In this document: one piece after another, positions 1-64,000 of the stretch | Layout of the letters: each line of letters starts with the position of its first letter | How positions within the stretch are numbered: position 1 is the stretch's first letter | DNA from: Anaerolineae bacterium | GTDB lineage: Bacteria; Chloroflexota; Anaerolineae; Caldilineales; Caldilineaceae | Direction of reading: 5' to 3' | Assembly (NCBI GenBank): GCA_030432295.1 | Contig: JAUIHI010000004.1 | Coordinates: 62,001 to 126,000 of the forward strand | DNA: 64,000 bases | Program-made: the position numbers and the translations under genes | The notes under the pieces: model-generated | Told to the model about the DNA's origin: nothing | The model's database searches: none | Seen by the model: the letters and a program-made list of their open reading frames with translations, nothing else

Positions 1-432
1 TGGGCCAAAAGGTAGCCGCGATACCATTCGTGGTGGGTTGTAGCGTCGGCAGCGGTAGCCAGCAGATAGATCGGTGTGGCACCTGCAAAGGCGGAGACGC
101 GCAGACCGTTCGTCATAGGCTGGACGTCCATGCGCCAGTCGCCGGCCCGGGTCAGGGCGTGACAGTCGCGATAGTTGACCAGCGCTTTGATGGACAAGGC
201 CAGGGGGGCGCTGGCCCGGTGTAGATCATAGCGAATGTAGGTTGTGTTGGACCCCTGCTCCATCCAGACGCGCTTTTCCAGCAAAGCGTCGGCGCAGGCA
301 AACGACCAGACCGGCGTTGTGCCTTCCAGCCGAAAGCGCTCCAAATACTGGAATCCGGCAGGCTGCGCCGCGTCGCTTTCCCAGCGGTTGCTGAAAAGGG
401 AGTAGGCGCGCCCGTCATAGGCTGTCGATCAT
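1..432 (-). pseudogene. Glycogen debranching enzyme, 5' end lost, runs off left edge
   Basis: The minus strand stays open from about 428 to the window edge and reads like the N-terminal domain of bacterial amylo-alpha-1,6-glucosidases (GDE_N type), which removes glycogen branches. Recognisable stretches are YDGRAYSLFSNRW, WSFACADALLEKRVWM and GSNTTYIRYDL. In the family this text begins some 70-80 residues in, after a REWLVTNGLGGYASG-like segment that is absent here. Instead a good ribosome site (GAGGAAG) and ATG at 432 open with Met-Ile-Asp-Ser and hit a stop after five codons, while the debranching frame, offset by one base, has no plausible start. About 75 codons therefore seem deleted near 418-430, not a multiple of three. 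It lies 7 bases downstream of the CBM48 gene and is probably in the same operon. Family identity is fairly sure; whether the deletion is real or an assembly error is open. Confidence 0.75.
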
Positions 433-439
433 ATCTTCC

Positions 440-736
440 TCACACCTGTACCACAGAGTCATCTGCACCAAATTCATTGGGTGTATAGGCATCCGCGGCC
501 CAATCATTTTCCCAACGGTCGTCATCCAGCAGGAAGCGATAGCGATACTCCTGGCCGGATGGCAGGCCGAGGGTCAGCGCAAAACTGCCGTCCTTGCGCC
601 GTTTCATGGGGTGTGCCGATGGTTCCCAATCGTTGAACTCTCCGCAGAGACAAGCGCTCTGGGCGTTTACTGCGGCCGGGAGTTCAAAGGTGACGCGACA
701 GCTTTTGCCGCTCTTGACATACGTCTTTTTAAGCAT
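440..736 (-). CDS. CBM48 / isoamylase early-set domain protein (98 aa)
   Basis: A single small glycan-binding module of the CBM48/AMPK-beta type, which binds starch- or glycogen-like alpha-glucans. The motif ACLCGEFNDWEPSAHPMKRR carries the FNDW core of the fold, and GQEYRYRFLLDDDRWENDW is the matching second half. There is no signal peptide or catalytic domain, so it should act in the cytoplasm. The start is supported by AGAAAGGAAA just upstream of the ATG. It precedes the debranching-enzyme remnant by 7 bases, which suggests a targeting or regulatory subunit for glycogen breakdown. The C-terminus YTPNEFGADDSVVQV is typical of stand-alone members. Confidence 0.88.
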   Translation of the reverse strand: MLKKTYVKSGKSCRVTFELPAAVNAQSACLCGEFNDWEPSAHPMKRRKDGSFALTLGLPSGQEYRYRFLLDDDRWENDWAADAYTPNEFGADDSVVQV

Positions 737-769
737 GAGATTTTCCTTTCTGAAAAATAGGATGGCGAA

Positions 770-1627
770 CTACAGGACCACCTGGCCGAGGGTGAGTACA
801 GCGACCAGAATGAATAGCAGCGCCAGGCTGATCTCCAGCGTGCGTTGGGGGATTGCACTGGCGACACGTGAACCAAACTGCCCGCCGATGATCACACCCG
901 GAACTGTGAAGATACAGATGCTGAGCACAGTGGGCAGGGCATCACCGCCGGCGGTAGCGAAGCGGAGCAGGTGACCGGCTGAGGCGATCAGCGCTGTGAC
1001 TGCCACAACAAAGACGCTGGTTGCTACCGAGACTTTGCTGGGAACCCGGCAGCGCTGGAGCAAGAAATATCCGTTCATTTCGCCCAGTCCGGTCGAGACC
1101 ATACCCATAAAGAGCGCGCCCACACCGGCAATCAATCTGCCTTCGGTGCGGTTGCAGACCGTATAGCGGATTTCCTCTCCGTCGGCGGCCATCAGGCAGG
1201 TTTCGGCCTTGTCGCCGCCGTATTGGGTGTCGATGGCTGCATCCAGATGGGTCACATCCTCGTGGGCGGGCTGGCGCAGAAAGCTGAGCGCCACCACAAA
1301 GAGACCCACCCCCAGAATCACTTTGAGGAAAACATCCGGAATCAGACTCGAAGCCACAGCGCCGACGATCGCCATTGGGATCGTCGCCAGGAGCAGCGAA
1401 GCCCCTAGATGGTAATCAATCAGCCGCTTGCGAAAATAGGCGAACAGACCGCTGGCAAAACCGAAGACTTCGGTGATGAGTGCTGTCCCGATGGCGACCT
1501 CCGGCGGCAGACGCAGGGCCAGAATAAAAAGGGGCGAGAAGAAGGTGGCCCCCTCTACACCTGACGCCATGGCAACCGTCGCAACCAAAATCGAAATTGG
1601 AAACATAAACCAGTATTCGAAAGACAC
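770..1627 (-). CDS. TauE/SafE family sulfite/anion exporter-like permease (285 aa)
   Basis: An integral membrane protein of the TauE/SafE (former DUF81) family with about eight hydrophobic helices in two repeats. The first is signalled by MASGVEGATFFSPLFILAL and the second by GMVSTGLGEMNGYFLLQRC. A hydrophilic loop of about 50 residues (DVTHLDAAIDTQYGGDK and on) separates the halves. The family exports small sulfur-containing or organic anions, but the substrate cannot be read here. Start is GTG, overlapping the TAG stop of the lactonase gene by one base (TAGTG), so the two should be translationally coupled. A 33-base gap follows before the CBM48 gene. Confidence 0.85.
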   Translation of the reverse strand: MSFEYWFMFPISILVATVAMASGVEGATFFSPLFILALRLPPEVAIGTALITEVFGFASGLFAYFRKRLIDYHLGASLLLATIPMAIVGAVASSLIPDVFLKVILGVGLFVVALSFLRQPAHEDVTHLDAAIDTQYGGDKAETCLMAADGEEIRYTVCNRTEGRLIAGVGALFMGMVSTGLGEMNGYFLLQRCRVPSKVSVATSVFVVAVTALIASAGHLLRFATAGGDALPTVLSICIFTVPGVIIGGQFGSRVASAIPQRTLEISLALLFILVAVLTLGQVVL

Positions 1628-2399
1628 TAGGATTTCCCCCCGGATTTTAGATTCAATGGCAATTGCGCCGCTGCCTTCTCATCGAGCCACCACATAAGCG
1701 CGCCCGCCTCCGGGCGAATGCGTTGCGCCGGCCAACGGGATAGATCGCGCGCACCGGCGAGGGTGGCTGTTACGGCAGCGGTTTTGTTTTGGCCTGTCAC
1801 CAGAAAGGCGATGATGCGGGCGCTGTTGAAGACCTGCGGCGTCAAGGTGACGCGATTGGCCGGGCGGTCCTGATAGGTGGCCATCACAGCGATGGCTGGA
1901 GCATCGGATGCGGTGGGCAACGGCGATCCAGGGAAAAGGGAGGCCGTATGCCCATCGGCCCCCAGTCCTAGGAATACCCAATCGAAACAGGGCCACTTCT
2001 CACCCGGATCGGCAAATTCGCGCAGTTGCCGGACGTAATCCGTCGCGGCTGCGTCGGGTTCCCATTCTCCCCGGATGCGGTGGACGTTTTCGGCTGGGAT
2101 TGGGACGTGACCAAGCACGGTCTGCTGCGCCTGGTTGTAGTTGCTTTCCGGATCATCCGGCGGAACACACCGTTCGTCGCCCCAGAAAAGTGCATGCGTG
2201 CCCAGGGCAAGCCTTCCCTATAGGGCGGATGGGTCAGCCGCTCATATAGGGCTTGAGGCGTGCCACCACCGACCAGCGTGGCTACAAAGCGGCCACGCTG
2301 GCGAATTGCCTGTTTGACCGCTCCTACGAACTGTTCAGTGATAGCCTGGCTCAGGGCCGCCCCGTCTGTGCAAATTGTGATTATTGGCTCGCTTCCCAT
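1627..2399 (-). pseudogene. pgl: 6-phosphogluconolactonase, split by a frameshift
   Basis: The product hydrolyses 6-phosphogluconolactone, the second step of the oxidative pentose phosphate pathway; zwf lies 11 kb away. The first frame (start 2399) gives LVGGGTPQALYERL and then MHFSG; the second gives DERCVPPDDPESNYNQAQQ and on through FDWVFLGLGADGHTASLFPG, the family signature, to the end at 1627. The frames join at about 2188-2192 in a run of four T (coding sense CACTTTTCTGGGG). One extra T would restore His-Phe-Phe-Trp-Gly-Asp-Glu-Arg, matching the family HLFWGDER motif. This is a one-base loss in a homopolymer, which may be a sequencing error rather than inactivation. Length when repaired, about 257 residues, is normal. 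Confidence 0.85.
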
Positions 2400-2528
2400 A
2401 CCTATCCTCCGCTATTCCATCCCCTGTAGCGGCAAACAACGCTGTATCGGGGCTGCGTAGTACGCGTGGTAGTCTGTTTACAAAATTGAGTGTGGCTGCG
2501 GCCCATGCTGGCAGACGGAGCGCAGAGA

Positions 2529-2774
2529 TCACACGATAGAAGCAGCAAGCGCGCGCAAAATCGTGTGGTATTCTTGGCGGCAGTCTGGACACATCATGAG
2601 ATGTTGCCGCATGGATGGCATCAGCCAGCCTACATCTTCGCCGCGTGCGGCTTCGTCTGCGCACCGATCCATCAAACGATATGCTTCACGGCAGGAAATT
2701 TCCACCGTGTGCGTTTGCCCAATCTGGTGCAATAGGCGTTTGATCGTTTCTAGGGAGAACGTCGGCATGGGCAT
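2529..2774 (-). CDS. Small zinc-finger (zf-HC2-like) anti-sigma-type protein (81 aa)
   Basis: A short protein whose C-terminal half has HLMMCPDCRQEY, the H-x3-C-x2-C pattern of anti-sigma-factor zinc fingers, preceded by SCREAYRLMDRCADEAARGED. Such domains bind and restrain ECF sigma factors, usually releasing them on a redox signal. There is no membrane segment and no sigma-factor gene nearby in the window, so the partner is unknown. The motif class is clear but the function is inferred. Confidence 0.65.
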   Translation of the reverse strand: MPMPTFSLETIKRLLHQIGQTHTVEISCREAYRLMDRCADEAARGEDVGWLMPSMRQHLMMCPDCRQEYHTILRALAASIV

Positions 2775-2990
2775 CTTTGAATGACCGCATACGAGAACAC
2801 GAGTGTTGTCGGCAATTTGCGAATTGGATAGCCACCTCTCTCTGTTTCGGACGCAGTGACTCCGCTATCTCTTACCCCTGCCAGGTAGAAATAGCAGTTC
2901 GTTGGGTTCGATTAGAATACGATTCCCTTCGATAACTGCGTTTTGGGTAAGATAATCGATGCCAGCAGCATCTGATCAGGAGAGGTTCGA

Positions 2991-3968
2991 TTGCCCGGTC
3001 CAGATGCTGTGGATCGCATCTTCATGTGGTCTGACCGTAACCCACAGGTGCTGCGCAGCCTGCAGTCGCTGTATACACATGGACGGCTGGCAGACACCGG
3101 CTATCTTTCCATTCTGCCTGTGGACCAGGGAATTGAACACTCGGCAGGGGCATCCTTTGCGCCGAACCCCGACTACTTTGACCCGGAAAATATCGTGCGG
3201 CTGGCCATAGAGGGCGGTTGCAATGCCGTAGCCTCGACGCTGGGCGTATTGGGGTCGGTTGCGCGCAAGTATGCACATCGGATTCCCTTTGTGGTCAAAA
3301 TTAACCACAACGAACTGCTGACTTACCCGAACAAATCTGACCAAATATTCTTTGCCCATGTCAAACAGGCGTGGGATATGGGTGCCGTTGCGGTGGGAGC
3401 AACCATCTACTTTGGCTCGCCAGAGTCAACCCGGCAGATCACCGAGGTGAGCGCAGCCTTTAGGGCCGCACATGAACTGGGCATGGCTACTATCCTGTGG
3501 TGTTACACACGTAACGACGCCTTCAAAATAGACGGCAATGACTATCATACCAGCGCGGATCTGTCGGGCCAGGCCAACCATTTGGGCGTCACCATCGAGG
3601 CCGACATCATCAAGCAGAAGCTACCGGAGCGAAACGGCGGATACAAAGCGCTGCGCTCTGGGGGTTCAAGCTATGGCCGACTGGGCGAGCGTATGTACAC
3701 GGATCTGAGCAGCGACCATCCCATTGACCTGACTCGTTATCAAGTGCTCAACAACTATATGGGCCGTATGGGGCTGATCAATTCGGGTGGTCCGTCGGGC
3801 AATAACGACATCGCAGAGGCGGTGCGGACGGCAGTGATTAACAAGCGGGCCGGAGGAATGGGCTTGATCAGTGGACGCAAGGCTTTCCAGAAGCCGCTCG
3901 CACAGGGGGTGGAACTCCTCAATGCAATTCAGGATGTCTATCTGTGCCCGGAGGTGACTGTGGCGTAG
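2991..3968 (+). CDS. fbaB: Class I fructose-bisphosphate aldolase, FbaB/DhnA type (325 aa)
   Basis: Cleaves fructose 1,6-bisphosphate to glyceraldehyde 3-phosphate and dihydroxyacetone phosphate through a Schiff-base lysine. Strong family blocks include [50 protein letters not shown] and [20 protein letters not shown]. The start is TTG at 2991, preceded by a strong AGGAGAGG ribosome site, with an in-frame TGA at 2973 ruling out anything further upstream. The protein is therefore about 20-25 residues shorter at the N-terminus than E. coli FbaB and opens directly at the PGxDxVDR segment. The gene is convergent with the selenoprotein gene across a 230-base gap that holds overlapping inverted repeats. 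Confidence 0.92.
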
Positions 3969-4051
3969 ACTGGCGGGAAGAGGGCCAGCCGCGGGGCGTT
4001 GGACAAGCGGACGCTGTTTTTCCTGGCCTCGGGGCATGGGCAGGGGGTAAT

Positions 4052-4102
4052 GCATATCGATGGCCTGCTGGAGTCGCATTCCCATCGATATGCGACTCCA
4101 GC
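4052..4102. repeat. Two overlapping, mutually exclusive inverted repeats
   Basis: GCATATCGATGG at 4052-4063 pairs perfectly with CCATCGATATGC at 4082-4093. Independently, a 13-base arm starting GCTGGAGTCG at 4067-4079 pairs perfectly with 4090-4102. The second arms share bases 4090-4093, so both hairpins cannot form at full length together. The element lies between the convergent fba and selenoprotein genes, where a bidirectional terminator would be expected, but no T-run follows. Confidence 0.7.
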
Positions 4103-4198
4103 TAATTCTCTATCCCACGATGCCATCGACCCGGTGGCAGTCATCATCCAACGCGTCGACCAGAATGGGTCGAGTGACGCCCGCTCATTCAGTGCCGT

Positions 4199-5152
4199 TC
4201 ACAGGGAAAACGTTCGTACTGTGCCTGCTTCGCTTGCCGTTTCCAGCAGATCCAACGCTGCCTCGAGAACCTGCCGCTGGCGGTCTCGGTCGCCAGGTCT
4301 ACCAAGCGGCCTGCCCATTCGGTGCGGCGTGATAAGCACCCGCGCTGCGTGCATCGCTTCCAGTCTCGCTTGAAATGCCTTCACCGCGATAATGACAGTG
4401 GGGATACCGGCTTCTTCCAACAGGCGGGCGACGTGTCCCACGGACACGTGGCAAACCGGTCAGACCGGCACAAGCAAGACGGCGTCAACGGCCTGTGCCT
4501 GGATCATCTCAATCCATTGGGGGGCCGTGCGTTTGATCAGCGGCGTTTGAGCGCAGGCACCCACGAAGGAATAGGCCGTTTCTGCCAATTCACCGATCCT
4601 GCCTTCGTCAACCAACGCGCGCAGATGCTCAAGCGGAAAGGCCACATTCGGATCGGTCAGCGCTGCACAGATGTCGTAGCCGCCATGGCGAACGCGCAGT
4701 TGATGGGTAGGCGTATCTACAGGAATTGCAGAGAGTTGCGGTTCTTCACGCAAAAAATCATTGATGCGTTCGATGGCTTCGGCTTGGCTCATATTCTCCA
4801 TGCCGAGTGGTTTGGGGTCGTTCCCCGCTACAAAGTGCCCACTCGACGTCAACAACATCAACCTGGCTGCGGAGATCGGTTTGCCTATCGGCGTGAATGG
4901 GCCATCGTCATAGGTCCACCCCTTTACGCCCGCATAGCCGCGCACCTGCCAGTCGAAGATGTGGTCGGCAACGGGGCCGTAGTCACTGCTGTCCGCGGCG
5001 TATCCCAGTTTCCACAGTAACTCTTGAAAGAACTGCGCCACCTCCTCGCTTGAAAATTTTGCCAAAAATTTGAAGTTCAGATCGGTTCGGCTACCGTAGT
5101 TCAACGAAGCGGCAAACTCTGTTAACATTTCCTCTTTTGTATCTGTAGACAT
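4199..5152 (-). CDS. GrdB/PrdB-like reductase, putative selenoprotein with in-frame UGA (317 aa)
   Basis: Related to the glycine/sarcosine/betaine/D-proline reductase selenoprotein B family, which reductively cleaves its substrate with a catalytic selenocysteine. Read through one TGA at 4460-4462 the product is 317 residues. The region reads AVLLVPV-(UGA)-PVCHVSVGHVARLLEEAG, placing the UGA exactly at the first position of the family's redox motif U-x-x-C. Sequence after the UGA continues in the same frame with clear family resemblance (EEAGIPTVIIAVKAF) to a TAA-type end at 4199. An 8-bp hairpin starts 10 bases after the UGA (separate entry). Start is ATG with AGGAG about 12 bases upstream. 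The Cys of the UxxC pair is kept. If read as a stop, translation would give a 230-residue protein cut at its active site, or a nonsense pseudogene. No selenocysteine-insertion genes lie in the window. Confidence 0.8.
4431..4449 (-). promoter_or_regulatory. SECIS-like hairpin just after the UGA codon
   Basis: On the coding strand, ACGTGTCC and GGACACGT form a perfect 8-bp stem closed by the loop GTG. The stem starts 10 bases after the UGA and the loop lies 18 bases after it. This fits the known geometry of bacterial SECIS elements: a stem-loop inside the reading frame, loop about 16-37 nt from the UGA, and a G among the first loop bases. The hairpin also encodes the conserved HVSVGHV peptide, so some pairing could be coincidental. 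Confidence 0.65.
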
Positions 5153-5218
5153 CGGTCATTCAACTCCTCTGCGAATGGTATGCTGGTTGACGAGATAATT
5201 CGATGATTGCAGAGAAAA

Positions 5219-6802
5219 TCAGGCAGCGAAGGGTAAGAAGATCAGAAATGTGCTGCCCTGCCCCGGCACACTCTCCAGCCAGATGCGCCCACCCATCGCT
5301 TCCATTGCCAATTGGCAGAATGACAGTCCCACACCATAGCCACTGCCTGGGGCGGAACCTGTCGAAAATAGTTGAAATATCCGCGTCTGTGCCTCTGGGG
5401 ATATACCAGGGCCCTGATCGGTCACGGCCATTTGAACCCCGCTTTTGCCTTCTTTGACGCGCACCTGCGCCGCGATGGTAATCGATCCCCCGTCGGGTGT
5501 GAATTTGATAGCGTTGTCGAGCAGGTTACGCAACACCCGCTCGAGTAGGTAGGGATCGCCCTGGACCGGGGGCAATTCAGCAGGGAATTGGAACGCCAGT
5601 TCCAGATTTTGTTGCGCCAGATGGACGGAGAACTCGTGCGCGATGTTCTGGATCACATCGGTTGCTGAAACAGATTGGATGGACACAGGCATTTGCTTCT
5701 GTTCCAGGCGATGGACGTCCAGAATGTTCTGGACCAAAGCGATAGCCTGCTTTGCGCCTTGGCGGATGAAACCGAGGAATTCACGCGCGCCCTCATTTTC
5801 TGCAGCGATCTCGAAATCCAACATTTCGGCGCTGGCGTCGATTATTCCCAGCGGGTGGCGCAGATCGTGGACAATCATATCGACAAAGGCTTGACGCATT
5901 TCCCGCAAAGCCCGGCGTTCGCTGATATCGACGGCCACCGAGCGGCTGGCGACGACCTCGCCCTCGGCGTTACGGATGGGAGTCACAGTCAGATCGATCC
6001 ATACAGTGCTGCCGTCGGCCCGGCGCAGTTGCATCTCCCGCTCCCGGATTTCCGTTCCGTCCAGAAACTCGACAAAAGTGCCCTGAGCACTCACCGTCAC
6101 AGGCGAGTCGACATGGATGTCAACGACTGCGCGGCCGATCAGGTCAGCAGCTATATAGCCGGTGAGCTTTTCGGCCTGCTGATTGACGTGGTAGATACGC
6201 CCATCGTTGCCCACGGAGAAGTAGGCGTTGGGCGCATTTTCATAGAGTTCCCGATAGCGTAGCTCGCTCACTCGCAATGCGACCTCGGCTTCTTTGCGAG
6301 TCGCGATCTCCTGTTTGTATTGCAGGCAATGCAGGGCAGGCCCAATCGGAGTCGCAGCCAGTTGAACCCATTGCCAGGTTGTCGCATCGAAGGGATGGAG
6401 CGCGGAGGAACCAAGAAGTAGGTACCCCTGGCACGCATCGCCGCTGAGCAGGGGCAGAATTCCCAACGAGCGCAGATCGGCAGATAACAAAGAAGTGCGT
6501 AACAGACTGGGAATGGCGGCCTCTTGCAGGTCCGACAGCAGGAACGACTGGGGAGCCTGGGGCTGTACCCACGCCAGAAGCAGGGGAAGAAAGGCGTGTG
6601 GGTCTGCCGGTGTGTCAGGCCAAATGGAGACAACCCGTCTCTCTTTATCGAGTTCGACGAGCAAAACCTGCTCAACCTGCGGCCAAGAACAGAGAAATTT
6701 CTGTATGGCAGTTAGCATTTCCCCAGGCTTTCCGGCGCGAATCACCGTGTCGTACAAGGCGTGGAGGTCTGACAGGTTTTGAGAAACTGTGGTCTCGATC
6801 AT
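5219..6802 (-). CDS. PAS-domain sensor histidine kinase, soluble (527 aa)
   Basis: Order of parts: a GAF-like N-terminal region (about 1-165), a PAS domain (about 181-295, ELYENAPNAYFSVGNDGRIY), a HisKA dimerisation helix with phospho-accepting His312 in VHDLRHPLG, and a HATPase domain with N-box NLLDNAIKF and G-boxes DQGPGIS and GYGVGLSF. No membrane segment is seen, so it probably senses an intracellular signal. The start at 6802 (ATG-Ile-Glu-Thr, GGAG upstream) is chosen over an earlier one at 6970 that would overlap the preceding kinase gene. It follows that gene by 47 bases, so they are likely co-transcribed. No response regulator is present in the window. Confidence 0.87.
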   Translation of the reverse strand: MIETTVSQNLSDLHALYDTVIRAGKPGEMLTAIQKFLCSWPQVEQVLLVELDKERRVVSIWPDTPADPHAFLPLLLAWVQPQAPQSFLLSDLQEAAIPSLLRTSLLSADLRSLGILPLLSGDACQGYLLLGSSALHPFDATTWQWVQLAATPIGPALHCLQYKQEIATRKEAEVALRVSELRYRELYENAPNAYFSVGNDGRIYHVNQQAEKLTGYIAADLIGRAVVDIHVDSPVTVSAQGTFVEFLDGTEIREREMQLRRADGSTVWIDLTVTPIRNAEGEVVASRSVAVDISERRALREMRQAFVDMIVHDLRHPLGIIDASAEMLDFEIAAENEGAREFLGFIRQGAKQAIALVQNILDVHRLEQKQMPVSIQSVSATDVIQNIAHEFSVHLAQQNLELAFQFPAELPPVQGDPYLLERVLRNLLDNAIKFTPDGGSITIAAQVRVKEGKSGVQMAVTDQGPGISPEAQTRIFQLFSTGSAPGSGYGVGLSFCQLAMEAMGGRIWLESVPGQGSTFLIFLPFAA

Positions 6803-6849
6803 TCGCGCGTCTCCGTCCGGGAAGCCAGTGAAATATCGGGGGGCACATA

Positions 6850-9438
6850 CTATGCGGTGAAGGGAACCGCTTGGCTTGGGACCGAGAACAGCCCAGCAAT
6901 TGAGCCGTTTGCCTGCGCAGACGCCGGCGAAGATTGAAAGTCCGGCATCGTTTCCGAGCATCCCTCGCAAGAGGGCAGGACAAAGAAGACGGTTGTTCCT
7001 GTGTCGAGCGTACTGTCAATCCAGGCGTAGCCGCCGTGGGCCTCCACGACTTCCCGCACCAACGCCAAACCCAGCCCTGTGCCGCCGAAGCGCCGGGTGG
7101 TTGAGCCGTCGAGTTGCACAAAACGCCCCCACACCGCGTCTCGTTTGTCGAATGGAATACCGATCCCCTCATCAGAGATAGCCACTTGGATCCATCTCTC
7201 CGGCGTTTTCCCTGAACCATTGGGGTGATAAGACGAAGCATCTCTGCTGTTTTGTCTCTCTGCCATCGGCAACCCATCCAGAGGTTGGATGGCGATAGAA
7301 ACCTTTCCACCCTCTGGGCTGAATTTCACGGCATTGTTGAGTAGATTGGCAAAGACACGCGCCAACTGTTCGGCATCGCCCTGGACGGCCAGTACTCGAT
7401 CCGGGCACTCGAACACAAAGCGGAAACGATCGTTCGTCTCCGTTCCTATACGGTTGCGGATTTCTGCCAGGCTCTGTTCGGCCAACTCAGCGATAAGCAC
7501 CGGTGCTTCCTGCCGGGTCTGGGTTTGCAGCCGATCGAGTACCACCACATCGTTGACCAGATGCGCCAGATGTTTGGAATGGGTGTCAATCGTGGTCAGC
7601 ATCTCCACCTGTTCCGCGGACAGATTTTTGTATTCGTCATAGAGCAGCAGCTCGGCAAACCCGGACACAATGGTGACAGGCGTTTTGAGTTCGTGGGTGA
7701 TGTTACGAATGAATTCGCCCTTCAACTGGTCGGCCTGCTGCAATTCTGTGTAGGCCTGGGCTAGTTCATCGACCTGGTGCTGCACTTTGCTGAAGAGCCG
7801 CCAGCGTTCCAATGCCAGGGCCAGGGAACCAATCACCTGCTCCAACAGGGAGAGCTTGTCCGGATCGTAGCCGGCCACGACAGCCCAGCCCAGGCTGACC
7901 ATTCCCACAGTTTTGTTTTCAACGCGCAGGGGCGCGGCCACGTGCGAACGAACGCCTTCCTGGTAGAGCAGACGCTCCAGTGCAGAAGGCTGGTTTTCGG
8001 CCAAATCCCGGGCAAAGTGGAAATAATTAGCTTGCATGACTGTTGCCACCGGTGTCTGTTTCACAGAAAAGGCGTGCGCCACTTCGCCGCGCAGGGGTGG
8101 GTCTGTGACCAAAAGCTGAAAGGTCTGCGCGCCGTCGTCGAACACAAAAAGAGTGATCTGTGCAAATTTGAGATGGGCGCGTAGTTCATCCGCCACCCCA
8201 CGAAAAACCTCCAGGAAATCAGGGCTGCTGTTGAGCAATTCGAGGATACGCGTGAGCGCTGCTTCTTGCTTCTGGCGCTGTCTCAAAGCATGGACCATTT
8301 CCTGAAACGAGTGGGACAGCGCACCGATCTCGTCCTGGCGTTCGGCAGGAAACTGGATGTCCAGATTGCCTGCGGCCACATCTTGACTGACCTGAACCAG
8401 CTGGGTGAGAGGGCGCGTCATCCTGTTCGACAGAAACAGGGCCAGCAGCCCTGTACCCAAGAGAATGAGTGTGGCCCAGGCCAGCATACGTTGCGTCAGG
8501 TCGCGTATCGGCGCAAAGGCTTGCGCCTGATCCTGCTTGACGATAAAGCCCCACCCCCCATCTCCCACAGGTCGGTAGGCTGCCAGCACGGGTGCGCCCC
8601 GATAGTCCCTGGCTTCTATCACCCCGCTCTCGCCCCGGGTGCTGCGGATGGCCGGTTCCCCGGATGGTGTCGTAGCGGGAATGCGCAGGGTCAGGGGATC
8701 GCCGTCGTAGAAAAGCAGATGGCTGAGGAAGACAATCTCATCGCCCTCGCGACGGGTCAGCAGGGTTTCGGCGCTGTCACCCAATAGGGAGAGCGGTCCG
8801 AGCAACGGGTAGATGGTCTTTTCCACATCCACAACGGCGACGAGTATGCCAATCACTGCTGATTTCTCCAGCTTCGTCTCCAGATCGATGGCGAGAATTC
8901 GATGCGCCCAGGCCATTTCCGGGCGGCCTGTTTGTGGATTGAGATAGATGTCTTGAATGGCACTCCCGGTCGGGGAGGCGAGGGCGCGTATCAGGAGGGG
9001 CTGGTGGGTCGAAGGCAGTCCGACCGTTGCATCATCGGTCGAAATGCGCACGTTGCCCAGCGTGTCCACCATCGCAATTCGGATGTAACCGGTACGCGCC
9101 CGTTGCAGGCCACGCAGGTTGTCTGCCAGGAAAGCAGAAAATTCGACTTTGCGTGGTGCGGGTACGTTTGGGTCAAAGAGTTCGCTGAAATGCTCCTGGT
9201 TAAGGTGGTTCACGGCCAAGAGTTCCATATCCGCCCCACGCTCTAACAGCCAGGTTTGCAGCTCGTGCTCTTTGAGTTCCGCCAGGGCCATCTGCTGGTG
9301 GACGATCTGTTCCCGCAATGCTGTGCGCTCACTGGAATAGGCCATCAACCCCAAGCCGCTTACAGAGAGGCCAGCCACCAGGAGCAGCACAACCAGCAAC
9401 TGACGAGCGATACCACCGGAGAAGGGAAACGACTTCAT
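6850..9438 (-). CDS. Membrane sensor histidine kinase: Cache-HAMP-GAF-HisKA-HATPase (862 aa)
   Basis: Residue 12-33 is a first membrane helix, followed by an extracytoplasmic double-Cache-like sensor region (about 35-315), a second helix (about 318-338), a HAMP linker (NRMTRPLTQLVQVSQDVAAG), a GAF domain (about 400-545), HisKA with His582 in THELKTPVTIVSGF, and a HATPase with NLLNNAVKF and GGTGLGLAL. It should sense a small molecule outside the cell. The start at 9438 has an excellent AAAGGAGCG ribosome site and replaces a weaker start 29 codons upstream. A 23-base palindrome lies about 80 bases upstream. It is the first gene of a two-kinase unit without a cognate regulator here. Confidence 0.88.
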   Translation of the reverse strand: MKSFPFSGGIARQLLVVLLLVAGLSVSGLGLMAYSSERTALREQIVHQQMALAELKEHELQTWLLERGADMELLAVNHLNQEHFSELFDPNVPAPRKVEFSAFLADNLRGLQRARTGYIRIAMVDTLGNVRISTDDATVGLPSTHQPLLIRALASPTGSAIQDIYLNPQTGRPEMAWAHRILAIDLETKLEKSAVIGILVAVVDVEKTIYPLLGPLSLLGDSAETLLTRREGDEIVFLSHLLFYDGDPLTLRIPATTPSGEPAIRSTRGESGVIEARDYRGAPVLAAYRPVGDGGWGFIVKQDQAQAFAPIRDLTQRMLAWATLILLGTGLLALFLSNRMTRPLTQLVQVSQDVAAGNLDIQFPAERQDEIGALSHSFQEMVHALRQRQKQEAALTRILELLNSSPDFLEVFRGVADELRAHLKFAQITLFVFDDGAQTFQLLVTDPPLRGEVAHAFSVKQTPVATVMQANYFHFARDLAENQPSALERLLYQEGVRSHVAAPLRVENKTVGMVSLGWAVVAGYDPDKLSLLEQVIGSLALALERWRLFSKVQHQVDELAQAYTELQQADQLKGEFIRNITHELKTPVTIVSGFAELLLYDEYKNLSAEQVEMLTTIDTHSKHLAHLVNDVVVLDRLQTQTRQEAPVLIAELAEQSLAEIRNRIGTETNDRFRFVFECPDRVLAVQGDAEQLARVFANLLNNAVKFSPEGGKVSIAIQPLDGLPMAERQNSRDASSYHPNGSGKTPERWIQVAISDEGIGIPFDKRDAVWGRFVQLDGSTTRRFGGTGLGLALVREVVEAHGGYAWIDSTLDTGTTVFFVLPSCEGCSETMPDFQSSPASAQANGSIAGLFSVPSQAVPFTA

Positions 9439-9517
9439 TGCGCTCCTTTGTCGTGCAAGAAAGAATTGGAATAGGGACGGAAACAAAGCGGTTGCTTTGC
9501 ATAGCGCACCTTTCCAC

Positions 9518-9540
9518 AGTTTCACAGCACTTGTGAAACT
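9518..9540. promoter_or_regulatory. Operator-like palindrome upstream of the kinase pair
   Basis: AGTTTCACA at 9518-9526 and TGTGAAACT at 9532-9540 form a perfect 9-bp inverted repeat around GCACT. Size and spacing suit a dimeric helix-turn-helix repressor or activator site. It lies about 80 bases before the kinase start codon. No regulator gene is adjacent, so the binding protein is unknown. Confidence 0.5.
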
Positions 9541-9732
9541 ATGCGTACCATCTTTGGTGGTGTTCAGTTTGGCACAAGGATACGAGGATAACAGTAGTTC
9601 CCCCTACGCAGGGGGCATTGCCGTATGTGTGGCGCGCGTGCAGTCCGCTTTGACCAAGCGGATGGGCAGAATTTTCGGTTACGCTAGGGAGGTATCGTTG
9701 CTGTCGAATCGACCAACGGTGTCATTTGCCCT

Positions 9733-10395
9733 TTACACCGTCGCACCCTCACGACCTTGCCCCTGCAACAACGACGCCAGCCCAGGCTCGTTCTGCACGT
9801 AGTAGCGGTAGGCGTTGTAGGTCAGGGGTTTCTCCATCTGGTTGTTGACGATTGTTCGCACCGCGGCCAGATTCAACCCCATCTGTAGATATTCCCGAAT
9901 CTGTTTCTTGTAGGGGTCCAGCGCCCGCTCCTTGTTACGGCTGCCTTTGGGTCGCCCTAGTTGCTTGCCCTGGGCTTTGGCTGCGGCCAGCCCCTGTTTT
10001 GTGCGCAGGGAGATATACTCCCGCTCGGATTCGGCGAAGTAGCTGTAGATGGCCAAGAGTAGTTTGGTGTGGGGACCGGTAGTGGAGAGTTCGGGCTGGC
10101 GCACAAAGATAATCTGTACGCCTTTCTCGCTCAACTCGCTGATGATGTTGAGGGTTTCCAGCATATTGCGGCCCAGCCGGCTCAGCTCGGCGGCCAGGAG
10201 GACATCCCCCTTCTGAAGGCGCGTCACCAACTCCTCGATGCGCCGCTCGCTTATGTTCTTGCGCGAGGAAATTTCCACCTCGATGAAGTCGGTGATAAGC
10301 AGTTTCTGCTGCTGGGCATATTCCAGCAGCAGGTGTTTCTGCTTGTCCAGGTCCTGCTTATCGGTGCTGACGCGGATGTAGCCGATTGTCTGCAT
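9733..10395 (-). CDS. Serine recombinase (resolvase/invertase family, 220 aa)
   Basis: Catalyses site-specific DNA recombination through a 5'-phosphoserine intermediate. The N-terminal catalytic domain shows IGYIRVSTDKQDLDKQK with the nucleophile Ser in RVST, ELSRLGRNMLETLNII, and AESEREYISLRTKQGLAAAK. The C-terminal part (QLGRPKGSRNK onward) is a DNA-binding tail. Length is that of small resolvases, not of large phage or transposon integrases. Start ATG with GAGGACGGT upstream. Upstream lies an AT-rich stretch and then a cluster of short direct repeats, which may be remains of a mobile element this enzyme belonged to. Confidence 0.9.
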   Translation of the reverse strand: MQTIGYIRVSTDKQDLDKQKHLLLEYAQQQKLLITDFIEVEISSRKNISERRIEELVTRLQKGDVLLAAELSRLGRNMLETLNIISELSEKGVQIIFVRQPELSTTGPHTKLLLAIYSYFAESEREYISLRTKQGLAAAKAQGKQLGRPKGSRNKERALDPYKKQIREYLQMGLNLAAVRTIVNNQMEKPLTYNAYRYYVQNEPGLASLLQGQGREGATV

Positions 10396-11262
10396 ACCGT
10401 CCTCGTTTTGGGGTAATGAAAAAGAAACGTATTGACGGTATTTATTTTGTTCTATTTTTGCAGACTATGCCAATAGATTTATTGCAAAACAGAGGAAAAA
10501 GAAACGGTCGATTCTTTTGCAATCTCACTTAATCGCCTCTTTCCACGCCTACAGTTTTGCTTTGTCTCAGCAAACAGGGAAAATCGTCCACGCAGCGCAG
10601 GTAAGCGGCTGACCCGCACCGCCAGGACCTCCTGCCCCTGCAAGCGATGTTCCTGCCAAAAAGTCTATGTCAACCTACAACTTTCGCAACCGTACTTTTT
10701 GAGAAACTAACGTACAGGCAGTGAAGAAAATGCTTCCATAGCACGTAATAGCAGTCCTGTAGCTATGTAGGGCAGTGCCAATTTTTATGTCAGAAAATAG
10801 GCCAGTGCCAATTTATCTGTCACTCATAGGCCAGATAGAGAGAAAACACCTCATTTCTGAATTGCTGCAACTTTGGTAAATATGGCAAGAGTGAATGCAT
10901 GTTTTCGCCCTGTTCTTCTCCTGTCATACCCGGGAACGAGTGAATCAAGTCATCTTCTGTTCAGTGCCAATCTTTGTGTCACTCAGTGCCAATGTTTATG
11001 TCAACCTACACGAATGGATGCAATTCAGATTTGGGACGAGGTAGAATCGTCTGTGCCACCCGGTGCTAAAGAAATCCGGCTTACCTGCCCTTTGCATCGT
11101 CGCAAACCCAGCCGGCCCCGGACTGAAATTGAACCACCAGCAATCTTCCGCCTTCCACTCTCCACTCCCCCCATTTGGCTCTCTCCCCCGGATTCGAGTA
11201 GTCTATACTTTGGCTGATCCTTCCAGCCGTCAATCGCAAGAAGCAAACGCAAGGAGCGAGCG
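10396..11262. other. 867-base gap without a convincing gene; holds a direct-repeat cluster
   Basis: No open frame here resembles a protein. The first 160 bases beyond the recombinase start are AT-rich and presumably carry its promoter. The centre (10651-11010) carries repeated 20-base motifs described separately. The end carries the leader of the histidine phosphatase gene with an AAGGAGCGAGCG ribosome site. Confidence 0.6.
10651..11010. repeat. Cluster of 20-base direct repeats, possible insertion-sequence remnant
   Basis: Four copies of CAGTGCCAATNTTTNTGTCA, all in one orientation, occupy 10773-10792, 10803-10822, 10962-10981 and 10984-11003. A degenerate fifth sits at about 10651-10672. 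The outermost copies are both followed by the same bases, so TATGTCAACCTACA occurs at 10666-10679 and 10997-11010 and brackets the cluster. Repeated terminal motifs of this size are typical of IS21-like ends; no transposase remains here. Recombinase binding sites are the other possibility. Confidence 0.6.
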
Positions 11263-12072
11263 ATGATTCTTTACCTGATCCGTCACGGCCAGTCCGCCAA
11301 CAACCTGATGGGCGAATCTGTGCTGACCGACAAAGGCGAATTTGACGAAGACGCCTACAAACACTATATGGCCAGCCGCGTGGCTGATCCACCCCTTACG
11401 GATGCCGGACAGAAGCAGGCCGAACGGCTGGCCGACTTTCTGCGCCAGGCCCGGCCCAAACACCGACCTGTCCACGACGACCCGCCGGAAGCCGAACTGC
11501 GAGGCACAGATGTGGTCAACCGGCTGGGCATCAGCCGCATCTATTGCAGCCCGATGCTGCGCACACTACAGACCGCCCAGCCCACAGCCAGAGCGTTGGG
11601 CGTGAATCCCGAAGTCTGGGTCGATCTGCACGAGCACGGAGGCGTCTTCGACAACAGTGGACCCGACGGCGCTGTGGTCGGCCATCGGGGCCTGAGCCGT
11701 GGGCAGATGACCGACCTCTTCCCCGGCTATGCCATCCCGGAAGAACGGATCGGCGAGAATGGCTGGTGGGTTGGCGGCGAAGAAGACCGCCCGGACTGCG
11801 ACGCGCGAGCCATCCGGGTCTCTGCCCGGCTGCGGGCCATGGCCCGAGAACTGGGCGAGGAACGGATCGCCCTGGTCATGCACGGCACATTCATGGACAG
11901 TCTGATCAAAGCGATTCTGGGCCGTCTGCCCGGCATCGACTTCCACATCAGCCACTACAATACCGGCATCACCCGCATCGACTACGTGCAATCCTGGGAG
12001 GACAAAACCCCCCTTCTGCGCGTTCGCTACACGAACCGAGTCGACCACCTGACGCCGGATTTGATTACCTAG
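11263..12072 (+). CDS. Histidine phosphatase family protein (269 aa)
   Basis: A phosphoglycerate-mutase-like phosphatase using a phosphohistidine intermediate. The N-terminal LIRHGQSANN carries the nucleophile His in RHG, IYCSPMLRTLQTAQPTA is the second signature, and ALVMHGTFMDSLI holds the second catalytic His. It is about 60 residues longer than minimal family members because of an insert (about residues 24-75, around GEFDEDAYKHY and PKHRPVHDDPPEAELRG). The substrate cannot be predicted. Start ATG with AAGGAGCG. It is followed by an inverted-repeat leader and the thrH gene. Confidence 0.87.
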   Translation: MILYLIRHGQSANNLMGESVLTDKGEFDEDAYKHYMASRVADPPLTDAGQKQAERLADFLRQARPKHRPVHDDPPEAELRGTDVVNRLGISRIYCSPMLRTLQTAQPTARALGVNPEVWVDLHEHGGVFDNSGPDGAVVGHRGLSRGQMTDLFPGYAIPEERIGENGWWVGGEEDRPDCDARAIRVSARLRAMARELGEERIALVMHGTFMDSLIKAILGRLPGIDFHISHYNTGITRIDYVQSWEDKTPLLRVRYTNRVDHLTPDLIT

Positions 12073-12088
12073 TTTGATTCCTTAGGAC

Positions 12089-12178
12089 GGGACGCAGAGG
12101 TCGCAAGCGGCGCAGAAACAGATGATTTGCGCCGATTTTATCAGTGTCGATCATTCTTTTCAGCGACCTCTGCGTCCC
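12089..12178. repeat. 16-bp inverted repeat in front of thrH
   Basis: GGGACGCAGAGGTCGC at 12089-12104 pairs perfectly with 12163-12178, enclosing 58 bases. The right arm ends about 30 bases before the thrH start. The word GACGCAGAGG recurs in other intergenic hairpins of the window. Confidence 0.7.
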
Positions 12179-12207
12179 AAATTTATCTTTCAACCACAGG
12201 AGAACCA

Positions 12208-12846
12208 ATGACCTACCCCAAACCGACGATTGTAGCCAGCGATTTGGAGGGCGTGCTTGTGCCCGAAATCTGGATCGCTGTAGCCGAAGAGACCGGCATC
12301 GAAGATCTGCGCGTAACCACCCGGGAAATCTCGGACTACGACAAGCTCATGAAAATGCGCATCGATGTCCTGCGCCAGCACAAGCTGGGGTTGGCCGACA
12401 TCCAGCGGGTGATCGCCACCCTTAGCCCCCTGCCCGGCGCGGCCGAGTTTGTGGCCTGGGTGCGCGAGCGCAGCCAATTTGTCATCATCTCCGACACTTT
12501 TTCCGAATTTGCCGCGCCGCTGATGGCTCAGATGGGTTATCCGACAATCTTCTGCCACTCGCTTGTCATTGACAGCGCGGGAATGATCGACGGCTACCGG
12601 ATGCGCTTGGAGCACCCCAAACGGCGCACAGTGGCCGCGCTACAGAGCGTCGGCTATCAGATATTTGCTATGGGTGACTCGTACAACGACATCGCCATGC
12701 TGGAATTGGCCGAGTCATCCATGCTCTTCTGCCCGCCGGACAATGTGGTGGCCGATTACCCCCACCTGCCCATCGCCCGCAGCCACGACGAAGTGCGCCG
12801 CTTCCTGGAAGAGAATATCTTTGCGTCTGCTCCTGTAGCCGCATAG
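12208..12846 (+). CDS. thrH: ThrH: phosphoserine phosphatase / homoserine phosphotransferase (212 aa)
   Basis: A HAD-superfamily enzyme that dephosphorylates phosphoserine and can transfer the phosphate to homoserine, linking serine and threonine synthesis. HAD motif I appears as ASDLEGVLVPEIW, where ThrH-type enzymes have DLEG rather than DxDxT; motif II is VIISDTFSEF; motif IV is FAMGDSYNDIAML. Length matches the family (about 205 residues). The start at 12208 is preceded by ACAGGAGAACC; an alternative 27 codons upstream would run through the inverted repeat and is rejected. Confidence 0.9.
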   Translation: MTYPKPTIVASDLEGVLVPEIWIAVAEETGIEDLRVTTREISDYDKLMKMRIDVLRQHKLGLADIQRVIATLSPLPGAAEFVAWVRERSQFVIISDTFSEFAAPLMAQMGYPTIFCHSLVIDSAGMIDGYRMRLEHPKRRTVAALQSVGYQIFAMGDSYNDIAMLELAESSMLFCPPDNVVADYPHLPIARSHDEVRRFLEENIFASAPVAA

Positions 12847-12860
12847 GGGATTGGAGGATA

Positions 12861-12941
12861 GAACGCGGATAACGCAGATTGGGCGGATCAACGCGGATAA
12901 AAAATCCGTGTAAATCAGTGGTTTCCGCGTCATCCGCGTTC
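12861..12941. repeat. Intergenic inverted repeat after thrH
   Basis: GAACGCGGAT at 12861-12870 pairs with ATCCGCGTTC at 12932-12941. Related partial copies of ACGCGGATAA lie in the loop. It sits between thrH and a membrane-protein gene and may act as a terminator or be one of the short repeats common in this window. Confidence 0.55.
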
Positions 12942-12980
12942 CATCTTCTCCGATCCCCCCCCTGCCCAAAAGGAATGTCC

Positions 12981-13451
12981 ATGTCCCAACCCTTGCCGTC
13001 GCCTCCCCCACAGCAGGAATCCTTCTACCGCAAAGTTGTATTGACTTCGGGGACAATTCTGGCCATCTCCTACCCCCTGCTGGCGCTCTCCACCGGCGTG
13101 CGGGCCATCTATCAGTTCTTCACGATTGGTGGCCTGGGTCCTGGACTGAGTGGGCTGGCCGCGCTCTGCTACCTTACGGCGGCTATCGGTTTTGCCAAGC
13201 GGCAAGCCTGGGCCTGGCGACTCTCCCTGGCCGTGCTGGCCTTCGAGACGGCGATGACGCTGCTGATCGGAACCCTCAGCTTTCTCTATCCTGAGCTGAT
13301 CGGGCGCACCGTCTGGCGTCATTTCGGCGCGGACTACGGATTCTTCCCCCTCTTCCAGCCGATTATCGGCCTAATCTGGCTGGTGTGGCCGGAGACCCGG
13401 CGGGCCTATGGGTTGCTGGGGGAAGGTGGAGCGCGAACAGAGGAGAGTTGA
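12981..13451 (+). CDS. Small membrane protein of unknown function (156 aa)
   Basis: A proline-rich N-terminus (MSQPLPSPPPQQ) is followed by four predicted membrane helices: GTILAISYPLLALSTGVRAI, GLSGLAALCYLTAAIGF, LSLAVLAFETAMTLLIG and FQPIIGLIWLVWP. No family is recognised. Two start codons lie close together (12975 and 12981); the second is better spaced from AAAGGA. It may share transcription with thrH, from which an inverted repeat separates it. Confidence 0.65.
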   Translation: MSQPLPSPPPQQESFYRKVVLTSGTILAISYPLLALSTGVRAIYQFFTIGGLGPGLSGLAALCYLTAAIGFAKRQAWAWRLSLAVLAFETAMTLLIGTLSFLYPELIGRTVWRHFGADYGFFPLFQPIIGLIWLVWPETRRAYGLLGEGGARTEES

Positions 13452-13475
13452 CTTCGTGGCTCGTTGTGTGACAAA

Positions 13476-13505
13476 TTGATCCGGTGGGCGCATCTGGGAT
13501 AGAAT
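13476..13505 (+). promoter_or_regulatory. Sigma-70-type promoter for zwf
   Basis: TTGATC at 13476-13481 and TAGAAT at 13500-13505 are separated by 18 bases. They lie about 75 bases before the chosen zwf start codon, directly after the preceding gene ends. Confidence 0.5.
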
Positions 13506-13577
13506 ACTTCTATTCCTTGAAAAATCTACAGGCAATGGGCTGTGTGCCCCCTGCATCCACCCACGGAGACCCACCCT

Positions 13578-15146
13578 ATGCTCAATTCACCCGTTGTCGA
13601 AGCCGCACCGGAAGACCGCCCCATTCCCCGCATGTCCGGCCCGGCCCTGATGGTCATCTTTGGCGCATCCGGCGATCTGGCCCAGCGCAAACTCCTGCCC
13701 GCCCTCTACAATCTGGTGCAGAAGAAGCTCCTGCCCGAAGATTTTACGATTGTCGGCTACTCCCGCACGGAGTACAGCGACGAGGCCTTCCGGGAGATGG
13801 CCCGGGTCGGGGTGGAGAAGTATTCCGATGTCGAGTTCCAGGAGGCCGAGTGGCAGAAGTTCGCCCAGGGCATCTTCTATGTGGCGGGCAACTACGACGA
13901 CGCCGAGGGCTTTGCCCGGCTCAAAAGCCGCATCGAGGAGCTGGACCAGAGCCGCCGCACCGGGCACAACCGCCTCTTCTATCTGGCCACCCCCCCGTCG
14001 GTCTACGAGCCAGTGGCGACCCAACTGGGCCAGGCCGATCTGGTCCACCCGGTGGATGAAAAGTGCTGGACCCGGCTGGTGGTGGAGAAGCCCTTTGGTC
14101 ACGACCTGGCCAGCGCCCAGGCCCTCAACGAGCATCTGCTGGGCATCTTCGACGAGGACCAGATATACCGCATCGACCACTACCTGGGCAAAGAGACGGT
14201 GCAGAATATCCTCGTCTTCCGTTTTGCCAACGGCATCTTCGAGCCGATCTGGAACCGCAACTACGTGGATCACGTGCAGATTACCGTCTCCGAGAGCATC
14301 GGCGTGGAGCAGCGGGGCGGCTACTACGACAAGTCCGGCGCGCTGCGGGATATGGTGCAGAACCACATGATGCAACTGGTCTCTCTGGTGGGGATGGAGC
14401 CGCCGGTCGCCTTTGACGCCAAAGCTGTGCGGGACCAGAAGGTGAACCTCCTGCGCAGCATCCGCCCCCTGGCCCCGGAAGAGGTGGGCCAATATCTGGT
14501 GCGCGCCCAATACAGCCCCGGCGACCTCAACGGCGAACGGCTGCCCGCCTATCGGGACGAGGAGGGGGTCGCGCACGAATCGACCACCGAGACATTCGTG
14601 GCCTGGAAGCTGGAGATCGACAACTGGCGCTGGAACGGCGTCCCCTTCTATCTGCGCACCGGCAAAGCCCTGCCCCAGAAGGTCTCCGAAATCGCCATCT
14701 ATTTCCGCCGCGCCCCCCACCTGCTCTTCGACTCCGCGGACGACGGCGAGCATCTGAGCCGCAATGTGCTGCTCATCCGCATCCAGCCCGACGAGGGCAT
14801 CAGCCTGAAGATCAGCGCCAAGCAGCCCGGCCCCGCGGTCAAATTGCAGCCGGTCAATATGGCCTTCCAGTATGGCAGCAGCTTTGGGGCCACCCCGCCC
14901 GACGCCTACCAGCGGCTGCTGCTGGATGTGGTCCTGGGCGACGGAACCCTTTTCACCCGCCGGGACGAAGTGGAAGTGGCCTGGGATCGGGTGACCCGTG
15001 TGCTGGACGGCTGGAAGATACAGGAAGACCAGGCCCAGTCCCGGGGTGTCCCCTTCCGCCTGCCCACCTACGAAGCCGGCACCTGGGGTCCCGCCGCGGC
15101 CGAGCACCTGCTGGGGCTGGAGGATCAGAGCTGGCGCAAGCCGTAG
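13578..15146 (+). CDS. zwf: Glucose-6-phosphate 1-dehydrogenase (522 aa)
   Basis: Oxidises glucose 6-phosphate to 6-phosphogluconolactone with NADP, the entry of the pentose phosphate pathway. The N-terminal dinucleotide motif is [20 protein letters not shown]; the active-site signature is RIDHYLGKE at residues 198-206; the substrate region continues with GRSQ-like [10 protein letters not shown] earlier. Length is typical (about 490-520). The start is set at 13578 (CGGAGACC upstream); a start 12 codons earlier lacks a ribosome site. The pathway's next enzyme, pgl, is the frameshifted gene near 2 kb. A 68-base perfect palindrome follows the stop codon. Confidence 0.95.
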
Positions 15147-15162
15147 GAATGGAGAAAGTCGG

Positions 15163-15230
15163 AATGCAGAGTGCGGAATGCGGAATTAAGATCGTCGACG
15201 ATCTTAATTCCGCATTCCGCACTCTGCATT
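15163..15230. repeat. Perfect 68-base palindrome with no loop
   Basis: Bases 15163-15196 and 15197-15230 are exact reverse complements (34-base arms, centre ATCGTC/GACGAT). It lies 17 bases after the zwf stop codon. As RNA it would form a 30-bp or longer hairpin and could stop transcription; as DNA it could extrude as a cruciform. Confidence 0.85.
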
Positions 15231-15236
15231 GAAAAG

Positions 15237-15265
15237 TTGGCATATTATTGCCTGTACAGTACAAT
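15237..15265 (+). promoter_or_regulatory. Promoter giving glgP a long leader
   Basis: TTGGCA at 15237-15242 and TACAAT at 15260-15265 with 17-base spacing. It lies 300 bases before the glgP start, so the transcript would have a long untranslated leader containing the inverted repeat at 15335-15405. Confidence 0.5.
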
Positions 15266-15334
15266 CGGATAGGATTTTATGCAACCGGTTGCCGGTTTTG
15301 ATTAGACAACCTAACGAAAACGAGCATCCCCAAG

Positions 15335-15405
15335 TCCCCGGCACTTCACGCACAACAGCGGGTGATCGTGGCATACCGACTCCCTCGCACAGAAAGTGCC
15401 GGGGA
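15335..15405. repeat. 12-bp inverted repeat in the glgP leader
   Basis: TCCCCGGCACTT at 15335-15346 pairs perfectly with 15394-15405, which is followed by TTTTG. Near 15455-15485 a dispersed repeat (CTTCGACGAACTCAGTACAAGCGACA) continues; its relatives lie near 20.3 kb. The 420-base gap 15147-15567 holds no gene. Confidence 0.6.
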
Positions 15406-15567
15406 TTTTGTCCAGGTAATTAATTCTTTGAAATAGCCGTACGCTGTGGTTTCCCTTCACTTCGACGAACTCAGTACAAGCGACATGCCCAGGGCGCCGC
15501 TGCCCAAATCTGCGCAAGCTCCTTTGCCACTCTCGGCCCCCTCTACTTCTATTCTGCGAGGACTCCT

Positions 15568-18120
15568 ATGAACATATCGGGACACATTTCCGTTTTCCCC
15601 AAACTGCCGGACAACATCGCCCGGCTTCACGAACTGGCCTATAACCTCTGGTGGAGCTGGAATCCCAAGGCCCAGGCCCTCTTTTCCTCTCTGGACGGGG
15701 AACTGTGGCGCAGCGTCAACCAGAATCCGGTGCGCTTTCTGCGCCGCGCCCGCCAGGAACTGCTCAACCAGGCCGCGGCCAACGACGAATGGCTGGCCCG
15801 CTTTGCTGGGGTGCTGGCTGATTTTGACGCCTATATGCACCCCCAGGCCAACACCTGGCACAGGCGCACCTACGGCGACCGGGACCCCGCTACCATCGCC
15901 TATTTCAGCGCCGAATTCGGCCTGCACGAGGCCCTGCCCATCTACAGCGGTGGCCTGGGCATTCTCAGCGGCGACCACTGCAAAGAGGCCAGCGATCTGG
16001 GCCTGCCCTTTGTGGGCGTGGGTTTTCTCTATCCCCAGGGCTACTTCACCCAGCGCATCACCGACGACGGCACACAGGAAGCCCTCTACGAGAAGCTCGA
16101 CTTCTCCGAAGTGCCCGCTACCCCTGCTCTGGACCCCAGCGGCCAGCCTGTGCTGATCCACGTGGACCTGCCGGGACGCACGGTCTATGCGAAAGTCTGG
16201 CGGATTCAGGTGGGGCGTATCCCTCTTTATCTGATGGACACGGATGTGGAGCGCAACGCGCCCCAGGATCGGGAACTGAGTGCCCGGCTCTACGGCGGCG
16301 ACCACGAAATGCGCATCAGCCAGGAATTTGTGCTGGGCATCGGCGGCGTGCGGGTGCTGCGTGCCCTGGGGCTGAACCCATCGGTCTGGCATATGAACGA
16401 GGGCCACTCGGCTTTCCTCAATCTGGAGCGCATCCGGGAGATGGTGCAGCAGGGCCTGCCCTACGAGGCCGCGGTGGAAGCCGTGCGCGCGGGCAGCATC
16501 TTCACCACCCACACGCCTGTCCCTGCCGGCCACGACGCCTTTGCCTTTGAGCTGATGGAGAAATTCTTCTGGCAGTTCTGGGGGCAGATGGGCATCGACC
16601 GGGAGCGCTTCCTCAATCTGGCCCGTCACGAGCAGAGCTGGGGGCCGGAGTTCAGCATGACTGTCCTTGCCTTCCACCTGAGCGCCTACCACAACGGTGT
16701 CAGCGAACTCCACGGCCATGTGAGCCGGGATATGTGGAAGGAGATGTGGCCGGGCACACCGGTTGGGCAGGTTCCGATTACCTACATCACCAACGGTGTG
16801 CATACGGGCACCTGGCTGGCGGGCGAACTGCGGGAACTCTACGACCGCTATTTACAGAGCGACTGGCTGGAAGAGGTGGACGATCCGGCCACCTGGGATG
16901 CCCTGACAACTGTGCCTGACGGCGAACTGTGGGCCGTGCACAACCAGCGCAAGGTCAAAATGGTGGACTTTGTGCGGGATCGGGTGGCCCGCCAGTACAC
17001 CCGCCACGGCGAAGGCCCCCGACGTCTGGCCGAAGCCAATCACCTGCTCGACCCCAACGCGCTGACACTGGGCTTTGCCCGACGCTTCGCCACCTACAAG
17101 CGGGCCACGCTGATCTTTCGGGATTTGGAGCGCATCAAACGCATCCTCACCGACCCGGAGCGGCCTGTGCAGATCGTCTTTGCGGGCAAGGCCCATCCCC
17201 AGGACGAGCCGGGCAAGGCGCTGATCAAGCGCATCTACGAACTGAGCCAGGAGCCGGAACTGGTGGGCAAGATCGTCTTTGTGGAAAACTACGATATGAA
17301 TGTGGCCCGCCATCTGATTGCGGGCGTGGATGTCTGGCTCAACACCCCCCGCCGCCCCTACGAGGCCAGCGGAACCAGCGGCCAGAAGGCGGCCCTGAGC
17401 GGTGCGCCCAACTTCAGCATTCTGGACGGCTGGTGGCGGGAAGGCTACGACGGCACAAACGGCTGGGCCATCGGCGAGGAGCGGGAGTATAAGGACACGG
17501 AGACCCAGGACGAGGCCGACGCCCTCAGCTTCTACGCCACATTGGAGGACGAACTGCTGCCCCTCTTCTTCGAGCGGGACAGCACGGGGCTGCCCACGGG
17601 CTGGCTGGAAAAGATGCGCCGCTCGATTGTCACCTGTGGCCCCCAGTTTTCCATGCGCCGGATGGTGAAGGAGTATACGGAGCGGCTCTACCTGCCTGCC
17701 CTGTCCACCGGTTCCGCGGCCGCCGCGGAGGGCTACACATCCGCCCGGGACCTGGCCGAATGGAAGCGCAGGGTGCAGGAGAGTTGGTTTGGCGTCAATC
17801 TGCAACTGGTGCAGGGCGCGCCGGTCCAGGCCGCGGTGGGCGACGCCATCAGCCTGACCGCCCGGCTCTGGCCCGGTCGCCTCTCCGTCGAGGACCTGGC
17901 CGTGGAGATTGTGACCGGGAGTGACGGAGGCGCAGACTTCGGCGACGATCCGGTGGTCATCCCTATGCAGCCTGGCGAGCGTCACAGCGATGGCAGCCTC
18001 GACTACACCGGCAGCCTCTCCCCCGACGAGAGCGGTCGCCTGGCCGTGGGCGTGCGTGTGCGCCCCAGCCACCCGGGGATGGTACACGCGTTTGAGTTGG
18101 GGCTGGCGCGCTGGGTGTAG
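15568..18120 (+). CDS. glgP: Alpha-glucan (glycogen/maltodextrin) phosphorylase, GT35 (850 aa)
   Basis: Releases glucose 1-phosphate from alpha-1,4-glucans with pyridoxal phosphate. The N-terminal DUF3417 block (LPDNIARLHELAYNLWWSWN) marks the short bacterial/archaeal type of phosphorylase. Further blocks are YFSAEFGLHEALPIYSGGLG, ILSGDHCKEASDLGLP, VWHMNEGHSAF, and EASGTSGQKAALSGAPNFS, where Lys607 is the expected pyridoxal-binding lysine. Length of about 850 is usual for this subfamily. ATG is preceded by GAGGACTCCT. It ends before a strong bidirectional terminator facing a convergent gene. Together with the debranching enzyme and CBM48 genes near 1 kb it implies a glycogen store. Confidence 0.95.
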   Translation: MNISGHISVFPKLPDNIARLHELAYNLWWSWNPKAQALFSSLDGELWRSVNQNPVRFLRRARQELLNQAAANDEWLARFAGVLADFDAYMHPQANTWHRRTYGDRDPATIAYFSAEFGLHEALPIYSGGLGILSGDHCKEASDLGLPFVGVGFLYPQGYFTQRITDDGTQEALYEKLDFSEVPATPALDPSGQPVLIHVDLPGRTVYAKVWRIQVGRIPLYLMDTDVERNAPQDRELSARLYGGDHEMRISQEFVLGIGGVRVLRALGLNPSVWHMNEGHSAFLNLERIREMVQQGLPYEAAVEAVRAGSIFTTHTPVPAGHDAFAFELMEKFFWQFWGQMGIDRERFLNLARHEQSWGPEFSMTVLAFHLSAYHNGVSELHGHVSRDMWKEMWPGTPVGQVPITYITNGVHTGTWLAGELRELYDRYLQSDWLEEVDDPATWDALTTVPDGELWAVHNQRKVKMVDFVRDRVARQYTRHGEGPRRLAEANHLLDPNALTLGFARRFATYKRATLIFRDLERIKRILTDPERPVQIVFAGKAHPQDEPGKALIKRIYELSQEPELVGKIVFVENYDMNVARHLIAGVDVWLNTPRRPYEASGTSGQKAALSGAPNFSILDGWWREGYDGTNGWAIGEEREYKDTETQDEADALSFYATLEDELLPLFFERDSTGLPTGWLEKMRRSIVTCGPQFSMRRMVKEYTERLYLPALSTGSAAAAEGYTSARDLAEWKRRVQESWFGVNLQLVQGAPVQAAVGDAISLTARLWPGRLSVEDLAVEIVTGSDGGADFGDDPVVIPMQPGERHSDGSLDYTGSLSPDESGRLAVGVRVRPSHPGMVHAFELGLARWV

Positions 18121-18145
18121 GCATTCCTCGCGACAGCTTTGCAGC

Positions 18146-18189
18146 AAAAAGAGAGCACTGACAGTGTCCACTGTCAGTGCTCTCTTTTT
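18146..18189. terminator. Bidirectional terminator, 21-bp stem
   Basis: Bases 18146-18166 and 18169-18189 are perfect reverse complements around a two-base centre, with A5 at one end and T5 at the other. It lies between the convergent glgP and secreted beta-propeller genes and can end transcription in both directions. Confidence 0.85.
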
Positions 18190-18282
18190 AAGTGCATTCG
18201 ACGGGGCTGGCCAGGGCCAGGCTCATAACGCCCCACCTTCTCTTGGAAGCACCAGCGCTGAGCGATTCCGATTGAACATTGC

Positions 18283-20103
18283 TCAGCGCTGGACCGCAGG
18301 CAGGAATATCTGGGCCAGCGGGTGGATAGGGCCAACGCCCCCCTCGTTGATCGTGACCGATTGGGCTGGTCCCAGGGCAAAGGCGGGCTGGCCGGTATTC
18401 GCAGCCGTCACCGTGACTGCGCCCGTGTAGGCGAACAGGGTGGTTGCGTTGGCAGAAGCGTCGTGGCTGACGGCAAATGAGTCGGTTGCATCTCCCACTA
18501 CCGACGCTTGCGTGGTGCTGAGGACGAGCGACGGGGACAGGGCGTGCAGATTGAACAGGACGGCCCCCGTCTGCAGGGAGAGTTCCATGCCCGCCGCTGA
18601 TTGGGCAGATTGGTGGGGTCGAATTGCAGTTCGATCGGCTTCGCCTGTACACGCATCGGAGAGGAGTCGAAGCACCAATTCTGCTTTGTCTGGATGGGTT
18701 CCCAGAGAGAGTATCCAGAAGAGAAAGTTGTCACGCTCCTCCAGGTTACATTGGGCTTTGGCGCCCCCGTCCTGCTCCAGGGTAATCGTTTCACCGACCG
18801 CGGGTGGATGCTGCACACCGACTTCGATGGGACTCTCACCGCTCCCGCAACTGGCGTTTTTGTCCCTGGCCTGGCCTTGGGCCGCCTTGACGCAAAAACC
18901 GGCACCGAAACCCTCCCACACCAGCCGGGGCCGATTGCCCGGCAATTTGATCAACACCGGCGCATCACCCGTGCCCCCCACCAGGGAACCGTAGACCGAA
19001 CTGCCCGCCACATAGACGCTGCCGTCGAGAGGCTCGACGGCAACCCCTTCGATGGCTATGCCGAGATGTGTATTCGTGATCGGGCTGCCTGTAGGCGCAA
19101 AGCTGCTGAGCGTATACTGATTCGTCACCCCCCGGGCCTGGCCCACCGCCAGGATGGGATCCCCGCGCCGGGAATCCGCGGCCACATCCTGAATGGCACT
19201 GATCTGGTCGGTATCCTGCACCCATTCCACCACCCCATCCCCATCCAGCGCGGCCAGCCAACCCGGCCCTTTGGCTCCCCCCAGAAGAAGACGCCCCGCC
19301 CCATCCAGGGCAAGCGCATTGGGGAGCGCGCTGTTCCCCAAAGAATCGAGGGTGCGCAGCCAGCCCTGCTCTCCGCTGGCGGAGAGCATACTCACAAAGG
19401 GGACCCGAATGGTTCCGTCCTGCACGCCGAAACGCCCTGCCACAAAGACCGCACCGGTTCCGTCCCCGACCAGCGCATAGCTTAGGTCCGAAGCTGGGGT
19501 CCCCGAATCAAAGGATGTACTCCACCCCGGATTTCCATCGGTGTCAAAACGGCGCACATTGACCTGTCCACTGGTCCTGCCGCCCACTGCACTGGAGCCA
19601 TCCGGGTGGACGGCCAAGGCACGACGGGCGGTGCCCAGAGAAAGACCGGGCAATGCGCCAGAGGCAGTACGCCAGTGTTCGTTTCCCTGGCTGTCAAACT
19701 TGAGCAGGCGATAGCCGTTCAGACTGCCCAACACATAGACGTTGCCCTCGCTGTCCACCCCCACATCGAGAAAGCGATCGAATTTGTTGTCGTCCAGCCG
19801 CTTCTCCCACACCAGCCCGCCGCTGGCATTGAAACGGGCCAGCCAGGCGTCCAGGTCTGTGGCATCTTTGGCCTTGGCAACCTGCCCCACCACATAGATT
19901 TCTCCCAAGGAGCCAACGGCCACGCCAAAGGCACTGCCGCTTGTATCTGTGATCTCGCAGGCCCAGAGCGCGGGCAGAGGGGGTGAGGGCGCACATTGCA
20001 CAGTGGCCCCGGTTGCGTGGAGCGGGGGCAGATGGGCCAGGGCAAGAGCAAGGACAAGTACAACCAGCAGGCAGCGGACAAGCACAGGGCGCAGGCGTGA
20101 CAT
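18283..20103 (-). CDS. Secreted beta-propeller / FecR-like protein with LPAVQR tail (606 aa)
   Basis: A signal peptide (about 1-30, LLVVLVLALALAHLPP) is followed by repeats of the SBBP/PQQ-like kind: GEIYVVGQVAKAK, GNVYVLGSLNGYRLLKF, GAVFVAGRFGVQDG and GSVYVAGSSVYGSL, each with a short beta-hairpin and a trailing Phe-Asp or Leu-Asp. The C-terminal 110 residues (GAVLFNLHALSP, TTLFAYTGAVTVTAANTG, GPAQSVTINEGG) resemble a FecR-like domain. The last residues are AQIFLPAVQR, a tail shared with the large secreted protein ending at 59567. The start at 20103 is chosen from two adjacent ATGs by spacing to GGAGG. An extracellular role is likely; the ligand is unknown. Confidence 0.75.
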   Translation of the reverse strand: MSRLRPVLVRCLLVVLVLALALAHLPPLHATGATVQCAPSPPLPALWACEITDTSGSAFGVAVGSLGEIYVVGQVAKAKDATDLDAWLARFNASGGLVWEKRLDDNKFDRFLDVGVDSEGNVYVLGSLNGYRLLKFDSQGNEHWRTASGALPGLSLGTARRALAVHPDGSSAVGGRTSGQVNVRRFDTDGNPGWSTSFDSGTPASDLSYALVGDGTGAVFVAGRFGVQDGTIRVPFVSMLSASGEQGWLRTLDSLGNSALPNALALDGAGRLLLGGAKGPGWLAALDGDGVVEWVQDTDQISAIQDVAADSRRGDPILAVGQARGVTNQYTLSSFAPTGSPITNTHLGIAIEGVAVEPLDGSVYVAGSSVYGSLVGGTGDAPVLIKLPGNRPRLVWEGFGAGFCVKAAQGQARDKNASCGSGESPIEVGVQHPPAVGETITLEQDGGAKAQCNLEERDNFLFWILSLGTHPDKAELVLRLLSDACTGEADRTAIRPHQSAQSAAGMELSLQTGAVLFNLHALSPSLVLSTTQASVVGDATDSFAVSHDASANATTLFAYTGAVTVTAANTGQPAFALGPAQSVTINEGGVGPIHPLAQIFLPAVQR

Positions 20104-20661
20104 CATTTCCTCCCACTTCAGAGGGTCCCAGACACCCGGCAACCCAGCGTAAGCCAAGTTTGCCACACCAGCGGGGGATGGGTCAAGGCCATTGGCACAG
20201 CCCACAGGGTAATCGCGAGTTGGGAGGTAAGGGAGCAAATCCGCCGATTGAGCGGTGTCCTGAGCCTGTCGAAGGGTAGGCGATAAGGCCGCAACACATA
20301 CCCATTCAGGTCAAATCGCCGTATCGAAATCCAGGATTTGCGACCGTTCGGCCCGACTTGGCTTCACTTCGATACACTGCGCTACTCAGTACAAGCGATA
20401 CACCGTCTGAAGGCGGCACTCAGCCAGCGTCGAGCCTCACTACCATCGACTCGCAATTGCCCTACACAGCCCATCCCCCGCTGCCACCCCCTTCTGTCCG
20501 CGTATGGCAGTGGGGCGATAGCGGGCGCGCTGGCCCGGTTGCCCGACTATCCGCGGCGGGTCGATCCAAATGATTTTCGTGTTCGGCCTGTGGTACAATG
20601 AGCAGGCGCAATACAATCATATATGCGACAGGTATCAATCATTCATGCAGGAGGCGCCAGT
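20104..20661. other. 558-base gap with dispersed short repeats
   Basis: No gene is supported. Bases 20256-20276 hold a CCTGAGCCTGTCGAAGG motif, and 20363-20402 a CACTTCGA...CTCAGTACAAGCGATA motif, inverted relative to each other and related to the copy at 15455-15485. TACAAT near 20592 may be the -10 of the stress-protein promoter, but no good -35 box is seen. Confidence 0.5.
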
Positions 20662-21141
20662 ATGTTCAAACGCATTTTTGTACCCCTGGACGGTTCTCCC
20701 CTGGCAGAGAAGGCCCTCTTCTACGCCACCGGCCTGGCTCGCCAAAACGACGCACCTATCTATTTGGGATGGGTGATACAGATGCTGCCCTCAGGTGCAG
20801 GACCCGACCCCTATCTACTCCCCATCGACATTAGTACAGACGCCGAGAAGAAGCGGGCGGTTGACTACCTGTCGCGTATCAGCGCGGAACTGGAGCAGAA
20901 AAATATCCAGTGCAGCTACCAGGTGAGTGAAAGTTTCTCCATCTCAGCCGGCATCATCAAAATGGCCTCTCTGGTCAAGGCGGATGTCATTATCAAAACC
21001 AGCTACGGACGGCTGGGGATCAACCGCTGGTTCAACGGCAACGTGGCCGCGGAAATCCTGCAGCACGCGCCCTGCCCCCTGCTGCTGATCAAAATCAGCG
21101 ATTCGGACAAGATCGACGATACGGAGAAGGCAGAGGAATAG
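20662..21141 (+). CDS. Universal stress protein, UspA family (159 aa)
   Basis: A single Usp domain: MFKRIFVPLDGSPLAEKALFYA at the start, a central YQVSESFSISAGIIKMA, and KTSYGRLGINRWFNGNVAAE with LLLIKIS at the end. The canonical ATP-binding G-x2-G-x9-G(S/T) motif is altered here to YGRLGINRWFNGNVA, with G-x2-G partly kept, so nucleotide binding is plausible but not certain. The start at 20662 has AGGAGG seven bases upstream; a start 13 codons earlier is rejected. Transcribed towards the defence island, whose genes run the other way. Confidence 0.85.
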   Translation: MFKRIFVPLDGSPLAEKALFYATGLARQNDAPIYLGWVIQMLPSGAGPDPYLLPIDISTDAEKKRAVDYLSRISAELEQKNIQCSYQVSESFSISAGIIKMASLVKADVIIKTSYGRLGINRWFNGNVAAEILQHAPCPLLLIKISDSDKIDDTEKAEE

Positions 21142-21343
21142 CAAGACAGGAGAGCGGCAATTCCCACATTATCAAACCCCTGTCTACACACGCGCCGCTA
21201 TTGTAAACGCGCCGCTGCCTGTAGAAGGTTCTGAGAGTCTCCCTCAATCTTGGGTGGTTTTGTCATACCGCACGCACAGGCGGGCTGTGCTGTCCACGAT
21301 TTCCCAGCCGTGAAGGGCGTCGTGGCTGATGCGGTTCTGGGCT
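21142..21343. other. Unassigned stretch beyond the hsdM remnant
   Basis: A minus-strand frame here reads RISHDALHGWEIVDSTARLC and VRYDKTTQD before a stop; I do not recognise it. It directly follows the truncated hsdM fragment and may be debris from the element that replaced the rest of that gene. Confidence 0.3.
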
Positions 21344-21433
21344 TTAATAGTCGCCATAGGAAACGCTGTCGTCCCGCAGTACGTTGCAGTAGTTCCATAT
21401 GCGTTGGACGATGGCGAAAGATTCATTATTCAA
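21344..21433 (-). pseudogene. hsdM: HsdM (type I restriction methyltransferase) N-terminal remnant
   Basis: From a TTG at 21433 the minus strand reads AIVQRIWNYCNVLRDDSV then SYGDY and stops at once (29 codons). IVQ(R/K)(I/L)WNYCNVLRDDG(V/M)SYGDY is the recognisable opening of HsdM-type N6-adenine methyltransferases, normally about 480-700 residues long, so almost the whole gene is missing. Its TTG precedes the stop codon of the CBS-HEPN-DUF4268 gene by a few bases (overlap TTGAATAATG), showing that the two were one operon. The truncation point is a clean stop just after the motif. Confidence 0.7.
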
Positions 21434-22958
21434 GAGGCATCTTCTGTATAAGTGGCCGGAATGTATCAACCAGAATAATCATTGTCTTTACAGCCCATTC
21501 TTTTATGTCATTAAGCTTTTCCGGCGGATCAGTTATCGTCCCATCGCGCTCAACAAGAATCCGCGATGCTCGATGTTCATCTAGACGATCCCACAAGAAT
21601 GTGATTCCCGCTTGACGTTCGATTTCTTCTTTCTGGCTGTGAAGCCAGTCAAATGCTAATGAGTTTTTCTGGACGTCATTTGTATCAATATACAAATCAG
21701 TACGAAACTTCCCCTTCGAATCGAATGCCCAGCCAAATACAAAACCAGCACGGCCAGCAGCAAAGTACCACGAGCTCTTGACCCAAGTCTTGGTTGCCTG
21801 TGTAGTTCCAGGCCGACGCGCTTTGAGCAGTTCCAGTGCGTCTGAAAAAAAGAATTGGTACAGAACAGTGTTTGTTCGTTGGAATGTAACTGTTTCCGCT
21901 GTCAAGTCATACTCGCTGACCCGCCAACCGGCCCGCAGCCAAGCCTGAGATTGTCGGTGCCCTACACTGTCATTAGCCCACCAGCTTTGGTGGGTTCGTG
22001 CTGTTGGCGGTAGGGTTTCGCCCAGAATCTCTTCAACCTGCTCGAATGTAACTTGTACATCTCGGCTTCCGTCTCCCTGTTCTCGTAGCCAAGCGTAGAG
22101 TGGACGATACTTTCCGGATACAGCTTGAGATTCGGAGTTACCTGTTTCGACGATCTCTTTTTGAGGAGCGATTGACTCCACTACGGTCAGGTTCTTGGGC
22201 GACTGAGGCTTGGGACGAGAGACAAGCCATTCCCGACTACGCTGTAGGGCGTCGAATTGAACACTGGATACCTCATCTCGGAAGTGCATCAACTGGTTGC
22301 GGATCACCCGTACCTGCTCCATCAATGACTGAAACAGTTTCTTTGGCTCAAAATAGGTCTCAAACTTGGGCCAGTTCTTCTCTGTGGTGATAAAAAGCAC
22401 GTGGTCAAAGAAGGACATTTCTTCATACTGCTTGGCCGGACTAGACGTGTCTCGCTTGTCGATGCCAAAGGCCATAACCAAAGCCGTTCTCATCTTGGGC
22501 TCGGTGTCGCACGCAGTCTCGATGTACTGGCGCAAAGTGGTCTCGATGTCCTCGACGAGGATTAGCCCTTCGGTCAGTTCACGAAAAAAATGGGTGGCGT
22601 CATAATAGGTCAGGATACCCACAGGTTTCTTATCGCTTACAATCACCAGAGCATTGACGCTCTGCAACCGATCCAGTGCCTCAAAGATGTCTGCCTCTAG
22701 GGACAAGGTCACAGGCTTGTTCTGACAATGGCCCACCGGTAAATCGAAGAGGGAGACCTGTTCACTGATATGGTAATAAGTACGGGTGATGCTCTGCTCC
22801 GAGATCAGCCCGGTCAAACGCCCGGAAGAATCGACGACGGGCAATTGGCTGAAATCGTTGGCCACCATCGTGGTCAGGGCATCTCGCACAGTTTCCTGAT
22901 GAGTGACGCAGATGACTTGGCCACGGGATGATAACAAGCGCTCGACTGGATACAGCAT
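21426..22958 (-). CDS. CBS-HEPN-DUF7662-like-DUF4268 multidomain protein, putative defence effector (510 aa)
   Basis: Four parts can be read. Residues 10-125 are a CBS pair (VRDALTTMVANDFSQLPVVD, PVGILTYYDATHF), a fold that binds adenine nucleotides. Residues 130-235 look like a Swt1/HEPN-type domain, with RNQLMHFRDEV at 220-230 giving the R-x4-H motif of HEPN ribonucleases. Residues 282-360 (KYRPLYAWLREQGDGSRDVQ...SWWAN...AWLRAGWRV) resemble DUF7662. Residues 368-505 (WYFAAGRAGFVFGWAFDSKG, ITFLWDRLDEHRASRILVER) match DUF4268, common in restriction loci. Start ATG with AAGGAAG. It sits in a restriction island and overlaps a truncated hsdM. Domain names are from memory of motifs; the function as a nucleotide-sensing nuclease is inference. 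Confidence 0.75.
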   Translation of the reverse strand: MLYPVERLLSSRGQVICVTHQETVRDALTTMVANDFSQLPVVDSSGRLTGLISEQSITRTYYHISEQVSLFDLPVGHCQNKPVTLSLEADIFEALDRLQSVNALVIVSDKKPVGILTYYDATHFFRELTEGLILVEDIETTLRQYIETACDTEPKMRTALVMAFGIDKRDTSSPAKQYEEMSFFDHVLFITTEKNWPKFETYFEPKKLFQSLMEQVRVIRNQLMHFRDEVSSVQFDALQRSREWLVSRPKPQSPKNLTVVESIAPQKEIVETGNSESQAVSGKYRPLYAWLREQGDGSRDVQVTFEQVEEILGETLPPTARTHQSWWANDSVGHRQSQAWLRAGWRVSEYDLTAETVTFQRTNTVLYQFFFSDALELLKARRPGTTQATKTWVKSSWYFAAGRAGFVFGWAFDSKGKFRTDLYIDTNDVQKNSLAFDWLHSQKEEIERQAGITFLWDRLDEHRASRILVERDGTITDPPEKLNDIKEWAVKTMIILVDTFRPLIQKMPLE

Positions 22959-22992
22959 GATTCTGTCTTCCTTATGAGGTTGAGGTCGATTA

Positions 22993-23265
22993 CTATGATT
23001 GAACTACTGCTGATTGAACGCGCTGGATGGTGCGCCGGATTGGTGCGGATGTAGTTACGGATACGGTTGAACTCCGCCCGATCACGAATGATGCGATCCC
23101 AGTGTAGAACTTGTCTTCCATGACCTGCCAGTTCTTAACCCAGCGCGCATGTTCGGGGCTGCCCGAGAATTTGTACTGGTCGCGGCCTACAAAATCGCCG
23201 CCGACGACGGCACCGCTCTGGGTATCTATGGATGAGTCGGTTTCGTCTGGCTTGGGGACTGTCAT
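22993..23265 (-). CDS. Small protein with GGDFVGRDQ motif, 3' part fused to transposase debris (90 aa)
   Basis: The first half carries IDTQSGAVVGGDFVGRDQYK; the phrase GGDFVGRD(K/Q) is common in short linkers beside effector-associated domains and NTPases in bacterial conflict systems. The second half (from about residue 55, FYTGIASFVIGRSST) has no resemblance of its own: the neighbouring frame there encodes a Y1-transposase C-terminal fragment, so the gene probably ends in out-of-frame mobile-element sequence. A truncated conflict-system gene is the likeliest reading. Expression is unproven. Confidence 0.45.
   Translation of the reverse strand: MTVPKPDETDSSIDTQSGAVVGGDFVGRDQYKFSGSPEHARWVKNWQVMEDKFYTGIASFVIGRSSTVSVTTSAPIRRTIQRVQSAVVQS
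23030..23101 (-). pseudogene. C-terminal fragment of an IS200/RAYT-type Y1 transposase
   Basis: In the frame next to the 90-residue gene, the minus strand reads WDRIIRDRAEFNRIRNYI then RTNPAHH. This is the conserved C-terminal helix of REP-associated and IS200-like tyrosine transposases (HIIRxxxExxxIRxYIxxNP). Only about 25 residues remain. It differs from the intact RAYT at 28747-29280 (HVIRDETDFQRHLDYIHYNP), so it is a separate, older insertion. Confidence 0.6.
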
Positions 23266-23388
23266 TATATGATTGCTTCCGGTCCTACACTCCCACCGTC
23301 CGCCGCCCGGCTTCGCTGATCGCCCACGTCCCTCACTGCGAGTCAGCCAGCATCAACTCCTCTTTATCAGTGTGGGTAATGCGACAGA

Positions 23389-25503
23389 TCAGTCGCCCTC
23401 CACAAGATACTGGTCCCAGCTAAACCCATTTGCCTCAAGTGCCTTCAGGGCCGTGACCCAACCCCAACCGCCAAACGCACTCGTTTTGGGCTGGGTATCC
23501 TCACCATTTGCGTCTGGGCGGACAAAGCGATAGGTAATCCCATAGGTTTGCTGCTCGATCTTCGCCAACCCTCGTTCCTGAATCGTGCGGGTAAAATCGC
23601 TCAGGGTGACAATGCCCATAGCCCCCAACCCATTTGCATACCTGGATGCCCATACTGGCCCACAGTCAGCCTTGTCAAAAAACTGTTTGATAGTGGAGAG
23701 CATGAAGTTAGGACCATCAACTCCGATCGTTTCATTGCTGGCAGGTGCAGGCTTGCCAATCGGCTTCGGTGCCTGAGGTGGCAGGGAGAGCAGTGGGCCT
23801 GGAATGGCCTGTACAACCTTCCCCACTATCGCCTGTCGGCGTTGTGCGAGGAATTCATAGAAGTATTCAACTTGCCAAAGGCTTGGGTCCTCTGGAATCA
23901 GATGGCGCTGCCGATAGCCTTTTTTGTCCAACACGTCCGCGCTATTGAGCCAATCCCTGAGTTCTTTGGCTCGCTTGTTGGCACGATTGGAATTGGGATC
24001 CAATAGCTGGAAGTTGGTCACAGAGTGGATGTCAGACATAGTAAATGGCGCGGCATCGCCCAACTTAGCGAGTCTCGACTCTAGCAAAGAACGGGGGTGG
24101 ATATGGTCGATATCGCGACCACCGAGCACATTGCGATTGTATATCAAATAGAACAGAAAATCTTGATCCCACGTATCAACACTTTTGGCAGTATTTTCTG
24201 CTGTGAATGTTAGCGGATGGCCCGTATATACTGCCAGAACCTCTTCCACGGGAAAAATGGCATCCTTATACTGTTTGAGGACATGCAAAATCTTGCGAAT
24301 GCCGGTACTATAAGGAGTCCAGCCTCGACCACGACTGAACACACCGTTAAGTAAAGATAGGTAAAGCCAGCGTTTCAGGCACAGGTAGTCCGGATTGTTG
24401 ATATCGTGATTTTCGTAGACAGTTGCCAGCTGCGACGTAGATAATTTCTTATGGAAGAAGTGATAGGCAACGAAATAGAGTGGGATGGGAGAACGATTAG
24501 CGCTGGTGTAGTAGTTGTACAATTCACTCGTCTTCAAAAATTTCACCACTGTGCGCAAGACATCCAGAATGCGTTCTTGATACTGAAGAGCAAATTCCGC
24601 ATCCTGTGGCTTTACATGAATCGCCTCGCGTGCCGGTTCATCCTGAAGCAGAAAGAGCAGCTTGATCATCTCATCCTGATCGAAATGAATATCATCGAAC
24701 TCCCTTACCGCACGAAAGAAGCTCTCCATTTTGTAGTTGAACCCCTTAAACATGGAGGCAACCAGATCAAAAGCTGATAGGCGGGTGCCCCCATCATTCA
24801 GACGGCGAAAAAGCTCGACAATGCGCATTTTTTCCCGATCAACTTCGGTTTTGTTGACGGTGACCGTGGCGATTCCAATCGTAGGGACAGTGGTGACATT
24901 CTGCTGGAATTGATGGATGTTCCGCTGTATCCGTTCTATTTGCTTTGCGTCGTTTAGCCCCATCTGTTCAGTGATTTCCGCTGTCACTTGATAGAAATCT
25001 TCGACATCGCTCAAACGCTTAAAGAGGTTGGGAACAGGATACCAACCAGTCGCACGTTTTGATCCATCATCGATGGTAACTGATGTGGGCAGACCACCAA
25101 GATCGGCGGCAAAGCGGAAGTCATAGTCGCTATCTGTACTGAGTAGATCAAAATAGAGCGTTTTCTCGTTGAAGCTGCCGAGTAGCCCCATATAAAAAGA
25201 TTGCAGTCTTTGCTGTCCATCAATCACCAGGCTGCATGTGCGAGATAGGTTCTGTTCCTCTCTAGCGAGGGGTTCTTCCCCGTATCGGGAGAAGGGACGA
25301 AAAGCAAATAATGGTGTCGATCCTTTTTGCTCTTCCAGCACCATGATGCCGCCAAATGAATTCCTTTTTAGCAAGGAATCAAAGAGCAATTCCATCTTGT
25401 CTTCATCCCAGACCAGCCGACGCTGAATCACGGGCAAGACATAATCGCCTTGCTCGATACCGTGAACAACATCAGCTAAACGTTGAGGTTTCCAGTGTGC
25501 CAT
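23389..25503 (-). CDS. DUF262 / HNH nuclease protein, GmrSD-like (704 aa)
   Basis: The N-terminal DUF262 domain has the ParB-like nucleotide-binding motif LVIDGQQRLQSFYMGLLG (DGQQR at residues 95-99) and GDYVLPVIQRRLVWDEDKME. An HNH endonuclease of the DUF1524 type follows at 463-512: RDIDHIHPRSLLESRL and FQLLDPNSNRANKRAKEL. This pairing defines GmrSD-type enzymes, which restrict modified DNA such as glucosylated phage DNA. The last 200 residues (NFMLSTIKQFFDKADCG onward) are extra and unassigned, perhaps a DNA-binding module. Start ATG with GAAAGG. The gene is less GC-rich than its neighbours, consistent with acquisition as part of the island. Confidence 0.8.
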   Translation of the reverse strand: MAHWKPQRLADVVHGIEQGDYVLPVIQRRLVWDEDKMELLFDSLLKRNSFGGIMVLEEQKGSTPLFAFRPFSRYGEEPLAREEQNLSRTCSLVIDGQQRLQSFYMGLLGSFNEKTLYFDLLSTDSDYDFRFAADLGGLPTSVTIDDGSKRATGWYPVPNLFKRLSDVEDFYQVTAEITEQMGLNDAKQIERIQRNIHQFQQNVTTVPTIGIATVTVNKTEVDREKMRIVELFRRLNDGGTRLSAFDLVASMFKGFNYKMESFFRAVREFDDIHFDQDEMIKLLFLLQDEPAREAIHVKPQDAEFALQYQERILDVLRTVVKFLKTSELYNYYTSANRSPIPLYFVAYHFFHKKLSTSQLATVYENHDINNPDYLCLKRWLYLSLLNGVFSRGRGWTPYSTGIRKILHVLKQYKDAIFPVEEVLAVYTGHPLTFTAENTAKSVDTWDQDFLFYLIYNRNVLGGRDIDHIHPRSLLESRLAKLGDAAPFTMSDIHSVTNFQLLDPNSNRANKRAKELRDWLNSADVLDKKGYRQRHLIPEDPSLWQVEYFYEFLAQRRQAIVGKVVQAIPGPLLSLPPQAPKPIGKPAPASNETIGVDGPNFMLSTIKQFFDKADCGPVWASRYANGLGAMGIVTLSDFTRTIQERGLAKIEQQTYGITYRFVRPDANGEDTQPKTSAFGGWGWVTALKALEANGFSWDQYLVEGD

Positions 25504-25531
25504 CTTTTACCTTTCGCAGAGTCTGCTTATC

Positions 25532-25723
25532 CTATTTTGTTATCGGATCGTGTCCCATCAACCTTTCCTTGACCAGCGCGTTGCGCGCCCACTGCGTCGT
25601 GTTGCCCCAGCCATGAAAACCTGGTGCAGAGGGCAGGTCTTCCCTATCCACATCCCGTAGTTGGTCCTTGACCTGGGCGTAGACGCGCTCCAACACATCG
25701 GTTAGGTTGGCCGAACTGCCCAG
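25532..25723 (-). CDS. Short winged-helix-like protein or fragment between mod and DUF262 (about 63 codons)
   Basis: The minus strand between mod and the DUF262 gene has an open frame reading NLTDVLERVYAQVKDQLRDV, LPSAPGFHGWGNTTQWARNA and VKERLMGHDPITK. The W-x-N-x3-x-WA-x3-L pattern resembles the winged helix at the N-terminus of Mrr-type proteins. No ATG exists: candidates are CTG at 25723 (AGGGGAGG just upstream, too close) or GTG at 25696 (no ribosome site). It overlaps no stop of mod beyond its last codons. It may be a real small gene or the stump of a longer one. Confidence 0.4.
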   Translation of the reverse strand: MGSSANLTDVLERVYAQVKDQLRDVDREDLPSAPGFHGWGNTTQWARNALVKERLMGHDPITK

Positions 25724-25731
25724 CGCCTCCC

Positions 25732-28551
25732 CTACCGCACCCCAAACACCTTCATCACCTCATCCCCCAGATGGTTGATCACCTTCACCGCGATGCGCCC
25801 GGAGGTGGGCTTGTCGAAGGGCCGGGAAATCTCGCTGTGCAGACTCTCCCAGGCTTCCTCGTCGATCTCCGCTTTCAGCGTCGTCTTGAGCGAACTGTAG
25901 GGGTCATTCGCGCCCAGGAAGTAGGCGTGGCGCACAAAGAAGCTCTCCTCGTTGTAATCCGTGTCGATAAACCAGACCGCGATGTCGTCGGGACCGCCCG
26001 ACTGCACCTGGCCCGATTGAGGATGAAAGACATCCACCCCGTGAATCTGCACCCGAATTTGGCCGTCGCCCGCCTCCTGAATCTCGATGTCCGGCTCGCC
26101 GAAGATGACGAAGAGGTTGCCCGCACCCGTGTTCTTGAGCGCGTCGGCCATGTGCAGGTCCGCGTTCATGCGCGCCTTCAGCACAGGGATGCGCCCCAAC
26201 TTCTCGAATTCGGCGGAGTGGGCGTCGTAGTTGAAGGCGCAGGCGATCAGCACATCGAAGCCAGCGTCCCCGGCCTCCCGTGCCGCGGCTACCAGGTCGG
26301 CCCGGGGCACAGTGCCAAACTCCGGGCCGATAAAGATGCCCGCCCGCCGCTCTTTGCCGTTCTCCCCCTCCCGATAGCGCCCCTCGGCGCACAGGTAATG
26401 GCCCGGCCAGCCGGTGAGCGCACCGAAGCTGATGCGGTCCTCCTTGTGGGCCTGCTGCACCCCAGCCGTGCGCAGATTCTCCAGAATTACTTGGGTAAAG
26501 TCGATTTCGTTGGCGTACTTCTCCTTCTCCTCGTCGATAAAGTTGCCTGCGATAGGCTGCAACTCGTCGTTCTCGTCCACGGCCAGCACCCGATGGGGCG
26601 AGAGGCTCTCCACAGTGAAGGGACCCGCCACCCGCACGGTGTTGCGCTCCTCGTAGGGCTTGTCGTAGAGAAACTCCTGGTCCGAGTTGGCCGCAATCGA
26701 GGCGTCCATCTCCTGCTGGCGGGTGATGCGCTCTTTCCACCAGGCTGCGTGGAGTTCTTTGGCCTGGGCCGACCACCCCTTTTTCGCCTCTCTGGGAATC
26801 TCCCATTCCTCCCAGGACTGGCCAAGCGCCTCGTTGAGTTGGGTGCGCAGGGGTTCCATCACCGCCTGAAATTGCTCCCAGATGACGTCGAGCTCCGCGT
26901 TGTTGGCGATGTGACTGACCATAATGTGGGGAACCCGCTCGTAGACAAAGCCGTGGCGGATGTTGCCGTAGGTGGGTGCAGTGGAGGGGGCTGTGTGGGT
27001 GATTTCGGCCTCTTTCAACTGACCCGCTGCGGAATCGGCCAGCAGATAGTAGGGGTAGCGCGCGCCCATAATCCGGGCGCGGGCCAAGGCCAGGGCCACC
27101 CGGCTGGTGTCGATAGTGATCCAACGGCGACCCCACTGCTCGGCCACATAAGCAGTTGTACCAGAACCACAGGTTGGATCGAGCGCAAGATCGCCTGGGT
27201 CAGTGGTCATCAAGATGCATCGTTCAACTATACGGGTAGATGTTTGGACAACATAGGTCATACCTAACTCGCCCCTGGAGTCGAGCCACAAATCTGCCAA
27301 AGGTGTAAAACCAAAATCTGAAAGATATCGCTTATAAATTCTATTTCCCTCTTTGGGAAGTAACCTTCCAAACTTCCAAAGTTTTTTTGTGCCTTCTACT
27401 CCTACTGACCAATGCCTGTTTGATGGACATTTCAATGTGAGACTCTTGCCTTGATACTCAACCGAAATCGGTACTGAATTCTCTTTGCTATAACCCGGAG
27501 ATACAATCGGCCAGGTTGCGAAAACTCTTGACTCATTTGGGATCAAGCCTGGGTTTCCCAATTCCTCTTTGGTTAGTTTTCGTATTGCACCATCAGTCAA
27601 CTCGATATTGGTGTATTCAATTGCCCCCTCTTTTCCTGGCACTTTCTCAATGAGCAATTGTCTGTACTTTGTCTTTGCGCGCTCTTTTCCAAACCACACA
27701 ATGTAATCAACAGTGGACCCAAGAAATCCGGCACTCTCGCTTCCGGTTTTTTTGAAAGAGATAAGACTGATGAAGTTATCATCCCCAAATACCTCATCCA
27801 TCAGCGCTCGCACCCGATGCACATTTTCATCCCCGATCTGCACAAAGATAGAACCGCTCTCGGTCAGCAAATCCCGGGCCACAGTCAGCCGGTCGCGCAG
27901 ATAGGTCAGATAGGAATGGATGCCGTCGCGCCAGGTGTCCCGGAATGCCTTCACCTGCTCCGGCTCACGGGTGATGTGGTCGGCCTTGCCGTCCCGCACA
28001 TCCCGGCTGGTGGTGCTCCACTGGAAGTTGGAGTTGAATTTGATGCCGTAGGGTGGGTCGATGTAGATGCACTGCACTTTGCCCCGCAGCCCCTCCCGCT
28101 CGGCCAGGCTGGCCATCACCTGCAAACTGTCGCCCAGAATCATGCGGTTGGTCCAGTTGGCGTCGTGCTTGTAAAAATCCGTGGCCGTCGCTCCCTCTGG
28201 GATGCCGTTGAAGTCGGCGAAGAGGTCCAACTGCGCGGCCAACTCCTCCTGCCCAGCCGCGGCCCGCTCTGCACTCTGGCGCAGCAGGTCGTCGATCAGC
28301 ACCTTCGGGTGTACCTTCTCCTGGATGTAGAGGGGTGGCGCGGCCACCACCAGGTCGGACCAATCCTGCTCGTCCTTGCCCCGCCACACCAGTTGCGGGT
28401 CCAAATCCCGGTTGCGCCGTTCATAGGCCAGGCGGACGGGGCTTTTCTCCTCCTCCGCCATCACCGATTCATATTCCGCAGTGGGGATGTTCGTGCGCCG
28501 GGCCTCGTCGTGCTTCAGGGTTTCTACGGTTTTGGGGGTGCGTGTCGCCAT
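25732..28551 (-). CDS. mod: Type III restriction system DNA methyltransferase, Mod (939 aa)
   Basis: An N6-adenine or N4-cytosine methyltransferase of the beta class: motif IV DPPYGIKFNSNFQWST (DPPY at 165-168) precedes motif I LDPTCGSGTTAYVAEQWG (460-466). Mod recognises the site and is needed for both methylation and, with Res, cleavage. The region between the motifs (about 262-448) is the target-recognition domain and is visibly richer in A+T than the flanks. The C-terminal half (about 500-939) carries an extra domain (FIDTDYNEESFFVRHAYFLG) usual in this subfamily. Start ATG with GAGGCC. In the transcript order it follows res and the inserted RAYT. Confidence 0.92.
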   Translation of the reverse strand: MATRTPKTVETLKHDEARRTNIPTAEYESVMAEEEKSPVRLAYERRNRDLDPQLVWRGKDEQDWSDLVVAAPPLYIQEKVHPKVLIDDLLRQSAERAAAGQEELAAQLDLFADFNGIPEGATATDFYKHDANWTNRMILGDSLQVMASLAEREGLRGKVQCIYIDPPYGIKFNSNFQWSTTSRDVRDGKADHITREPEQVKAFRDTWRDGIHSYLTYLRDRLTVARDLLTESGSIFVQIGDENVHRVRALMDEVFGDDNFISLISFKKTGSESAGFLGSTVDYIVWFGKERAKTKYRQLLIEKVPGKEGAIEYTNIELTDGAIRKLTKEELGNPGLIPNESRVFATWPIVSPGYSKENSVPISVEYQGKSLTLKCPSNRHWSVGVEGTKKLWKFGRLLPKEGNRIYKRYLSDFGFTPLADLWLDSRGELGMTYVVQTSTRIVERCILMTTDPGDLALDPTCGSGTTAYVAEQWGRRWITIDTSRVALALARARIMGARYPYYLLADSAAGQLKEAEITHTAPSTAPTYGNIRHGFVYERVPHIMVSHIANNAELDVIWEQFQAVMEPLRTQLNEALGQSWEEWEIPREAKKGWSAQAKELHAAWWKERITRQQEMDASIAANSDQEFLYDKPYEERNTVRVAGPFTVESLSPHRVLAVDENDELQPIAGNFIDEEKEKYANEIDFTQVILENLRTAGVQQAHKEDRISFGALTGWPGHYLCAEGRYREGENGKERRAGIFIGPEFGTVPRADLVAAAREAGDAGFDVLIACAFNYDAHSAEFEKLGRIPVLKARMNADLHMADALKNTGAGNLFVIFGEPDIEIQEAGDGQIRVQIHGVDVFHPQSGQVQSGGPDDIAVWFIDTDYNEESFFVRHAYFLGANDPYSSLKTTLKAEIDEEAWESLHSEISRPFDKPTSGRIAVKVINHLGDEVMKVFGVR

Positions 28552-28581
28552 TGGATCGGCCTCATTTTACGTGTATTGTGG

Positions 28582-28746
28582 GTGCGGTTTGTAACCGCAC
28601 ATTTTCGGAATATCCCGTCTGTTGTAGGTGCGGTTTGTAACCGCACGATCTCCGGGCTTGTGCGGTTACAAACCGCACCTACGATTTGATGTTTATGTAA
28701 CCGCACAATCTCCGACATTTCCACATCGTGCGGTTGCAAACCGCGC
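28582..28746. repeat. REP palindrome cluster between mod and the RAYT gene
   Basis: The unit GTGCGGTTTGTAACCGCAC is a near-perfect palindrome (TGCGGTT/AACCGCA). Full copies lie at 28582-28600, 28628-28646, 28660-28678 (inverted) and 28728-28746 (inverted, abutting the RAYT stop), plus a half copy at 28697-28706. Several are followed by a conserved tail ATCTCCG. Such arrays flanking a RAYT gene are the classical REP/BIME arrangement. Confidence 0.85.
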
Positions 28747-29280
28747 CTACAGGTTGTCGTCTTCGGATTCCTGCCAATCGTATTCTGTGATGGACACGGG
28801 CAACGACCACCCCCACCGTTCCGGATAGGCGTCGCGGGTTTGCCAATGGCGGTAGCTGCTGTGTGCCCAATCTTCCGGCCTTTCCACCAATCCGTGACGC
28901 ACCGGGTTGTAATGGATGTAATCCAAATGGCGCTGAAAATCGGTTTCGTCTCGGATGACGTGATCCCAGAACCCTTTCTGCCAGAATTTCATACTGCCTT
29001 TGACGCCAATCAGGTCCTTGTACTGCTTCGTGAAATTCGGTTTGAGCGAGTGCATAATGTCGCTGAAATTGTTTGGCCCTGTGGGTCGAATCAGCAGGTG
29101 AAAATGATCGTACAGAAAGACATATCCGAGCATCACAAAGGGGTGGAGTGTCTTCACATTGCCTAGAACGGTGCGCAGCAGATCGACGTAGCGCTCGTCA
29201 TGAAAGATGGGCGTGCGACGGTCAACCACCTGTGTAATGAAGACGATTGTATTGGGGATGTAATAGCGTCGAATGTTCAT
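28747..29280 (-). CDS. REP-associated tyrosine transposase, RAYT (177 aa)
   Basis: A single-domain Y1 HUH nuclease that nicks and moves REP palindromes. The HUH motif is DHFHLLI (His59, His61), and the catalytic Tyr lies in LDYIHYNPVRHG (Tyr121 or Tyr124). The N-terminus RRYYIPNTIVFITQVVDRRT and QKGFWDHVIRDETDF are typical of RAYTs. The start at 29280 is chosen because the ten codons before it translate a REP palindrome. REP copies lie on both sides (28582-28746; 29290-29367). It interrupts a type III restriction operon between res and mod, in the same orientation. Confidence 0.9.
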   Translation of the reverse strand: MNIRRYYIPNTIVFITQVVDRRTPIFHDERYVDLLRTVLGNVKTLHPFVMLGYVFLYDHFHLLIRPTGPNNFSDIMHSLKPNFTKQYKDLIGVKGSMKFWQKGFWDHVIRDETDFQRHLDYIHYNPVRHGLVERPEDWAHSSYRHWQTRDAYPERWGWSLPVSITEYDWQESEDDNL

Positions 29281-29289
29281 TGTTTGTAG

Positions 29290-29367
29290 GTGCGGTTTGT
29301 AACCGCACAATCTTCGGCGTATCCATCATTGGCCGGGGTTCGATACCTGTGCGGCTGCAAACCGCAC
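29290..29367. repeat. REP pair between RAYT and res
   Basis: Palindrome copies at 29290-29308 and 29349-29367 (inverted relative to each other) lie immediately upstream of the RAYT start and directly at the res stop codon, whose TAG forms the first bases of the repeat tail. Confidence 0.85.
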
Positions 29368-32300
29368 CTACGCGATTGCTGCTTCGATCAACTTGTTGAA
29401 ATCCGCCTCGATCTCAAAGACCGCCTTGAACTCGGCAAACTGCCAGCGGCCCAGCGTGCCCAGGTTGTTCACCCCTGGCACCCAATAGCTTTTCATCGTG
29501 TTGGATTTGTCTTTCACATCTTCGCCCCGAAAGCCCTTAATCTCCACCACCAGATTGAGCAGGTCCGGTCGCCCGTCGTCGATCTGCACGATGAAATCTG
29601 GGATGTACGTGCGTTTGGTTGAGCCATAGAGATAGGGCACTTCCAGCCCCAATCCCTGGTTCTTCACATAGGCCCGCACCCTTGGATGGGCCTCGGCCAC
29701 CCGGCAGAACTCGGCTTCCCAGTCGCTGTCGCAGACCACCCAGTTGATGTGGCAGCGCTGGGGGTCTGTCTTCCAACGGGTCTCTTTGGATGTGTTAAAA
29801 TTGACGTGAATGGTGGAGCCGGTGGGGTTATAGGCATCCAGAATCGCTCTGATGGGCCGGTCGTCGGCCATCGATTCGGTGATGGCTGCTTTGATGCGTT
29901 CGCAGGCCATATCCGCAATTTCGGTATAGAGCAGTTGGGCCGGGAAAGTGCCCCCGGTGCAGCGCAGATAGCCCCCTTCCATCCACTGCCGGGCAATCCG
30001 TTTCAACTGGCCGAAGAGATGCAGCTTGGGTTCCTCGCCCGGATCCCGAAATTGGCTATAGAGCAGATGCTTGGCCAGATGAAAAAGAATCGTGGACTGG
30101 CGCATCCCTTCCAGATGCTTCACATTTAGCTCAATCCCCTCACCGATGATACCCTCGTTGCGGGTCACCGAAGGGCCGACCAAATCGGGTGTCAGTGCCA
30201 ACAGCGAATCCGGGCCAAAGGTCGCTGTGAGCTGCTCTGGCGGCAGTTCCACCCGGTAGCCCTCCACCCGGGGAAATTGAATCTCCAAAGCATCCCGCTC
30301 CGGTCGCACAGCCATCACCTGCACGGTCTGCTTGGGCGGCTTGGGAGCCACTACCACCGGTTTGGCTGTGAAGTCAAAGGGGATGCCAAAGACATCCGCA
30401 TACTCCACATTGAACAGCCCCTCCTCATTCAGTTCGTAGGATTGGCGGCGCAACGCACGCCCCACCACCTGCTCGCACAGCAGTTGGGTGCCAAAGGCCC
30501 GCACCCCCAGCACGTGGGTCACGGTGTTGCAGTCCCAGCCCTCGGTCAGCATAGAGACCGAGACCACACAGCGCACCGACTCGCCCAGCCGTCCCTCCTT
30601 TCCTACGGTGTTCATCACCTCGCGCAGCAACTCCTGGTCGCTAATGTTTTGGCCGTCGGACTGGTTGCCGCTGCGCTCCACAATCTCCCGCCGAAAGCGC
30701 TCAATCTCGTCCGAAGCCATCTCCCGAAACTCCCTGTCCAGGGCATCGCCGGATTCAAGCTGTTCGCTGTCGATGAGCAATGTATTGGGTCGGGCCAGCC
30801 GGTTGCCCTGTTCGTCGTAGTTGCGGAAGAGGGGCAACCGTCCAGCGTTGTATGCTTCTGTCTCCCCATCCGCGCCCAGCCGCTGAAAACCGGAGATGTA
30901 GTCATAGACCAGCTTGGAGGTGGAGGTGTTGTTGCAGACGACAATAAAGACCGGCGGCACCCGAATCTCTGCCGTCTGCCACAGGTCGAATATCTTCTGA
31001 TAGTGGCCGTAGAGAGCATCCAGCGCGGTCTGAAGCTCTGCCGGCAGGTTCAGCGGGTCCAGATTCTTGCTGGCCTTGCCCCGCCCCTTCTTGGGCATCT
31101 TCTTGCCGATGTGTTCCCACAGGTTGCGAAACTTGGGCATATCCCCGCCGGGGATGTTGTCGGCCACGGGCACACGGGGCAGCTTGACAATCCCGCACTC
31201 GATGGCGTCCATCAGCGAGAAGTCGCTGACTGTCCAGGGAAAGAGCGTGCCCTCGGCATAGCCCGAACCACTCAGGAAAAAAGGTGTGGCCGAGAGGTCA
31301 TAGACCTTCTGCACCCCCAGCTTGCGCTTGACCACTTCCAAGCCAGAAATCCACAGACGGGCCGCTTCATTCGCCTTCTGGGCCTCTTTGCGCTCGTCCC
31401 CCTTTAAATCCTGCATATCCTCGTTTTCCGGCTTCTCCCGATAGCAGTGATGGGCCTCGTCGTTGAGGACAAGCACATTCTTCATGCCCATTAGCTCCGG
31501 CATCACTCGCTGGATCATCTGGCCTTCGCTCTCCAGGGTAAGTAGCTCTGGTCCCCGCCCTTGCAGAAACTCCCGGCTAGTTTTGGAGAGACTCAGACGC
31601 TCCCGCAGCTTGAAGGCGTGATAGTTGGTGATGACAATTTTGGCCCGATCCAAGTCCCCCAGCATATCGTTGGGAACCAGCTCCCGGCTGCGGTAATAGC
31701 TGTCCGGGTCGTTGGGTTGCAGCACACGCAGGCGGTCCCGAATAGTGATGCCCGGCGTCACGATCAAAAAGCCCCGGGTAAAGGAGCGGCTGCGGGGATG
31801 GCGTACCGCGTTGATCGTCTGCCAGGCAATCAGCATAGCCATCACCGTAGTCTTGCCCGCCCCTGTGGCCAGCTTCAGCGCAATCCGTTGCAACTCCGGG
31901 TTGGCCTGTTCGCTGGCTCCCTGCACCAGGTCCAGGGTTTCCCTGCCCTGGGCCGAAGCGGGGGCGACCTCCGCCAGCCAGATGGCCGTCTCCACCGCTT
32001 CCACCTGGCAGAAAAAGGGACGAATGCCCTGGAAGGGATAGCTGCGCCAGTGTTGCAGCAGCCGCTGGGTCTCCGGTGTCACCCCCCACTTGCTGGGGTC
32101 GGGAATCTGCCGCCAGCGGTCCACCTGGGCGCGGATGGCGTTGATGTTGCCCGTCACGTCGTATTGCTGTTCTGCGGTCGAGATGCCTTCTTCTTCTCCC
32201 AGCACCAGGGCCAACTGCGCATCTTGGGATTTGCGACGCTTCTTGGGTTTGGGCACAGGGGTCACAAACTTGGCTGTGCGCCGAAAGTCGAGAATACGGT

Positions 32301-32394
32301 TAGTCGGCTGGCCGTCTGCGTCCAGTTCCCAGTGGCGGGCCGGGTAGGTGTAGGGTGAATTGAGGATGGGTTTCTCGAAGAATTGTTCTGTCAT
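29368..32394 (-). CDS. res: Type III restriction endonuclease subunit, Res (1008 aa)
   Basis: A superfamily 2 helicase-nuclease that cuts DNA with Mod. Motifs: Walker A LKLATGAGKTTVMAML (about 176-183), motif II VLVLNDEAHHCYREKP (312-315), motif III YDLSATPFF, motif VI LCEQVVGRALRRQSYE, and a C-terminal PD-(D/E)xK nuclease with YIPDFIVQIDDG and LVVEIKGFRG. Length is normal for the family. The start at 32394 is used because the 21 codons before it contain a REP copy (32432-32450). It is the first gene of the minus-strand restriction unit. Confidence 0.92.
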   Translation of the reverse strand: MTEQFFEKPILNSPYTYPARHWELDADGQPTNRILDFRRTAKFVTPVPKPKKRRKSQDAQLALVLGEEEGISTAEQQYDVTGNINAIRAQVDRWRQIPDPSKWGVTPETQRLLQHWRSYPFQGIRPFFCQVEAVETAIWLAEVAPASAQGRETLDLVQGASEQANPELQRIALKLATGAGKTTVMAMLIAWQTINAVRHPRSRSFTRGFLIVTPGITIRDRLRVLQPNDPDSYYRSRELVPNDMLGDLDRAKIVITNYHAFKLRERLSLSKTSREFLQGRGPELLTLESEGQMIQRVMPELMGMKNVLVLNDEAHHCYREKPENEDMQDLKGDERKEAQKANEAARLWISGLEVVKRKLGVQKVYDLSATPFFLSGSGYAEGTLFPWTVSDFSLMDAIECGIVKLPRVPVADNIPGGDMPKFRNLWEHIGKKMPKKGRGKASKNLDPLNLPAELQTALDALYGHYQKIFDLWQTAEIRVPPVFIVVCNNTSTSKLVYDYISGFQRLGADGETEAYNAGRLPLFRNYDEQGNRLARPNTLLIDSEQLESGDALDREFREMASDEIERFRREIVERSGNQSDGQNISDQELLREVMNTVGKEGRLGESVRCVVSVSMLTEGWDCNTVTHVLGVRAFGTQLLCEQVVGRALRRQSYELNEEGLFNVEYADVFGIPFDFTAKPVVVAPKPPKQTVQVMAVRPERDALEIQFPRVEGYRVELPPEQLTATFGPDSLLALTPDLVGPSVTRNEGIIGEGIELNVKHLEGMRQSTILFHLAKHLLYSQFRDPGEEPKLHLFGQLKRIARQWMEGGYLRCTGGTFPAQLLYTEIADMACERIKAAITESMADDRPIRAILDAYNPTGSTIHVNFNTSKETRWKTDPQRCHINWVVCDSDWEAEFCRVAEAHPRVRAYVKNQGLGLEVPYLYGSTKRTYIPDFIVQIDDGRPDLLNLVVEIKGFRGEDVKDKSNTMKSYWVPGVNNLGTLGRWQFAEFKAVFEIEADFNKLIEAAIA

Positions 32395-32431
32395 GGGGAG
32401 CCTGCAAATCTCGCGAATCAAGTGACTTGTA

Positions 32432-32450
32432 GTGCGGTTGCAAACCGCAC
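32432..32450. repeat. REP copy upstream of res
   Basis: One palindrome copy lies 38 bases upstream of the res start, about 3 kb from the RAYT cluster. It shows that REP units have also been placed at the outer end of the restriction locus. Confidence 0.8.
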
Positions 32451-32549
32451 GGATCAAGAGTTTGGCAAAGAGGGACCGGCAACAGGATTTTGACTACCGC
32501 TGGAACATTCTACTGAAGACGATGAATCCGACTTTCACCACGGAAGAGG

Positions 32550-32855
32550 TTAGGCTGCCTGCCGCCAATGAAAGTCCTGACACTTGCGACGAATGCCCTT
32601 CAAACCCTCGACAGGACGATAAACCGTCACCACCGTAGAGCCGTCCAGGCTCAGAAGCACCACAGAACCGGCCAAGTGCGACCATTCCCGGTGCTCATTC
32701 ATCCGTACATCACTCTTGCGCAGGAAATAGTGGCGAACTCCAGCCCCTATAATCCTAACGCCGCGTGCGATGATGTATTCCACCTCATCGTATGTATAGC
32801 CTCGCATGGCCATCCGACCTTCTGCGTGTACAGGGTATGTCAGGGTTTTCTGCAT
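32550..32855 (-). CDS. DUF4258 family protein (101 aa)
   Basis: PVHAEGRMAMRGYTYDEVEY followed by IARGVRI is the DUF4258 signature (H-A-x-x-R-M), a fold related to RelE-type toxins. The middle HYFLRKSDVRMNEHREWSHL and the end LSLDGSTVVTVYRP agree. No antitoxin-like partner is adjacent, so a toxin role is only a possibility. It lies just upstream of the restriction unit in the same orientation. Confidence 0.7.
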   Translation of the reverse strand: MQKTLTYPVHAEGRMAMRGYTYDEVEYIIARGVRIIGAGVRHYFLRKSDVRMNEHREWSHLAGSVVLLSLDGSTVVTVYRPVEGLKGIRRKCQDFHWRQAA

Positions 32856-33542
32856 ATAGCGGAATGTACTCCTTGTGTGGCCTGTTGCCGGCCCCTCTCT
32901 GCCAACCTCTTCTTCCTTACTGTTTTTTGCGCCAACAATTTATCACGGCGTAAGTCTAGCATATTGTGCTTATACAAACAACTGAGTACGATGCACTGAA
33001 CTCTGTCTCTTTTTGTTCCAAAGATTTCTCTGTTGCACAACCAATTTGGGTGGTGCTCATTAGTGTAATCTTGCGTAGTATGATCCAGCCACACTGCATC
33101 GCCTCCCCAACCCTAATGGAATAGCGTCCAACTACCTTGCGTCACCTCCCTGACCCCACTGTAACCGCGCCCAACCACACTGCGTCACCTCCTCAACCCC
33201 AATGCAAGACCGCCCAACCACACTGCGTCACCTCCTCAACCCCAATGCAACACTGTTCGACTACCCTGCGCCACCTTACCAACCCCAATGCAACACTGTT
33301 CGACTACCCTGCGCCACCTTACCAACCCCAATGGAAGACCACCCAACAACTCCGGGTCATTAACCCAAGCCAATACTTTGTCACATTACGCATAATCTAC
33401 TATATCCTGCTCTCGAATTTTGGATTAACCTGTGCATAACCGTAATTGCAATTGCTGGTTTCTAACGTAAGTTTGATTGCACCTGTAGGCCGGGGTTGAT
33501 TGCAACAGCCATTGCCTACCACCAACCAGAAAGGAAATTCCT
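32856..33542. other. 687-base gap; mostly a minisatellite
   Basis: No gene is supported. The first 230 bases are AT-rich and probably carry the promoter of the DUF4258 gene. The next part is the 43-base tandem repeat described separately. The last 190 bases lead into a gene with a GAAAGGAAATT ribosome site at 33529. Confidence 0.55.
33089..33346. repeat. 43-base tandem repeat, six copies
   Basis: Six head-to-tail units of exactly 43 bases start at 33089, 33132, 33175, 33218, 33261 and 33304, with a decayed seventh after 33347. The common core is CTGCGTCACCTCCTCAACCC. Units 3-4 and 5-6 are nearly identical at their 5' halves, indicating stepwise duplication. The unit length is not a multiple of three, and there are no spacers, so it is neither coding nor CRISPR. 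Confidence 0.85.
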
Positions 33543-34187
33543 ATGCCATCCCGTTCGATTGCCAACCGCCTGGAGTCTGCCCGCCTGGCCCTGACCAATG
33601 CCCTGGCCGAGAGCGATCTCCTCAACGACCTGACCCAATACGGCTACGATGAAGCCCGGCTCCAGCAGGGCAAAGGACTCTACGAAAGCGCGCTGTCCGT
33701 CTGGCAGAGCCAGCAGGCAAAACAGAGCCGCCGACGAGCAGCAACAGCCGCCTACAATCGGGCCGAAGCCGCGGCCAACCGGGCCTATATGCGTGGCGTC
33801 AAACTCTGCCGCACCCTCTACCGGTACGACGCCACTACCTATCGCGCCCTGGGGCTGGCCGGCAACCGCGACCGCACCTTTGCCGGCAAAGTGGCCCAGA
33901 TGCGTCTCTTCTACACCACCGCGCTGGGCAGCCCAGAGATTCTGGCCACTCTGGCCGAGTACGGCGTCAGCGAAAGCCAATTGCAGGACGATTTTGCCCT
34001 GGTGACGGTCCTGGAAGCGGCCCGATCCCAGCGAGAAGTGGAGAGCGGCGCGGTGCAGGATGCCACCCAAAGCCGCCGACAGGCCCTCACCAGCCTGGAT
34101 CGCTGGATGCGTGACTTTATCGCCATCGCCCGTCTGGCCCTGGAAGAACATCCCCAACGGCTGGAGATGCTTGGCCTGCCCGAATAA
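33543..34187 (+). CDS. Alpha-helical protein of unknown function (214 aa)
   Basis: Almost entirely predicted helical, rich in Ala, Arg, Leu and Gln. Two similar halves are seen: LNDLTQYGYDEARLQQGKGL and ILATLAEYGVSESQLQDDFA share the pattern L-x-x-L-x-x-Y-G-V/Y-x-E-x-x-L-Q, suggesting an internal duplication of a helical unit. No family is recognised. No signal peptide or membrane helix. Start ATG after GAAAGGAAATTCCT. It is followed by a 24-bp inverted repeat. Confidence 0.75.
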   Translation: MPSRSIANRLESARLALTNALAESDLLNDLTQYGYDEARLQQGKGLYESALSVWQSQQAKQSRRRAATAAYNRAEAAANRAYMRGVKLCRTLYRYDATTYRALGLAGNRDRTFAGKVAQMRLFYTTALGSPEILATLAEYGVSESQLQDDFALVTVLEAARSQREVESGAVQDATQSRRQALTSLDRWMRDFIAIARLALEEHPQRLEMLGLPE

Positions 34188-34207
34188 GCAGGTCCCAAAT
34201 AGGACGT

Positions 34208-34266
34208 GGATAAACGGGGATAGACGCTGATTCCGAGACGATATCAGCGTCTATCCCCGTTTATCC
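34208..34266. repeat. 24-bp inverted repeat, terminator-like
   Basis: Bases 34208-34231 and 34243-34266 are perfect reverse complements around 11 bases. Word content (GGATAAACGGGGATAG) resembles the hairpins near 12.9 kb and 63.3 kb. Confidence 0.75.
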
Positions 34267-34312
34267 GCGTACAGGGCAGCTATAGTCTAGCGCCACAAAC
34301 CTGTACAAAATT

Positions 34313-34341
34313 TTGACAAACCCTGCTGTTCGTGATATTCT
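34313..34341 (+). promoter_or_regulatory. Sigma-70-type promoter, TTGACA-N17-TATTCT
   Basis: TTGACA at 34313-34318 and TATTCT at 34336-34341 with 17-base spacing, about 75 bases before the epimerase start codon. Confidence 0.65.
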
Positions 34342-34414
34342 TTCGACAATATGCAGTCTCAATATGTAGTCCCTTGCCGGTCCAAACGGCATAACCCAAG
34401 GAGAAGAGAACCCC

Positions 34415-35350
34415 ATGCACACAATCATCACCGGCGGAACGGGCCTGATTGGCCGTGCCCTTGTCGACAGTTTGGTATCTGGCGGTCAAAAGACCGGCGG
34501 CCATACGGTCACGGTTCTCACCCGCTCGCCCCAGAAGCACCAGGGCAACCTGCCCGCGGGGGTGACCGCGGTGGGTTGGGATGGCAAGAGCGCTGAAGGC
34601 TGGGGCCATCTGGCCGACGGCGCCGATGCGATTGTCAACCTGGCGGGCGAAGGCATCGCCGATGGGCGCTGGAGCGACGAGCGCAAGCAACGCATTTTGC
34701 AGAGCCGGGTGGATGCAGGCAAGGCAGTGGTAGAAGCGGTACGCCAGGCAAAGACAAAACCCAAAGTGGTGATCCAGGCCTCGGCTGTGGGCTATTACGG
34801 CGTGGGCGACGACACCCCCCTGCCCGAAAGCAGCCCGCCGGGCAACGACTTCCTGGGCCAGGTCTGTTTTGATTGGGAGGCATCTTCTGCAGAGGTGGAG
34901 CAGATGGGTGTACGCCGGGTGGTCATCCGCACAGGGATTGTGCTCAGCACCGCAGGCGGGGCCTTCCCCAAACTGCTGCTGCCCTTCCACTTCTTTGCTG
35001 GGGGACCCATCGGCAGCGGCCAGCAATACTTCCCCTGGATTCACATCGACGATCAGGTGCGGGCCATCCGTTTTCTGATGGAGAACGAGAGTGCCAGCGG
35101 AGCCTACAACCTGGCCGCGCCCAATCCGCCCACCAACAAGGAATTCGTGCAAAAGCTGGGCAAGGCTATGGGCCGACCCGCGCTCTTGCCTGTGCCGTCG
35201 ATTGCGTTCAAAATACTCTTTGGCGAAATGTCCACAGTTCTGCTCGACGGCCAGCGGGCCGTGCCCCAGGCATTGGAAGCCGCGGGCTTTGACTTCTCCT
35301 ATCCCGAAGCTACCGCGGCGGCACGGGATATCCTGCAGAATAAAAAGTGA
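34415..35350 (+). CDS. TIGR01777 family NAD-dependent epimerase-like oxidoreductase (311 aa)
   Basis: An extended short-chain dehydrogenase: nucleotide-binding [36 protein letters not shown], catalytic ASAVGYYG (Y-G in place of the usual YxxxK spacing, as in this subfamily), and [20 protein letters not shown]. The C-terminal DUF1731 region ends [20 protein letters not shown]. Members such as YfcH are widely conserved but have no settled substrate. Start ATG after CCAAGGAGAAG. The photolyase gene follows 58 bases later and may share its promoter. Confidence 0.9.
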
Positions 35351-35408
35351 GGATAGATCAGCTCCCAGTTTTGTCTATACCGTTCCATGTCTTAGGGGTC
35401 CAATAGGA

Positions 35409-36821
35409 ATGACAGCGATTTGGTGGATACGGCGGGACCTGCGGCTGGCCGACAACCAGGCCCTGGTCGGGGCGTTGGAAGAGAGCGTGCAAGTGATCCC
35501 CCTCTTTATACTCGATCCCCTGCTCTTGGATTCCGAGTATATGAGTCAGAAGCGGCTCTCTTTTTTGATGTTAGGCTTATTTTCGCTACACGAAGAACTC
35601 CGGGCACGGGGAAGTCGCCTGATCCTGCGCAGGGGCGCACCTGCGGCAGTGCTGGCCCAGATGGTGGCGGAGAGCGGTGCCACGGCCATCTTCGCCGAGG
35701 CCGATCACTCGCCCTATGCCAGCGTCCGGGATGCCCGGGTGGCGCAACAATTCCCCCTCCACCTGGCCGATGGGCTGACCGCCCTGCCTGTGGGCGCGGT
35801 GCGCAAGGAGAACGGGGAACCCTACACAGTTTTCACCCCTTTCAAGCGGCGTTGGCTCTCCCGGGAACGTGTGACTTCGCCCATCCCGGCACCGGTACAT
35901 ATTTCGACGCCAGAGGGGATTGCCAGCGAAGAAATCATCCACCCTTCTGCCCTGCCGGGCTTTCCCGCGGGTGAAAATGCAGCACTGGATCGTCTGGAGG
36001 GCTTTGTCGATGTGGAGGGTGGGGCCATTTTTGACTATGCGAACCAGCGCGACCGGCCCGATCTGGCTGGCACATCCCAGCTTTCGCCCTACCTGCGCTT
36101 CGGGATGCTCTCGGCACGCCAGGCTTTCGCGGCCGCGGCCCAGGCCGGGCAGGTTGCAACCAGTAGCGGGGAACGCAAAGGGGTTGAAGTCTGGACTTCC
36201 GAGCTGATCTGGCGGGAATTCTACATCAACATTCTGCACCACTTTCCCCAGGCCCGCACAGCCCCCTTTCGCCCGGACTATGCGGGGATCGGCTGGCGCA
36301 ACGACCCAGACGATTTCGACGCCTGGTGTAGCGGGCGCACGGGCTATCCCTTTGTGGATGCGGCCATGCGCCAGCTCACCACCACCGGCTGGATGCACAA
36401 CCGGGCGCGTATGGTGGTGGCCTCTTTTCTGGTCAAGCACCTGCTCATCGACTGGCGCTGGGGCGAGCGCTTCTTTATGCAGCACCTGCTGGACGGGGAC
36501 CCCGCGGCCAACAACGGGGGCTGGCAGTGGGCGGCGGGCACGGGGACCGATGCGGCTCCCTATTTTCGGGTCTTCAATCCCATATTGCAGAGCCGCAAGT
36601 TCGATCCCGACGGTGACTACATCCGGCGCTGGGTTCCCGAACTGGCAAAAGTCCCCACACCCGTCCTCCACACTCCTTGGGAGATGTCGGCCAGCGAGCA
36701 GGCCCACCTGGGCTGCCGCATCGGCCAGGACTACCCCGGCCCCCTCGTGGAGCATTCCTTTGCCCGGCAGCGCGCCCTGGAAACCTACAAAACCGCGTTG
36801 GATAGGGCCAAAGGAAACTGA
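35409..36821 (+). CDS. phrB: Deoxyribodipyrimidine photolyase, class I CPD type (470 aa)
   Basis: Repairs cyclobutane pyrimidine dimers using blue light, FADH and an antenna pigment. The N-terminal alpha/beta domain starts IWWIRRDLRLADNQALVGAL. The FAD-binding half shows LSPYLRFGMLSARQAF, SELIWREFYINILHHFPQAR, GWMHNRARMVVASFLVKHLL and GGWQWAAGTGTDAAPYFRVF, the family signature. Length is normal (about 470). The start is the ATG at 35409, where the sequence becomes family-like; in-frame codons before it overlap the preceding gene. Confidence 0.93.
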   Translation: MTAIWWIRRDLRLADNQALVGALEESVQVIPLFILDPLLLDSEYMSQKRLSFLMLGLFSLHEELRARGSRLILRRGAPAAVLAQMVAESGATAIFAEADHSPYASVRDARVAQQFPLHLADGLTALPVGAVRKENGEPYTVFTPFKRRWLSRERVTSPIPAPVHISTPEGIASEEIIHPSALPGFPAGENAALDRLEGFVDVEGGAIFDYANQRDRPDLAGTSQLSPYLRFGMLSARQAFAAAAQAGQVATSSGERKGVEVWTSELIWREFYINILHHFPQARTAPFRPDYAGIGWRNDPDDFDAWCSGRTGYPFVDAAMRQLTTTGWMHNRARMVVASFLVKHLLIDWRWGERFFMQHLLDGDPAANNGGWQWAAGTGTDAAPYFRVFNPILQSRKFDPDGDYIRRWVPELAKVPTPVLHTPWEMSASEQAHLGCRIGQDYPGPLVEHSFARQRALETYKTALDRAKGN

Positions 36822-37238
36822 CGGGAGCGCAGATTGATACAAAACCCACAGATTTCTGTGCCTATCAGCAGGATGATGAAAAGGTGATTTTTAACGCCAA
36901 GTCGCCACGATACAAAGACGCAGAGGAGAAACCGCAAATCTTTGCACCTCTGCATCTTTGCGTTGAAAACTTTGTCATCAACACGACCGGCTGACACCGA
37001 CAACGACGGAAATGGGACGCAGAACGTCCGCAAACCGTTCCCACGCGGAGCGATGGGAACGAGCGATTCAATCCGTGTATACCTTCCATCGATTTACACA
37101 TCAGGCCACACGACCGGCTGACACCGATAACGATGAAAACAGGAACGCAGATTTCGCAGAGGACGCAGATTGCGCAGAAGAAATCCGTGTTCTTTTCTAT
37201 CCGTGTATACAAAGCGATTTACACATCAGGAGCAATCG
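36822..37238. repeat. 417-base gap with a duplicated module and hairpins
   Basis: CACGACCGGCTGACACCGA occurs twice (about 36981 and 37108), and GATTTACACATCAGG twice (about 37090 and 37210), so a module of about 120 bases is present in two diverged copies. Around 36914-36966 a CAAAGACGCAGAGG / CCTCTGCATCTTTG hairpin is seen. The part at 37184-37214 is a single arm of the repeat family found as 33-34-bp inverted repeats at 46.1 and 61.4 kb. Confidence 0.65.
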
Positions 37239-38291
37239 ATGAGCGTTACAACCGCAGGTGATTCCCGCACCGAGCCTGTCCGCAGCAGCAGTCAACTCCC
37301 CCGCAAGGATGTGCTGGCACTGTGGGGCGGGATTCTATTCAGCCTGCTCTTTACAGGGCTGATCTGGCTGGTTGGCGGACGGCTGGACGCCATCCAACTG
37401 CTGCCAGATACAGGCATGGCCTGGTATTACTGGAAGTTGCCAGAGCCGACATTCTGGAGCCGGGCCACCTCTTGGGGCTTCTATCTTGCCCATCAGTTCA
37501 CCTTCTGGTGGCTGATCTACTATGCGCAAAAGAACAAGACAAAGTACACCACCGGTCTGCATCGGGTCAACATCTGGGCGCTGGCCGCCAACGCCTTCTT
37601 CATTTTCCTCCACCTGATCCAAACCCATCTCTGGTACGACGGTCTGGCCCAGGATACGAGCATCTTCAGTTCCCAGGGTTCGGTGATTGTGCTGCTGGTC
37701 TGGGTGCTGGTGATGGAAAACAATCGGCGCGGCCTCTTCTTTGGCAAACGTGCCCCCTTCTCCCAGGAAGTGGTGCGCTTTGCCCGCACCTATCACGGCT
37801 ATTTCTTCGCCTGGGCCACAGTCTACACCTTCTGGTATCACCCGACGGTCTCGACCAGCGGCCATCTGATCGGCTTCTTCTATATGTTCCTGCTGCTGTT
37901 GCAGGGCAGCCTCTTCTTCACCCGCATCCACGTCAACCGCTGGTGGACGCTGGTGCAGGAATTCACTGTGCTGATCCACGGCGCGTTGGTGGCGGTGATG
38001 CAGGGCAATGGCATCTGGCCTATGTTCGCCTTTGGCTTTGCCGGTATCTTTATCATCACCCAGATGCACGGGCTGGGACTCTCCCTGCGCGCCCGCTTTG
38101 GAATTCTGGGCATCTTTATTGCCAGCGTGCTCTGGGTCTACAGTCAACGGGGCTGGGCGCAGCTAAATGAGATCATCCGCATCCCGGCCATCGATTACAT
38201 CGCCGTCTTTGTGTTGGCGGGCATCTTCTGGGTGGGGCTGGCGGTGGCCCGTCGGCTGAAACCGGCAGACAGAGCCATCTCCGCCGGGTAG
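37239..38291 (+). CDS. Polytopic membrane protein, histidine-rich, unknown function (350 aa)
   Basis: About nine or ten hydrophobic helices. Several contain conserved-looking histidines and aromatics: FYLAHQFTFWWLIYYAQ, FFIFLHLIQTHLWYDGLAQD, YHGYFFAWATVYTFWYHP and FTVLIHGALVAVMQG. Paired histidines in helices would suit haem or metal binding, but no family is recognised. The start at 37239 follows ATCAGGAGCAATCG; a start 23 codons earlier lies in repeat sequence. No obvious operon partner. Confidence 0.7.
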   Translation: MSVTTAGDSRTEPVRSSSQLPRKDVLALWGGILFSLLFTGLIWLVGGRLDAIQLLPDTGMAWYYWKLPEPTFWSRATSWGFYLAHQFTFWWLIYYAQKNKTKYTTGLHRVNIWALAANAFFIFLHLIQTHLWYDGLAQDTSIFSSQGSVIVLLVWVLVMENNRRGLFFGKRAPFSQEVVRFARTYHGYFFAWATVYTFWYHPTVSTSGHLIGFFYMFLLLLQGSLFFTRIHVNRWWTLVQEFTVLIHGALVAVMQGNGIWPMFAFGFAGIFIITQMHGLGLSLRARFGILGIFIASVLWVYSQRGWAQLNEIIRIPAIDYIAVFVLAGIFWVGLAVARRLKPADRAISAG

Positions 38292-38366
38292 GCGAAGAGC
38301 CACTTGTATACACGGATTGAATGAAACTGTAGTAGTCAAGAAGATGGTGGAATTTTCAACGCAAAG

Positions 38367-38428
38367 ACGCAAAGGAGCAGAGACGCAAAGAAATCACTTT
38401 GCAACTTTGCGTCTCTGCTCCTTTGCGT
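38367..38428. repeat. 24-bp inverted repeat
   Basis: Bases 38367-38390 and 38405-38428 are perfect reverse complements around 14 bases; the arm begins ACGCAAAGGAGCAGAG. It may terminate the membrane-protein transcript. Confidence 0.75.
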
Positions 38429-38523
38429 TAAGAAATAGCCATTCCACATCCCGTTGATGCGTCTTTGCATAAAGAATCCGTGTCCTTTTCTGTCCGTGTA
38501 TACAAACGGTCTGCCGGAGAAGC

Positions 38524-38553
38524 TTGACCGTAGACGCAGGAGGGGGCTATACT
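38524..38553 (+). promoter_or_regulatory. Promoter for menA, TTGACC-N18-TATACT
   Basis: TTGACC at 38524-38529 and TATACT at 38548-38553, spacing 18. The start codon candidates lie only 27-42 bases downstream. Confidence 0.6.
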
Positions 38554-38594
38554 GGCCCAATCGTATCGCCCCCCATCAAATGGATCTGACTGCA

Positions 38595-39494
38595 ATGACC
38601 GCTTCTCAACCTGCCATTTCACCCGCCCGTGCCTGGCTCCTGGCCGCCCGTCCCAAGACATTGCCCGCTGCCCTGGCCCCGGTGCTGGTCGGCACAGCCC
38701 TGGCCTTCCACGACGGCGCCTTTGCATTGCTGCCCGCATTGGCCGCGCTGCTGGGTGCGCTGCTCCTGCAGATTGGCTCGAACTTTGCCAACGACTACTT
38801 TGACTTCTTCAAAGGGGCAGACACCCACGAGCGGCTTGGCCCGGTCCGGGTCACAGCCAGTGGACTGATTACCCCCGGTCAACTGCGCTGGGGAATGGTG
38901 GCGGTCTTTGGCCTGGCCGCGCTGGACGGTCTCTATCTGATTCAGGTGGGGGGATGGCCGATTCTGGCTGTGGGGGTGGCGTCGATTCTGGCCGCACTGC
39001 TCTACACCGGCGGCCCCTTCCCTTTTGGCTACTACGGCCTGGGCGATCTCTTCGTCTTCATCTTTTTCGGCCTGGTGGCGGTCTGTGGAACCTACTACGT
39101 CCAGGCATTGACCCTGACCGGGCCGGTTGTGCTGGCGGCTGTGCCCCCTGGCCTGCTCATCACCGCCATTCTGGTGGTGAACAACCTGCGGGATATCGAG
39201 ACCGACGCCAAGGCGGGCAAGCACACCCTGGCGGTGATGTTGGGACGGGCCGGAACCCGCGCCGAATACCGGATTCTGATCGCCCTGGCCTACATCCTGC
39301 CCCTGGCCCTCTGGCTCGGCTATGACTATTCCCTGCTTGTGCTTCTGCCTTGGCTGACAATGCCACTAGCCTTGAAATTACTACGCGAAATCCTAATCAA
39401 GGTGGATGGACCTGCCCTGAATGCAGCTCTGGCTGGCACAGCCCGACTCAGCCTGCTCTATTCGTTGCTGCTGGCCGCAGGTCTTGCCATATAG
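38595..39494 (+). CDS. menA: 1,4-dihydroxy-2-naphthoate polyprenyltransferase MenA (299 aa)
   Basis: Attaches the isoprenoid tail in menaquinone synthesis; a UbiA-superfamily membrane enzyme with about eight helices. The first Asp-rich motif is [20 protein letters not shown] (about residues 63-82), and the second [19 protein letters not shown]. The [11 protein letters not shown] stretch between them is typical of MenA. Two starts are possible, 38580 and 38595; neither has a clear ribosome site, and the leader may be very short. No other menaquinone gene lies nearby. Confidence 0.9.
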
Positions 39495-39573
39495 AAAACC
39501 TTCGTTGACGGGTCATCCCCATCCCCAGGCCGACGGAAGTCCTTTCCGTCCTATCGTAACAGGAGAAAGTCCG

Positions 39574-40518
39574 ATGGATCGTGTCTATGTAATGAATCTC
39601 GTCGCCAGCTTCCAGTTGGGACACATCACCCGCCGCCAGTTTCTCAAGCGCTCCACAGCCGCGCTGGGCAGCGTCACATTGGCGAGCAGTCTGCTGGCGG
39701 CCTGCGCGGCAGTGCCGCCCAACGCGCCAACCCCGACCCTTATCGCCCCAGCGTCGCCCACCGAAGCCCCACCGACAGCAGCACCCACCGCCGAGCCAAC
39801 CGCGGAAGCCGCTGCTGAGGCAGGCCCGGATGTGATGGGCGAAGATGTGACCTATCCCGACCGGGACGGCGAGGAATTGACCGGCTATCTGGCCTGGCCC
39901 GCCTCCGCCGCGGAGACACCCCTGCCCGGTCTGATCATTCTGCAGGAGTGGTGGGGGTTGAACGAGCATATCAAAGAGGTGACCCGCCGCTTTGCCGCCC
40001 AGGGCTATGTGGCCCTGGCCCCGGACCTCTACAAAGGCTCGGTTGCCACCGAGCCGGACGAGGCCCGCAAGCTGGTGATGGCCCTGGACATGCCCGAAGC
40101 TGTGGCCGAGATCGGCCAGGCCAGCAACTACCTCCTGGGCCTGGAGAGTGTACGCGGGGAAAAGGTCGGCATCGTCGGCTTCTGTATGGGTGGGCGGCTG
40201 GTGCTGGCCAGCGCCCTGGAACTGGACACCCTGGCCGCTGCGGTTCCCTTCTATGGCTCCCCCCTGACCGCGGAAGAATCGGCTGCGGTCAAGGCGCCGG
40301 TGCAGGGCCACTACGGCTCCGAAGATGGCGGAATCCCTGTGGACGGGGTGAAGGCGATGGAAGCGGCCATGCAGGCAGCCGACATCGAAAGCGAATTCTA
40401 CATCTACGAGGGCGCGCCCCACGCCTTCTTCAACGACACCGCGGCCAGCTATCGACCCGAAGCCGCCGCGCAAGCCTGGGAGCGCACCCTGGCCTGGTTT
40501 GCCGCTCACCTGGGCTAG
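39574..40518 (+). CDS. Dienelactone hydrolase, Tat-exported lipoprotein (314 aa)
   Basis: An alpha/beta hydrolase of the dienelactone hydrolase family with nucleophile Cys204 in GFCMGGRL and catalytic His in [11 protein letters not shown]. The N-terminus has [20 protein letters not shown], a twin-arginine signal, ending in LLAAC (Cys44), a lipobox, then a Pro/Thr/Ala-rich tether (about 45-90). The enzyme should therefore be folded in the cytoplasm, exported by Tat and lipid-anchored outside. Start 39574 follows AACAGGAGAAAG. A strong terminator follows the stop. The natural substrate is unknown. Confidence 0.9.
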
Positions 40519-40548
40519 ATTTGGTTGATGCTTTCATAGGTACAAACT

Positions 40549-40594
40549 AAATCGCCGGTCAACCTTCTCTGCGGGAGGTTGGCCGGCGATTTTT
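40549..40594 (+). terminator. Rho-independent terminator after the hydrolase gene
   Basis: A 17-bp stem (40549-40565 with 40576-40592, one G-T pair), GC-rich core CGCCGG, and TTTT at its end. Confidence 0.8.
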
Positions 40595-40712
40595 GCATCT
40601 CCTGTCGGCTGTGAAATTTCGCCTACAGACCCTCACCCCCTTTATCCCTATGCTTGATTTTGCCCAACAATTACCAATTGCACAAGTATTGCACACAAAT
40701 ACATCTTAAAAC

Positions 40713-40741
40713 TTGACAACGCTCCACGAATACTGTACAAT
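40713..40741 (+). promoter_or_regulatory. Strong promoter of the folate operon, TTGACA-N17-TACAAT
   Basis: Perfect -35 box TTGACA at 40713-40718 and TACAAT at 40736-40741, spaced 17 bases, 47 bases before the folB start. Confidence 0.75.
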
Positions 40742-40787
40742 ACATATACAAGAGGGCGAATAGCAACCACAACAGAAGGAAAAGTCA

Positions 40788-41177
40788 GTGCAAAACTCCC
40801 ATCTGGACAGAATACAAATCAAAGAGCTGCTAATCCGGGGCATTCTGGGCATCAACCCAGACGAGCGCAGAAACCGGCAGGACATTCTCGTCAATGTGAC
40901 AATGTGGGCGGACACCCGGCCCGCCGCGGTCAGCGATGACATCGGGGATGCAGTCAACTACAAGACAATCACCAAAGCAATTCTGGCCCACGTGGAAGAG
41001 GGCGCGCCGATGCTTGTCGAGCGGTTGGTCGCCGAGATCGCACGGATTGCCTTGGAAAAAGATGGACGGGTGCAGGCCGTGGAAGTGAGCGTGGAAAAAC
41101 CGACGGCTCTGCGTTTCGCCGGTTCTGTAGGCATCACCATTTATCGCACGCGGTCGGAAGTGCTGGGGGCTGAGTGA
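40788..41177 (+). CDS. folB: Dihydroneopterin aldolase (129 aa)
   Basis: Converts dihydroneopterin to 6-hydroxymethyldihydropterin in folate synthesis. Family blocks: IKELLIRGILGINPDERRNR, DIGDAVNYKTITKAILAHVE and the end AVEVSVEKPTALRFAGSVGI. Length is typical (about 120). Start is GTG with AGAAGGAAAA upstream. First gene of a three-gene operon; its TGA overlaps the folK ATG (TGATG). Confidence 0.92.
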   Translation: MQNSHLDRIQIKELLIRGILGINPDERRNRQDILVNVTMWADTRPAAVSDDIGDAVNYKTITKAILAHVEEGAPMLVERLVAEIARIALEKDGRVQAVEVSVEKPTALRFAGSVGITIYRTRSEVLGAE

Positions 41178-41740
41178 TGACACATAAGTCTCATCGGGCG
41201 ATGATTCTGCTGGGCAGCAACATCCAGCGGGAGCGCAACATCCCCCAGGCTGTGCAGCTACTTGCCAGCCGTCCGGCCCTTCGGCTTCTGGCAAGCAGCG
41301 GGATATACGAATCGGCAGCAGTAGGAGGAAGCGGGCCGCAGCCGCTCTTTTCCAACAGCGCCGCACTGATAGAAACCCAACTGGACCCGGCAACCTTGCG
41401 CCATAGCCTGCGGGAGATCGAAGCCGCGCTCGGGCGGGTGCGCAGTGCGGACAAATATGTACCCCGGCCCATCGATCTGGACATTGTGCTTTACGGCGAT
41501 TTTGTGGGGGAAGTAGAAGGAAATAGCCTGCCCGACCCGGAGCTTCTACGCTTTGCCCACATTGCGGTCCCTTGCGCAGAAATCGCCCCCCACTGGGTTC
41601 ACCCATTGACCGGGCAGACATTGTACGAAATCTCGACAGGCGTGGACAGCCGTTCGCTCCTCTACATCAGCGGGGCACGCCAGACGAGCAGCCCCCCCAT
41701 CAGCCACCAGACAGTGCGTCTGGCTCACGGAGAAATATAA
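41177..41740 (+). CDS. folK: 6-hydroxymethyl-7,8-dihydropterin pyrophosphokinase (187 aa)
   Basis: Activates hydroxymethyldihydropterin with ATP for joining to para-aminobenzoate. Blocks: [20 protein letters not shown], a central [33 protein letters not shown], the family signature, and [18 protein letters not shown]. The chosen ATG overlaps the folB stop by one base; a GTG one codon earlier is possible. The last 30 residues ([18 protein letters not shown]) extend beyond most homologues. Its TAA overlaps the folE ATG (TAATG). Confidence 0.9.
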
Positions 41741-42501
41741 TGACCATCGAAATTCCTACAAAACTGATCAACAGCCATCGCACCAACGGTGTCAATGGAA
41801 TGCAAAGCAACGGCCATCACAAGAGCGGTCACAGCAATGGGTATACGAATGGAAAGCACGCCAACGGCAAGAACGGGGTTGCCCAGATTGGGGCTATGGA
41901 AGAAGCTGAGAATCCCTACGCCACCCCGCCGGAAGAGTCCTACGACCCAGCCTTCGAAGCTCTGGTGGCACAGATGTTGGAGCGGCTGGGGGAAGACCCG
42001 GAGCGGGACGGGCTGAAGCGCACACCCCTGCGGGTGGCCAAAGCCATGGATTTCCTGACCAGTGGCTACAAACAATCCCTGGCCGAAGTCGTCAACGGGG
42101 CACTCTTCGAGGCAGAAGGCCAGGAGATGGTGATTGTGCGGGACATCGAATTCTATTCCCAGTGCGAGCATCACATGCTCCCCTTCTTCGGCAAGGCCCA
42201 CATCGGCTATATCCCCAATGGCAATATCATTGGGTTGAGCAAACTGGCCCGCATTGTCGATGTCTTCGCCCGCCGCTTGCAGGTGCAGGAGCGGCTGACC
42301 GGCCAGGTGGCCGATGCGTTAGTGGAGATTCTCCAGCCCCAAGGCGTGGCCGTCGTCACCGAAGCCAGCCACTTCTGTATGATGATGCGGGGTGTGCAGA
42401 AGCAGAACAGTTTCACCATTTCCAGCGCTATGCGGGGCATCTTCAAAGAGAACGCCAGCACCCGGAGTGAGTTTATGGAGTTGGTGACCCACAATCGGTA
42501 G
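41740..42501 (+). CDS. folE: GTP cyclohydrolase I with a His/Asn/Gly-rich N-terminal extension (253 aa)
   Basis: Makes dihydroneopterin triphosphate from GTP, the first step of folate synthesis; the enzyme is a zinc-dependent decamer. The catalytic core starts near residue 65: [54 protein letters not shown] and [15 protein letters not shown], with the zinc ligands Cys, His and Cys. Residues 11-46 form a low-complexity arm with seven Asn-Gly dipeptides and five His. Start has GGAGAAAT and overlaps folK by one base. Operon order B-K-E makes sense of the pathway. Confidence 0.93.
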
Positions 42502-42543
42502 CAGATGGAAAGCGTCGCCCTGAATTTGTGGAAGGTGACAGCC

Positions 42544-42604
42544 AAAAGTGAAGCGCGAAATGGGACGGTTTGTTGTGTACTGTCACATTTCACGCTTCAC
42601 TTTT
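42544..42604. terminator. Imperfect hairpin after folE
   Basis: AAAAGTGAAGCG at 42544-42555 pairs with 42593-42604; inner bases pair imperfectly (GCGAAATG with CATTTCAC). A T-run follows. The words GTGAAGCG and CACGTTTCAC recur in hairpins near 50.7 and 62.8 kb. Confidence 0.55.
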
Positions 42605-42626
42605 CATTTTGTGGTAGAATAGCCCT

Positions 42627-43043
42627 ATGACCACAAACACAGAACGCACAGACATCTATCGTAAGCGCAGCAGTGGCGAAGAGAAGATCGGCTTTATCGA
42701 CAGCGAAGGTGTGATCCAACGCCTGCGCTGGGACGCGGGCTATCCTATTGGCCGGGTGGAAGATCGGGACGGTCTTGTCTACATCTGGCGCACCACCCGC
42801 TACGACGAAAAAGAGGTGGGCACTGTGACAGCCGACGGGCTGATCCGCAGCCACGGCCTCTTTGAAGGGGGCGAATTGGGCTGGCTGGAACCGGATGGCG
42901 TTGTGATCCAGGGCGGGCTGATCCTCAGTGAGGAAGAGGCAGGCCGGGTCGAGGGTCCCCAGCGGGAAGCAGCGGCGGCCGCGCTCCTGCTCATCTTTCT
43001 CTCCGAAGAAGAAGAGGCCAGCCGGGAGATGAAACGAAGATGA
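42627..43043 (+). CDS. Hypothetical beta-rich protein (138 aa)
   Basis: Short repeated beta-strands are suggested by G-x-I/V-x-x-x-D-G-x-I/V units: [52 protein letters not shown] and [15 protein letters not shown]. The C-terminus is an Ala-rich and then acidic/basic tail ([19 protein letters not shown]). No family is named with confidence. The ATG has no ribosome site; TAGAAT at about 42612 lies 10 bases before it, so the message may be leaderless. Confidence 0.65.
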
Positions 43044-43160
43044 AGGGAAGAAGGGATGACACGAAGAGAGGATGACGAGGACAGCTTACCGATTACTGTT
43101 CACTGATCACTGCCCACCGCTAACGCCCCTAACAAAATATCCAATACCCAATACTTAAAA

Positions 43161-44057
43161 ATGCCCACAATCACCACCCCCCGTCTCACCTTTCACTACC
43201 GCACCCACGGCGACGCCGACGGACTGCCTATGCTCCTGTTGCACGGCAGTTTTGCCAGCAGCCGCTGGTGGGAACCCTTCTTCGCCATTCTGCCCGACGA
43301 AATCTACGCGATTGCGCCGGACCTGCGGGGCTGCGACAGCAGTAGTCCCAGCGAACCCAGCGACAGCGGCTACGAAATCCACGAGCAGGCCGAAGACGTA
43401 GCTGCATTCATAGAAGCGCTGGGGCTGGAGGATTTCGATCTGGTCGGCCATTCCAGCGGGGGCGCAATTGCTCTTGAATATGCGCTCACCCATCCTGGCC
43501 GCGCCCGCAGCCTGATTCTGGTGGACGGCGCGCCGATTGAGGGTGTCTTCACGCCCCTGGAAGGCTACCAGCTTTTGGAGCAGATGCGGGAAGATCGGGG
43601 CCTGCTCAGCCAGGCGTTGTCCAGTCTGATGCCATCCACACCGCCGCCCACAATGACCGCCGAGGAATTTCACGACTTCTTCGAGACACTGGTGGACGAC
43701 GCCGCGGGGATGGCCCCGGCTGCATTCACCGCGGTAGCCCGCGCCCTGGACCACTGGAATCGCTTTGAGGAAGCCCGCTATCTCTCTCTGCCCACCCTCC
43801 TGCTCTGGGGTGCACTGGATACGCTGGTGGATCGGGATAGCACCACCCGAATGCTCATCGCTATCCCCGGTGCGGCCAATCTGGAGGTGCTGGCCGGGGT
43901 GGGCCACAGCCCGATGATCGAATCGCCGGTGGCCCTGGCCGAACGCATTATTGACTTCATCACCGAAGACTTTGCTGGCTTCGAGGAGGCCCGGTTCATC
44001 GCCGAGCAAGAAGCGGACGCGCAGGCGGGCACACAGGCGGACGCAGATTCACACTGA
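43161..44057 (+). CDS. Alpha/beta hydrolase (298 aa)
   Basis: A serine hydrolase fold: oxyanion region [13 protein letters not shown], nucleophile elbow [19 protein letters not shown], acid [14 protein letters not shown] and His in [13 protein letters not shown]. The last 30 residues are an acidic, repetitive tail ([18 protein letters not shown]), probably unstructured. Specificity is unknown. No strong ribosome site is visible before the ATG. It ends just before a cluster of repeats and a methyltransferase gene. Confidence 0.87.
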
Positions 44058-44141
44058 AACAACTGATCTGCGCAGATTTTCTATCTCCAGACGAAATGAG
44101 GAACGCAGATTTCACAGAAGACGCAGATTTTCGCAGATTAA

Positions 44142-44172
44142 ATCCGTGTTCCTTTCTATCCGTGTATACAAA
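44142..44172 (+). repeat. Single arm of the TATACACGGAT repeat family
   Basis: ATCCGTGTTCCTTTCTATCC followed by GTGTATACAAA; the same arm makes both halves of the inverted repeats at 46112-46184 and 61394-61471 and occurs alone at about 37184 and 38476. Here it lies about 20 bases before a start codon. Confidence 0.75.
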
Positions 44173-44193
44173 ACTAGGGATACCGACCAAATT

Positions 44194-44808
44194 ATGGACA
44201 ACAACGAACGCCGGGCCACCTGGGAAGCCCGCTATCGCAGCGGTCCCCGCCCCTGGGACACGGGCATTACACCGCCGGAAGTCGTCGATTTCTGGCAAAA
44301 CCATTCGCCCGTGACCGATGGGCTGGCTATCGACATCGGCTGCGGCACAGGCACAAATACCGCCTATCTGGCCGGGCTAGGGCTGCGGACTGTCGGCCTC
44401 GATCTCTCCCTCAATGCCCTGCTCCTCGGCCAGCAACGCCGGGCGACGCTGGCCCTGTCTGTACAGCAACGCATCCACTTTGCACAGGCCGATGTAAGCC
44501 GCCTGCCTTTCCGCAACCTCAACGCAGTCTATATTGTAGACATCGGCTGTTTTCATGCCATCCCTGGCGACGCTCGTTTTGACTATGCGAATGGGGTGAT
44601 CCGCAACCTGGCTCCCGGCGGCTACTATCACCTCTACGCCTTTGATAAGCTGCCCGAAGAGGCCGCAGACCCGGATGCCCGTGGGCTAGGCGAAACCGAA
44701 GTCGCAGACCTCTTCACACCCGCGCTTTCTGTCGTCGAGATTATCCGTGCCCGCCCGGATCGTCGCCCCTGTCGCTGGTATCTGCTGAGAAAAGGGACCA
44801 GCGAATAG
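44194..44808 (+). CDS. Class I SAM-dependent methyltransferase (204 aa)
   Basis: SAM-binding motif I is LAIDIGCGTGTNTAYLAGLG, followed by TVGLDLSLNALLLGQQ, and the opening RATWEARYRSGPRPWDTGIT is typical of thiopurine/TehB-like members. The substrate is unknown. Start 44194; the sequence before it is repeat material in which longer frames read through meaninglessly. No good ribosome site. Confidence 0.83.
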   Translation: MDNNERRATWEARYRSGPRPWDTGITPPEVVDFWQNHSPVTDGLAIDIGCGTGTNTAYLAGLGLRTVGLDLSLNALLLGQQRRATLALSVQQRIHFAQADVSRLPFRNLNAVYIVDIGCFHAIPGDARFDYANGVIRNLAPGGYYHLYAFDKLPEEAADPDARGLGETEVADLFTPALSVVEIIRARPDRRPCRWYLLRKGTSE

Positions 44809-44871
44809 GGACTGGGGAGTGGGCCGCACCTAATTCGCAACTCGTAATTCGCCCCGCAAGGAGAACCGACT

Positions 44872-46098
44872 ATGCAAAGTGAAAAGATCACATTTCCCGG
44901 CGCACAGGGCGACAAACTATCCGCCCGCGTAGACCTGCCTGTGGATGGCAAACCCATCGCCTATGCCCTCTTCGCCCACTGCTTTACATGCAGCAAGAAT
45001 CTGCGCGCGGTGGGCAACATCAGCCGGGCATTGACCGGCCAGCGCATCGGCGTGCTGCGCTTCGACTTCACCGGGCTGGGCGAGAGCGAAGGGGATTTCG
45101 CGGACACCAACTTTTCGTCGAATGTGGCCGATCTGGTGGCCGCGGCCCAGTTTATGGAGGCCGAATATCACGCGCCGGCCATTCTCATCGGCCATTCGTT
45201 GGGCGGCGCGGCGGTGTTGCAGGCCGCAGGGGAATTGCCCAGCGTCAAGGCGGTGGTCACGATCAATGCGCCGGCAGACCCCGGCCACGTGGCCCATCTG
45301 CTGACCGACGCAAAAGCCGAGATTGAGGCCCAGGGCCAGGCCGAGGTGACGCTGGCCGGGCGCACATTTACAGTCAAAAAGCAGTTTCTGGACGATTTGG
45401 ACGGGGCGAAAATGGAGACGACCATTCGCAATCTGCGCAGGCCCCTCCTCGTCTGCCACGCACCCCTGGACAATATTGTGAGCGTGGACAACGCGGCGGC
45501 GATTTTTAAGGCCGCCCGCCATCCCAAAAGCTATCTCTCGCTGGACCAGGCAGATCACCTGCTCAGCAACGAGGAAGATTCGCTCTATGTGGGCACTGTG
45601 GCCGCGGCCTGGGCGCGCAAATATGTGGGCGGCCTGTTGCCCGACGCGGACAAGCCAGCGCTCTCCGCCGACGCCCAGGTGGTGGTGCGCACAGACCGGG
45701 AACATTACCGCACCGCGATTTTTGCCAACGGCCATAGCCTGAATGCGGACGAACCGGTCTCGGCAGGCGGTGGCGACACCGGGCCGACACCCTACGATCT
45801 GCTGCTGGCAGGGTTGGGGAGTTGCACTTCGATCACGCTACGGATGTACGCAGATCGCAAAGAGTGGCCGCTGGAAGCGATTGTCGTCCATCTGGACCAC
45901 CGCAAGATCCACGCCGACGACTGCGAGGAGTGCGAGAGTCCCAGCGGAAAGATCGACCGGATCGAACGGGAAGTCGAGTTGATCGGCGATCTGGACGACG
46001 AGCAGCGCGCTCGCCTGTTGGAGATCGCGGACAAATGCCCGGTCCATCGCACGCTCCACTCGGAGATTTCGGTCGTGACCCGGCTGCGCGAGCAGTAG
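44872..46098 (+). CDS. Fused alpha/beta hydrolase - OsmC peroxidase-like protein (408 aa)
   Basis: Residues 1-255 are a hydrolase with nucleophile motif ILIGHSLGGAAVLQAAGELP and RFDFTGLGESEGDFADTNFS. Residues 265-405 are an OsmC-like domain with its two thiol sites, LAGLGSCTSITLRMYADRKE and ADKCPVHRTLHSEISV, which reduces organic hydroperoxides. The fused arrangement is known in several phyla. A joint role in detoxifying esterified or oxidised lipids is a guess. Start follows CAAGGAG. Confidence 0.92.
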   Translation: MQSEKITFPGAQGDKLSARVDLPVDGKPIAYALFAHCFTCSKNLRAVGNISRALTGQRIGVLRFDFTGLGESEGDFADTNFSSNVADLVAAAQFMEAEYHAPAILIGHSLGGAAVLQAAGELPSVKAVVTINAPADPGHVAHLLTDAKAEIEAQGQAEVTLAGRTFTVKKQFLDDLDGAKMETTIRNLRRPLLVCHAPLDNIVSVDNAAAIFKAARHPKSYLSLDQADHLLSNEEDSLYVGTVAAAWARKYVGGLLPDADKPALSADAQVVVRTDREHYRTAIFANGHSLNADEPVSAGGGDTGPTPYDLLLAGLGSCTSITLRMYADRKEWPLEAIVVHLDHRKIHADDCEECESPSGKIDRIEREVELIGDLDDEQRARLLEIADKCPVHRTLHSEISVVTRLREQ

Positions 46099-46111
46099 CC
46101 AGTGGGTTTTC

Positions 46112-46184
46112 TTGTATACACGGATAGAAAGGAACACGGATAGAGTGCAAATCTATCCGTGTTCCTTTCTATCCGTGTATACAA
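46112..46184. repeat. Perfect 33-bp inverted repeat
   Basis: Bases 46112-46144 and 46152-46184 are exact reverse complements around seven bases. The arm starts TTGTATACACGGATAG. The same family recurs at 61394-61471. It lies after the fusion gene and before the phosphoesterase gene. Confidence 0.85.
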
Positions 46185-46224
46185 AGTCCTCTTTGCTTTT
46201 GATTACGCTGTGTGAGGAGTAAAA

Positions 46225-46962
46225 ATGGCTGAGAGTATACGGCAAGTAGCATTGATTTCCGACATCCACGGCAATCTGATTAGCCTGGAGGCTGTGCTGG
46301 CCGACATCCAACGGCGGGGCGTGGAGGAGATTGTCTGCCTGGGGGACAGCGCGGCCAACGGTCCCAGGCCGGTGGAATGTCTCGACCTGCTAGAAAGTGT
46401 GACTTCCCGGGTGGTGATGGGCAACGCGGACGAATGGCTACTGGACCCTACCCTCGACCCGACAGCCGACGACTTTCACCGCAAGGTGGAAGAGAGCGAT
46501 CTATGGACGATTGCCCAACTCACTTCGGCCAACCGGCGCTTTTTGCGCAGCTTCCAGCCGAGCCACCTGCTCGACACCCCGACGCCCCTTCTCGCCTTTC
46601 ACGGCACACCCCGCAGCAACCGGGAAATCGTCCTGCCCACGACGCCGGTAGACGAAATGGCCGCCATCTTTGCCAGCTATCCCACCCCCCTTCTAGCTGG
46701 AGGCCACACCCACCAGCCCTTTGTGCGTCGGATTCACGCGCAGACATTCATCAATCCCGGCAGTGTAGGCCTGCCCTATTACATCGACAGAGACGGCAAT
46801 GTACACAATCCACCCTGGGCTGAGTATGCGCTGGTGAGCTGGGATGCAAAGGGCGGAGTGACGATTCAACTCCTGCGTGTGCCGGTGAATAGCCGGGCCA
46901 TCCGGCGAGCAATCGAGCAGAGCGGGATGCCCCACGCCGCATTCTGGGCGGCGGAGTGGTAA
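46225..46962 (+). CDS. Metallophosphoesterase, YfcE/calcineurin-like (245 aa)
   Basis: Two-metal phosphodiesterase fold with ALISDIHGNLISLEAVLAD (D-x-H), EIVCLGDSAANGPRP (GDxxxxGP), VVMGNADEWL in place of the usual GN(H/D)(D/E), and LLAGGHTHQPFVRRI (GHTH). Members often act on cyclic or other nucleotide diesters. Length is typical (about 240). The ATG follows GAGGAG. Confidence 0.88.
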   Translation: MAESIRQVALISDIHGNLISLEAVLADIQRRGVEEIVCLGDSAANGPRPVECLDLLESVTSRVVMGNADEWLLDPTLDPTADDFHRKVEESDLWTIAQLTSANRRFLRSFQPSHLLDTPTPLLAFHGTPRSNREIVLPTTPVDEMAAIFASYPTPLLAGGHTHQPFVRRIHAQTFINPGSVGLPYYIDRDGNVHNPPWAEYALVSWDAKGGVTIQLLRVPVNSRAIRRAIEQSGMPHAAFWAAEW

Positions 46963-46984
46963 TGCCATAGCTCCGCCGCCTATT

Positions 46985-47057
46985 CGTCCGTCCGAAAGCC
47001 CCGTTCAGGGGGCGTAGCTCAGTAGCCCGGTCGCTTTAGGGCCGGGCGGCACGGACG
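46985..47057 (+). other. Possible structured RNA (three-way junction) before the EamA gene
   Basis: A 7-bp closing stem (CGTCCGT 46985-46991 with ACGGACG 47051-47057) encloses two hairpins: GCCCC 46998-47002 with GGGGC 47009-47013, and GCCCGG 47025-47030 with CCGGGC 47042-47047. This resembles the plan of a small riboswitch but matches no class I know. It lies upstream of the promoter-like sequence at 47103, so it could equally be the 3' end of the preceding transcript. The stretch TAGCTCAGTAG also recalls a tRNA D-arm but cannot fold as one. Confidence 0.35.
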
Positions 47058-47102
47058 ATTCTTCTTCGCCCTGAAGAGATATGCCCCACGACCCTCCGCT
47101 GG

Positions 47103-47131
47103 TTGCCCCTTTTGCCCTTCTACTGTAGAGT
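47103..47131 (+). promoter_or_regulatory. Possible promoter, TTGCCC-N17-TAGAGT
   Basis: Boxes at 47103-47108 and 47126-47131, spacing 17, about 54 bases before the transporter start. Confidence 0.4.
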
Positions 47132-47184
47132 GATGACAGCAGCGCTTTTGCATCAATTATCAGACTTCAGTGGACGGAATTACC

Positions 47185-48120
47185 ATGACTACACGAAACA
47201 GCGGTTTGCCCCAAACCCTCTCAACCCAAAGTGTCGCTCTTCTGGTCGCGCTTCTGCTTGTCGATAGCCTCCACTTTGTCTTTGCCCGGTTGATGCTGCC
47301 CCACGCCAACCCCTTTCTTTCCGCACTTTTTGTGATGGGTATCGGAACCGTCGAAGTCGGCATTTTCGGCATTGTGACCGGGCGGTTGCGCCTGGCAACC
47401 TTCACCCGCCATTGGCTCTTCTTCGTGGCGATTGGCTTCTGTATTGGCGTCAGTACGGCTATCAGCTACTCCGCTGTGGCTCTGATCGATCCGGGCACAG
47501 CCTCGATTCTAAGCAAGACATCCATTATTTTTGGCCTGGGCTTCGGCATCTTCTGGCTGGGGGATCGGCTCACCCGTCCCCAAATAGTGGGCGCGGCAAT
47601 TGCATTCGTCGGGTTGATCATTGTGACCTTCCAGCCCGGTAACTATCTGCGCACAGGCAGCCTGCTGATCGTCTTCTCCACACTCCTCTATTCCAGCCAC
47701 ACAGCGCTGACCAAACGTTATGGCGGCGGTATGGATATGCTCAACTTTTTCTTCTACCGGCTCCTGCTCACCACAGCCTTTCTCTTCGCCATTGCCGGCA
47801 TCCAGGGAGAGTTGGCTCTCCCCGCCACGCCCACGGCCTGGGGGCTGCTCATCCTGGCCGGGACGGTGGATGTGGTGATCAGCCGCACCCTCTACTACAC
47901 AGCCCTGCGCCGTCTCGATATGAGCATCTTCACGATTGTGCTGACTGCGGGGCCAGTGGCAGCCATTCTCTGGTCACTCGTGCTTTTCGACGTCTTCCCC
48001 AATCCCCGCCAGCTTGTGGGCGGTGCGATTGTGCTGACGGGTGTGATTGTGGTCACGGCCACGCCGGTTCTCCTGCGGCGGCGACGGCAGCGGCAGGGCG
48101 CAACTCTGGCCGCGGACTAA
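47185..48120 (+). CDS. EamA/DMT family transporter (311 aa)
   Basis: Ten hydrophobic helices in two EamA repeats, the first near FARLMLPHANPFLSALFVMG and GVSTAISYSAVALIDPGTAS, the second near YSSHTALTKRYGGGMDMLN and SRTLYYTALRRLDMS. The family exports metabolites or drugs. The ATG at 47185 is preferred; a GTG five codons earlier is possible. The tail RRRRQRQGATLAAD is basic, as expected for a cytoplasmic end. Confidence 0.88.
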   Translation: MTTRNSGLPQTLSTQSVALLVALLLVDSLHFVFARLMLPHANPFLSALFVMGIGTVEVGIFGIVTGRLRLATFTRHWLFFVAIGFCIGVSTAISYSAVALIDPGTASILSKTSIIFGLGFGIFWLGDRLTRPQIVGAAIAFVGLIIVTFQPGNYLRTGSLLIVFSTLLYSSHTALTKRYGGGMDMLNFFFYRLLLTTAFLFAIAGIQGELALPATPTAWGLLILAGTVDVVISRTLYYTALRRLDMSIFTIVLTAGPVAAILWSLVLFDVFPNPRQLVGGAIVLTGVIVVTATPVLLRRRRQRQGATLAAD

Positions 48121-48140
48121 ACAACAGACGGCTGATCTGC

Positions 48141-48170
48141 TTGACAGAGAAGCGCGATCTGCGCTAGAGT
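48141..48170 (+). promoter_or_regulatory. Promoter, TTGACA-N18-TAGAGT
   Basis: TTGACA at 48141-48146 and TAGAGT at 48165-48170, about 40 bases before the zinc-ribbon gene. Confidence 0.6.
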
Positions 48171-48210
48171 CACAGAAACAAAACAGCAATTGGAACGAAA
48201 GTGATAGTGT

Positions 48211-49290
48211 ATGAGCCAGAAAAAGTTAGGATTGGTGGAATTGGAGTGGGTCTGTCCCAATTGTGGCAGCCGTAATCCTGGCCCGGAAAAAAAGTGCAGC
48301 GGCTGTGGCAGTCCCCAGCCGCCAGACGTGGAGTTTGTCCAGCCAGTGGATCGGGCGATTATCACCGATGCCCAGACCCTGTCCGAGGCACCCCGTGCCC
48401 CGGACATCCATTGCCCCTATTGCAATGCCCGCAACCGGGCCGACGCCGAGAAGTGCCGCAATTGCGGTGGTCCCCTGGCGGGGGGCGCCCAGCGACAGGC
48501 AGGACGGGTGGTGGGTGCCTACGGCGATCAGCCAGTCACTCCCATCAAATGCCCGGCCTGTGGCGTAGAGAATCCCGGCGACGCAACCCGCTGCACCCGC
48601 TGTGGCGCGGGTCTTGTGGCGGGCAAGGAACTGGAAGAACGGGTGCAGCCCAGCAAAGCCGCCGCGTCTGGCTGTAGCCGAACGATGATTATCATTGCCA
48701 TTGTGGCAGGTTTTGTCCTCTTCCTCTTCCTCTATCTGGCAATGCGCACAACAGAGACGATCGGAGTAGTCAGCGATGTGACCTGGCAACGTCGGGTGGC
48801 GGTGGAGGCATTGGTTCCTGTCCGCCAGGAGGCATGGCTCAGCGAGATACCGGCTGGGGTTCCTGTGGGCCAATGTCGCAGCGAAGTGGTGCGCACCCAG
48901 GACGAACCTGCGCCCAATTCGGTGGAAGTGTGTGGTACGCCCTATACTGTCGATCAGGGCACAGGCTATGGACAGGTGGTGCAGGATTGTCAGTATCAGG
49001 TCTATGCGGACAAATGCGAATACACTGTGGAGGAGTGGAAGGCGGTGGATACGCTCGTCACAAGCGGGGAGGGAATTGCCCCAGCGGCCTGGCCCGCATT
49101 GACTGTGACAGAGAAACAGCGCCCCGGCAGTCGCAGCGAAGAATATGTGGTTATCTTTGAGACCGACGGCACAAATTACGAATATGTGGTAAAAAGTCCA
49201 GCCGAGGCCGCCCAATTCACAGAAGGCAGCCACTGGTCGTTGGAGATCAACACTTTTGGCGTATTGACCGATGTGGGTCCAGCCCGTTAA
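48211..49290 (+). CDS. Triple zinc-ribbon membrane protein, unknown function (359 aa)
   Basis: Three C-x2-C...C-x2-C zinc ribbons lie at about residues 15-33 (CPNCGSRNPGPEKKCSGCG), 70-88 (CPYCNARNRADAEKCRNCG) and 114-132 (CPACGVENPGDATRCTRCG). One membrane helix (about 157-177, IIIAIVAGFVLFLFLYLAM) follows, and a domain of 180 residues with five cysteines beyond it. The likely topology has the zinc ribbons inside and the C-terminal domain outside. No family is recognised beyond the ribbons. A promoter lies 40 bases upstream; the rhomboid gene follows. Confidence 0.75.
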   Translation: MSQKKLGLVELEWVCPNCGSRNPGPEKKCSGCGSPQPPDVEFVQPVDRAIITDAQTLSEAPRAPDIHCPYCNARNRADAEKCRNCGGPLAGGAQRQAGRVVGAYGDQPVTPIKCPACGVENPGDATRCTRCGAGLVAGKELEERVQPSKAAASGCSRTMIIIAIVAGFVLFLFLYLAMRTTETIGVVSDVTWQRRVAVEALVPVRQEAWLSEIPAGVPVGQCRSEVVRTQDEPAPNSVEVCGTPYTVDQGTGYGQVVQDCQYQVYADKCEYTVEEWKAVDTLVTSGEGIAPAAWPALTVTEKQRPGSRSEEYVVIFETDGTNYEYVVKSPAEAAQFTEGSHWSLEINTFGVLTDVGPAR

Positions 49291-49373
49291 CTTAAAAACA
49301 AAAAAGGATTTCTGTGTCAAAGTAAGCTGACTGGAGCAGGCTTGGAGAGGCTCCCGGAAAGGCATACAACAGA

Positions 49374-50054
49374 ATGATCCCTATCAGCGATAGTATCCGT
49401 TCCCACCGTACACCTTGGGTAACCTACACACTGATTGTGCTGAATATCGGAATTTATGTACTGCCATCGGTTTTTGGGTTGGCAGATTACACCAAAATGG
49501 TTCAAACCTATGGGCTGATCCCTTTTCGGGTGATGCGCAGTTTCGATTTGGAGGCGATTGCTGATCTGCTGACCAGCATGTTTCTGCACGGCTCCTGGCT
49601 ACATTTGGGCGGCAATATGCTCTATCTGTGGATTTTTGGGGACAACGTGGAAGACGCGCTTGGCCCGATTGGCTATCTCGCCTTCTATCTGCTGGGAGGT
49701 CTGTTGGCAAGTGCAGCCCACATTCTGTCCAATCCAGCTTCCATGCTCCCCACAATAGGCGCAAGCGGTGCGATTGCCGCGGTGCTGGGGGCCTATCTGA
49801 TACTATTCCCTGCCAGCCGGGTGCGGACTATCATCCCTCTGGGATTTTTCGTCCGAATTGCCATCCTGCCAGCATCAGTTGTGCTGGGCCTCTGGTTTGT
49901 GCTTCAATTGCTTCAAGGCTTCTTGACTTCGGGGGGTGGAACGGACGCTGGGGGTGTGGCGGTCTGGGCACACGTAGGCGGTTTTGCAGCAGGTGCAATC
50001 CTGGCCTGGCTGATTGCACCTCCAACCCGCAGAGATCATTGGGATTCTCGCTGA
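49374..50054 (+). CDS. Rhomboid family intramembrane serine protease (226 aa)
   Basis: Cleaves membrane-protein segments within the bilayer. The catalytic Ser131 is in GASGAIAAVLGAY and His200 in WAHVGGFAAGAILAWL; FLHGSWLHLGGNMLYLWIFG holds the conserved H-x4-N-M loop. Six or seven helices. Substrates cannot be told. The adjacent zinc-ribbon membrane protein is a possible partner only by position. Confidence 0.92.
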   Translation: MIPISDSIRSHRTPWVTYTLIVLNIGIYVLPSVFGLADYTKMVQTYGLIPFRVMRSFDLEAIADLLTSMFLHGSWLHLGGNMLYLWIFGDNVEDALGPIGYLAFYLLGGLLASAAHILSNPASMLPTIGASGAIAAVLGAYLILFPASRVRTIIPLGFFVRIAILPASVVLGLWFVLQLLQGFLTSGGGTDAGGVAVWAHVGGFAAGAILAWLIAPPTRRDHWDSR

Positions 50055-50082
50055 TAACAACTACACGAAAGGCTGGTGCGCT

Positions 50083-50685
50083 ATGAGTTCAAAGCTAAGC
50101 ACAACGGTAGCGGCTACCCCCGCAGAAGATATGGCGGTGGTGCGCGAGATGGTAAACGAATTACAGGACTACCTGCTGGGGAACGACGTATACCACACGC
50201 TGGTTGTGGTCACATCCCAGGGCGAGGAGCGCATCCAGAGCAGTTGCGGCGATCTGCTGGCCCGGCTGCACAAATTGGACGGCCAGAGCAAACTGCTCAC
50301 CCCGGCCCAGCGGGAAGAGCTGGTTTCGATTCAACGCAGGCTGGACGCCACCACCAGGTCCATGCACAGCCGCTATCAGGCGTTGATGGAACGGGAGGCC
50401 CGCGCCCGTCTCAACAGCCTCCAGTGGTATCTGGACGACTGTGAAGAAGATCCCAAGGCCTGCCGGGTCCAATACCCCTTTGAAATTCGCAACCGCCAGC
50501 GCATTGCCGAACTGGTGAAGGCATTGGGTGATGTCCTGCCAGCCGACATCCAGAGCGAAACAGCCGCCATTGACCGCCGCCTGCGGGAGATGACCGCCAG
50601 CGCTGATTTTGTCTGGGACAGACGGGTGAAAGATGTCTACCCCCGAGAAGAATACTGGTATTTGTACGTGCTGCCGCGGGTATAA
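50083..50685 (+). CDS. Hypothetical helical protein (200 aa)
   Basis: No family recognised. The middle (SIQRRLDATTRSMHSRYQAL) is strongly helical and probably coiled; the end (FVWDRRVKDVYPREEYWYLY) is aromatic-rich. No signal peptide. The start at 50083 follows AAAGG about 11 bases upstream; 23 earlier codons overlap the rhomboid gene and are rejected. A strong hairpin follows the stop. Confidence 0.7.
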   Translation: MSSKLSTTVAATPAEDMAVVREMVNELQDYLLGNDVYHTLVVVTSQGEERIQSSCGDLLARLHKLDGQSKLLTPAQREELVSIQRRLDATTRSMHSRYQALMEREARARLNSLQWYLDDCEEDPKACRVQYPFEIRNRQRIAELVKALGDVLPADIQSETAAIDRRLREMTASADFVWDRRVKDVYPREEYWYLYVLPRV

Positions 50686-50717
50686 ACTGGAAAAATCCGC
50701 TGAAAAAGCCGCAAACA

Positions 50718-50768
50718 AAAAAACGTGAAACGTGAGACTGGCCATACATCTCACGTTTCACGTTTTTT
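50718..50768. terminator. Bidirectional terminator, 20-bp stem
   Basis: Bases 50718-50737 and 50749-50768 are perfect reverse complements, with A6 at one end and T6 at the other, between convergent genes. Confidence 0.85.
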
Positions 50769-50796
50769 CTTGTCACCCCTTCCTTTTGTCATCCCG

Positions 50797-51900
50797 TCAC
50801 TGTTCCTTCCCCATCATTGCCACTGTAATCTCACTGCGGTTATGAAAGAGTTGGCGCGCGCCCAGAATCTCGTAGCGCTGGCGCAGAATGCCAAAGGCGT
50901 GGTCGATGATCTGCTTGCGATCCGTCCCCGGCAGTTTGAAGGTCATCAGCGCCAGGCCGTGTCGGTATAGCTGCTTGGAATAGGCCACCATCAGCCGGGC
51001 CGAATCCCGGGCATCCATCCGCATATCGTTGACAATCAGATCGAATTCATCCGGCTCATCGGCCAGATATTCCTCCGCGGTCATCCGCTTGTGACGCACG
51101 GCCTTGTCATCGGCCAGGCGCGGGTCCAGTTCCGCCGGGTCCACGGCCGTGACAAACTGCTCCTGCTGGCGTAGCACACGGGTCCAGCCACCAGGGGCCG
51201 CACCCAAATCCAACGCCACCCCCCGAGGCGGCAGGTCGATGCGGAAGACTTCCAACGCCTCCAACAGTTTGAACTCAGCCCGGCTGATCTGACCCTCTTC
51301 TCTGGCAAAACGACGCACGCCACCAGCCCAATCCGAGATGTTTAGATAGGTGGGCGACAGGCCAAGGAATGCGAATTGTGCGGTCTGCTGTCCGCTGTCT
51401 GCCGCCTGGGAAGCCAGAAACGCGATCCGTGAAAGTGCCTCCTCATCCAGCCGGGCACAGACCACCGAAAGCACCTGTTCCGGGGCGCGCACATCCACCA
51501 CCGCGCCGGTGGCTTCAGTCAGGCTGCCGGAGAGGGCGATGTTCAGGTCGAAGGGTTTATAGGGCAGGTCCGAATCCAGGACGCGGGTTTGGACAGAATA
51601 GGGCAGGTCCGGGTCCAGAACAGTGGCAAATTCAGCTTCGGCCAACGCGGCCAGACCGGCGATGTCATCGGACGTGCTGGTCAGGGGAAAAACGGCATCG
51701 ACCGGGCATAGATGGCGCACAAAAATCGGCGGCTTGGTCTGCCAGCTTTCGGCCAGTCCCCAGAAGCCGTCGTCGCATTCGGCCAGCCAGACACCAGGGG
51801 CCAGCTCGGCCACAGGCGCGCCGTACACGCTGTCCCGGCGGAATTCATCCAGGGCCAGCTCATTGAAGTCGGGATCGCAGGTGAAAATGATTTGGGGCAT
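50797..51900 (-). CDS. RlmM/FtsJ-like rRNA 2'-O-methyltransferase (367 aa)
   Basis: The C-terminal half is an FtsJ-type methyltransferase: SRAEFKLLEALEVF, GVALDLGAAPGGWTRVLRQQ (SAM motif I), FDLIVNDMRMDARDSARL and a Lys in ALMTFKLPG, giving the K-D-K-E tetrad partly visible. The N-terminal 180 residues suggest a THUMP-like RNA-binding region. RlmM methylates C2498 of 23S rRNA in E. coli; target identity here is inferred. Its ATG overlaps the antitoxin gene's TGA by one base, so it is coupled to a toxin-antitoxin pair. Confidence 0.85.
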   Translation of the reverse strand: MPQIIFTCDPDFNELALDEFRRDSVYGAPVAELAPGVWLAECDDGFWGLAESWQTKPPIFVRHLCPVDAVFPLTSTSDDIAGLAALAEAEFATVLDPDLPYSVQTRVLDSDLPYKPFDLNIALSGSLTEATGAVVDVRAPEQVLSVVCARLDEEALSRIAFLASQAADSGQQTAQFAFLGLSPTYLNISDWAGGVRRFAREEGQISRAEFKLLEALEVFRIDLPPRGVALDLGAAPGGWTRVLRQQEQFVTAVDPAELDPRLADDKAVRHKRMTAEEYLADEPDEFDLIVNDMRMDARDSARLMVAYSKQLYRHGLALMTFKLPGTDRKQIIDHAFGILRQRYEILGARQLFHNRSEITVAMMGKEQ

Positions 51901-52187
51901 CAGGGCGCTGGGAGCTTCTCCACTTCACGGGCAAGTATCTGATTTACGAATTCTTCTACAGAGAGGTTTTGCGACTTTGCCAGAGAGCGGGTGCGCGGAT
52001 AAATGTCCTCCCGGATCTTGACCAAAGTAATGTGACCTTTGATATCGAATTGCATATCCACTTCTTGCATCAGATCCCAGTAATCAGCAGCCGAATGGGT
52101 ATCCCAAAATTCAGCCGCCTCTGCCACACTGTCAAAATTCTCAGGAATGTTATCCCTTCCTGGCTTGTATTCCGTATTAGTTTCCAT
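51900..52187 (-). CDS. CopG/BrnA-type antitoxin (95 aa)
   Basis: The stretch AEFWDTHSAADYWDLMQEVD is typical of BrnA-like and CopG-family antitoxins, and the C-terminal ARSLAKSQNLSVEEFVNQIL-like helix should form the ribbon-helix-helix DNA-binding part. It overlaps the toxin gene by 11 bases and is second in the operon, as in BrnTA. It probably represses its own promoter. Confidence 0.75.
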   Translation of the reverse strand: METNTEYKPGRDNIPENFDSVAEAAEFWDTHSAADYWDLMQEVDMQFDIKGHITLVKIREDIYPRTRSLAKSQNLSVEEFVNQILAREVEKLPAP

Positions 52188-52458
52188 AGTATCTCCGTTC
52201 CCTTCTATCCATATCGCGTGCGCTGATCGGCATCGCTACATTTCCCTTTTTCAACAAAAAGAAGATGCTCAGGTAGCGCCCCTCAAAGGTCTGTGCAAGC
52301 GCCAAGTACAGGTCTTCACCAGCCTGCCTACCACGACCAATTCGACGAATTACGGTTTCCCCGTAGAGGGCTTCCTCCACTTCCTCTTTATCGACTCCGT
52401 GTTTCACAGCAATCTTTTCTTCGTATTCAGGCAACCAAAGAATCCACTCAATGACCAT
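52177..52458 (-). CDS. BrnT-type toxin (93 aa)
   Basis: A small RelE-like ribonuclease toxin. IEWILWLPEYEEKIAVKHGV, EEVEEALYGETVIRRIGRGR and the ending ARDMDRRERRYYGN match the BrnT pattern (GxxY...GRxL...ARxMxxxERR). First gene of a three-gene unit: toxin, antitoxin, rRNA methyltransferase-like gene. Start ATG at 52458 without a strong ribosome site. Confidence 0.75.
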   Translation of the reverse strand: MVIEWILWLPEYEEKIAVKHGVDKEEVEEALYGETVIRRIGRGRQAGEDLYLALAQTFEGRYLSIFFLLKKGNVAMPISARDMDRRERRYYGN

Positions 52459-52522
52459 TGGAAATTCTCAGTCCTCCTTCGTACCGTTCGCTATTGTCTA
52501 GATTATCCCACAAGCGAACCTT

Positions 52523-53923
52523 TCATTCAAGCGCCGCCCGAATCACACCCGCCATCTCCCTGGCCCGCTGGGGCGCGTCGCCCACGTAGTCCGAGGCGTC
52601 GAGCAGGCGCAGGCCAGTCTCCTCGTCCACCAGACCGCTCACCCGCGGATCGGCCAGGAGATTGGCGGCCAGGGGGTTTGGCTCTCCCGCCTGCAATGCC
52701 TGCCAGGCCACCAGACTGTGCTCCCGGATCACCTCGTGGAGTTCCTGGCGATCGCCCCCCGCCTTCACAGCCTCCATCAGCAGACGCTCGGTGGCCGCAA
52801 AGACGCCGTACTCCCGCAGATTGCGCGCGGTCGGCCCCGGCCAGATGGACAAACCCTCTACCAACTTCTGCGCCCGACCCAACACCTCATCGGTGAGCAG
52901 GAAGGCTTCGGGCAGAAAGAGGCGACGGTTGGCGGAGTCGTCCAGCGTCCGTTCCAGCAGACTGAGCGCGGCGTTGTCCCAGGCCGTGCGGGGGAAGGCC
53001 GCCACCAGCCGAGTCAAACTGTCGATATTCTCGGCGGCGATGGGGTTGCGCTTGAAGGGCATCGCGCTGGACCCGACCTGCTTGGCTCCAAAGGGTTCGC
53101 TCCATTCGCCGAAGGGGGGCGACTGGAGGATGCGCAGGTCGAAGGCGAATTTGTGCAGGCTGGCACAGAGACCGGCCAGGGCGTTGACTACCAGCCAATC
53201 CTGCTTGCGGGGATAGGTTTGGGTGGCGGCCAGGAAGGGGCGGATGCCCAGCTTTTCCATCACCGCATCCTCCAACTGGCGAGATGTCCAGCCGCTCTCG
53301 GCCAGGAGTTGGGTATAGCTGGCGCTGGTTCCCACCGCACCTTTCAGTCCCTTGCCCCGGAGGCCGTCCCGCACCCGGCGCAGTTCCTCCCAATCCCCCA
53401 GCAAATCCTGGCCGTACTGGGCCAGCCGATAGCCAATCGTCGTCGGCTCAGCGGGCTGGATGTGGGTGAAGGCCATCGCGGCGGTGTCGGCTTCGGCGTC
53501 GATGCGCTCGGCCAGCGCCTTCAGCGTCGCTTCCAGCCCGGACAAAATCAGATCGAGAGCGTCGCGCAGGCGGATGGCGTCCACATTGTCCAGCACATCC
53601 ATTGAGGTGGCGCCCAGGTGGATAATCGGTCCACCGACCGGGCACTGCTCGGCGAAGGTGCGAATTTCGGCCATCAGGTCGTGGCGAATCTCCCGCTCGA
53701 TGGCCTCGGCCCGCTCGATGTCGATGTCGTTCTGGTGGGCGCGTAGCTCCGCGGCCTGCTCGGCGGTGACCAGACCGGCTTCGCATTGGGCCTCGGCCAG
53801 GGCCACCCAGACCCGACGCAGGAGCCGCCGTTTCTGGGCCTCACTCCAGACGCCGCGCATTGCATCGCTGCCGTAGCGCCAGGTGAGGGGAGAGAGATAG
53901 GTTTCGTGGGTAAAAGTTGTCAT
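52523..53923 (-). CDS. purB: Adenylosuccinate lyase (466 aa)
   Basis: Cleaves adenylosuccinate and SAICAR in purine synthesis. The fumarase-superfamily signature is GSSAMPFKRNPIAAENIDSL (about residues 281-300); catalytic histidines lie in IIHLGATSMDV and FTHIQPAEPTTIGYRLAQ. Length and order are normal. The start at 53923 is where family resemblance begins; 35 codons before it overlap an upstream remnant and are rejected. The gene stands between the toxin gene and a broken regulator. Confidence 0.94.
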   Translation of the reverse strand: MTTFTHETYLSPLTWRYGSDAMRGVWSEAQKRRLLRRVWVALAEAQCEAGLVTAEQAAELRAHQNDIDIERAEAIEREIRHDLMAEIRTFAEQCPVGGPIIHLGATSMDVLDNVDAIRLRDALDLILSGLEATLKALAERIDAEADTAAMAFTHIQPAEPTTIGYRLAQYGQDLLGDWEELRRVRDGLRGKGLKGAVGTSASYTQLLAESGWTSRQLEDAVMEKLGIRPFLAATQTYPRKQDWLVVNALAGLCASLHKFAFDLRILQSPPFGEWSEPFGAKQVGSSAMPFKRNPIAAENIDSLTRLVAAFPRTAWDNAALSLLERTLDDSANRRLFLPEAFLLTDEVLGRAQKLVEGLSIWPGPTARNLREYGVFAATERLLMEAVKAGGDRQELHEVIREHSLVAWQALQAGEPNPLAANLLADPRVSGLVDEETGLRLLDASDYVGDAPQRAREMAGVIRAALE

Positions 53924-53981
53924 AGCTGTTGCCTGAATCGGATGGAGGTGAATGGTGCAGAGTTCTGTAGCAGCCGAACCG

Positions 53982-55150
53982 TTATTGTACCACAGAGGTG
54001 GAAGACTTTTGCTCTGGCGGCAGGCCAACAGGCAAATCTACCAGCGCACGGCCGATCTCCACTTCCAAAGCCGGAATCCGCATCTTCCCGGCAATGGCGG
54101 CGGCCTCGATCAGCGTACGATGGGCAGCCTGCCAGTCCTCCATACGCGCCAGCAACCGGCCCAGGCGCAAAAGCACAGAGACCACCCACCAATTGTCATT
54201 CAAGAGCCGGAATTCTTCGACAATCGACTGCATCTCCACTATACGGGTATCGGCCGCGGCCTGTTTGCCCAGAGCGATCTGCGCGTTGATCAGCCCTTCC
54301 AATCCGTAGCATCCGCCTCCCGCCCCAAGAGAGGGCTATAGGCGTGGGGCAGATTGTGGGGTGTAGACCGGGAAGGCGCGTGGGGCGACTGGTCTGGGGG
54401 CGCGGAGTCGGAGGCCAGTCGGTTGCAAATTTGGGTGTAGAGGGCTTGGGTTTCGGCCCCAGGCGAGATGCCCAACTCGGCATCCAGCGCCCGGCGGCAC
54501 TCTTCAAATTGGAGCAGAGCCGCGCCCTGTTGACCGCTACGGGCATAGAGCGCCATCAGCCGCCGGTGGGCTTCCTCCCGCCAGGGGTCCAGACGCAAAA
54601 GCTGGCGCAAATAGTCCTGAGCCAGGGGGAGATCAGATGCGCTCTCCGCGGCCACTTCCAGGGTCCCCAGGGCAGCCACGGCCTGGTGATGGAGATGCTC
54701 TCGGGTGACAATGACCCACTGCTCGAAGGCGGCGGCGTCGGAGACAAAGAAGCCCGCCAGAAGATCGCCCGCGTAGCGATCCGCGGCCTCGGTGTGCGCG
54801 CCCTGGGCCAGCAGAGCGAGGAATTCTGCCACATCCAGCCGGTAGTGGGCAGTCCGGTTCCACTGGATGCTCTGGCGGGTGATGAGCAGGCAGGGGATTT
54901 CCCGGTCGTCGTCGGCGATGGTTTGACGCAGTTGGGAGAGGGCCTGGCGCAGGTTTTGCAGGGCCAGCCGTTCCTCAGATTCAGGCCAGAAGAGACCAGC
55001 CAGGAAAGCGCGACTGAATGACCGATTGGCATCGACCACCAGCAGAGCCAGCAGGGCCTGCACCTTGGCCGAGTAAAAGCGGTTGAGCGGCTGGCCGTTG
55101 AGGATGACACGAAAGCCGTTCAAAAAATAGAGTTCGAGAAGATCGCTCAA
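53982..55150 (-). pseudogene. BTAD/SARP-type regulator with its ATPase domain deleted
   Basis: The 5' part (54290-55150) encodes a winged-helix plus bacterial transcriptional activator domain: FYSAKVQALLALLVVDANR, WPESEERLALQNLRQALSQL, ARSGQQGAALLQFEECRRAL, DAELGISPGAETQALYTQIC, then SPLLGREADA. In such regulators the LLGRE phrase opens a large AAA+ ATPase followed by TPR repeats, total about 900-1100 residues. Here the frame stops four codons later, and at once a different frame gives GLINAQIALGKQ, LLRLGRLLARMEDWQAAHRT and on, which is a C-terminal TPR end. About 500-600 residues are therefore missing at 54296-54316, with a frame change. Either an intragenic deletion or a collapsed assembly. 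Confidence 0.75.
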
Positions 55151-55222
55151 CTCATCACGATTTCATCACGATAGCAGTTCATTCTGTTCCTATTCACTGT
55201 GTCCAAAAAAGCAGCCCTGTAA

Positions 55223-55265
55223 CGCAAGCTGTTAGCTTGCGCCAGCCCCGCACTGTTAGTGCGGG
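55223..55265. repeat. Twin hairpins with identical GTT loops
   Basis: CGCAAGCT-GTT-AGCTTGCG at 55223-55241 and CCCGCACT-GTT-AGTGCGGG at 55247-55265: two perfect 8-bp stems, both closed by GTT, five bases apart. They lie 67 bases before a large gene and may form the terminator of upstream transcripts or a REP-like element. Confidence 0.75.
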
Positions 55266-55331
55266 TTACAATGATTTTCACTCATGCCCAGCTATCCCGC
55301 CTCACTACAACTTACAAGAAGAGAGATGCCA

Positions 55332-58300
55332 ATGAACCACAAAACACAACGCAAACGCTGGCTTTCCCTGCTGGTGGCCCTGTTGAGCGGATTGCTCCTG
55401 GCTTCGACTGTGAGCGCGGGGAGCAGCGGCACAGCCCTGCGCCAGGCCAGCGCGGCGGCCAAATGCAACGTTGCGCCTGGCGCCACCATCCCACTCATCA
55501 CGCCAGCCACTCCGCAAACGATCTCCTCTGTTTCCCTGGAAAACGTACAGGTCTCGGCGGCCCAGAGTGGCGGTGTCTGTCATCTGAGCGGCATCCTGCG
55601 GGTTGTCTTGCCGGGCAATAACGTGACAACCGCTGTAGAAGGCGATGTGGATCAGTGGGATCAGTTTCTCAGCACCAGCGCTGGGGTTCTTGGCTTGAAC
55701 ATTGCGGGCCTCGATTTGCAGGCCAACAAAGTCACTGTTCTTCCCGACAAAACGGTCAACAACGCGATTACGTACAAAGTCGCATTGGGAGAAGCCACCC
55801 TCAAAGTAGTGCCTGAGTTGGGTGGAGAGCAGGTCGATGTTCAGGTCCCGCTGCGGATTGACCAAAACGGTCTGCGCGCGTCGGACGACCTGGTCTCGGC
55901 GATAGTCCGCAACGCACTGAACATTCCGTCGCTGAAAGTGCCCAGCGGTCTGCAATTGATCGGACTCTTTGGCGATCTGATCTCCGAAGCCAATGGCTAT
56001 AAGCTGAGCGTGGAAGGCCAGCTATCGATTCCTGGGATGGCAACCAAGCTCATCACCAGTGGCGATTCGAGTGGGACAGCCACTATTAAAGCCCGTTTCT
56101 CGATTTATGTCAACGCGCTGGGCTATCAGACCATCGACATACTGCCTGCCGAAACACCGGATCGTATTCCAGTAGACGTTGCGAGTGTGCTGGGGCCAAC
56201 CGGGGATAGCGCGGCCAATGGCTGTTTCTTTGGTCCCGCCTGTCTAAGCGAGGTAGGGCTGAACCTCAGTTATAAGCCAGGCATCAATCTGGATATGGGC
56301 CGGGCCGGCGGCACCATCTGGCTGACCGGTGTGCGGGGCAGCATTACCCTGACCAGCCACGACACGGCCATCAATATCGGTGTGACCATCGAGACCAGCA
56401 CCATCTCGTTGCCCGGTCTTGGCACAGCGATCCGTGTGGATGGGGATGCGCGCCTGCAATATGCACCCGAATTCGCGGTGGGTCTGCGGGCCGCTCTCAA
56501 AATGTTTATCTTGGAAATCGCCGTGGCCGATGTGGGCTTTTCAGAGTCCCAAGGCTTGCGGGCGGGTGTATCCGGCATCACCCCTCTTCTGCTCGGACCT
56601 GTAGCCCTCCCCATTCGTTTCGAGGGGGAGGTGCGGGTGTGGGGGTCGGGGCAGGTCTTCTATGGCTACAACGGCGGCCCGGTCTATATCGCTGGCTCCG
56701 GGCGCGCGGGCTGGTACATCAAAACAGGCGAAATCTTCAATTCCTGCACATGGGTTCCCTGTGGGGTGCGTATGTGTACCACACGGGTATGGTTCTTCGT
56801 CTGGTTCAATATCAACTACCCCTGCGGTCTCAACTGGTGCTATAGCTGTCTGAATGTCCCGCCCTACGACGTCTGGCTGGGGGGCGGCACCGCGGATATG
56901 GGCCACTTCAAAGGCGACATTTGGGGACTCAAAGGGACGGTGAATTTCTGGACCTGGTCCACGGGTGTCTTCTTTGACTTGACCAACGGGCGCACTGCTC
57001 TGGGCAATGTCAACGGCTATGTGCTGGACGCGCCCACTGTTCTGCGCACCGCGGCCCGGCTACGTTCCGGGGGCGATGGGCAGATTCCCACAGGCACGGC
57101 GGCCCAGGCAACCGTACTCTCTGCCGAGAGTACCAGCCTGCTACTGCGCACACCGGTCGGGGTACAGACCAGTGCGCCCCGGCAACTCTCGGCCATGCGC
57201 GACGCGCTGGCGGCCAACCCAAGCGGGCGGGCCGCGCTGGATGTGATCACCACCACCGCCGTCATCACCCAGACCGACACAATCTTCAGCATCGGCATCA
57301 CCGAACCGTTGACGCCCAGCATCTTCCTGCCCGACAACGCCAATGTGCCGGCCCATCTGCGGGGCAAGGAGATCACCCAAGACAATTATACCTCCTATAC
57401 GCCGGAACTGGTGGTGAACTATCAGGAAATCTACACCTATACCCAGGCCGCCGCCCCCTCGGACAGCCGCTGGCGCTACCTCTCGGCTGCCCTTGCGCCG
57501 CTGACGGTGACGCTCTCGGTTGATGGCACAAACGTGCGCACGAATCAACTCTACATCTCCGAATATATGACGACCACGCCGGGGCTGCATTCCCTGGCTG
57601 TGACACCCACCGACCCAGCTTCGCTTGCGCCAGCCGTGGCCCAGCTATCGGTGATGACAGGCACAGATACGACCGCCCTGCTCTACTTCAACGGCAGCAA
57701 TCAGCCCGCCCTCCTGCTCCTGCCCGACAGCCGCACACCCCCCAGCCAGCCGGGACGGGGACTGGTGCGCTTTGTCAATGTGCTGGGCAACCGCAACGAC
57801 AATCTGCGTCTCTTTGTCAACGGTCAACTGGTGGGCGAGGCCAGCCCCGGCAACGCCAGCGCCTATGTGGAGATGGCCGCGGGCAGCTACGCGGCTGAGG
57901 TGCAGGATATGTCGAATGGGGTGGTGCTGACGGGCACGCTGGACCTGGCGGCGGGGGATCACCGCAGTCTGGTCGCCAGCAGCCAACTCCTGGAGACCAG
58001 CGCCCGCACAACCTTTACGGCTATGCAACTCAGCGACTTCCTGGAAGTCGCGCTAAAACCCCTCACCCAAAAAGAATTTCAGGTCGATCAGGCCCCGGTG
58101 GGCGACTGGCAGGTCAAGCTGACCGGCACTGTGACCAGCCCGACCTGGCGGCTGGCTGTACTCAACGCCACCAACCCGCCGATTCTGAGCGATTTTACAG
58201 TCACTGCCCAACCGGGCAACCCCCTGGAACTAGAGGCATCCCTGCTTCTACAATCCGACTATTCGCCCACAAAGTTGACCTTCTTTGTGGCCCGCGCGCC

Positions 58301-59567
58301 CATCACCATCACGGCGACGATGACGAATACGGACAACAGCGTAACAACCCAGACTATCCCCCAATTCCACGGCGAAGAGTTGGACAGTATGGAGATTACC
58401 GCCCTGGATGAACTGAACGGCAGCACGCCCATCGAATTCGCTGTGGACCTCTCCTTCCTGGAGTCCGGCACCTATTACGTCTGGGTGCAGGTGGAAGATG
58501 GGGTCAGCCCGTCGGTGAATCAATACGCAGCCGACGGCAACCGCCGGGATGGGGATTCCCGCACTGTGCGGGTGGCGGACGTAGCGTTTGATCCAGCGGT
58601 TCAGGTGCAAAACGCAACACCCGTCGTCATCGACCAGAAAGCCAGTTTCCCCGGTCACTTCGCCAGCGCAGTCATCACCCCTTCCCTACAGGTGGACGTC
58701 TACGTCTGGGATACGACTGTCTGTCCCAACCCGGCGGAGGACCCGGAATGCAAGCTGGTGGACGGTGAGTGGGGCAAGTATGTGGTGGGTGATACCCTGC
58801 CCCTCTACTACGAATGGACGCCCAGCCACCACCCCGACACGGATGGCTATATCGTGCAGATCGAACCCCTCTCCTCGCCCAGCATCACCGCCACCCAGAC
58901 CTTTACGGTTGGGGATTCGGTCTACGAAGTCTACGACGAGAACGACAATTCCCTGGGCGTGTTGGGCTATGGCGGCTGGCGAGAGGTGGCCCCGGACAGC
59001 ACCTACAGGCTCACAGTGGGCGCAGAGGATCGGGACACAGGCACGATCTCCTGGTCCGCCTCCCAGGCGGTGACAACGCCCCTGGGCAGCATCGGCCTGA
59101 CCACACCGGCGGACGCGGTCGCTGTCGAGCCAGGTGGCCAGGTCACAGTGACGCTGACGGTGGCTATGTCCGAGGACATCTTCTTCCCGGTGGAATTGGA
59201 AATGGGTCTGTGGAATCTGCCGCCGGGGATCGACGCCGATTTTGTGGCTGCCGATGGCCGACGAATGACCGATGGGAGGCTCTCGGCCAGTGGACGGATG
59301 GCCCCAACTGCTGCGCCCCAGCAAGTCAGGGATCGCATCGTCAGTGTGGCCCGGGTCAACCCAGACGGGACGCCGACCAGCAGGGCCGCCGAAGAGCGGA
59401 GCAACTTCCAGCAGCCTGTGCAGGTGATCATCACCACCCAGGCGGATACACCGGAAGGTCGCTATGAAATTCCCGTCACGATTATCTCTGGCCCCTTGCG
59501 CCAAGAAGCCGTAGTGACGGTGCAGATCGGCAATGTTAGCCTCTATCTACCAGCTATAAATCGGTAG
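55332..59567 (+). CDS. Large secreted protein with DUF4397 and LPAINR tail (1411 aa)
   Basis: A signal peptide (about 1-30, WLSLLVALLSGLLLASTVSA) leads a beta-rich exoprotein. Residues about 270-450 (TIWLTGVRGSITLTSHDTAI, RLQYAPEFAVGLRAALKMF) look like a beta-barrel or repetitive sheet. Residues 472-510 contain a cysteine cluster (CTWVPCGVRMCTTR, CGLNWCYSCLN). A DUF4397 domain is at about 806-886 (LVRFVNVLGNRNDNLRLFVN). The end reads NVSLYLPAINR, like the tail of the beta-propeller protein ending AQIFLPAVQR. Start 55332 is spaced correctly from AAGAGAG. Function unknown; perhaps a surface adhesin or envelope protein. Confidence 0.75.
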   Translation: MNHKTQRKRWLSLLVALLSGLLLASTVSAGSSGTALRQASAAAKCNVAPGATIPLITPATPQTISSVSLENVQVSAAQSGGVCHLSGILRVVLPGNNVTTAVEGDVDQWDQFLSTSAGVLGLNIAGLDLQANKVTVLPDKTVNNAITYKVALGEATLKVVPELGGEQVDVQVPLRIDQNGLRASDDLVSAIVRNALNIPSLKVPSGLQLIGLFGDLISEANGYKLSVEGQLSIPGMATKLITSGDSSGTATIKARFSIYVNALGYQTIDILPAETPDRIPVDVASVLGPTGDSAANGCFFGPACLSEVGLNLSYKPGINLDMGRAGGTIWLTGVRGSITLTSHDTAINIGVTIETSTISLPGLGTAIRVDGDARLQYAPEFAVGLRAALKMFILEIAVADVGFSESQGLRAGVSGITPLLLGPVALPIRFEGEVRVWGSGQVFYGYNGGPVYIAGSGRAGWYIKTGEIFNSCTWVPCGVRMCTTRVWFFVWFNINYPCGLNWCYSCLNVPPYDVWLGGGTADMGHFKGDIWGLKGTVNFWTWSTGVFFDLTNGRTALGNVNGYVLDAPTVLRTAARLRSGGDGQIPTGTAAQATVLSAESTSLLLRTPVGVQTSAPRQLSAMRDALAANPSGRAALDVITTTAVITQTDTIFSIGITEPLTPSIFLPDNANVPAHLRGKEITQDNYTSYTPELVVNYQEIYTYTQAAAPSDSRWRYLSAALAPLTVTLSVDGTNVRTNQLYISEYMTTTPGLHSLAVTPTDPASLAPAVAQLSVMTGTDTTALLYFNGSNQPALLLLPDSRTPPSQPGRGLVRFVNVLGNRNDNLRLFVNGQLVGEASPGNASAYVEMAAGSYAAEVQDMSNGVVLTGTLDLAAGDHRSLVASSQLLETSARTTFTAMQLSDFLEVALKPLTQKEFQVDQAPVGDWQVKLTGTVTSPTWRLAVLNATNPPILSDFTVTAQPGNPLELEASLLLQSDYSPTKLTFFVARAPITITATMTNTDNSVTTQTIPQFHGEELDSMEITALDELNGSTPIEFAVDLSFLESGTYYVWVQVEDGVSPSVNQYAADGNRRDGDSRTVRVADVAFDPAVQVQNATPVVIDQKASFPGHFASAVITPSLQVDVYVWDTTVCPNPAEDPECKLVDGEWGKYVVGDTLPLYYEWTPSHHPDTDGYIVQIEPLSSPSITATQTFTVGDSVYEVYDENDNSLGVLGYGGWREVAPDSTYRLTVGAEDRDTGTISWSASQAVTTPLGSIGLTTPADAVAVEPGGQVTVTLTVAMSEDIFFPVELEMGLWNLPPGIDADFVAADGRRMTDGRLSASGRMAPTAAPQQVRDRIVSVARVNPDGTPTSRAAEERSNFQQPVQVIITTQADTPEGRYEIPVTIISGPLRQEAVVTVQIGNVSLYLPAINR

Positions 59568-59599
59568 CCGAGCGTAGCGCGAGCGATACGGATAGATAC

Positions 59600-59649
59600 G
59601 CATAGAAAAGGGACGGTACATCGAATAGCGTACCGTCCCTTTTCTATGC
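59600..59649 (+). terminator. Terminator hairpin, 20-bp stem
   Basis: Bases 59600-59619 and 59630-59649 are perfect reverse complements around ten bases, 33 bases after the large secreted-protein gene; the stem contains A4 and T4 runs. Confidence 0.75.
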
Positions 59650-59755
59650 TACCATCAACGCTTCGTCGAAAGTTGCGGGAGCGTTCTGCCTATGTAAAAA
59701 TAGAGAGCAGGCAGGAGTCTCAGCCTGGCGAACCCACTCTTTCCCTCGAGGAACA

Positions 59756-61369
59756 ATGACAAACCCCCTTCCCCACCTGCGCAAGACCGGCAGCACAACC
59801 CAATTGATTGTAGACGACAAGCCCTTTCTCGTCCTCGGCGGCGAACTTCACAACTCCAGCGCGTCCAGCCTGGCCTATCTGGACCCCATCTGGGAGCGAC
59901 TGGTGGCGCTGCACCTGAACACAGTGCTGCCGGTGGTGGCCTGGGAACAGTCGGAGCCGGAGGAAGGTATCTTCGACTTCACACTGGTAGACGGTCTGCT
60001 GGATGGCGCACGGCGACACGGCCTGCGCCTGGTGCTGCTCTGGTTTGGCACGTGGAAGAACGGGATGTCCAGCTACGCGCCGGGCTGGGTCAAGCGAGAC
60101 TATCGCCGCTTCCCGCGGGTCGTCGTCGAGTCGGGCGAACCCATTGAGATACTTTCCACGCTGGGAACCGAGACGCTGACCGCGGATGCGCGAGCCTTCG
60201 CCGCGCTGATGGCCCATCTGCGCGAGGTGGACGGCGAAGAGCAGACTGTGCTGATGGTGCAGGTACAGAACGAAGTGGGCGTGCTGGGCGATTCTCGCGA
60301 CCGTTCGCCTGCGGCCAACGCAGCCTTTGCCGGGCCGGTTCCTGCCGAATTGATAGAGCAGTTGCAGGCCCACAAAGCTGAATTGGGAACCGGTCTACTG
60401 GACCTCTGGGAGGCCCAGGGCTGCCCCATCCACGGCAGTTGGGAGAAGCTTTTTGGCAACAGCGCCCAAACCGACGAACTCTTTATGGCCTGGAACTACG
60501 CCCGCTATGTGGATGCCGTGGCAGCAGCGGGCAAGGCCGAGTATCCGCTGCCCCTCTTTGCCAATGCCTGGCTGAGCAGCCTGGGCGATGCGCCGGGCGG
60601 CTGGGCCAGCGGTGGGCAAAAACCGGGCGAGTGGCCCAGCGGTGGACCCCTGCCCCACACAATGGACATCTGGCTGGCCGCCGCGCCCCACATCGACTTT
60701 CTGGCCCCGGACATCTACCAGCCCCAATTCGCGGCCTGGTGTCGCCAGTACACCCGCCGGGGCAACCCGCTCTTCATCCCGGAGATGCGGCGCACGGAAG
60801 AGGGCGCACGTCAGCTTTTCTACGCGCTGGGCGAACACGACGCCATCGGCGTTTCTCCCTTCGGTATCGACTCCGCACCGCCCACGCCGGACAATCCCCT
60901 GACCCGCAGTTTCGCCGTTCTGGGCCAGATGGCCCCGGCCATTTTGGATGCACAGGGCAAAGACTCGATGATCGGCTTTCTGCTCGACCCGGAGACGCCC
61001 CAGATTATCCGGAAGTTGGGCAACTACGAACTAGAAATCTCCCTGGACGAGGGATTTGGGCAGGACGCCAAACGGGGCAACGGGCTAATTATCGCCACCG
61101 GCCCAGACGAATTTCTGGGCGCGGGCTTTGGCTTTCGGGTGCGTTTCCGGGGTCTGCCTCCCGGCCCCAGTCTGGCGGGAATCATCGCCGTGGAGGAGGG
61201 CGAATTTCAGAGCGGGGAATGGGTGTCCGGGCGGCGGCTGAACGGGGACGAGACCGGGCGGGGCCACTACTGGCGCTTCTACGATTACGCGTCAAACGCG
61301 GACGGCGGCCTGTCGATCCCCCACAGTAGCACAGGCATCTCCCGCTGTACGGTCTATCGGTATGCGTAA
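59756..61369 (+). CDS. GH35-like beta-galactosidase-type glycosidase (537 aa)
   Basis: An (alpha/beta)8 glycosidase of the GH35/DUF5597 kind. LGGELHNSSASSLAYLDPIW, NTVLPVVAWEQSEPEEGIFD, acid/base Glu in LMVQVQNEVGVLGD and nucleophile Glu in LFIPEMRRTEEGA are in the right order. The C-terminal domain (from about 410) is beta-rich. No signal peptide, so a cytoplasmic disaccharidase or oligosaccharidase is likely, perhaps fed by the MFS transporter that follows. Start ATG after CGAGGAACA. Confidence 0.85.
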   Translation: MTNPLPHLRKTGSTTQLIVDDKPFLVLGGELHNSSASSLAYLDPIWERLVALHLNTVLPVVAWEQSEPEEGIFDFTLVDGLLDGARRHGLRLVLLWFGTWKNGMSSYAPGWVKRDYRRFPRVVVESGEPIEILSTLGTETLTADARAFAALMAHLREVDGEEQTVLMVQVQNEVGVLGDSRDRSPAANAAFAGPVPAELIEQLQAHKAELGTGLLDLWEAQGCPIHGSWEKLFGNSAQTDELFMAWNYARYVDAVAAAGKAEYPLPLFANAWLSSLGDAPGGWASGGQKPGEWPSGGPLPHTMDIWLAAAPHIDFLAPDIYQPQFAAWCRQYTRRGNPLFIPEMRRTEEGARQLFYALGEHDAIGVSPFGIDSAPPTPDNPLTRSFAVLGQMAPAILDAQGKDSMIGFLLDPETPQIIRKLGNYELEISLDEGFGQDAKRGNGLIIATGPDEFLGAGFGFRVRFRGLPPGPSLAGIIAVEEGEFQSGEWVSGRRLNGDETGRGHYWRFYDYASNADGGLSIPHSSTGISRCTVYRYA

Positions 61370-61393
61370 GCTGGCAGAAGCAGGTCAGTAATT

Positions 61394-61471
61394 GCTTGTA
61401 TACACGGATAGAAAGGAACACAGATGAAATTCTGAAATCATCTGTGTTCCTTTCTATCCGTGTATACAAGC
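61394..61471. repeat. Perfect 34-bp inverted repeat
   Basis: Bases 61394-61427 and 61438-61471 are exact reverse complements around ten bases. The arm matches that at 46112 (TTGTATACACGGATAGAAAG) except for its inner end. Confidence 0.85.
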
Positions 61472-61490
61472 GTTTTTTGCGCGATGGAGA

Positions 61491-61519
61491 TTGACAGCAC
61501 ATTCGGCCCCTATTACAAT
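61491..61519 (+). promoter_or_regulatory. Strong promoter, TTGACA-N17-TACAAT
   Basis: TTGACA at 61491-61496 and TACAAT at 61514-61519, spaced 17, about 40 bases before the MFS gene. Confidence 0.7.
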
Positions 61520-61560
61520 TCTTGCCTACCTTTCCACAGAACCATCTGCCCGGAGACCCA

Positions 61561-62742
61561 ATGCGCCTGCACCGCCAAACTTTCCTCGGCCTCACCGGCT
61601 ATCTTTTTATTGGTACAGCCTCAGTCCTCATCCCATCGATAATGCCTTCCATCACAAACGAGTATCAGGCCGCGGGTCTTTCCCTGGCCGCCATCGGTCT
61701 CATCTTCCCGGCCCGAGCCGCGGGGAGTATTCTGGGCAATCTGCTGGCAGGGGTGGGGGCCGATCAGTTGGGCTATGCCCGGATGGTTGGGTTGGCCGCG
61801 CTGCTTCTGGCACTCTCGCTGGCCCTGGCTGGGATCGCCCATCCCTGGCTCTTCTTTGTGGCCGCATTTGTCATCATCAGCGGAACCCAGGGCGCGTTAG
61901 GCACAGGCATCAACGCGCTGACCGCAGACGCCAATCCCCATAGCCGTTCCGCCGCACTGAACACCCTGCACGGGGTCTACGGAATCGGTGCGGCTCTCTC
62001 CCCGCTCATCTTTGGCTATCTCATCGAGCAGGGCGTAGCCTGGCGCTGGATGCTGGGCGGCACCGCGCTGATTTGGCTGCTCTACGGGCTGGTCTCTTTG
62101 CTCCTGCAACCCAGACAGCAGAGAGTCGCCGGGCAGCGCCCCACCCAACTGTTTGATTGGTCTATGCTGGCATCTGCTCCTTTTCTGGCTCTCTTTGCCA
62201 TCGCATTCTTCTACAACGGCATCGCCTACAGTCTACTGGGCTGGGTTGCGCTCTTTATGCAGGAGTCCGCAGGCTTCTCCGCCTTTTTCTCTGTCTCGCT
62301 TATCTCCATCTTCTACGTGGCCCTGACGGTGGGTCGCTTTGCCTGTGCGGCCATCAGCGAGCGGGTGGGCTATGGCGCAACACTGCTGGGGCTGGGGGTT
62401 GGCATCACCGCCACCTATCCCCTGGTGGTATTGAGTAGCAGTGGGCTGTGGGTGGCCGTGGGCGTCTTTCTGACAGGGCTGAGTCTGTCGGGTCTCTTTC
62501 CCACGGCCCTGGCCTATGGCAGCCGACTCTTTCCAGACAGATCAGGCGCGGTCTCCGGCACGCTCAGCGTCTCGATGACGTTGGGCGCGATGATTCCGCC
62601 GGTGTGGACCGGAGTAATTGCGGAGGGCTGGAGCTTTCAGGCCGCGCTGGGGGTCAATTATGTGATGGTGGTGGGGCTGCTGGTCGTGGCGATTTATCTG
62701 CGTAGTGTGGACGAAAGACGACAGAAAAAAGACGAAGGGTGA
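61561..62742 (+). CDS. MFS transporter (393 aa)
   Basis: Twelve hydrophobic helices. The N-half has GYLFIGTASVLIPSIMPSI, the loop RAAGSILGNLLAGVGADQLG, which is the MFS motif A region, and LTADANPHSRSAALNTLHG. The C-half includes FALTVGRFACAAISERVG-like VALTVGRFACAAISERVGYG. Substrate unknown; a sugar is possible given the glycosidase genes on both sides. Start 61561 follows CCGGAGACCCA. Confidence 0.9.
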   Translation: MRLHRQTFLGLTGYLFIGTASVLIPSIMPSITNEYQAAGLSLAAIGLIFPARAAGSILGNLLAGVGADQLGYARMVGLAALLLALSLALAGIAHPWLFFVAAFVIISGTQGALGTGINALTADANPHSRSAALNTLHGVYGIGAALSPLIFGYLIEQGVAWRWMLGGTALIWLLYGLVSLLLQPRQQRVAGQRPTQLFDWSMLASAPFLALFAIAFFYNGIAYSLLGWVALFMQESAGFSAFFSVSLISIFYVALTVGRFACAAISERVGYGATLLGLGVGITATYPLVVLSSSGLWVAVGVFLTGLSLSGLFPTALAYGSRLFPDRSGAVSGTLSVSMTLGAMIPPVWTGVIAEGWSFQAALGVNYVMVVGLLVVAIYLRSVDERRQKKDEG

Positions 62743-62829
62743 TGTCAAATCCTAAGACCATTTCTCTGTCAACGTATTTCAGGACTTGGCCATACGAATT
62801 GGTAGAGAGATGCTGCGTGAGGAGTGAAA

Positions 62830-62858
62830 CGTGAAGCGTAAAATCGCAGTCTGATCTC
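62830..62858. terminator. Short hairpin after the MFS gene
   Basis: CGTGAAGCG at 62830-62838 pairs with CGCTTCACG at 62850-62858, followed by CTTTTA; between convergent genes. Confidence 0.5.
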
Positions 62859-62903
62859 ACGCTTCACGCTTTTATCGAACCAGCCGGACACACCGGCTCG
62901 TTG

Positions 62904-63224
62904 CTATTGCAAGACCGACTTCGCCGTCGGGTTGAGCCGCATGACTTTGATGGTTTCCCGATTCAGCATCGACGGGTTGCGGGGCGCGAGGGTATTCTTC
63001 CAGTGATCCGACTGGTAGACGGCTTCGTAGAGGCGCACCCGCTCGTCCTCGTCCACAAAGCGGCGCATCCAGATGTAGCGATTGGGGTCCTGCTCGTCCA
63101 CAAAGGAGCCAACAATCACCATTCCCTTGGCAACCTGAAAGGGGATGATCTCCTCTTCCATATACTGCACCCAGGCGTCTCGCTGGCCGGGGTGGCATTC
63201 ATAAATTCGCAGTTCGTAGAGCAT
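62904..63224 (-). CDS. NIPSNAP family protein (106 aa)
   Basis: A ferredoxin-like small domain: LYELRIYECHPGQRDAWVQY, PNRYIWMRRFVDEDERVRLY and the end HWKNTLAPRNPSML. Members are dimeric and often linked to vesicle, mitochondrial or metabolic roles without a settled function. Start follows AAAGGGAGACG. Confidence 0.88.
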   Translation of the reverse strand: MLYELRIYECHPGQRDAWVQYMEEEIIPFQVAKGMVIVGSFVDEQDPNRYIWMRRFVDEDERVRLYEAVYQSDHWKNTLAPRNPSMLNRETIKVMRLNPTAKSVLQ

Positions 63225-63281
63225 TTCGTCTCCCTTTGAAAAGAAGTTGTACTGATCAGGAGGATGATAAAATAGAAAATG

Positions 63282-63353
63282 GGACGCTGATTCACACAGA
63301 TAAACGCTGATCCAGAGTCAAATATCTGCGTTTTTCAGCGTTTATCTGCGTCC
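63282..63353. repeat. Intergenic inverted repeat
   Basis: GGACGC 63282-63287 with GCGTCC 63348-63353, and CAGATAAACGCTGA 63297-63310 with 63335-63348. Similar in wording to the repeat at 34208. Confidence 0.6.
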
Positions 63354-63398
63354 AACTTTTTTCACCATCAGTCTGATCACTACACCCTTTGAAAAGAA

Positions 63399-63497
63399 GG
63401 ACACGGATTTGCACAGATGGAACAGGCTTTCACGGATTCAGGCATCACCTGCTTTCTTATCCGTGCAAATCCCTCCTATCCATGAAAATCCGTGTCC
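63399..63497. repeat. 12-bp inverted repeat before the GH4 gene end
   Basis: GGACACGGATTT at 63399-63410 pairs perfectly with 63486-63497. It lies 6 bases beyond the GH4 stop codon. Confidence 0.6.
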
Positions 63498-63503
63498 GTT
63501 TGT

Positions 63504-64000
63504 CTATGCCAGCAAGTGCATTGGCCGGTCGCCCTCTACCTCGAAGTGGCGGAAGGTGGGCAGGTAGTCCCGGTTGGCTGCAAACATTTCGTTGACCATC
63601 TCCCGAATTTCAGCCATCGTCAGCACCGCGGACGAGAGCGGGTCGTGGAGGATGGCCTGGAAGATTTTGCGCGGGTCGCCTTCCAGAATGCCCTGCACGG
63701 CCATTTCCTCAATTTGGGAAGTCAGACCGGTCAGCATCGCAACGGAAGAAGGCAGACTGCCCACCCGCACGGACTGCAATCCATCCCGGCTGGCCCACAC
63801 AGGAATCTCCACACACGCGCCCTGGGGCAGATTGTCCACCAGCCCGTCGTTGGGCATATTGCCGTTGAACTGGAACGGCGTGCCCCCTTCCAGCCCGTTG
63901 ATGATATAGGCGGCGTACTCGTGACCCCGCTCCAAATCCAGCGGGTTGGGATCGTTGAGCCATTCAGTGATCTGCGTCTCCCAGGTGGCCTCCCGCTCCC
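63504..64000 (-). CDS. GH4-family glycosidase (alpha-galactosidase/6-phosphoglycosidase type), 3' part
   Basis: The frame runs off the right edge; about 165 C-terminal residues are seen. [20 protein letters not shown] is the C-terminal signature of GH4 enzymes, which work by NAD- and metal-dependent redox elimination. [20 protein letters not shown] and [20 protein letters not shown] agree with alpha-glucosidase/alpha-galactosidase members. The family is usually about 430-480 residues long. The first part and start are outside the window. Confidence 0.88.

Follow-up and report, generated by a model that had tools for sequence, protein, structure and literature searches.

A predicted GrdB/PrdB-like selenoprotein with an N-terminal extension in a genome of the Anaerolineae

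Relation to described selenoenzymes and marine 'PrdB' proteins

In the known enzymes of the GrdB/PrdB type, the GrdE or PrdA partner protein is thought to bind the substrate through a carbonyl group, pyruvoyl or similar, and glycine reductase also requires GrdA (PMC10298544, PMC13188914). A non-canonical setting has been described for FarB, a GrdB-related selenoprotein of the monofluoroacetate operon of Cloacibacillus, with a proposed attack of selenocysteine (Sec) on the substrate; this operon carries a GrdE homologue, FarE (PMC10838667). In addition, marine metagenomes have since 2005 yielded UxxC selenoproteins under the name 'PrdB', with 42 genes for the Sargasso Sea (PMC1088965) and 235 Sec and 110 Cys proteins for the Global Ocean Sampling (PMC2398784).

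The gene analysed here lies on the minus strand of a 64,000-nucleotide stretch of an Anaerolineae genome, which we call the window. The marine proteins are similar to the family of the window gene in that they belong to pfam07355, harbour a UxxC motif, are abundant and occur in Sec and Cys forms. The window gene very probably belongs to this loose group. The marine proteins were named by homology, and the parts of PMC1088965 and PMC2398784 that were accessible discuss neither missing partner proteins nor the N-terminally extended subfamily described below. We found no discussion of these two points in the portions of open-access text searched, and nothing on 'PrdB-like' proteins in the open-access literature.

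The window protein passes the cut-off of the Pfam GRDB family (PF07355; 48.9 bits, cut-off 22). Its best curated match is the PrdB equivalog TIGR04483, with 96.4 bits over residues 142-314, below the cut-off of 300. The score for TIGR01918, selenoprotein B of glycine/sarcosine/betaine reductase, is just below the cut-off (64.1 bits, cut-off 65.45), GrdB matches with 63 bits, and the scores for the GrdB/GrdF/GrdH models TIGR01917, NF040795 and NF040794 are far below their cut-offs. On the basis of these profile matches, we assign the protein to the GrdB/PrdB superfamily. Of the original prediction, 'GrdB/PrdB-like reductase', the first part thus stands; the word reductase, if it is to mean a glycine or D-proline reductase, is not supported, as neither a pyruvoyl partner nor GrdA was found in the genome.

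The protein resembles PrdB, the 26-kDa subunit of D-proline reductase, by the presence of Sec in a UxxC motif and by a similar domain length, but it has ~80 extra N-terminal residues, and its genome has no detected PrdA-family gene. As in GrdB, GrdF and GrdH, Sec lies at the matching end of the domain. In contrast, the match to GrdB starts near profile position 267 and covers just the C-terminal third, UxxC continues with HVS where the motif described for GrdB, UxxCxxC, has another xxC, and no GrdE or GrdA was found with the protein. Unlike the farB operon, the window gene has no GrdE homologue. The UGSC family matches weakly near Sec (19 bits), below the cut-offs of both models (19.3 versus 25 for Pfam PF24696 and 19.6 versus 125 for NCBIfam NF041046), and the motif of the window protein is UPVC, not UGSC. 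Sequence searches of the PDB yielded no credible relative, with weak profile matches to a designed dimer and an acyl-CoA dehydrogenase.

The gene and its in-frame UGA codon

The locus comprises the following features:

5164-5169, minus strand: Shine-Dalgarno-like GAGGAG, 11 nt upstream of the ATG (read from the sequence)
4199-5152, minus strand: complete predicted selenoprotein gene, 317 residues with Sec as residue 231 (full-length alignment with homologues)
4913-5152, minus strand: N-terminal extension of ~80 residues (common to a 16-gene subfamily in the tree, missing from most relatives)
4460-4462, minus strand: in-frame UGA predicted to code for Sec, U231 in V-P-V-U-P-V-C (TGA versus Cys column in homologues)
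4451-4453, minus strand: codon for C234, the Cys of the UxxC redox motif (no variation in a 26-row alignment)
4431-4449, minus strand: predicted SECIS hairpin, 8-bp stem and GUG loop (pairing, covariation, pairing lost in Cys homologues)
4202-4459, minus strand: 86 sense codons 3' of the UGA (purifying selection; invariant R243, E246, G249, R271, G280 and G284)

Translation of the frame from 5152 to 4199 on the minus strand gives an ATG start, 230 codons, the TGA at 4462-4460, 86 codons and a terminal TGA at 4201-4199. This agrees with the original prediction of one in-frame TGA in VPV-U-PVC; the 86 codons of family-like sequence described beyond it were likewise recovered, both by translation and in the alignment with homologues. 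Mechanical ORF calling breaks the gene at the UGA and yields ORFs of 230 and 82 residues, the first of which is devoid of the catalytic residue and of the remainder of the domain.

A contig scan with the single protein gave one relative only, and the other relatives come from searches of whole genomes, 396 from the class (matches in 60) and 400 from the phylum (matches in 95). The family is thus present in about 15% of the sampled class genomes and 24% of the phylum sample, mostly with the UGA. At the codon level, the Sec set combines 33 genes from the class search and the contig scan, one of them the window gene itself, with 29 from the phylum search. Of the homologues read, the 61 that retain a stop all have TGA in this very column, and the other 18, picked because they have no stop, have TGC or TGT (Cys); no third residue was seen there among these homologues. 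Every one of them runs on for at least 74 codons past the column. An alignment showing U or C at this site had been proposed as a check of the prediction, and homologues ending naturally at this position as the observation that would speak against it; none of those read does so.

An alignment of 26 sequences of both the Sec and Cys kinds has 14 invariant columns, including U/C231, C234 and six beyond the UGA. The Cys genes group into a single clade, with a support of 100/100, in a tree built from 79 sequences; one Sec/Cys change therefore suffices to explain these data. When the window gene is compared with ten relatives, dN differs little between the two sides of the UGA, and dS is close to saturation. 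For five closer pairs, dN/dS is 0.08-0.34 before and 0.10-0.27 after the UGA. Selection on the 86 codons that follow the UGA is about as strong as on those that precede it.

Recoding of UGA as Trp was considered and rejected: UGA ends the gene, and the relatives read that lack the in-frame UGA have Cys in its place and never Trp. One homologue (L035, G329:C393) lies in two frames, split around query residues 135-152, which points to a frameshift or an assembly error.

The SECIS hairpin and the selenocysteine machinery

The hairpin has a 5' arm at 4449-4442 (ACGTGTCC), a GTG loop at 4441-4439 and a 3' arm at 4438-4431 (GGACACGT), giving eight perfect pairs; its RNA form is ACGUGUCC-GUG-GGACACGU. 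The stem starts 10 nt and the loop 18 nt after the UGA. A perfect 8-bp hairpin with a GTG loop 18 bases past the UGA had been predicted, and the analysis bears this out, the 18 bases being those to the loop, not to the stem. The published model of bacterial SECIS elements has a loop of 3-9 nt, a stem of 4-16 bp, a spacing of 16-37 nt, a G in the first two loop positions and an MFE <= -7.5 (PMC13188914). The window hairpin agrees with it on all four published criteria, with a GUG loop of 3 nt, 8 bp, a spacing of 18 nt and -20.6 kcal/mol, and so the predicted SECIS distance holds as well.

Taken alone, the window hairpin is moderately unusual (z = -1.77 versus dinucleotide shuffles), and all eight pairs are kept in 3.3% of synonymous recodings of the same peptide. 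As the single-sequence hairpin is only mildly unusual, the case was decided on the relatives. In a gap-free alignment of the 33 Sec genes, the covariation score is 0.434 versus 0.164 in shuffles, with 0 of 500 reaching 0.434, and it is at most 0.08 when the strands are slid. The eight stem pairs hold in 92% of cells, 46 of the cells being doubly changed; examples of covarying stems are ACGUGUCC-GUG-GGACACGU, AUGUGUCC-GUG-GGACACAU, CAGUCC-GUN-GGACUG and CAAUCC-GUN-GGAUUG. The loop starts with GU in 33/33 of these genes. The mean number of pairs at the hairpin positions is 7.4 of 8 in 62 Sec genes, whereas it is 4.4 of 8 in the 18 Cys genes, with mean fold energies of -16.3 and -11.1 kcal/mol, respectively. 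The covariation, the difference in pairing between Sec and Cys genes and the strict TGA/Cys alternation together place the hairpin far beyond chance. In the Sec gene L040, the in-register hairpin is missing, and a shifted one seems to be present by eye.

The genome (6.72 Mb, 61 contigs, 100% complete by tool estimate) contains a tRNA-Sec gene (selC) with a TCA anticodon (66.9 bits, also called by ARAGORN) and matches to SelA (578 bits), SelB (311 bits, or 333 with the neighbouring stretch) and SelD (335 bits). All four genes for which a search had been proposed are hence present, including selC and selB, whose absence was to count against the prediction. The selD gene (L020, C47:64444-65436) has an in-frame TGA of its own at the usual Sec/Cys site (ACAG-U-ASK) and codes for a selenoprotein SelD.

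Given the TGA/Cys column, the covariation of the hairpin, the selection and the machinery, the gene at 4199-5152 is very likely to code for a selenoprotein, with the UGA at 4462-4460 read as Sec; translation through this codon, as originally inferred, is supported at the sequence level. The hairpin 3' of the UGA would recruit SelB with Sec-tRNA-Sec, leading the ribosome to read the UGA as Sec, and the terminal UGA at 4201-4199 would work as an ordinary stop. That the in-frame UGA is a true stop, in a pseudogene or a gene for a naturally short 230-residue protein followed by a frame open by chance, is extremely improbable. UGA does serve as an ordinary stop elsewhere in the genome, including at the end of this gene, but it is hard to reconcile a stop with 61 homologues that have exactly TGA here and continue in frame with invariant residues, with purifying selection that persists beyond it, or with full Sec machinery in the genome. 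We consider this alternative already refuted by the comparative evidence.

Missing partners and possible function

In the tree, the ~80-residue extension corresponds to a branch of 16 genes, including the close relatives of the window gene. The genome harbours two further paralogues with TGA, on other contigs. One of them (L054/L059, C45:181001-181915) is 60% identical to the window gene and has the same UGA. With read-through of a second TGA as well, its frame would be open over 822 codons; this second TGA is probably just the stop that lies in front of the gene. The window copy clusters with genes of other families, apart from the copy that its own genus typically has, and the other genus members found with a long copy carry the C45 type (L027, L028, L030, L032 and L054 were compared). 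This suggests that the window copy is a second paralogue, acquired by transfer or resulting from an old duplication.

The pyruvoyl-forming GrdE/PrdA family (PF09338) was not found in the genome, nor in any of the 60 carrier genomes of the class. The same search yielded matches in three non-carrier genomes of the class, which indicates that it works. GrdA (PF04723) was found in two of the 23 genomes searched (G171 and G632), but neither in this genome nor in the 20 others. In principle, the absence of partners may reflect gaps in the 61-contig assembly, although the same absence is seen in many relatives. We looked for a conserved operon or neighbourhood among the relatives and found none, their neighbours varying from glycoside hydrolases and kinases to an iron-dependent repressor and an ABC transporter.

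The neighbours in the window are one aldolase-like and two sensor-kinase-like genes, names that come solely from reading the translations. The stretch that separates the end of the selenoprotein gene from the aldolase-like gene has two perfect inverted repeats, pairing 4052-4063 with 4082-4093 (12 nt) and 4067-4079 with 4090-4102 (13 nt). They overlap in bases and are hence mutually exclusive, like a candidate terminator or switch-like element. A resolvase-like ORF is found at 9733-10395. Rfam and tRNA gene searches of the window gave no match.

As PF09338 and GrdA were not found and the neighbours vary, we take the protein as stand-alone, and it somewhat more probably than otherwise has an enzymatic role of its own on a small substrate. 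The broader proposal, for which we see even chances, is that the N-terminally extended GrdB/PrdB-like subfamily acts alone, with neither a pyruvoyl partner nor GrdA, and represents GrdB-type Sec chemistry outside amino-acid Stickland fermentation. There could also be a partner protein unrelated to GrdE/PrdA or GrdA. The selenolate of Sec231, in the UxxC motif at the N-terminal end of a helix, would attack or reduce a small organic substrate, Cys234 would close a selenenylsulfide with Sec231, and thioredoxin-like dithiols would reopen it. If the protein works with neither a pyruvoyl (GrdE/PrdA) nor a GrdA partner, the activation of the substrate must differ from that in glycine and D-proline reductase. 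A structure model predicted from two sequences is poor (mean pLDDT of 49); in it, U231 follows a strand (225-229) and precedes a helix (232-247), with a local pLDDT of 61-77. The predicted location of Sec at a helix start suits a redox motif and proves little.

Two other functions were weighed against such a stand-alone enzyme. The best curated matches, to PrdB (96 bits), the selenoprotein B family (64) and GrdB (63), speak for a true subunit of a reductase complex for glycine/sarcosine/betaine or D-proline. We nevertheless regard such a subunit as very unlikely, given scores under the cut-offs of all five TIGR and NF models, no GrdE/PrdA-family gene in the genome or the 60 class carriers with a search that is positive elsewhere, no GrdA where two other genomes yielded it, and no conserved operon. 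A general selenol thiol-disulfide reductase or a peroxidase-like protective protein is rather doubtful. The UxxC motif at the predicted helix start and the occurrence of several paralogues per genome with differing neighbours would suit it, but the 14 invariant residues are spread over the whole domain and not just near UxxC, suggesting a substrate pocket, and the protein is homologous to selenoenzymes that cleave their substrates rather than to thioredoxin-fold proteins.

Uncharacterised UxxC selenoproteins of the PrdB type were thus known, and the gene at 4199-5152 is a well-supported further example. As mechanical ORF calling breaks the gene in two and most members of the family carry the UGA, its annotation is probably wrong in many genomes. 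The naturally occurring clades, Sec with SECIS and Cys without, lend themselves well to comparison. Finally, the missing partners raise the question of a GrdB-type Sec chemistry that would proceed without a pyruvoyl group to activate the substrate.
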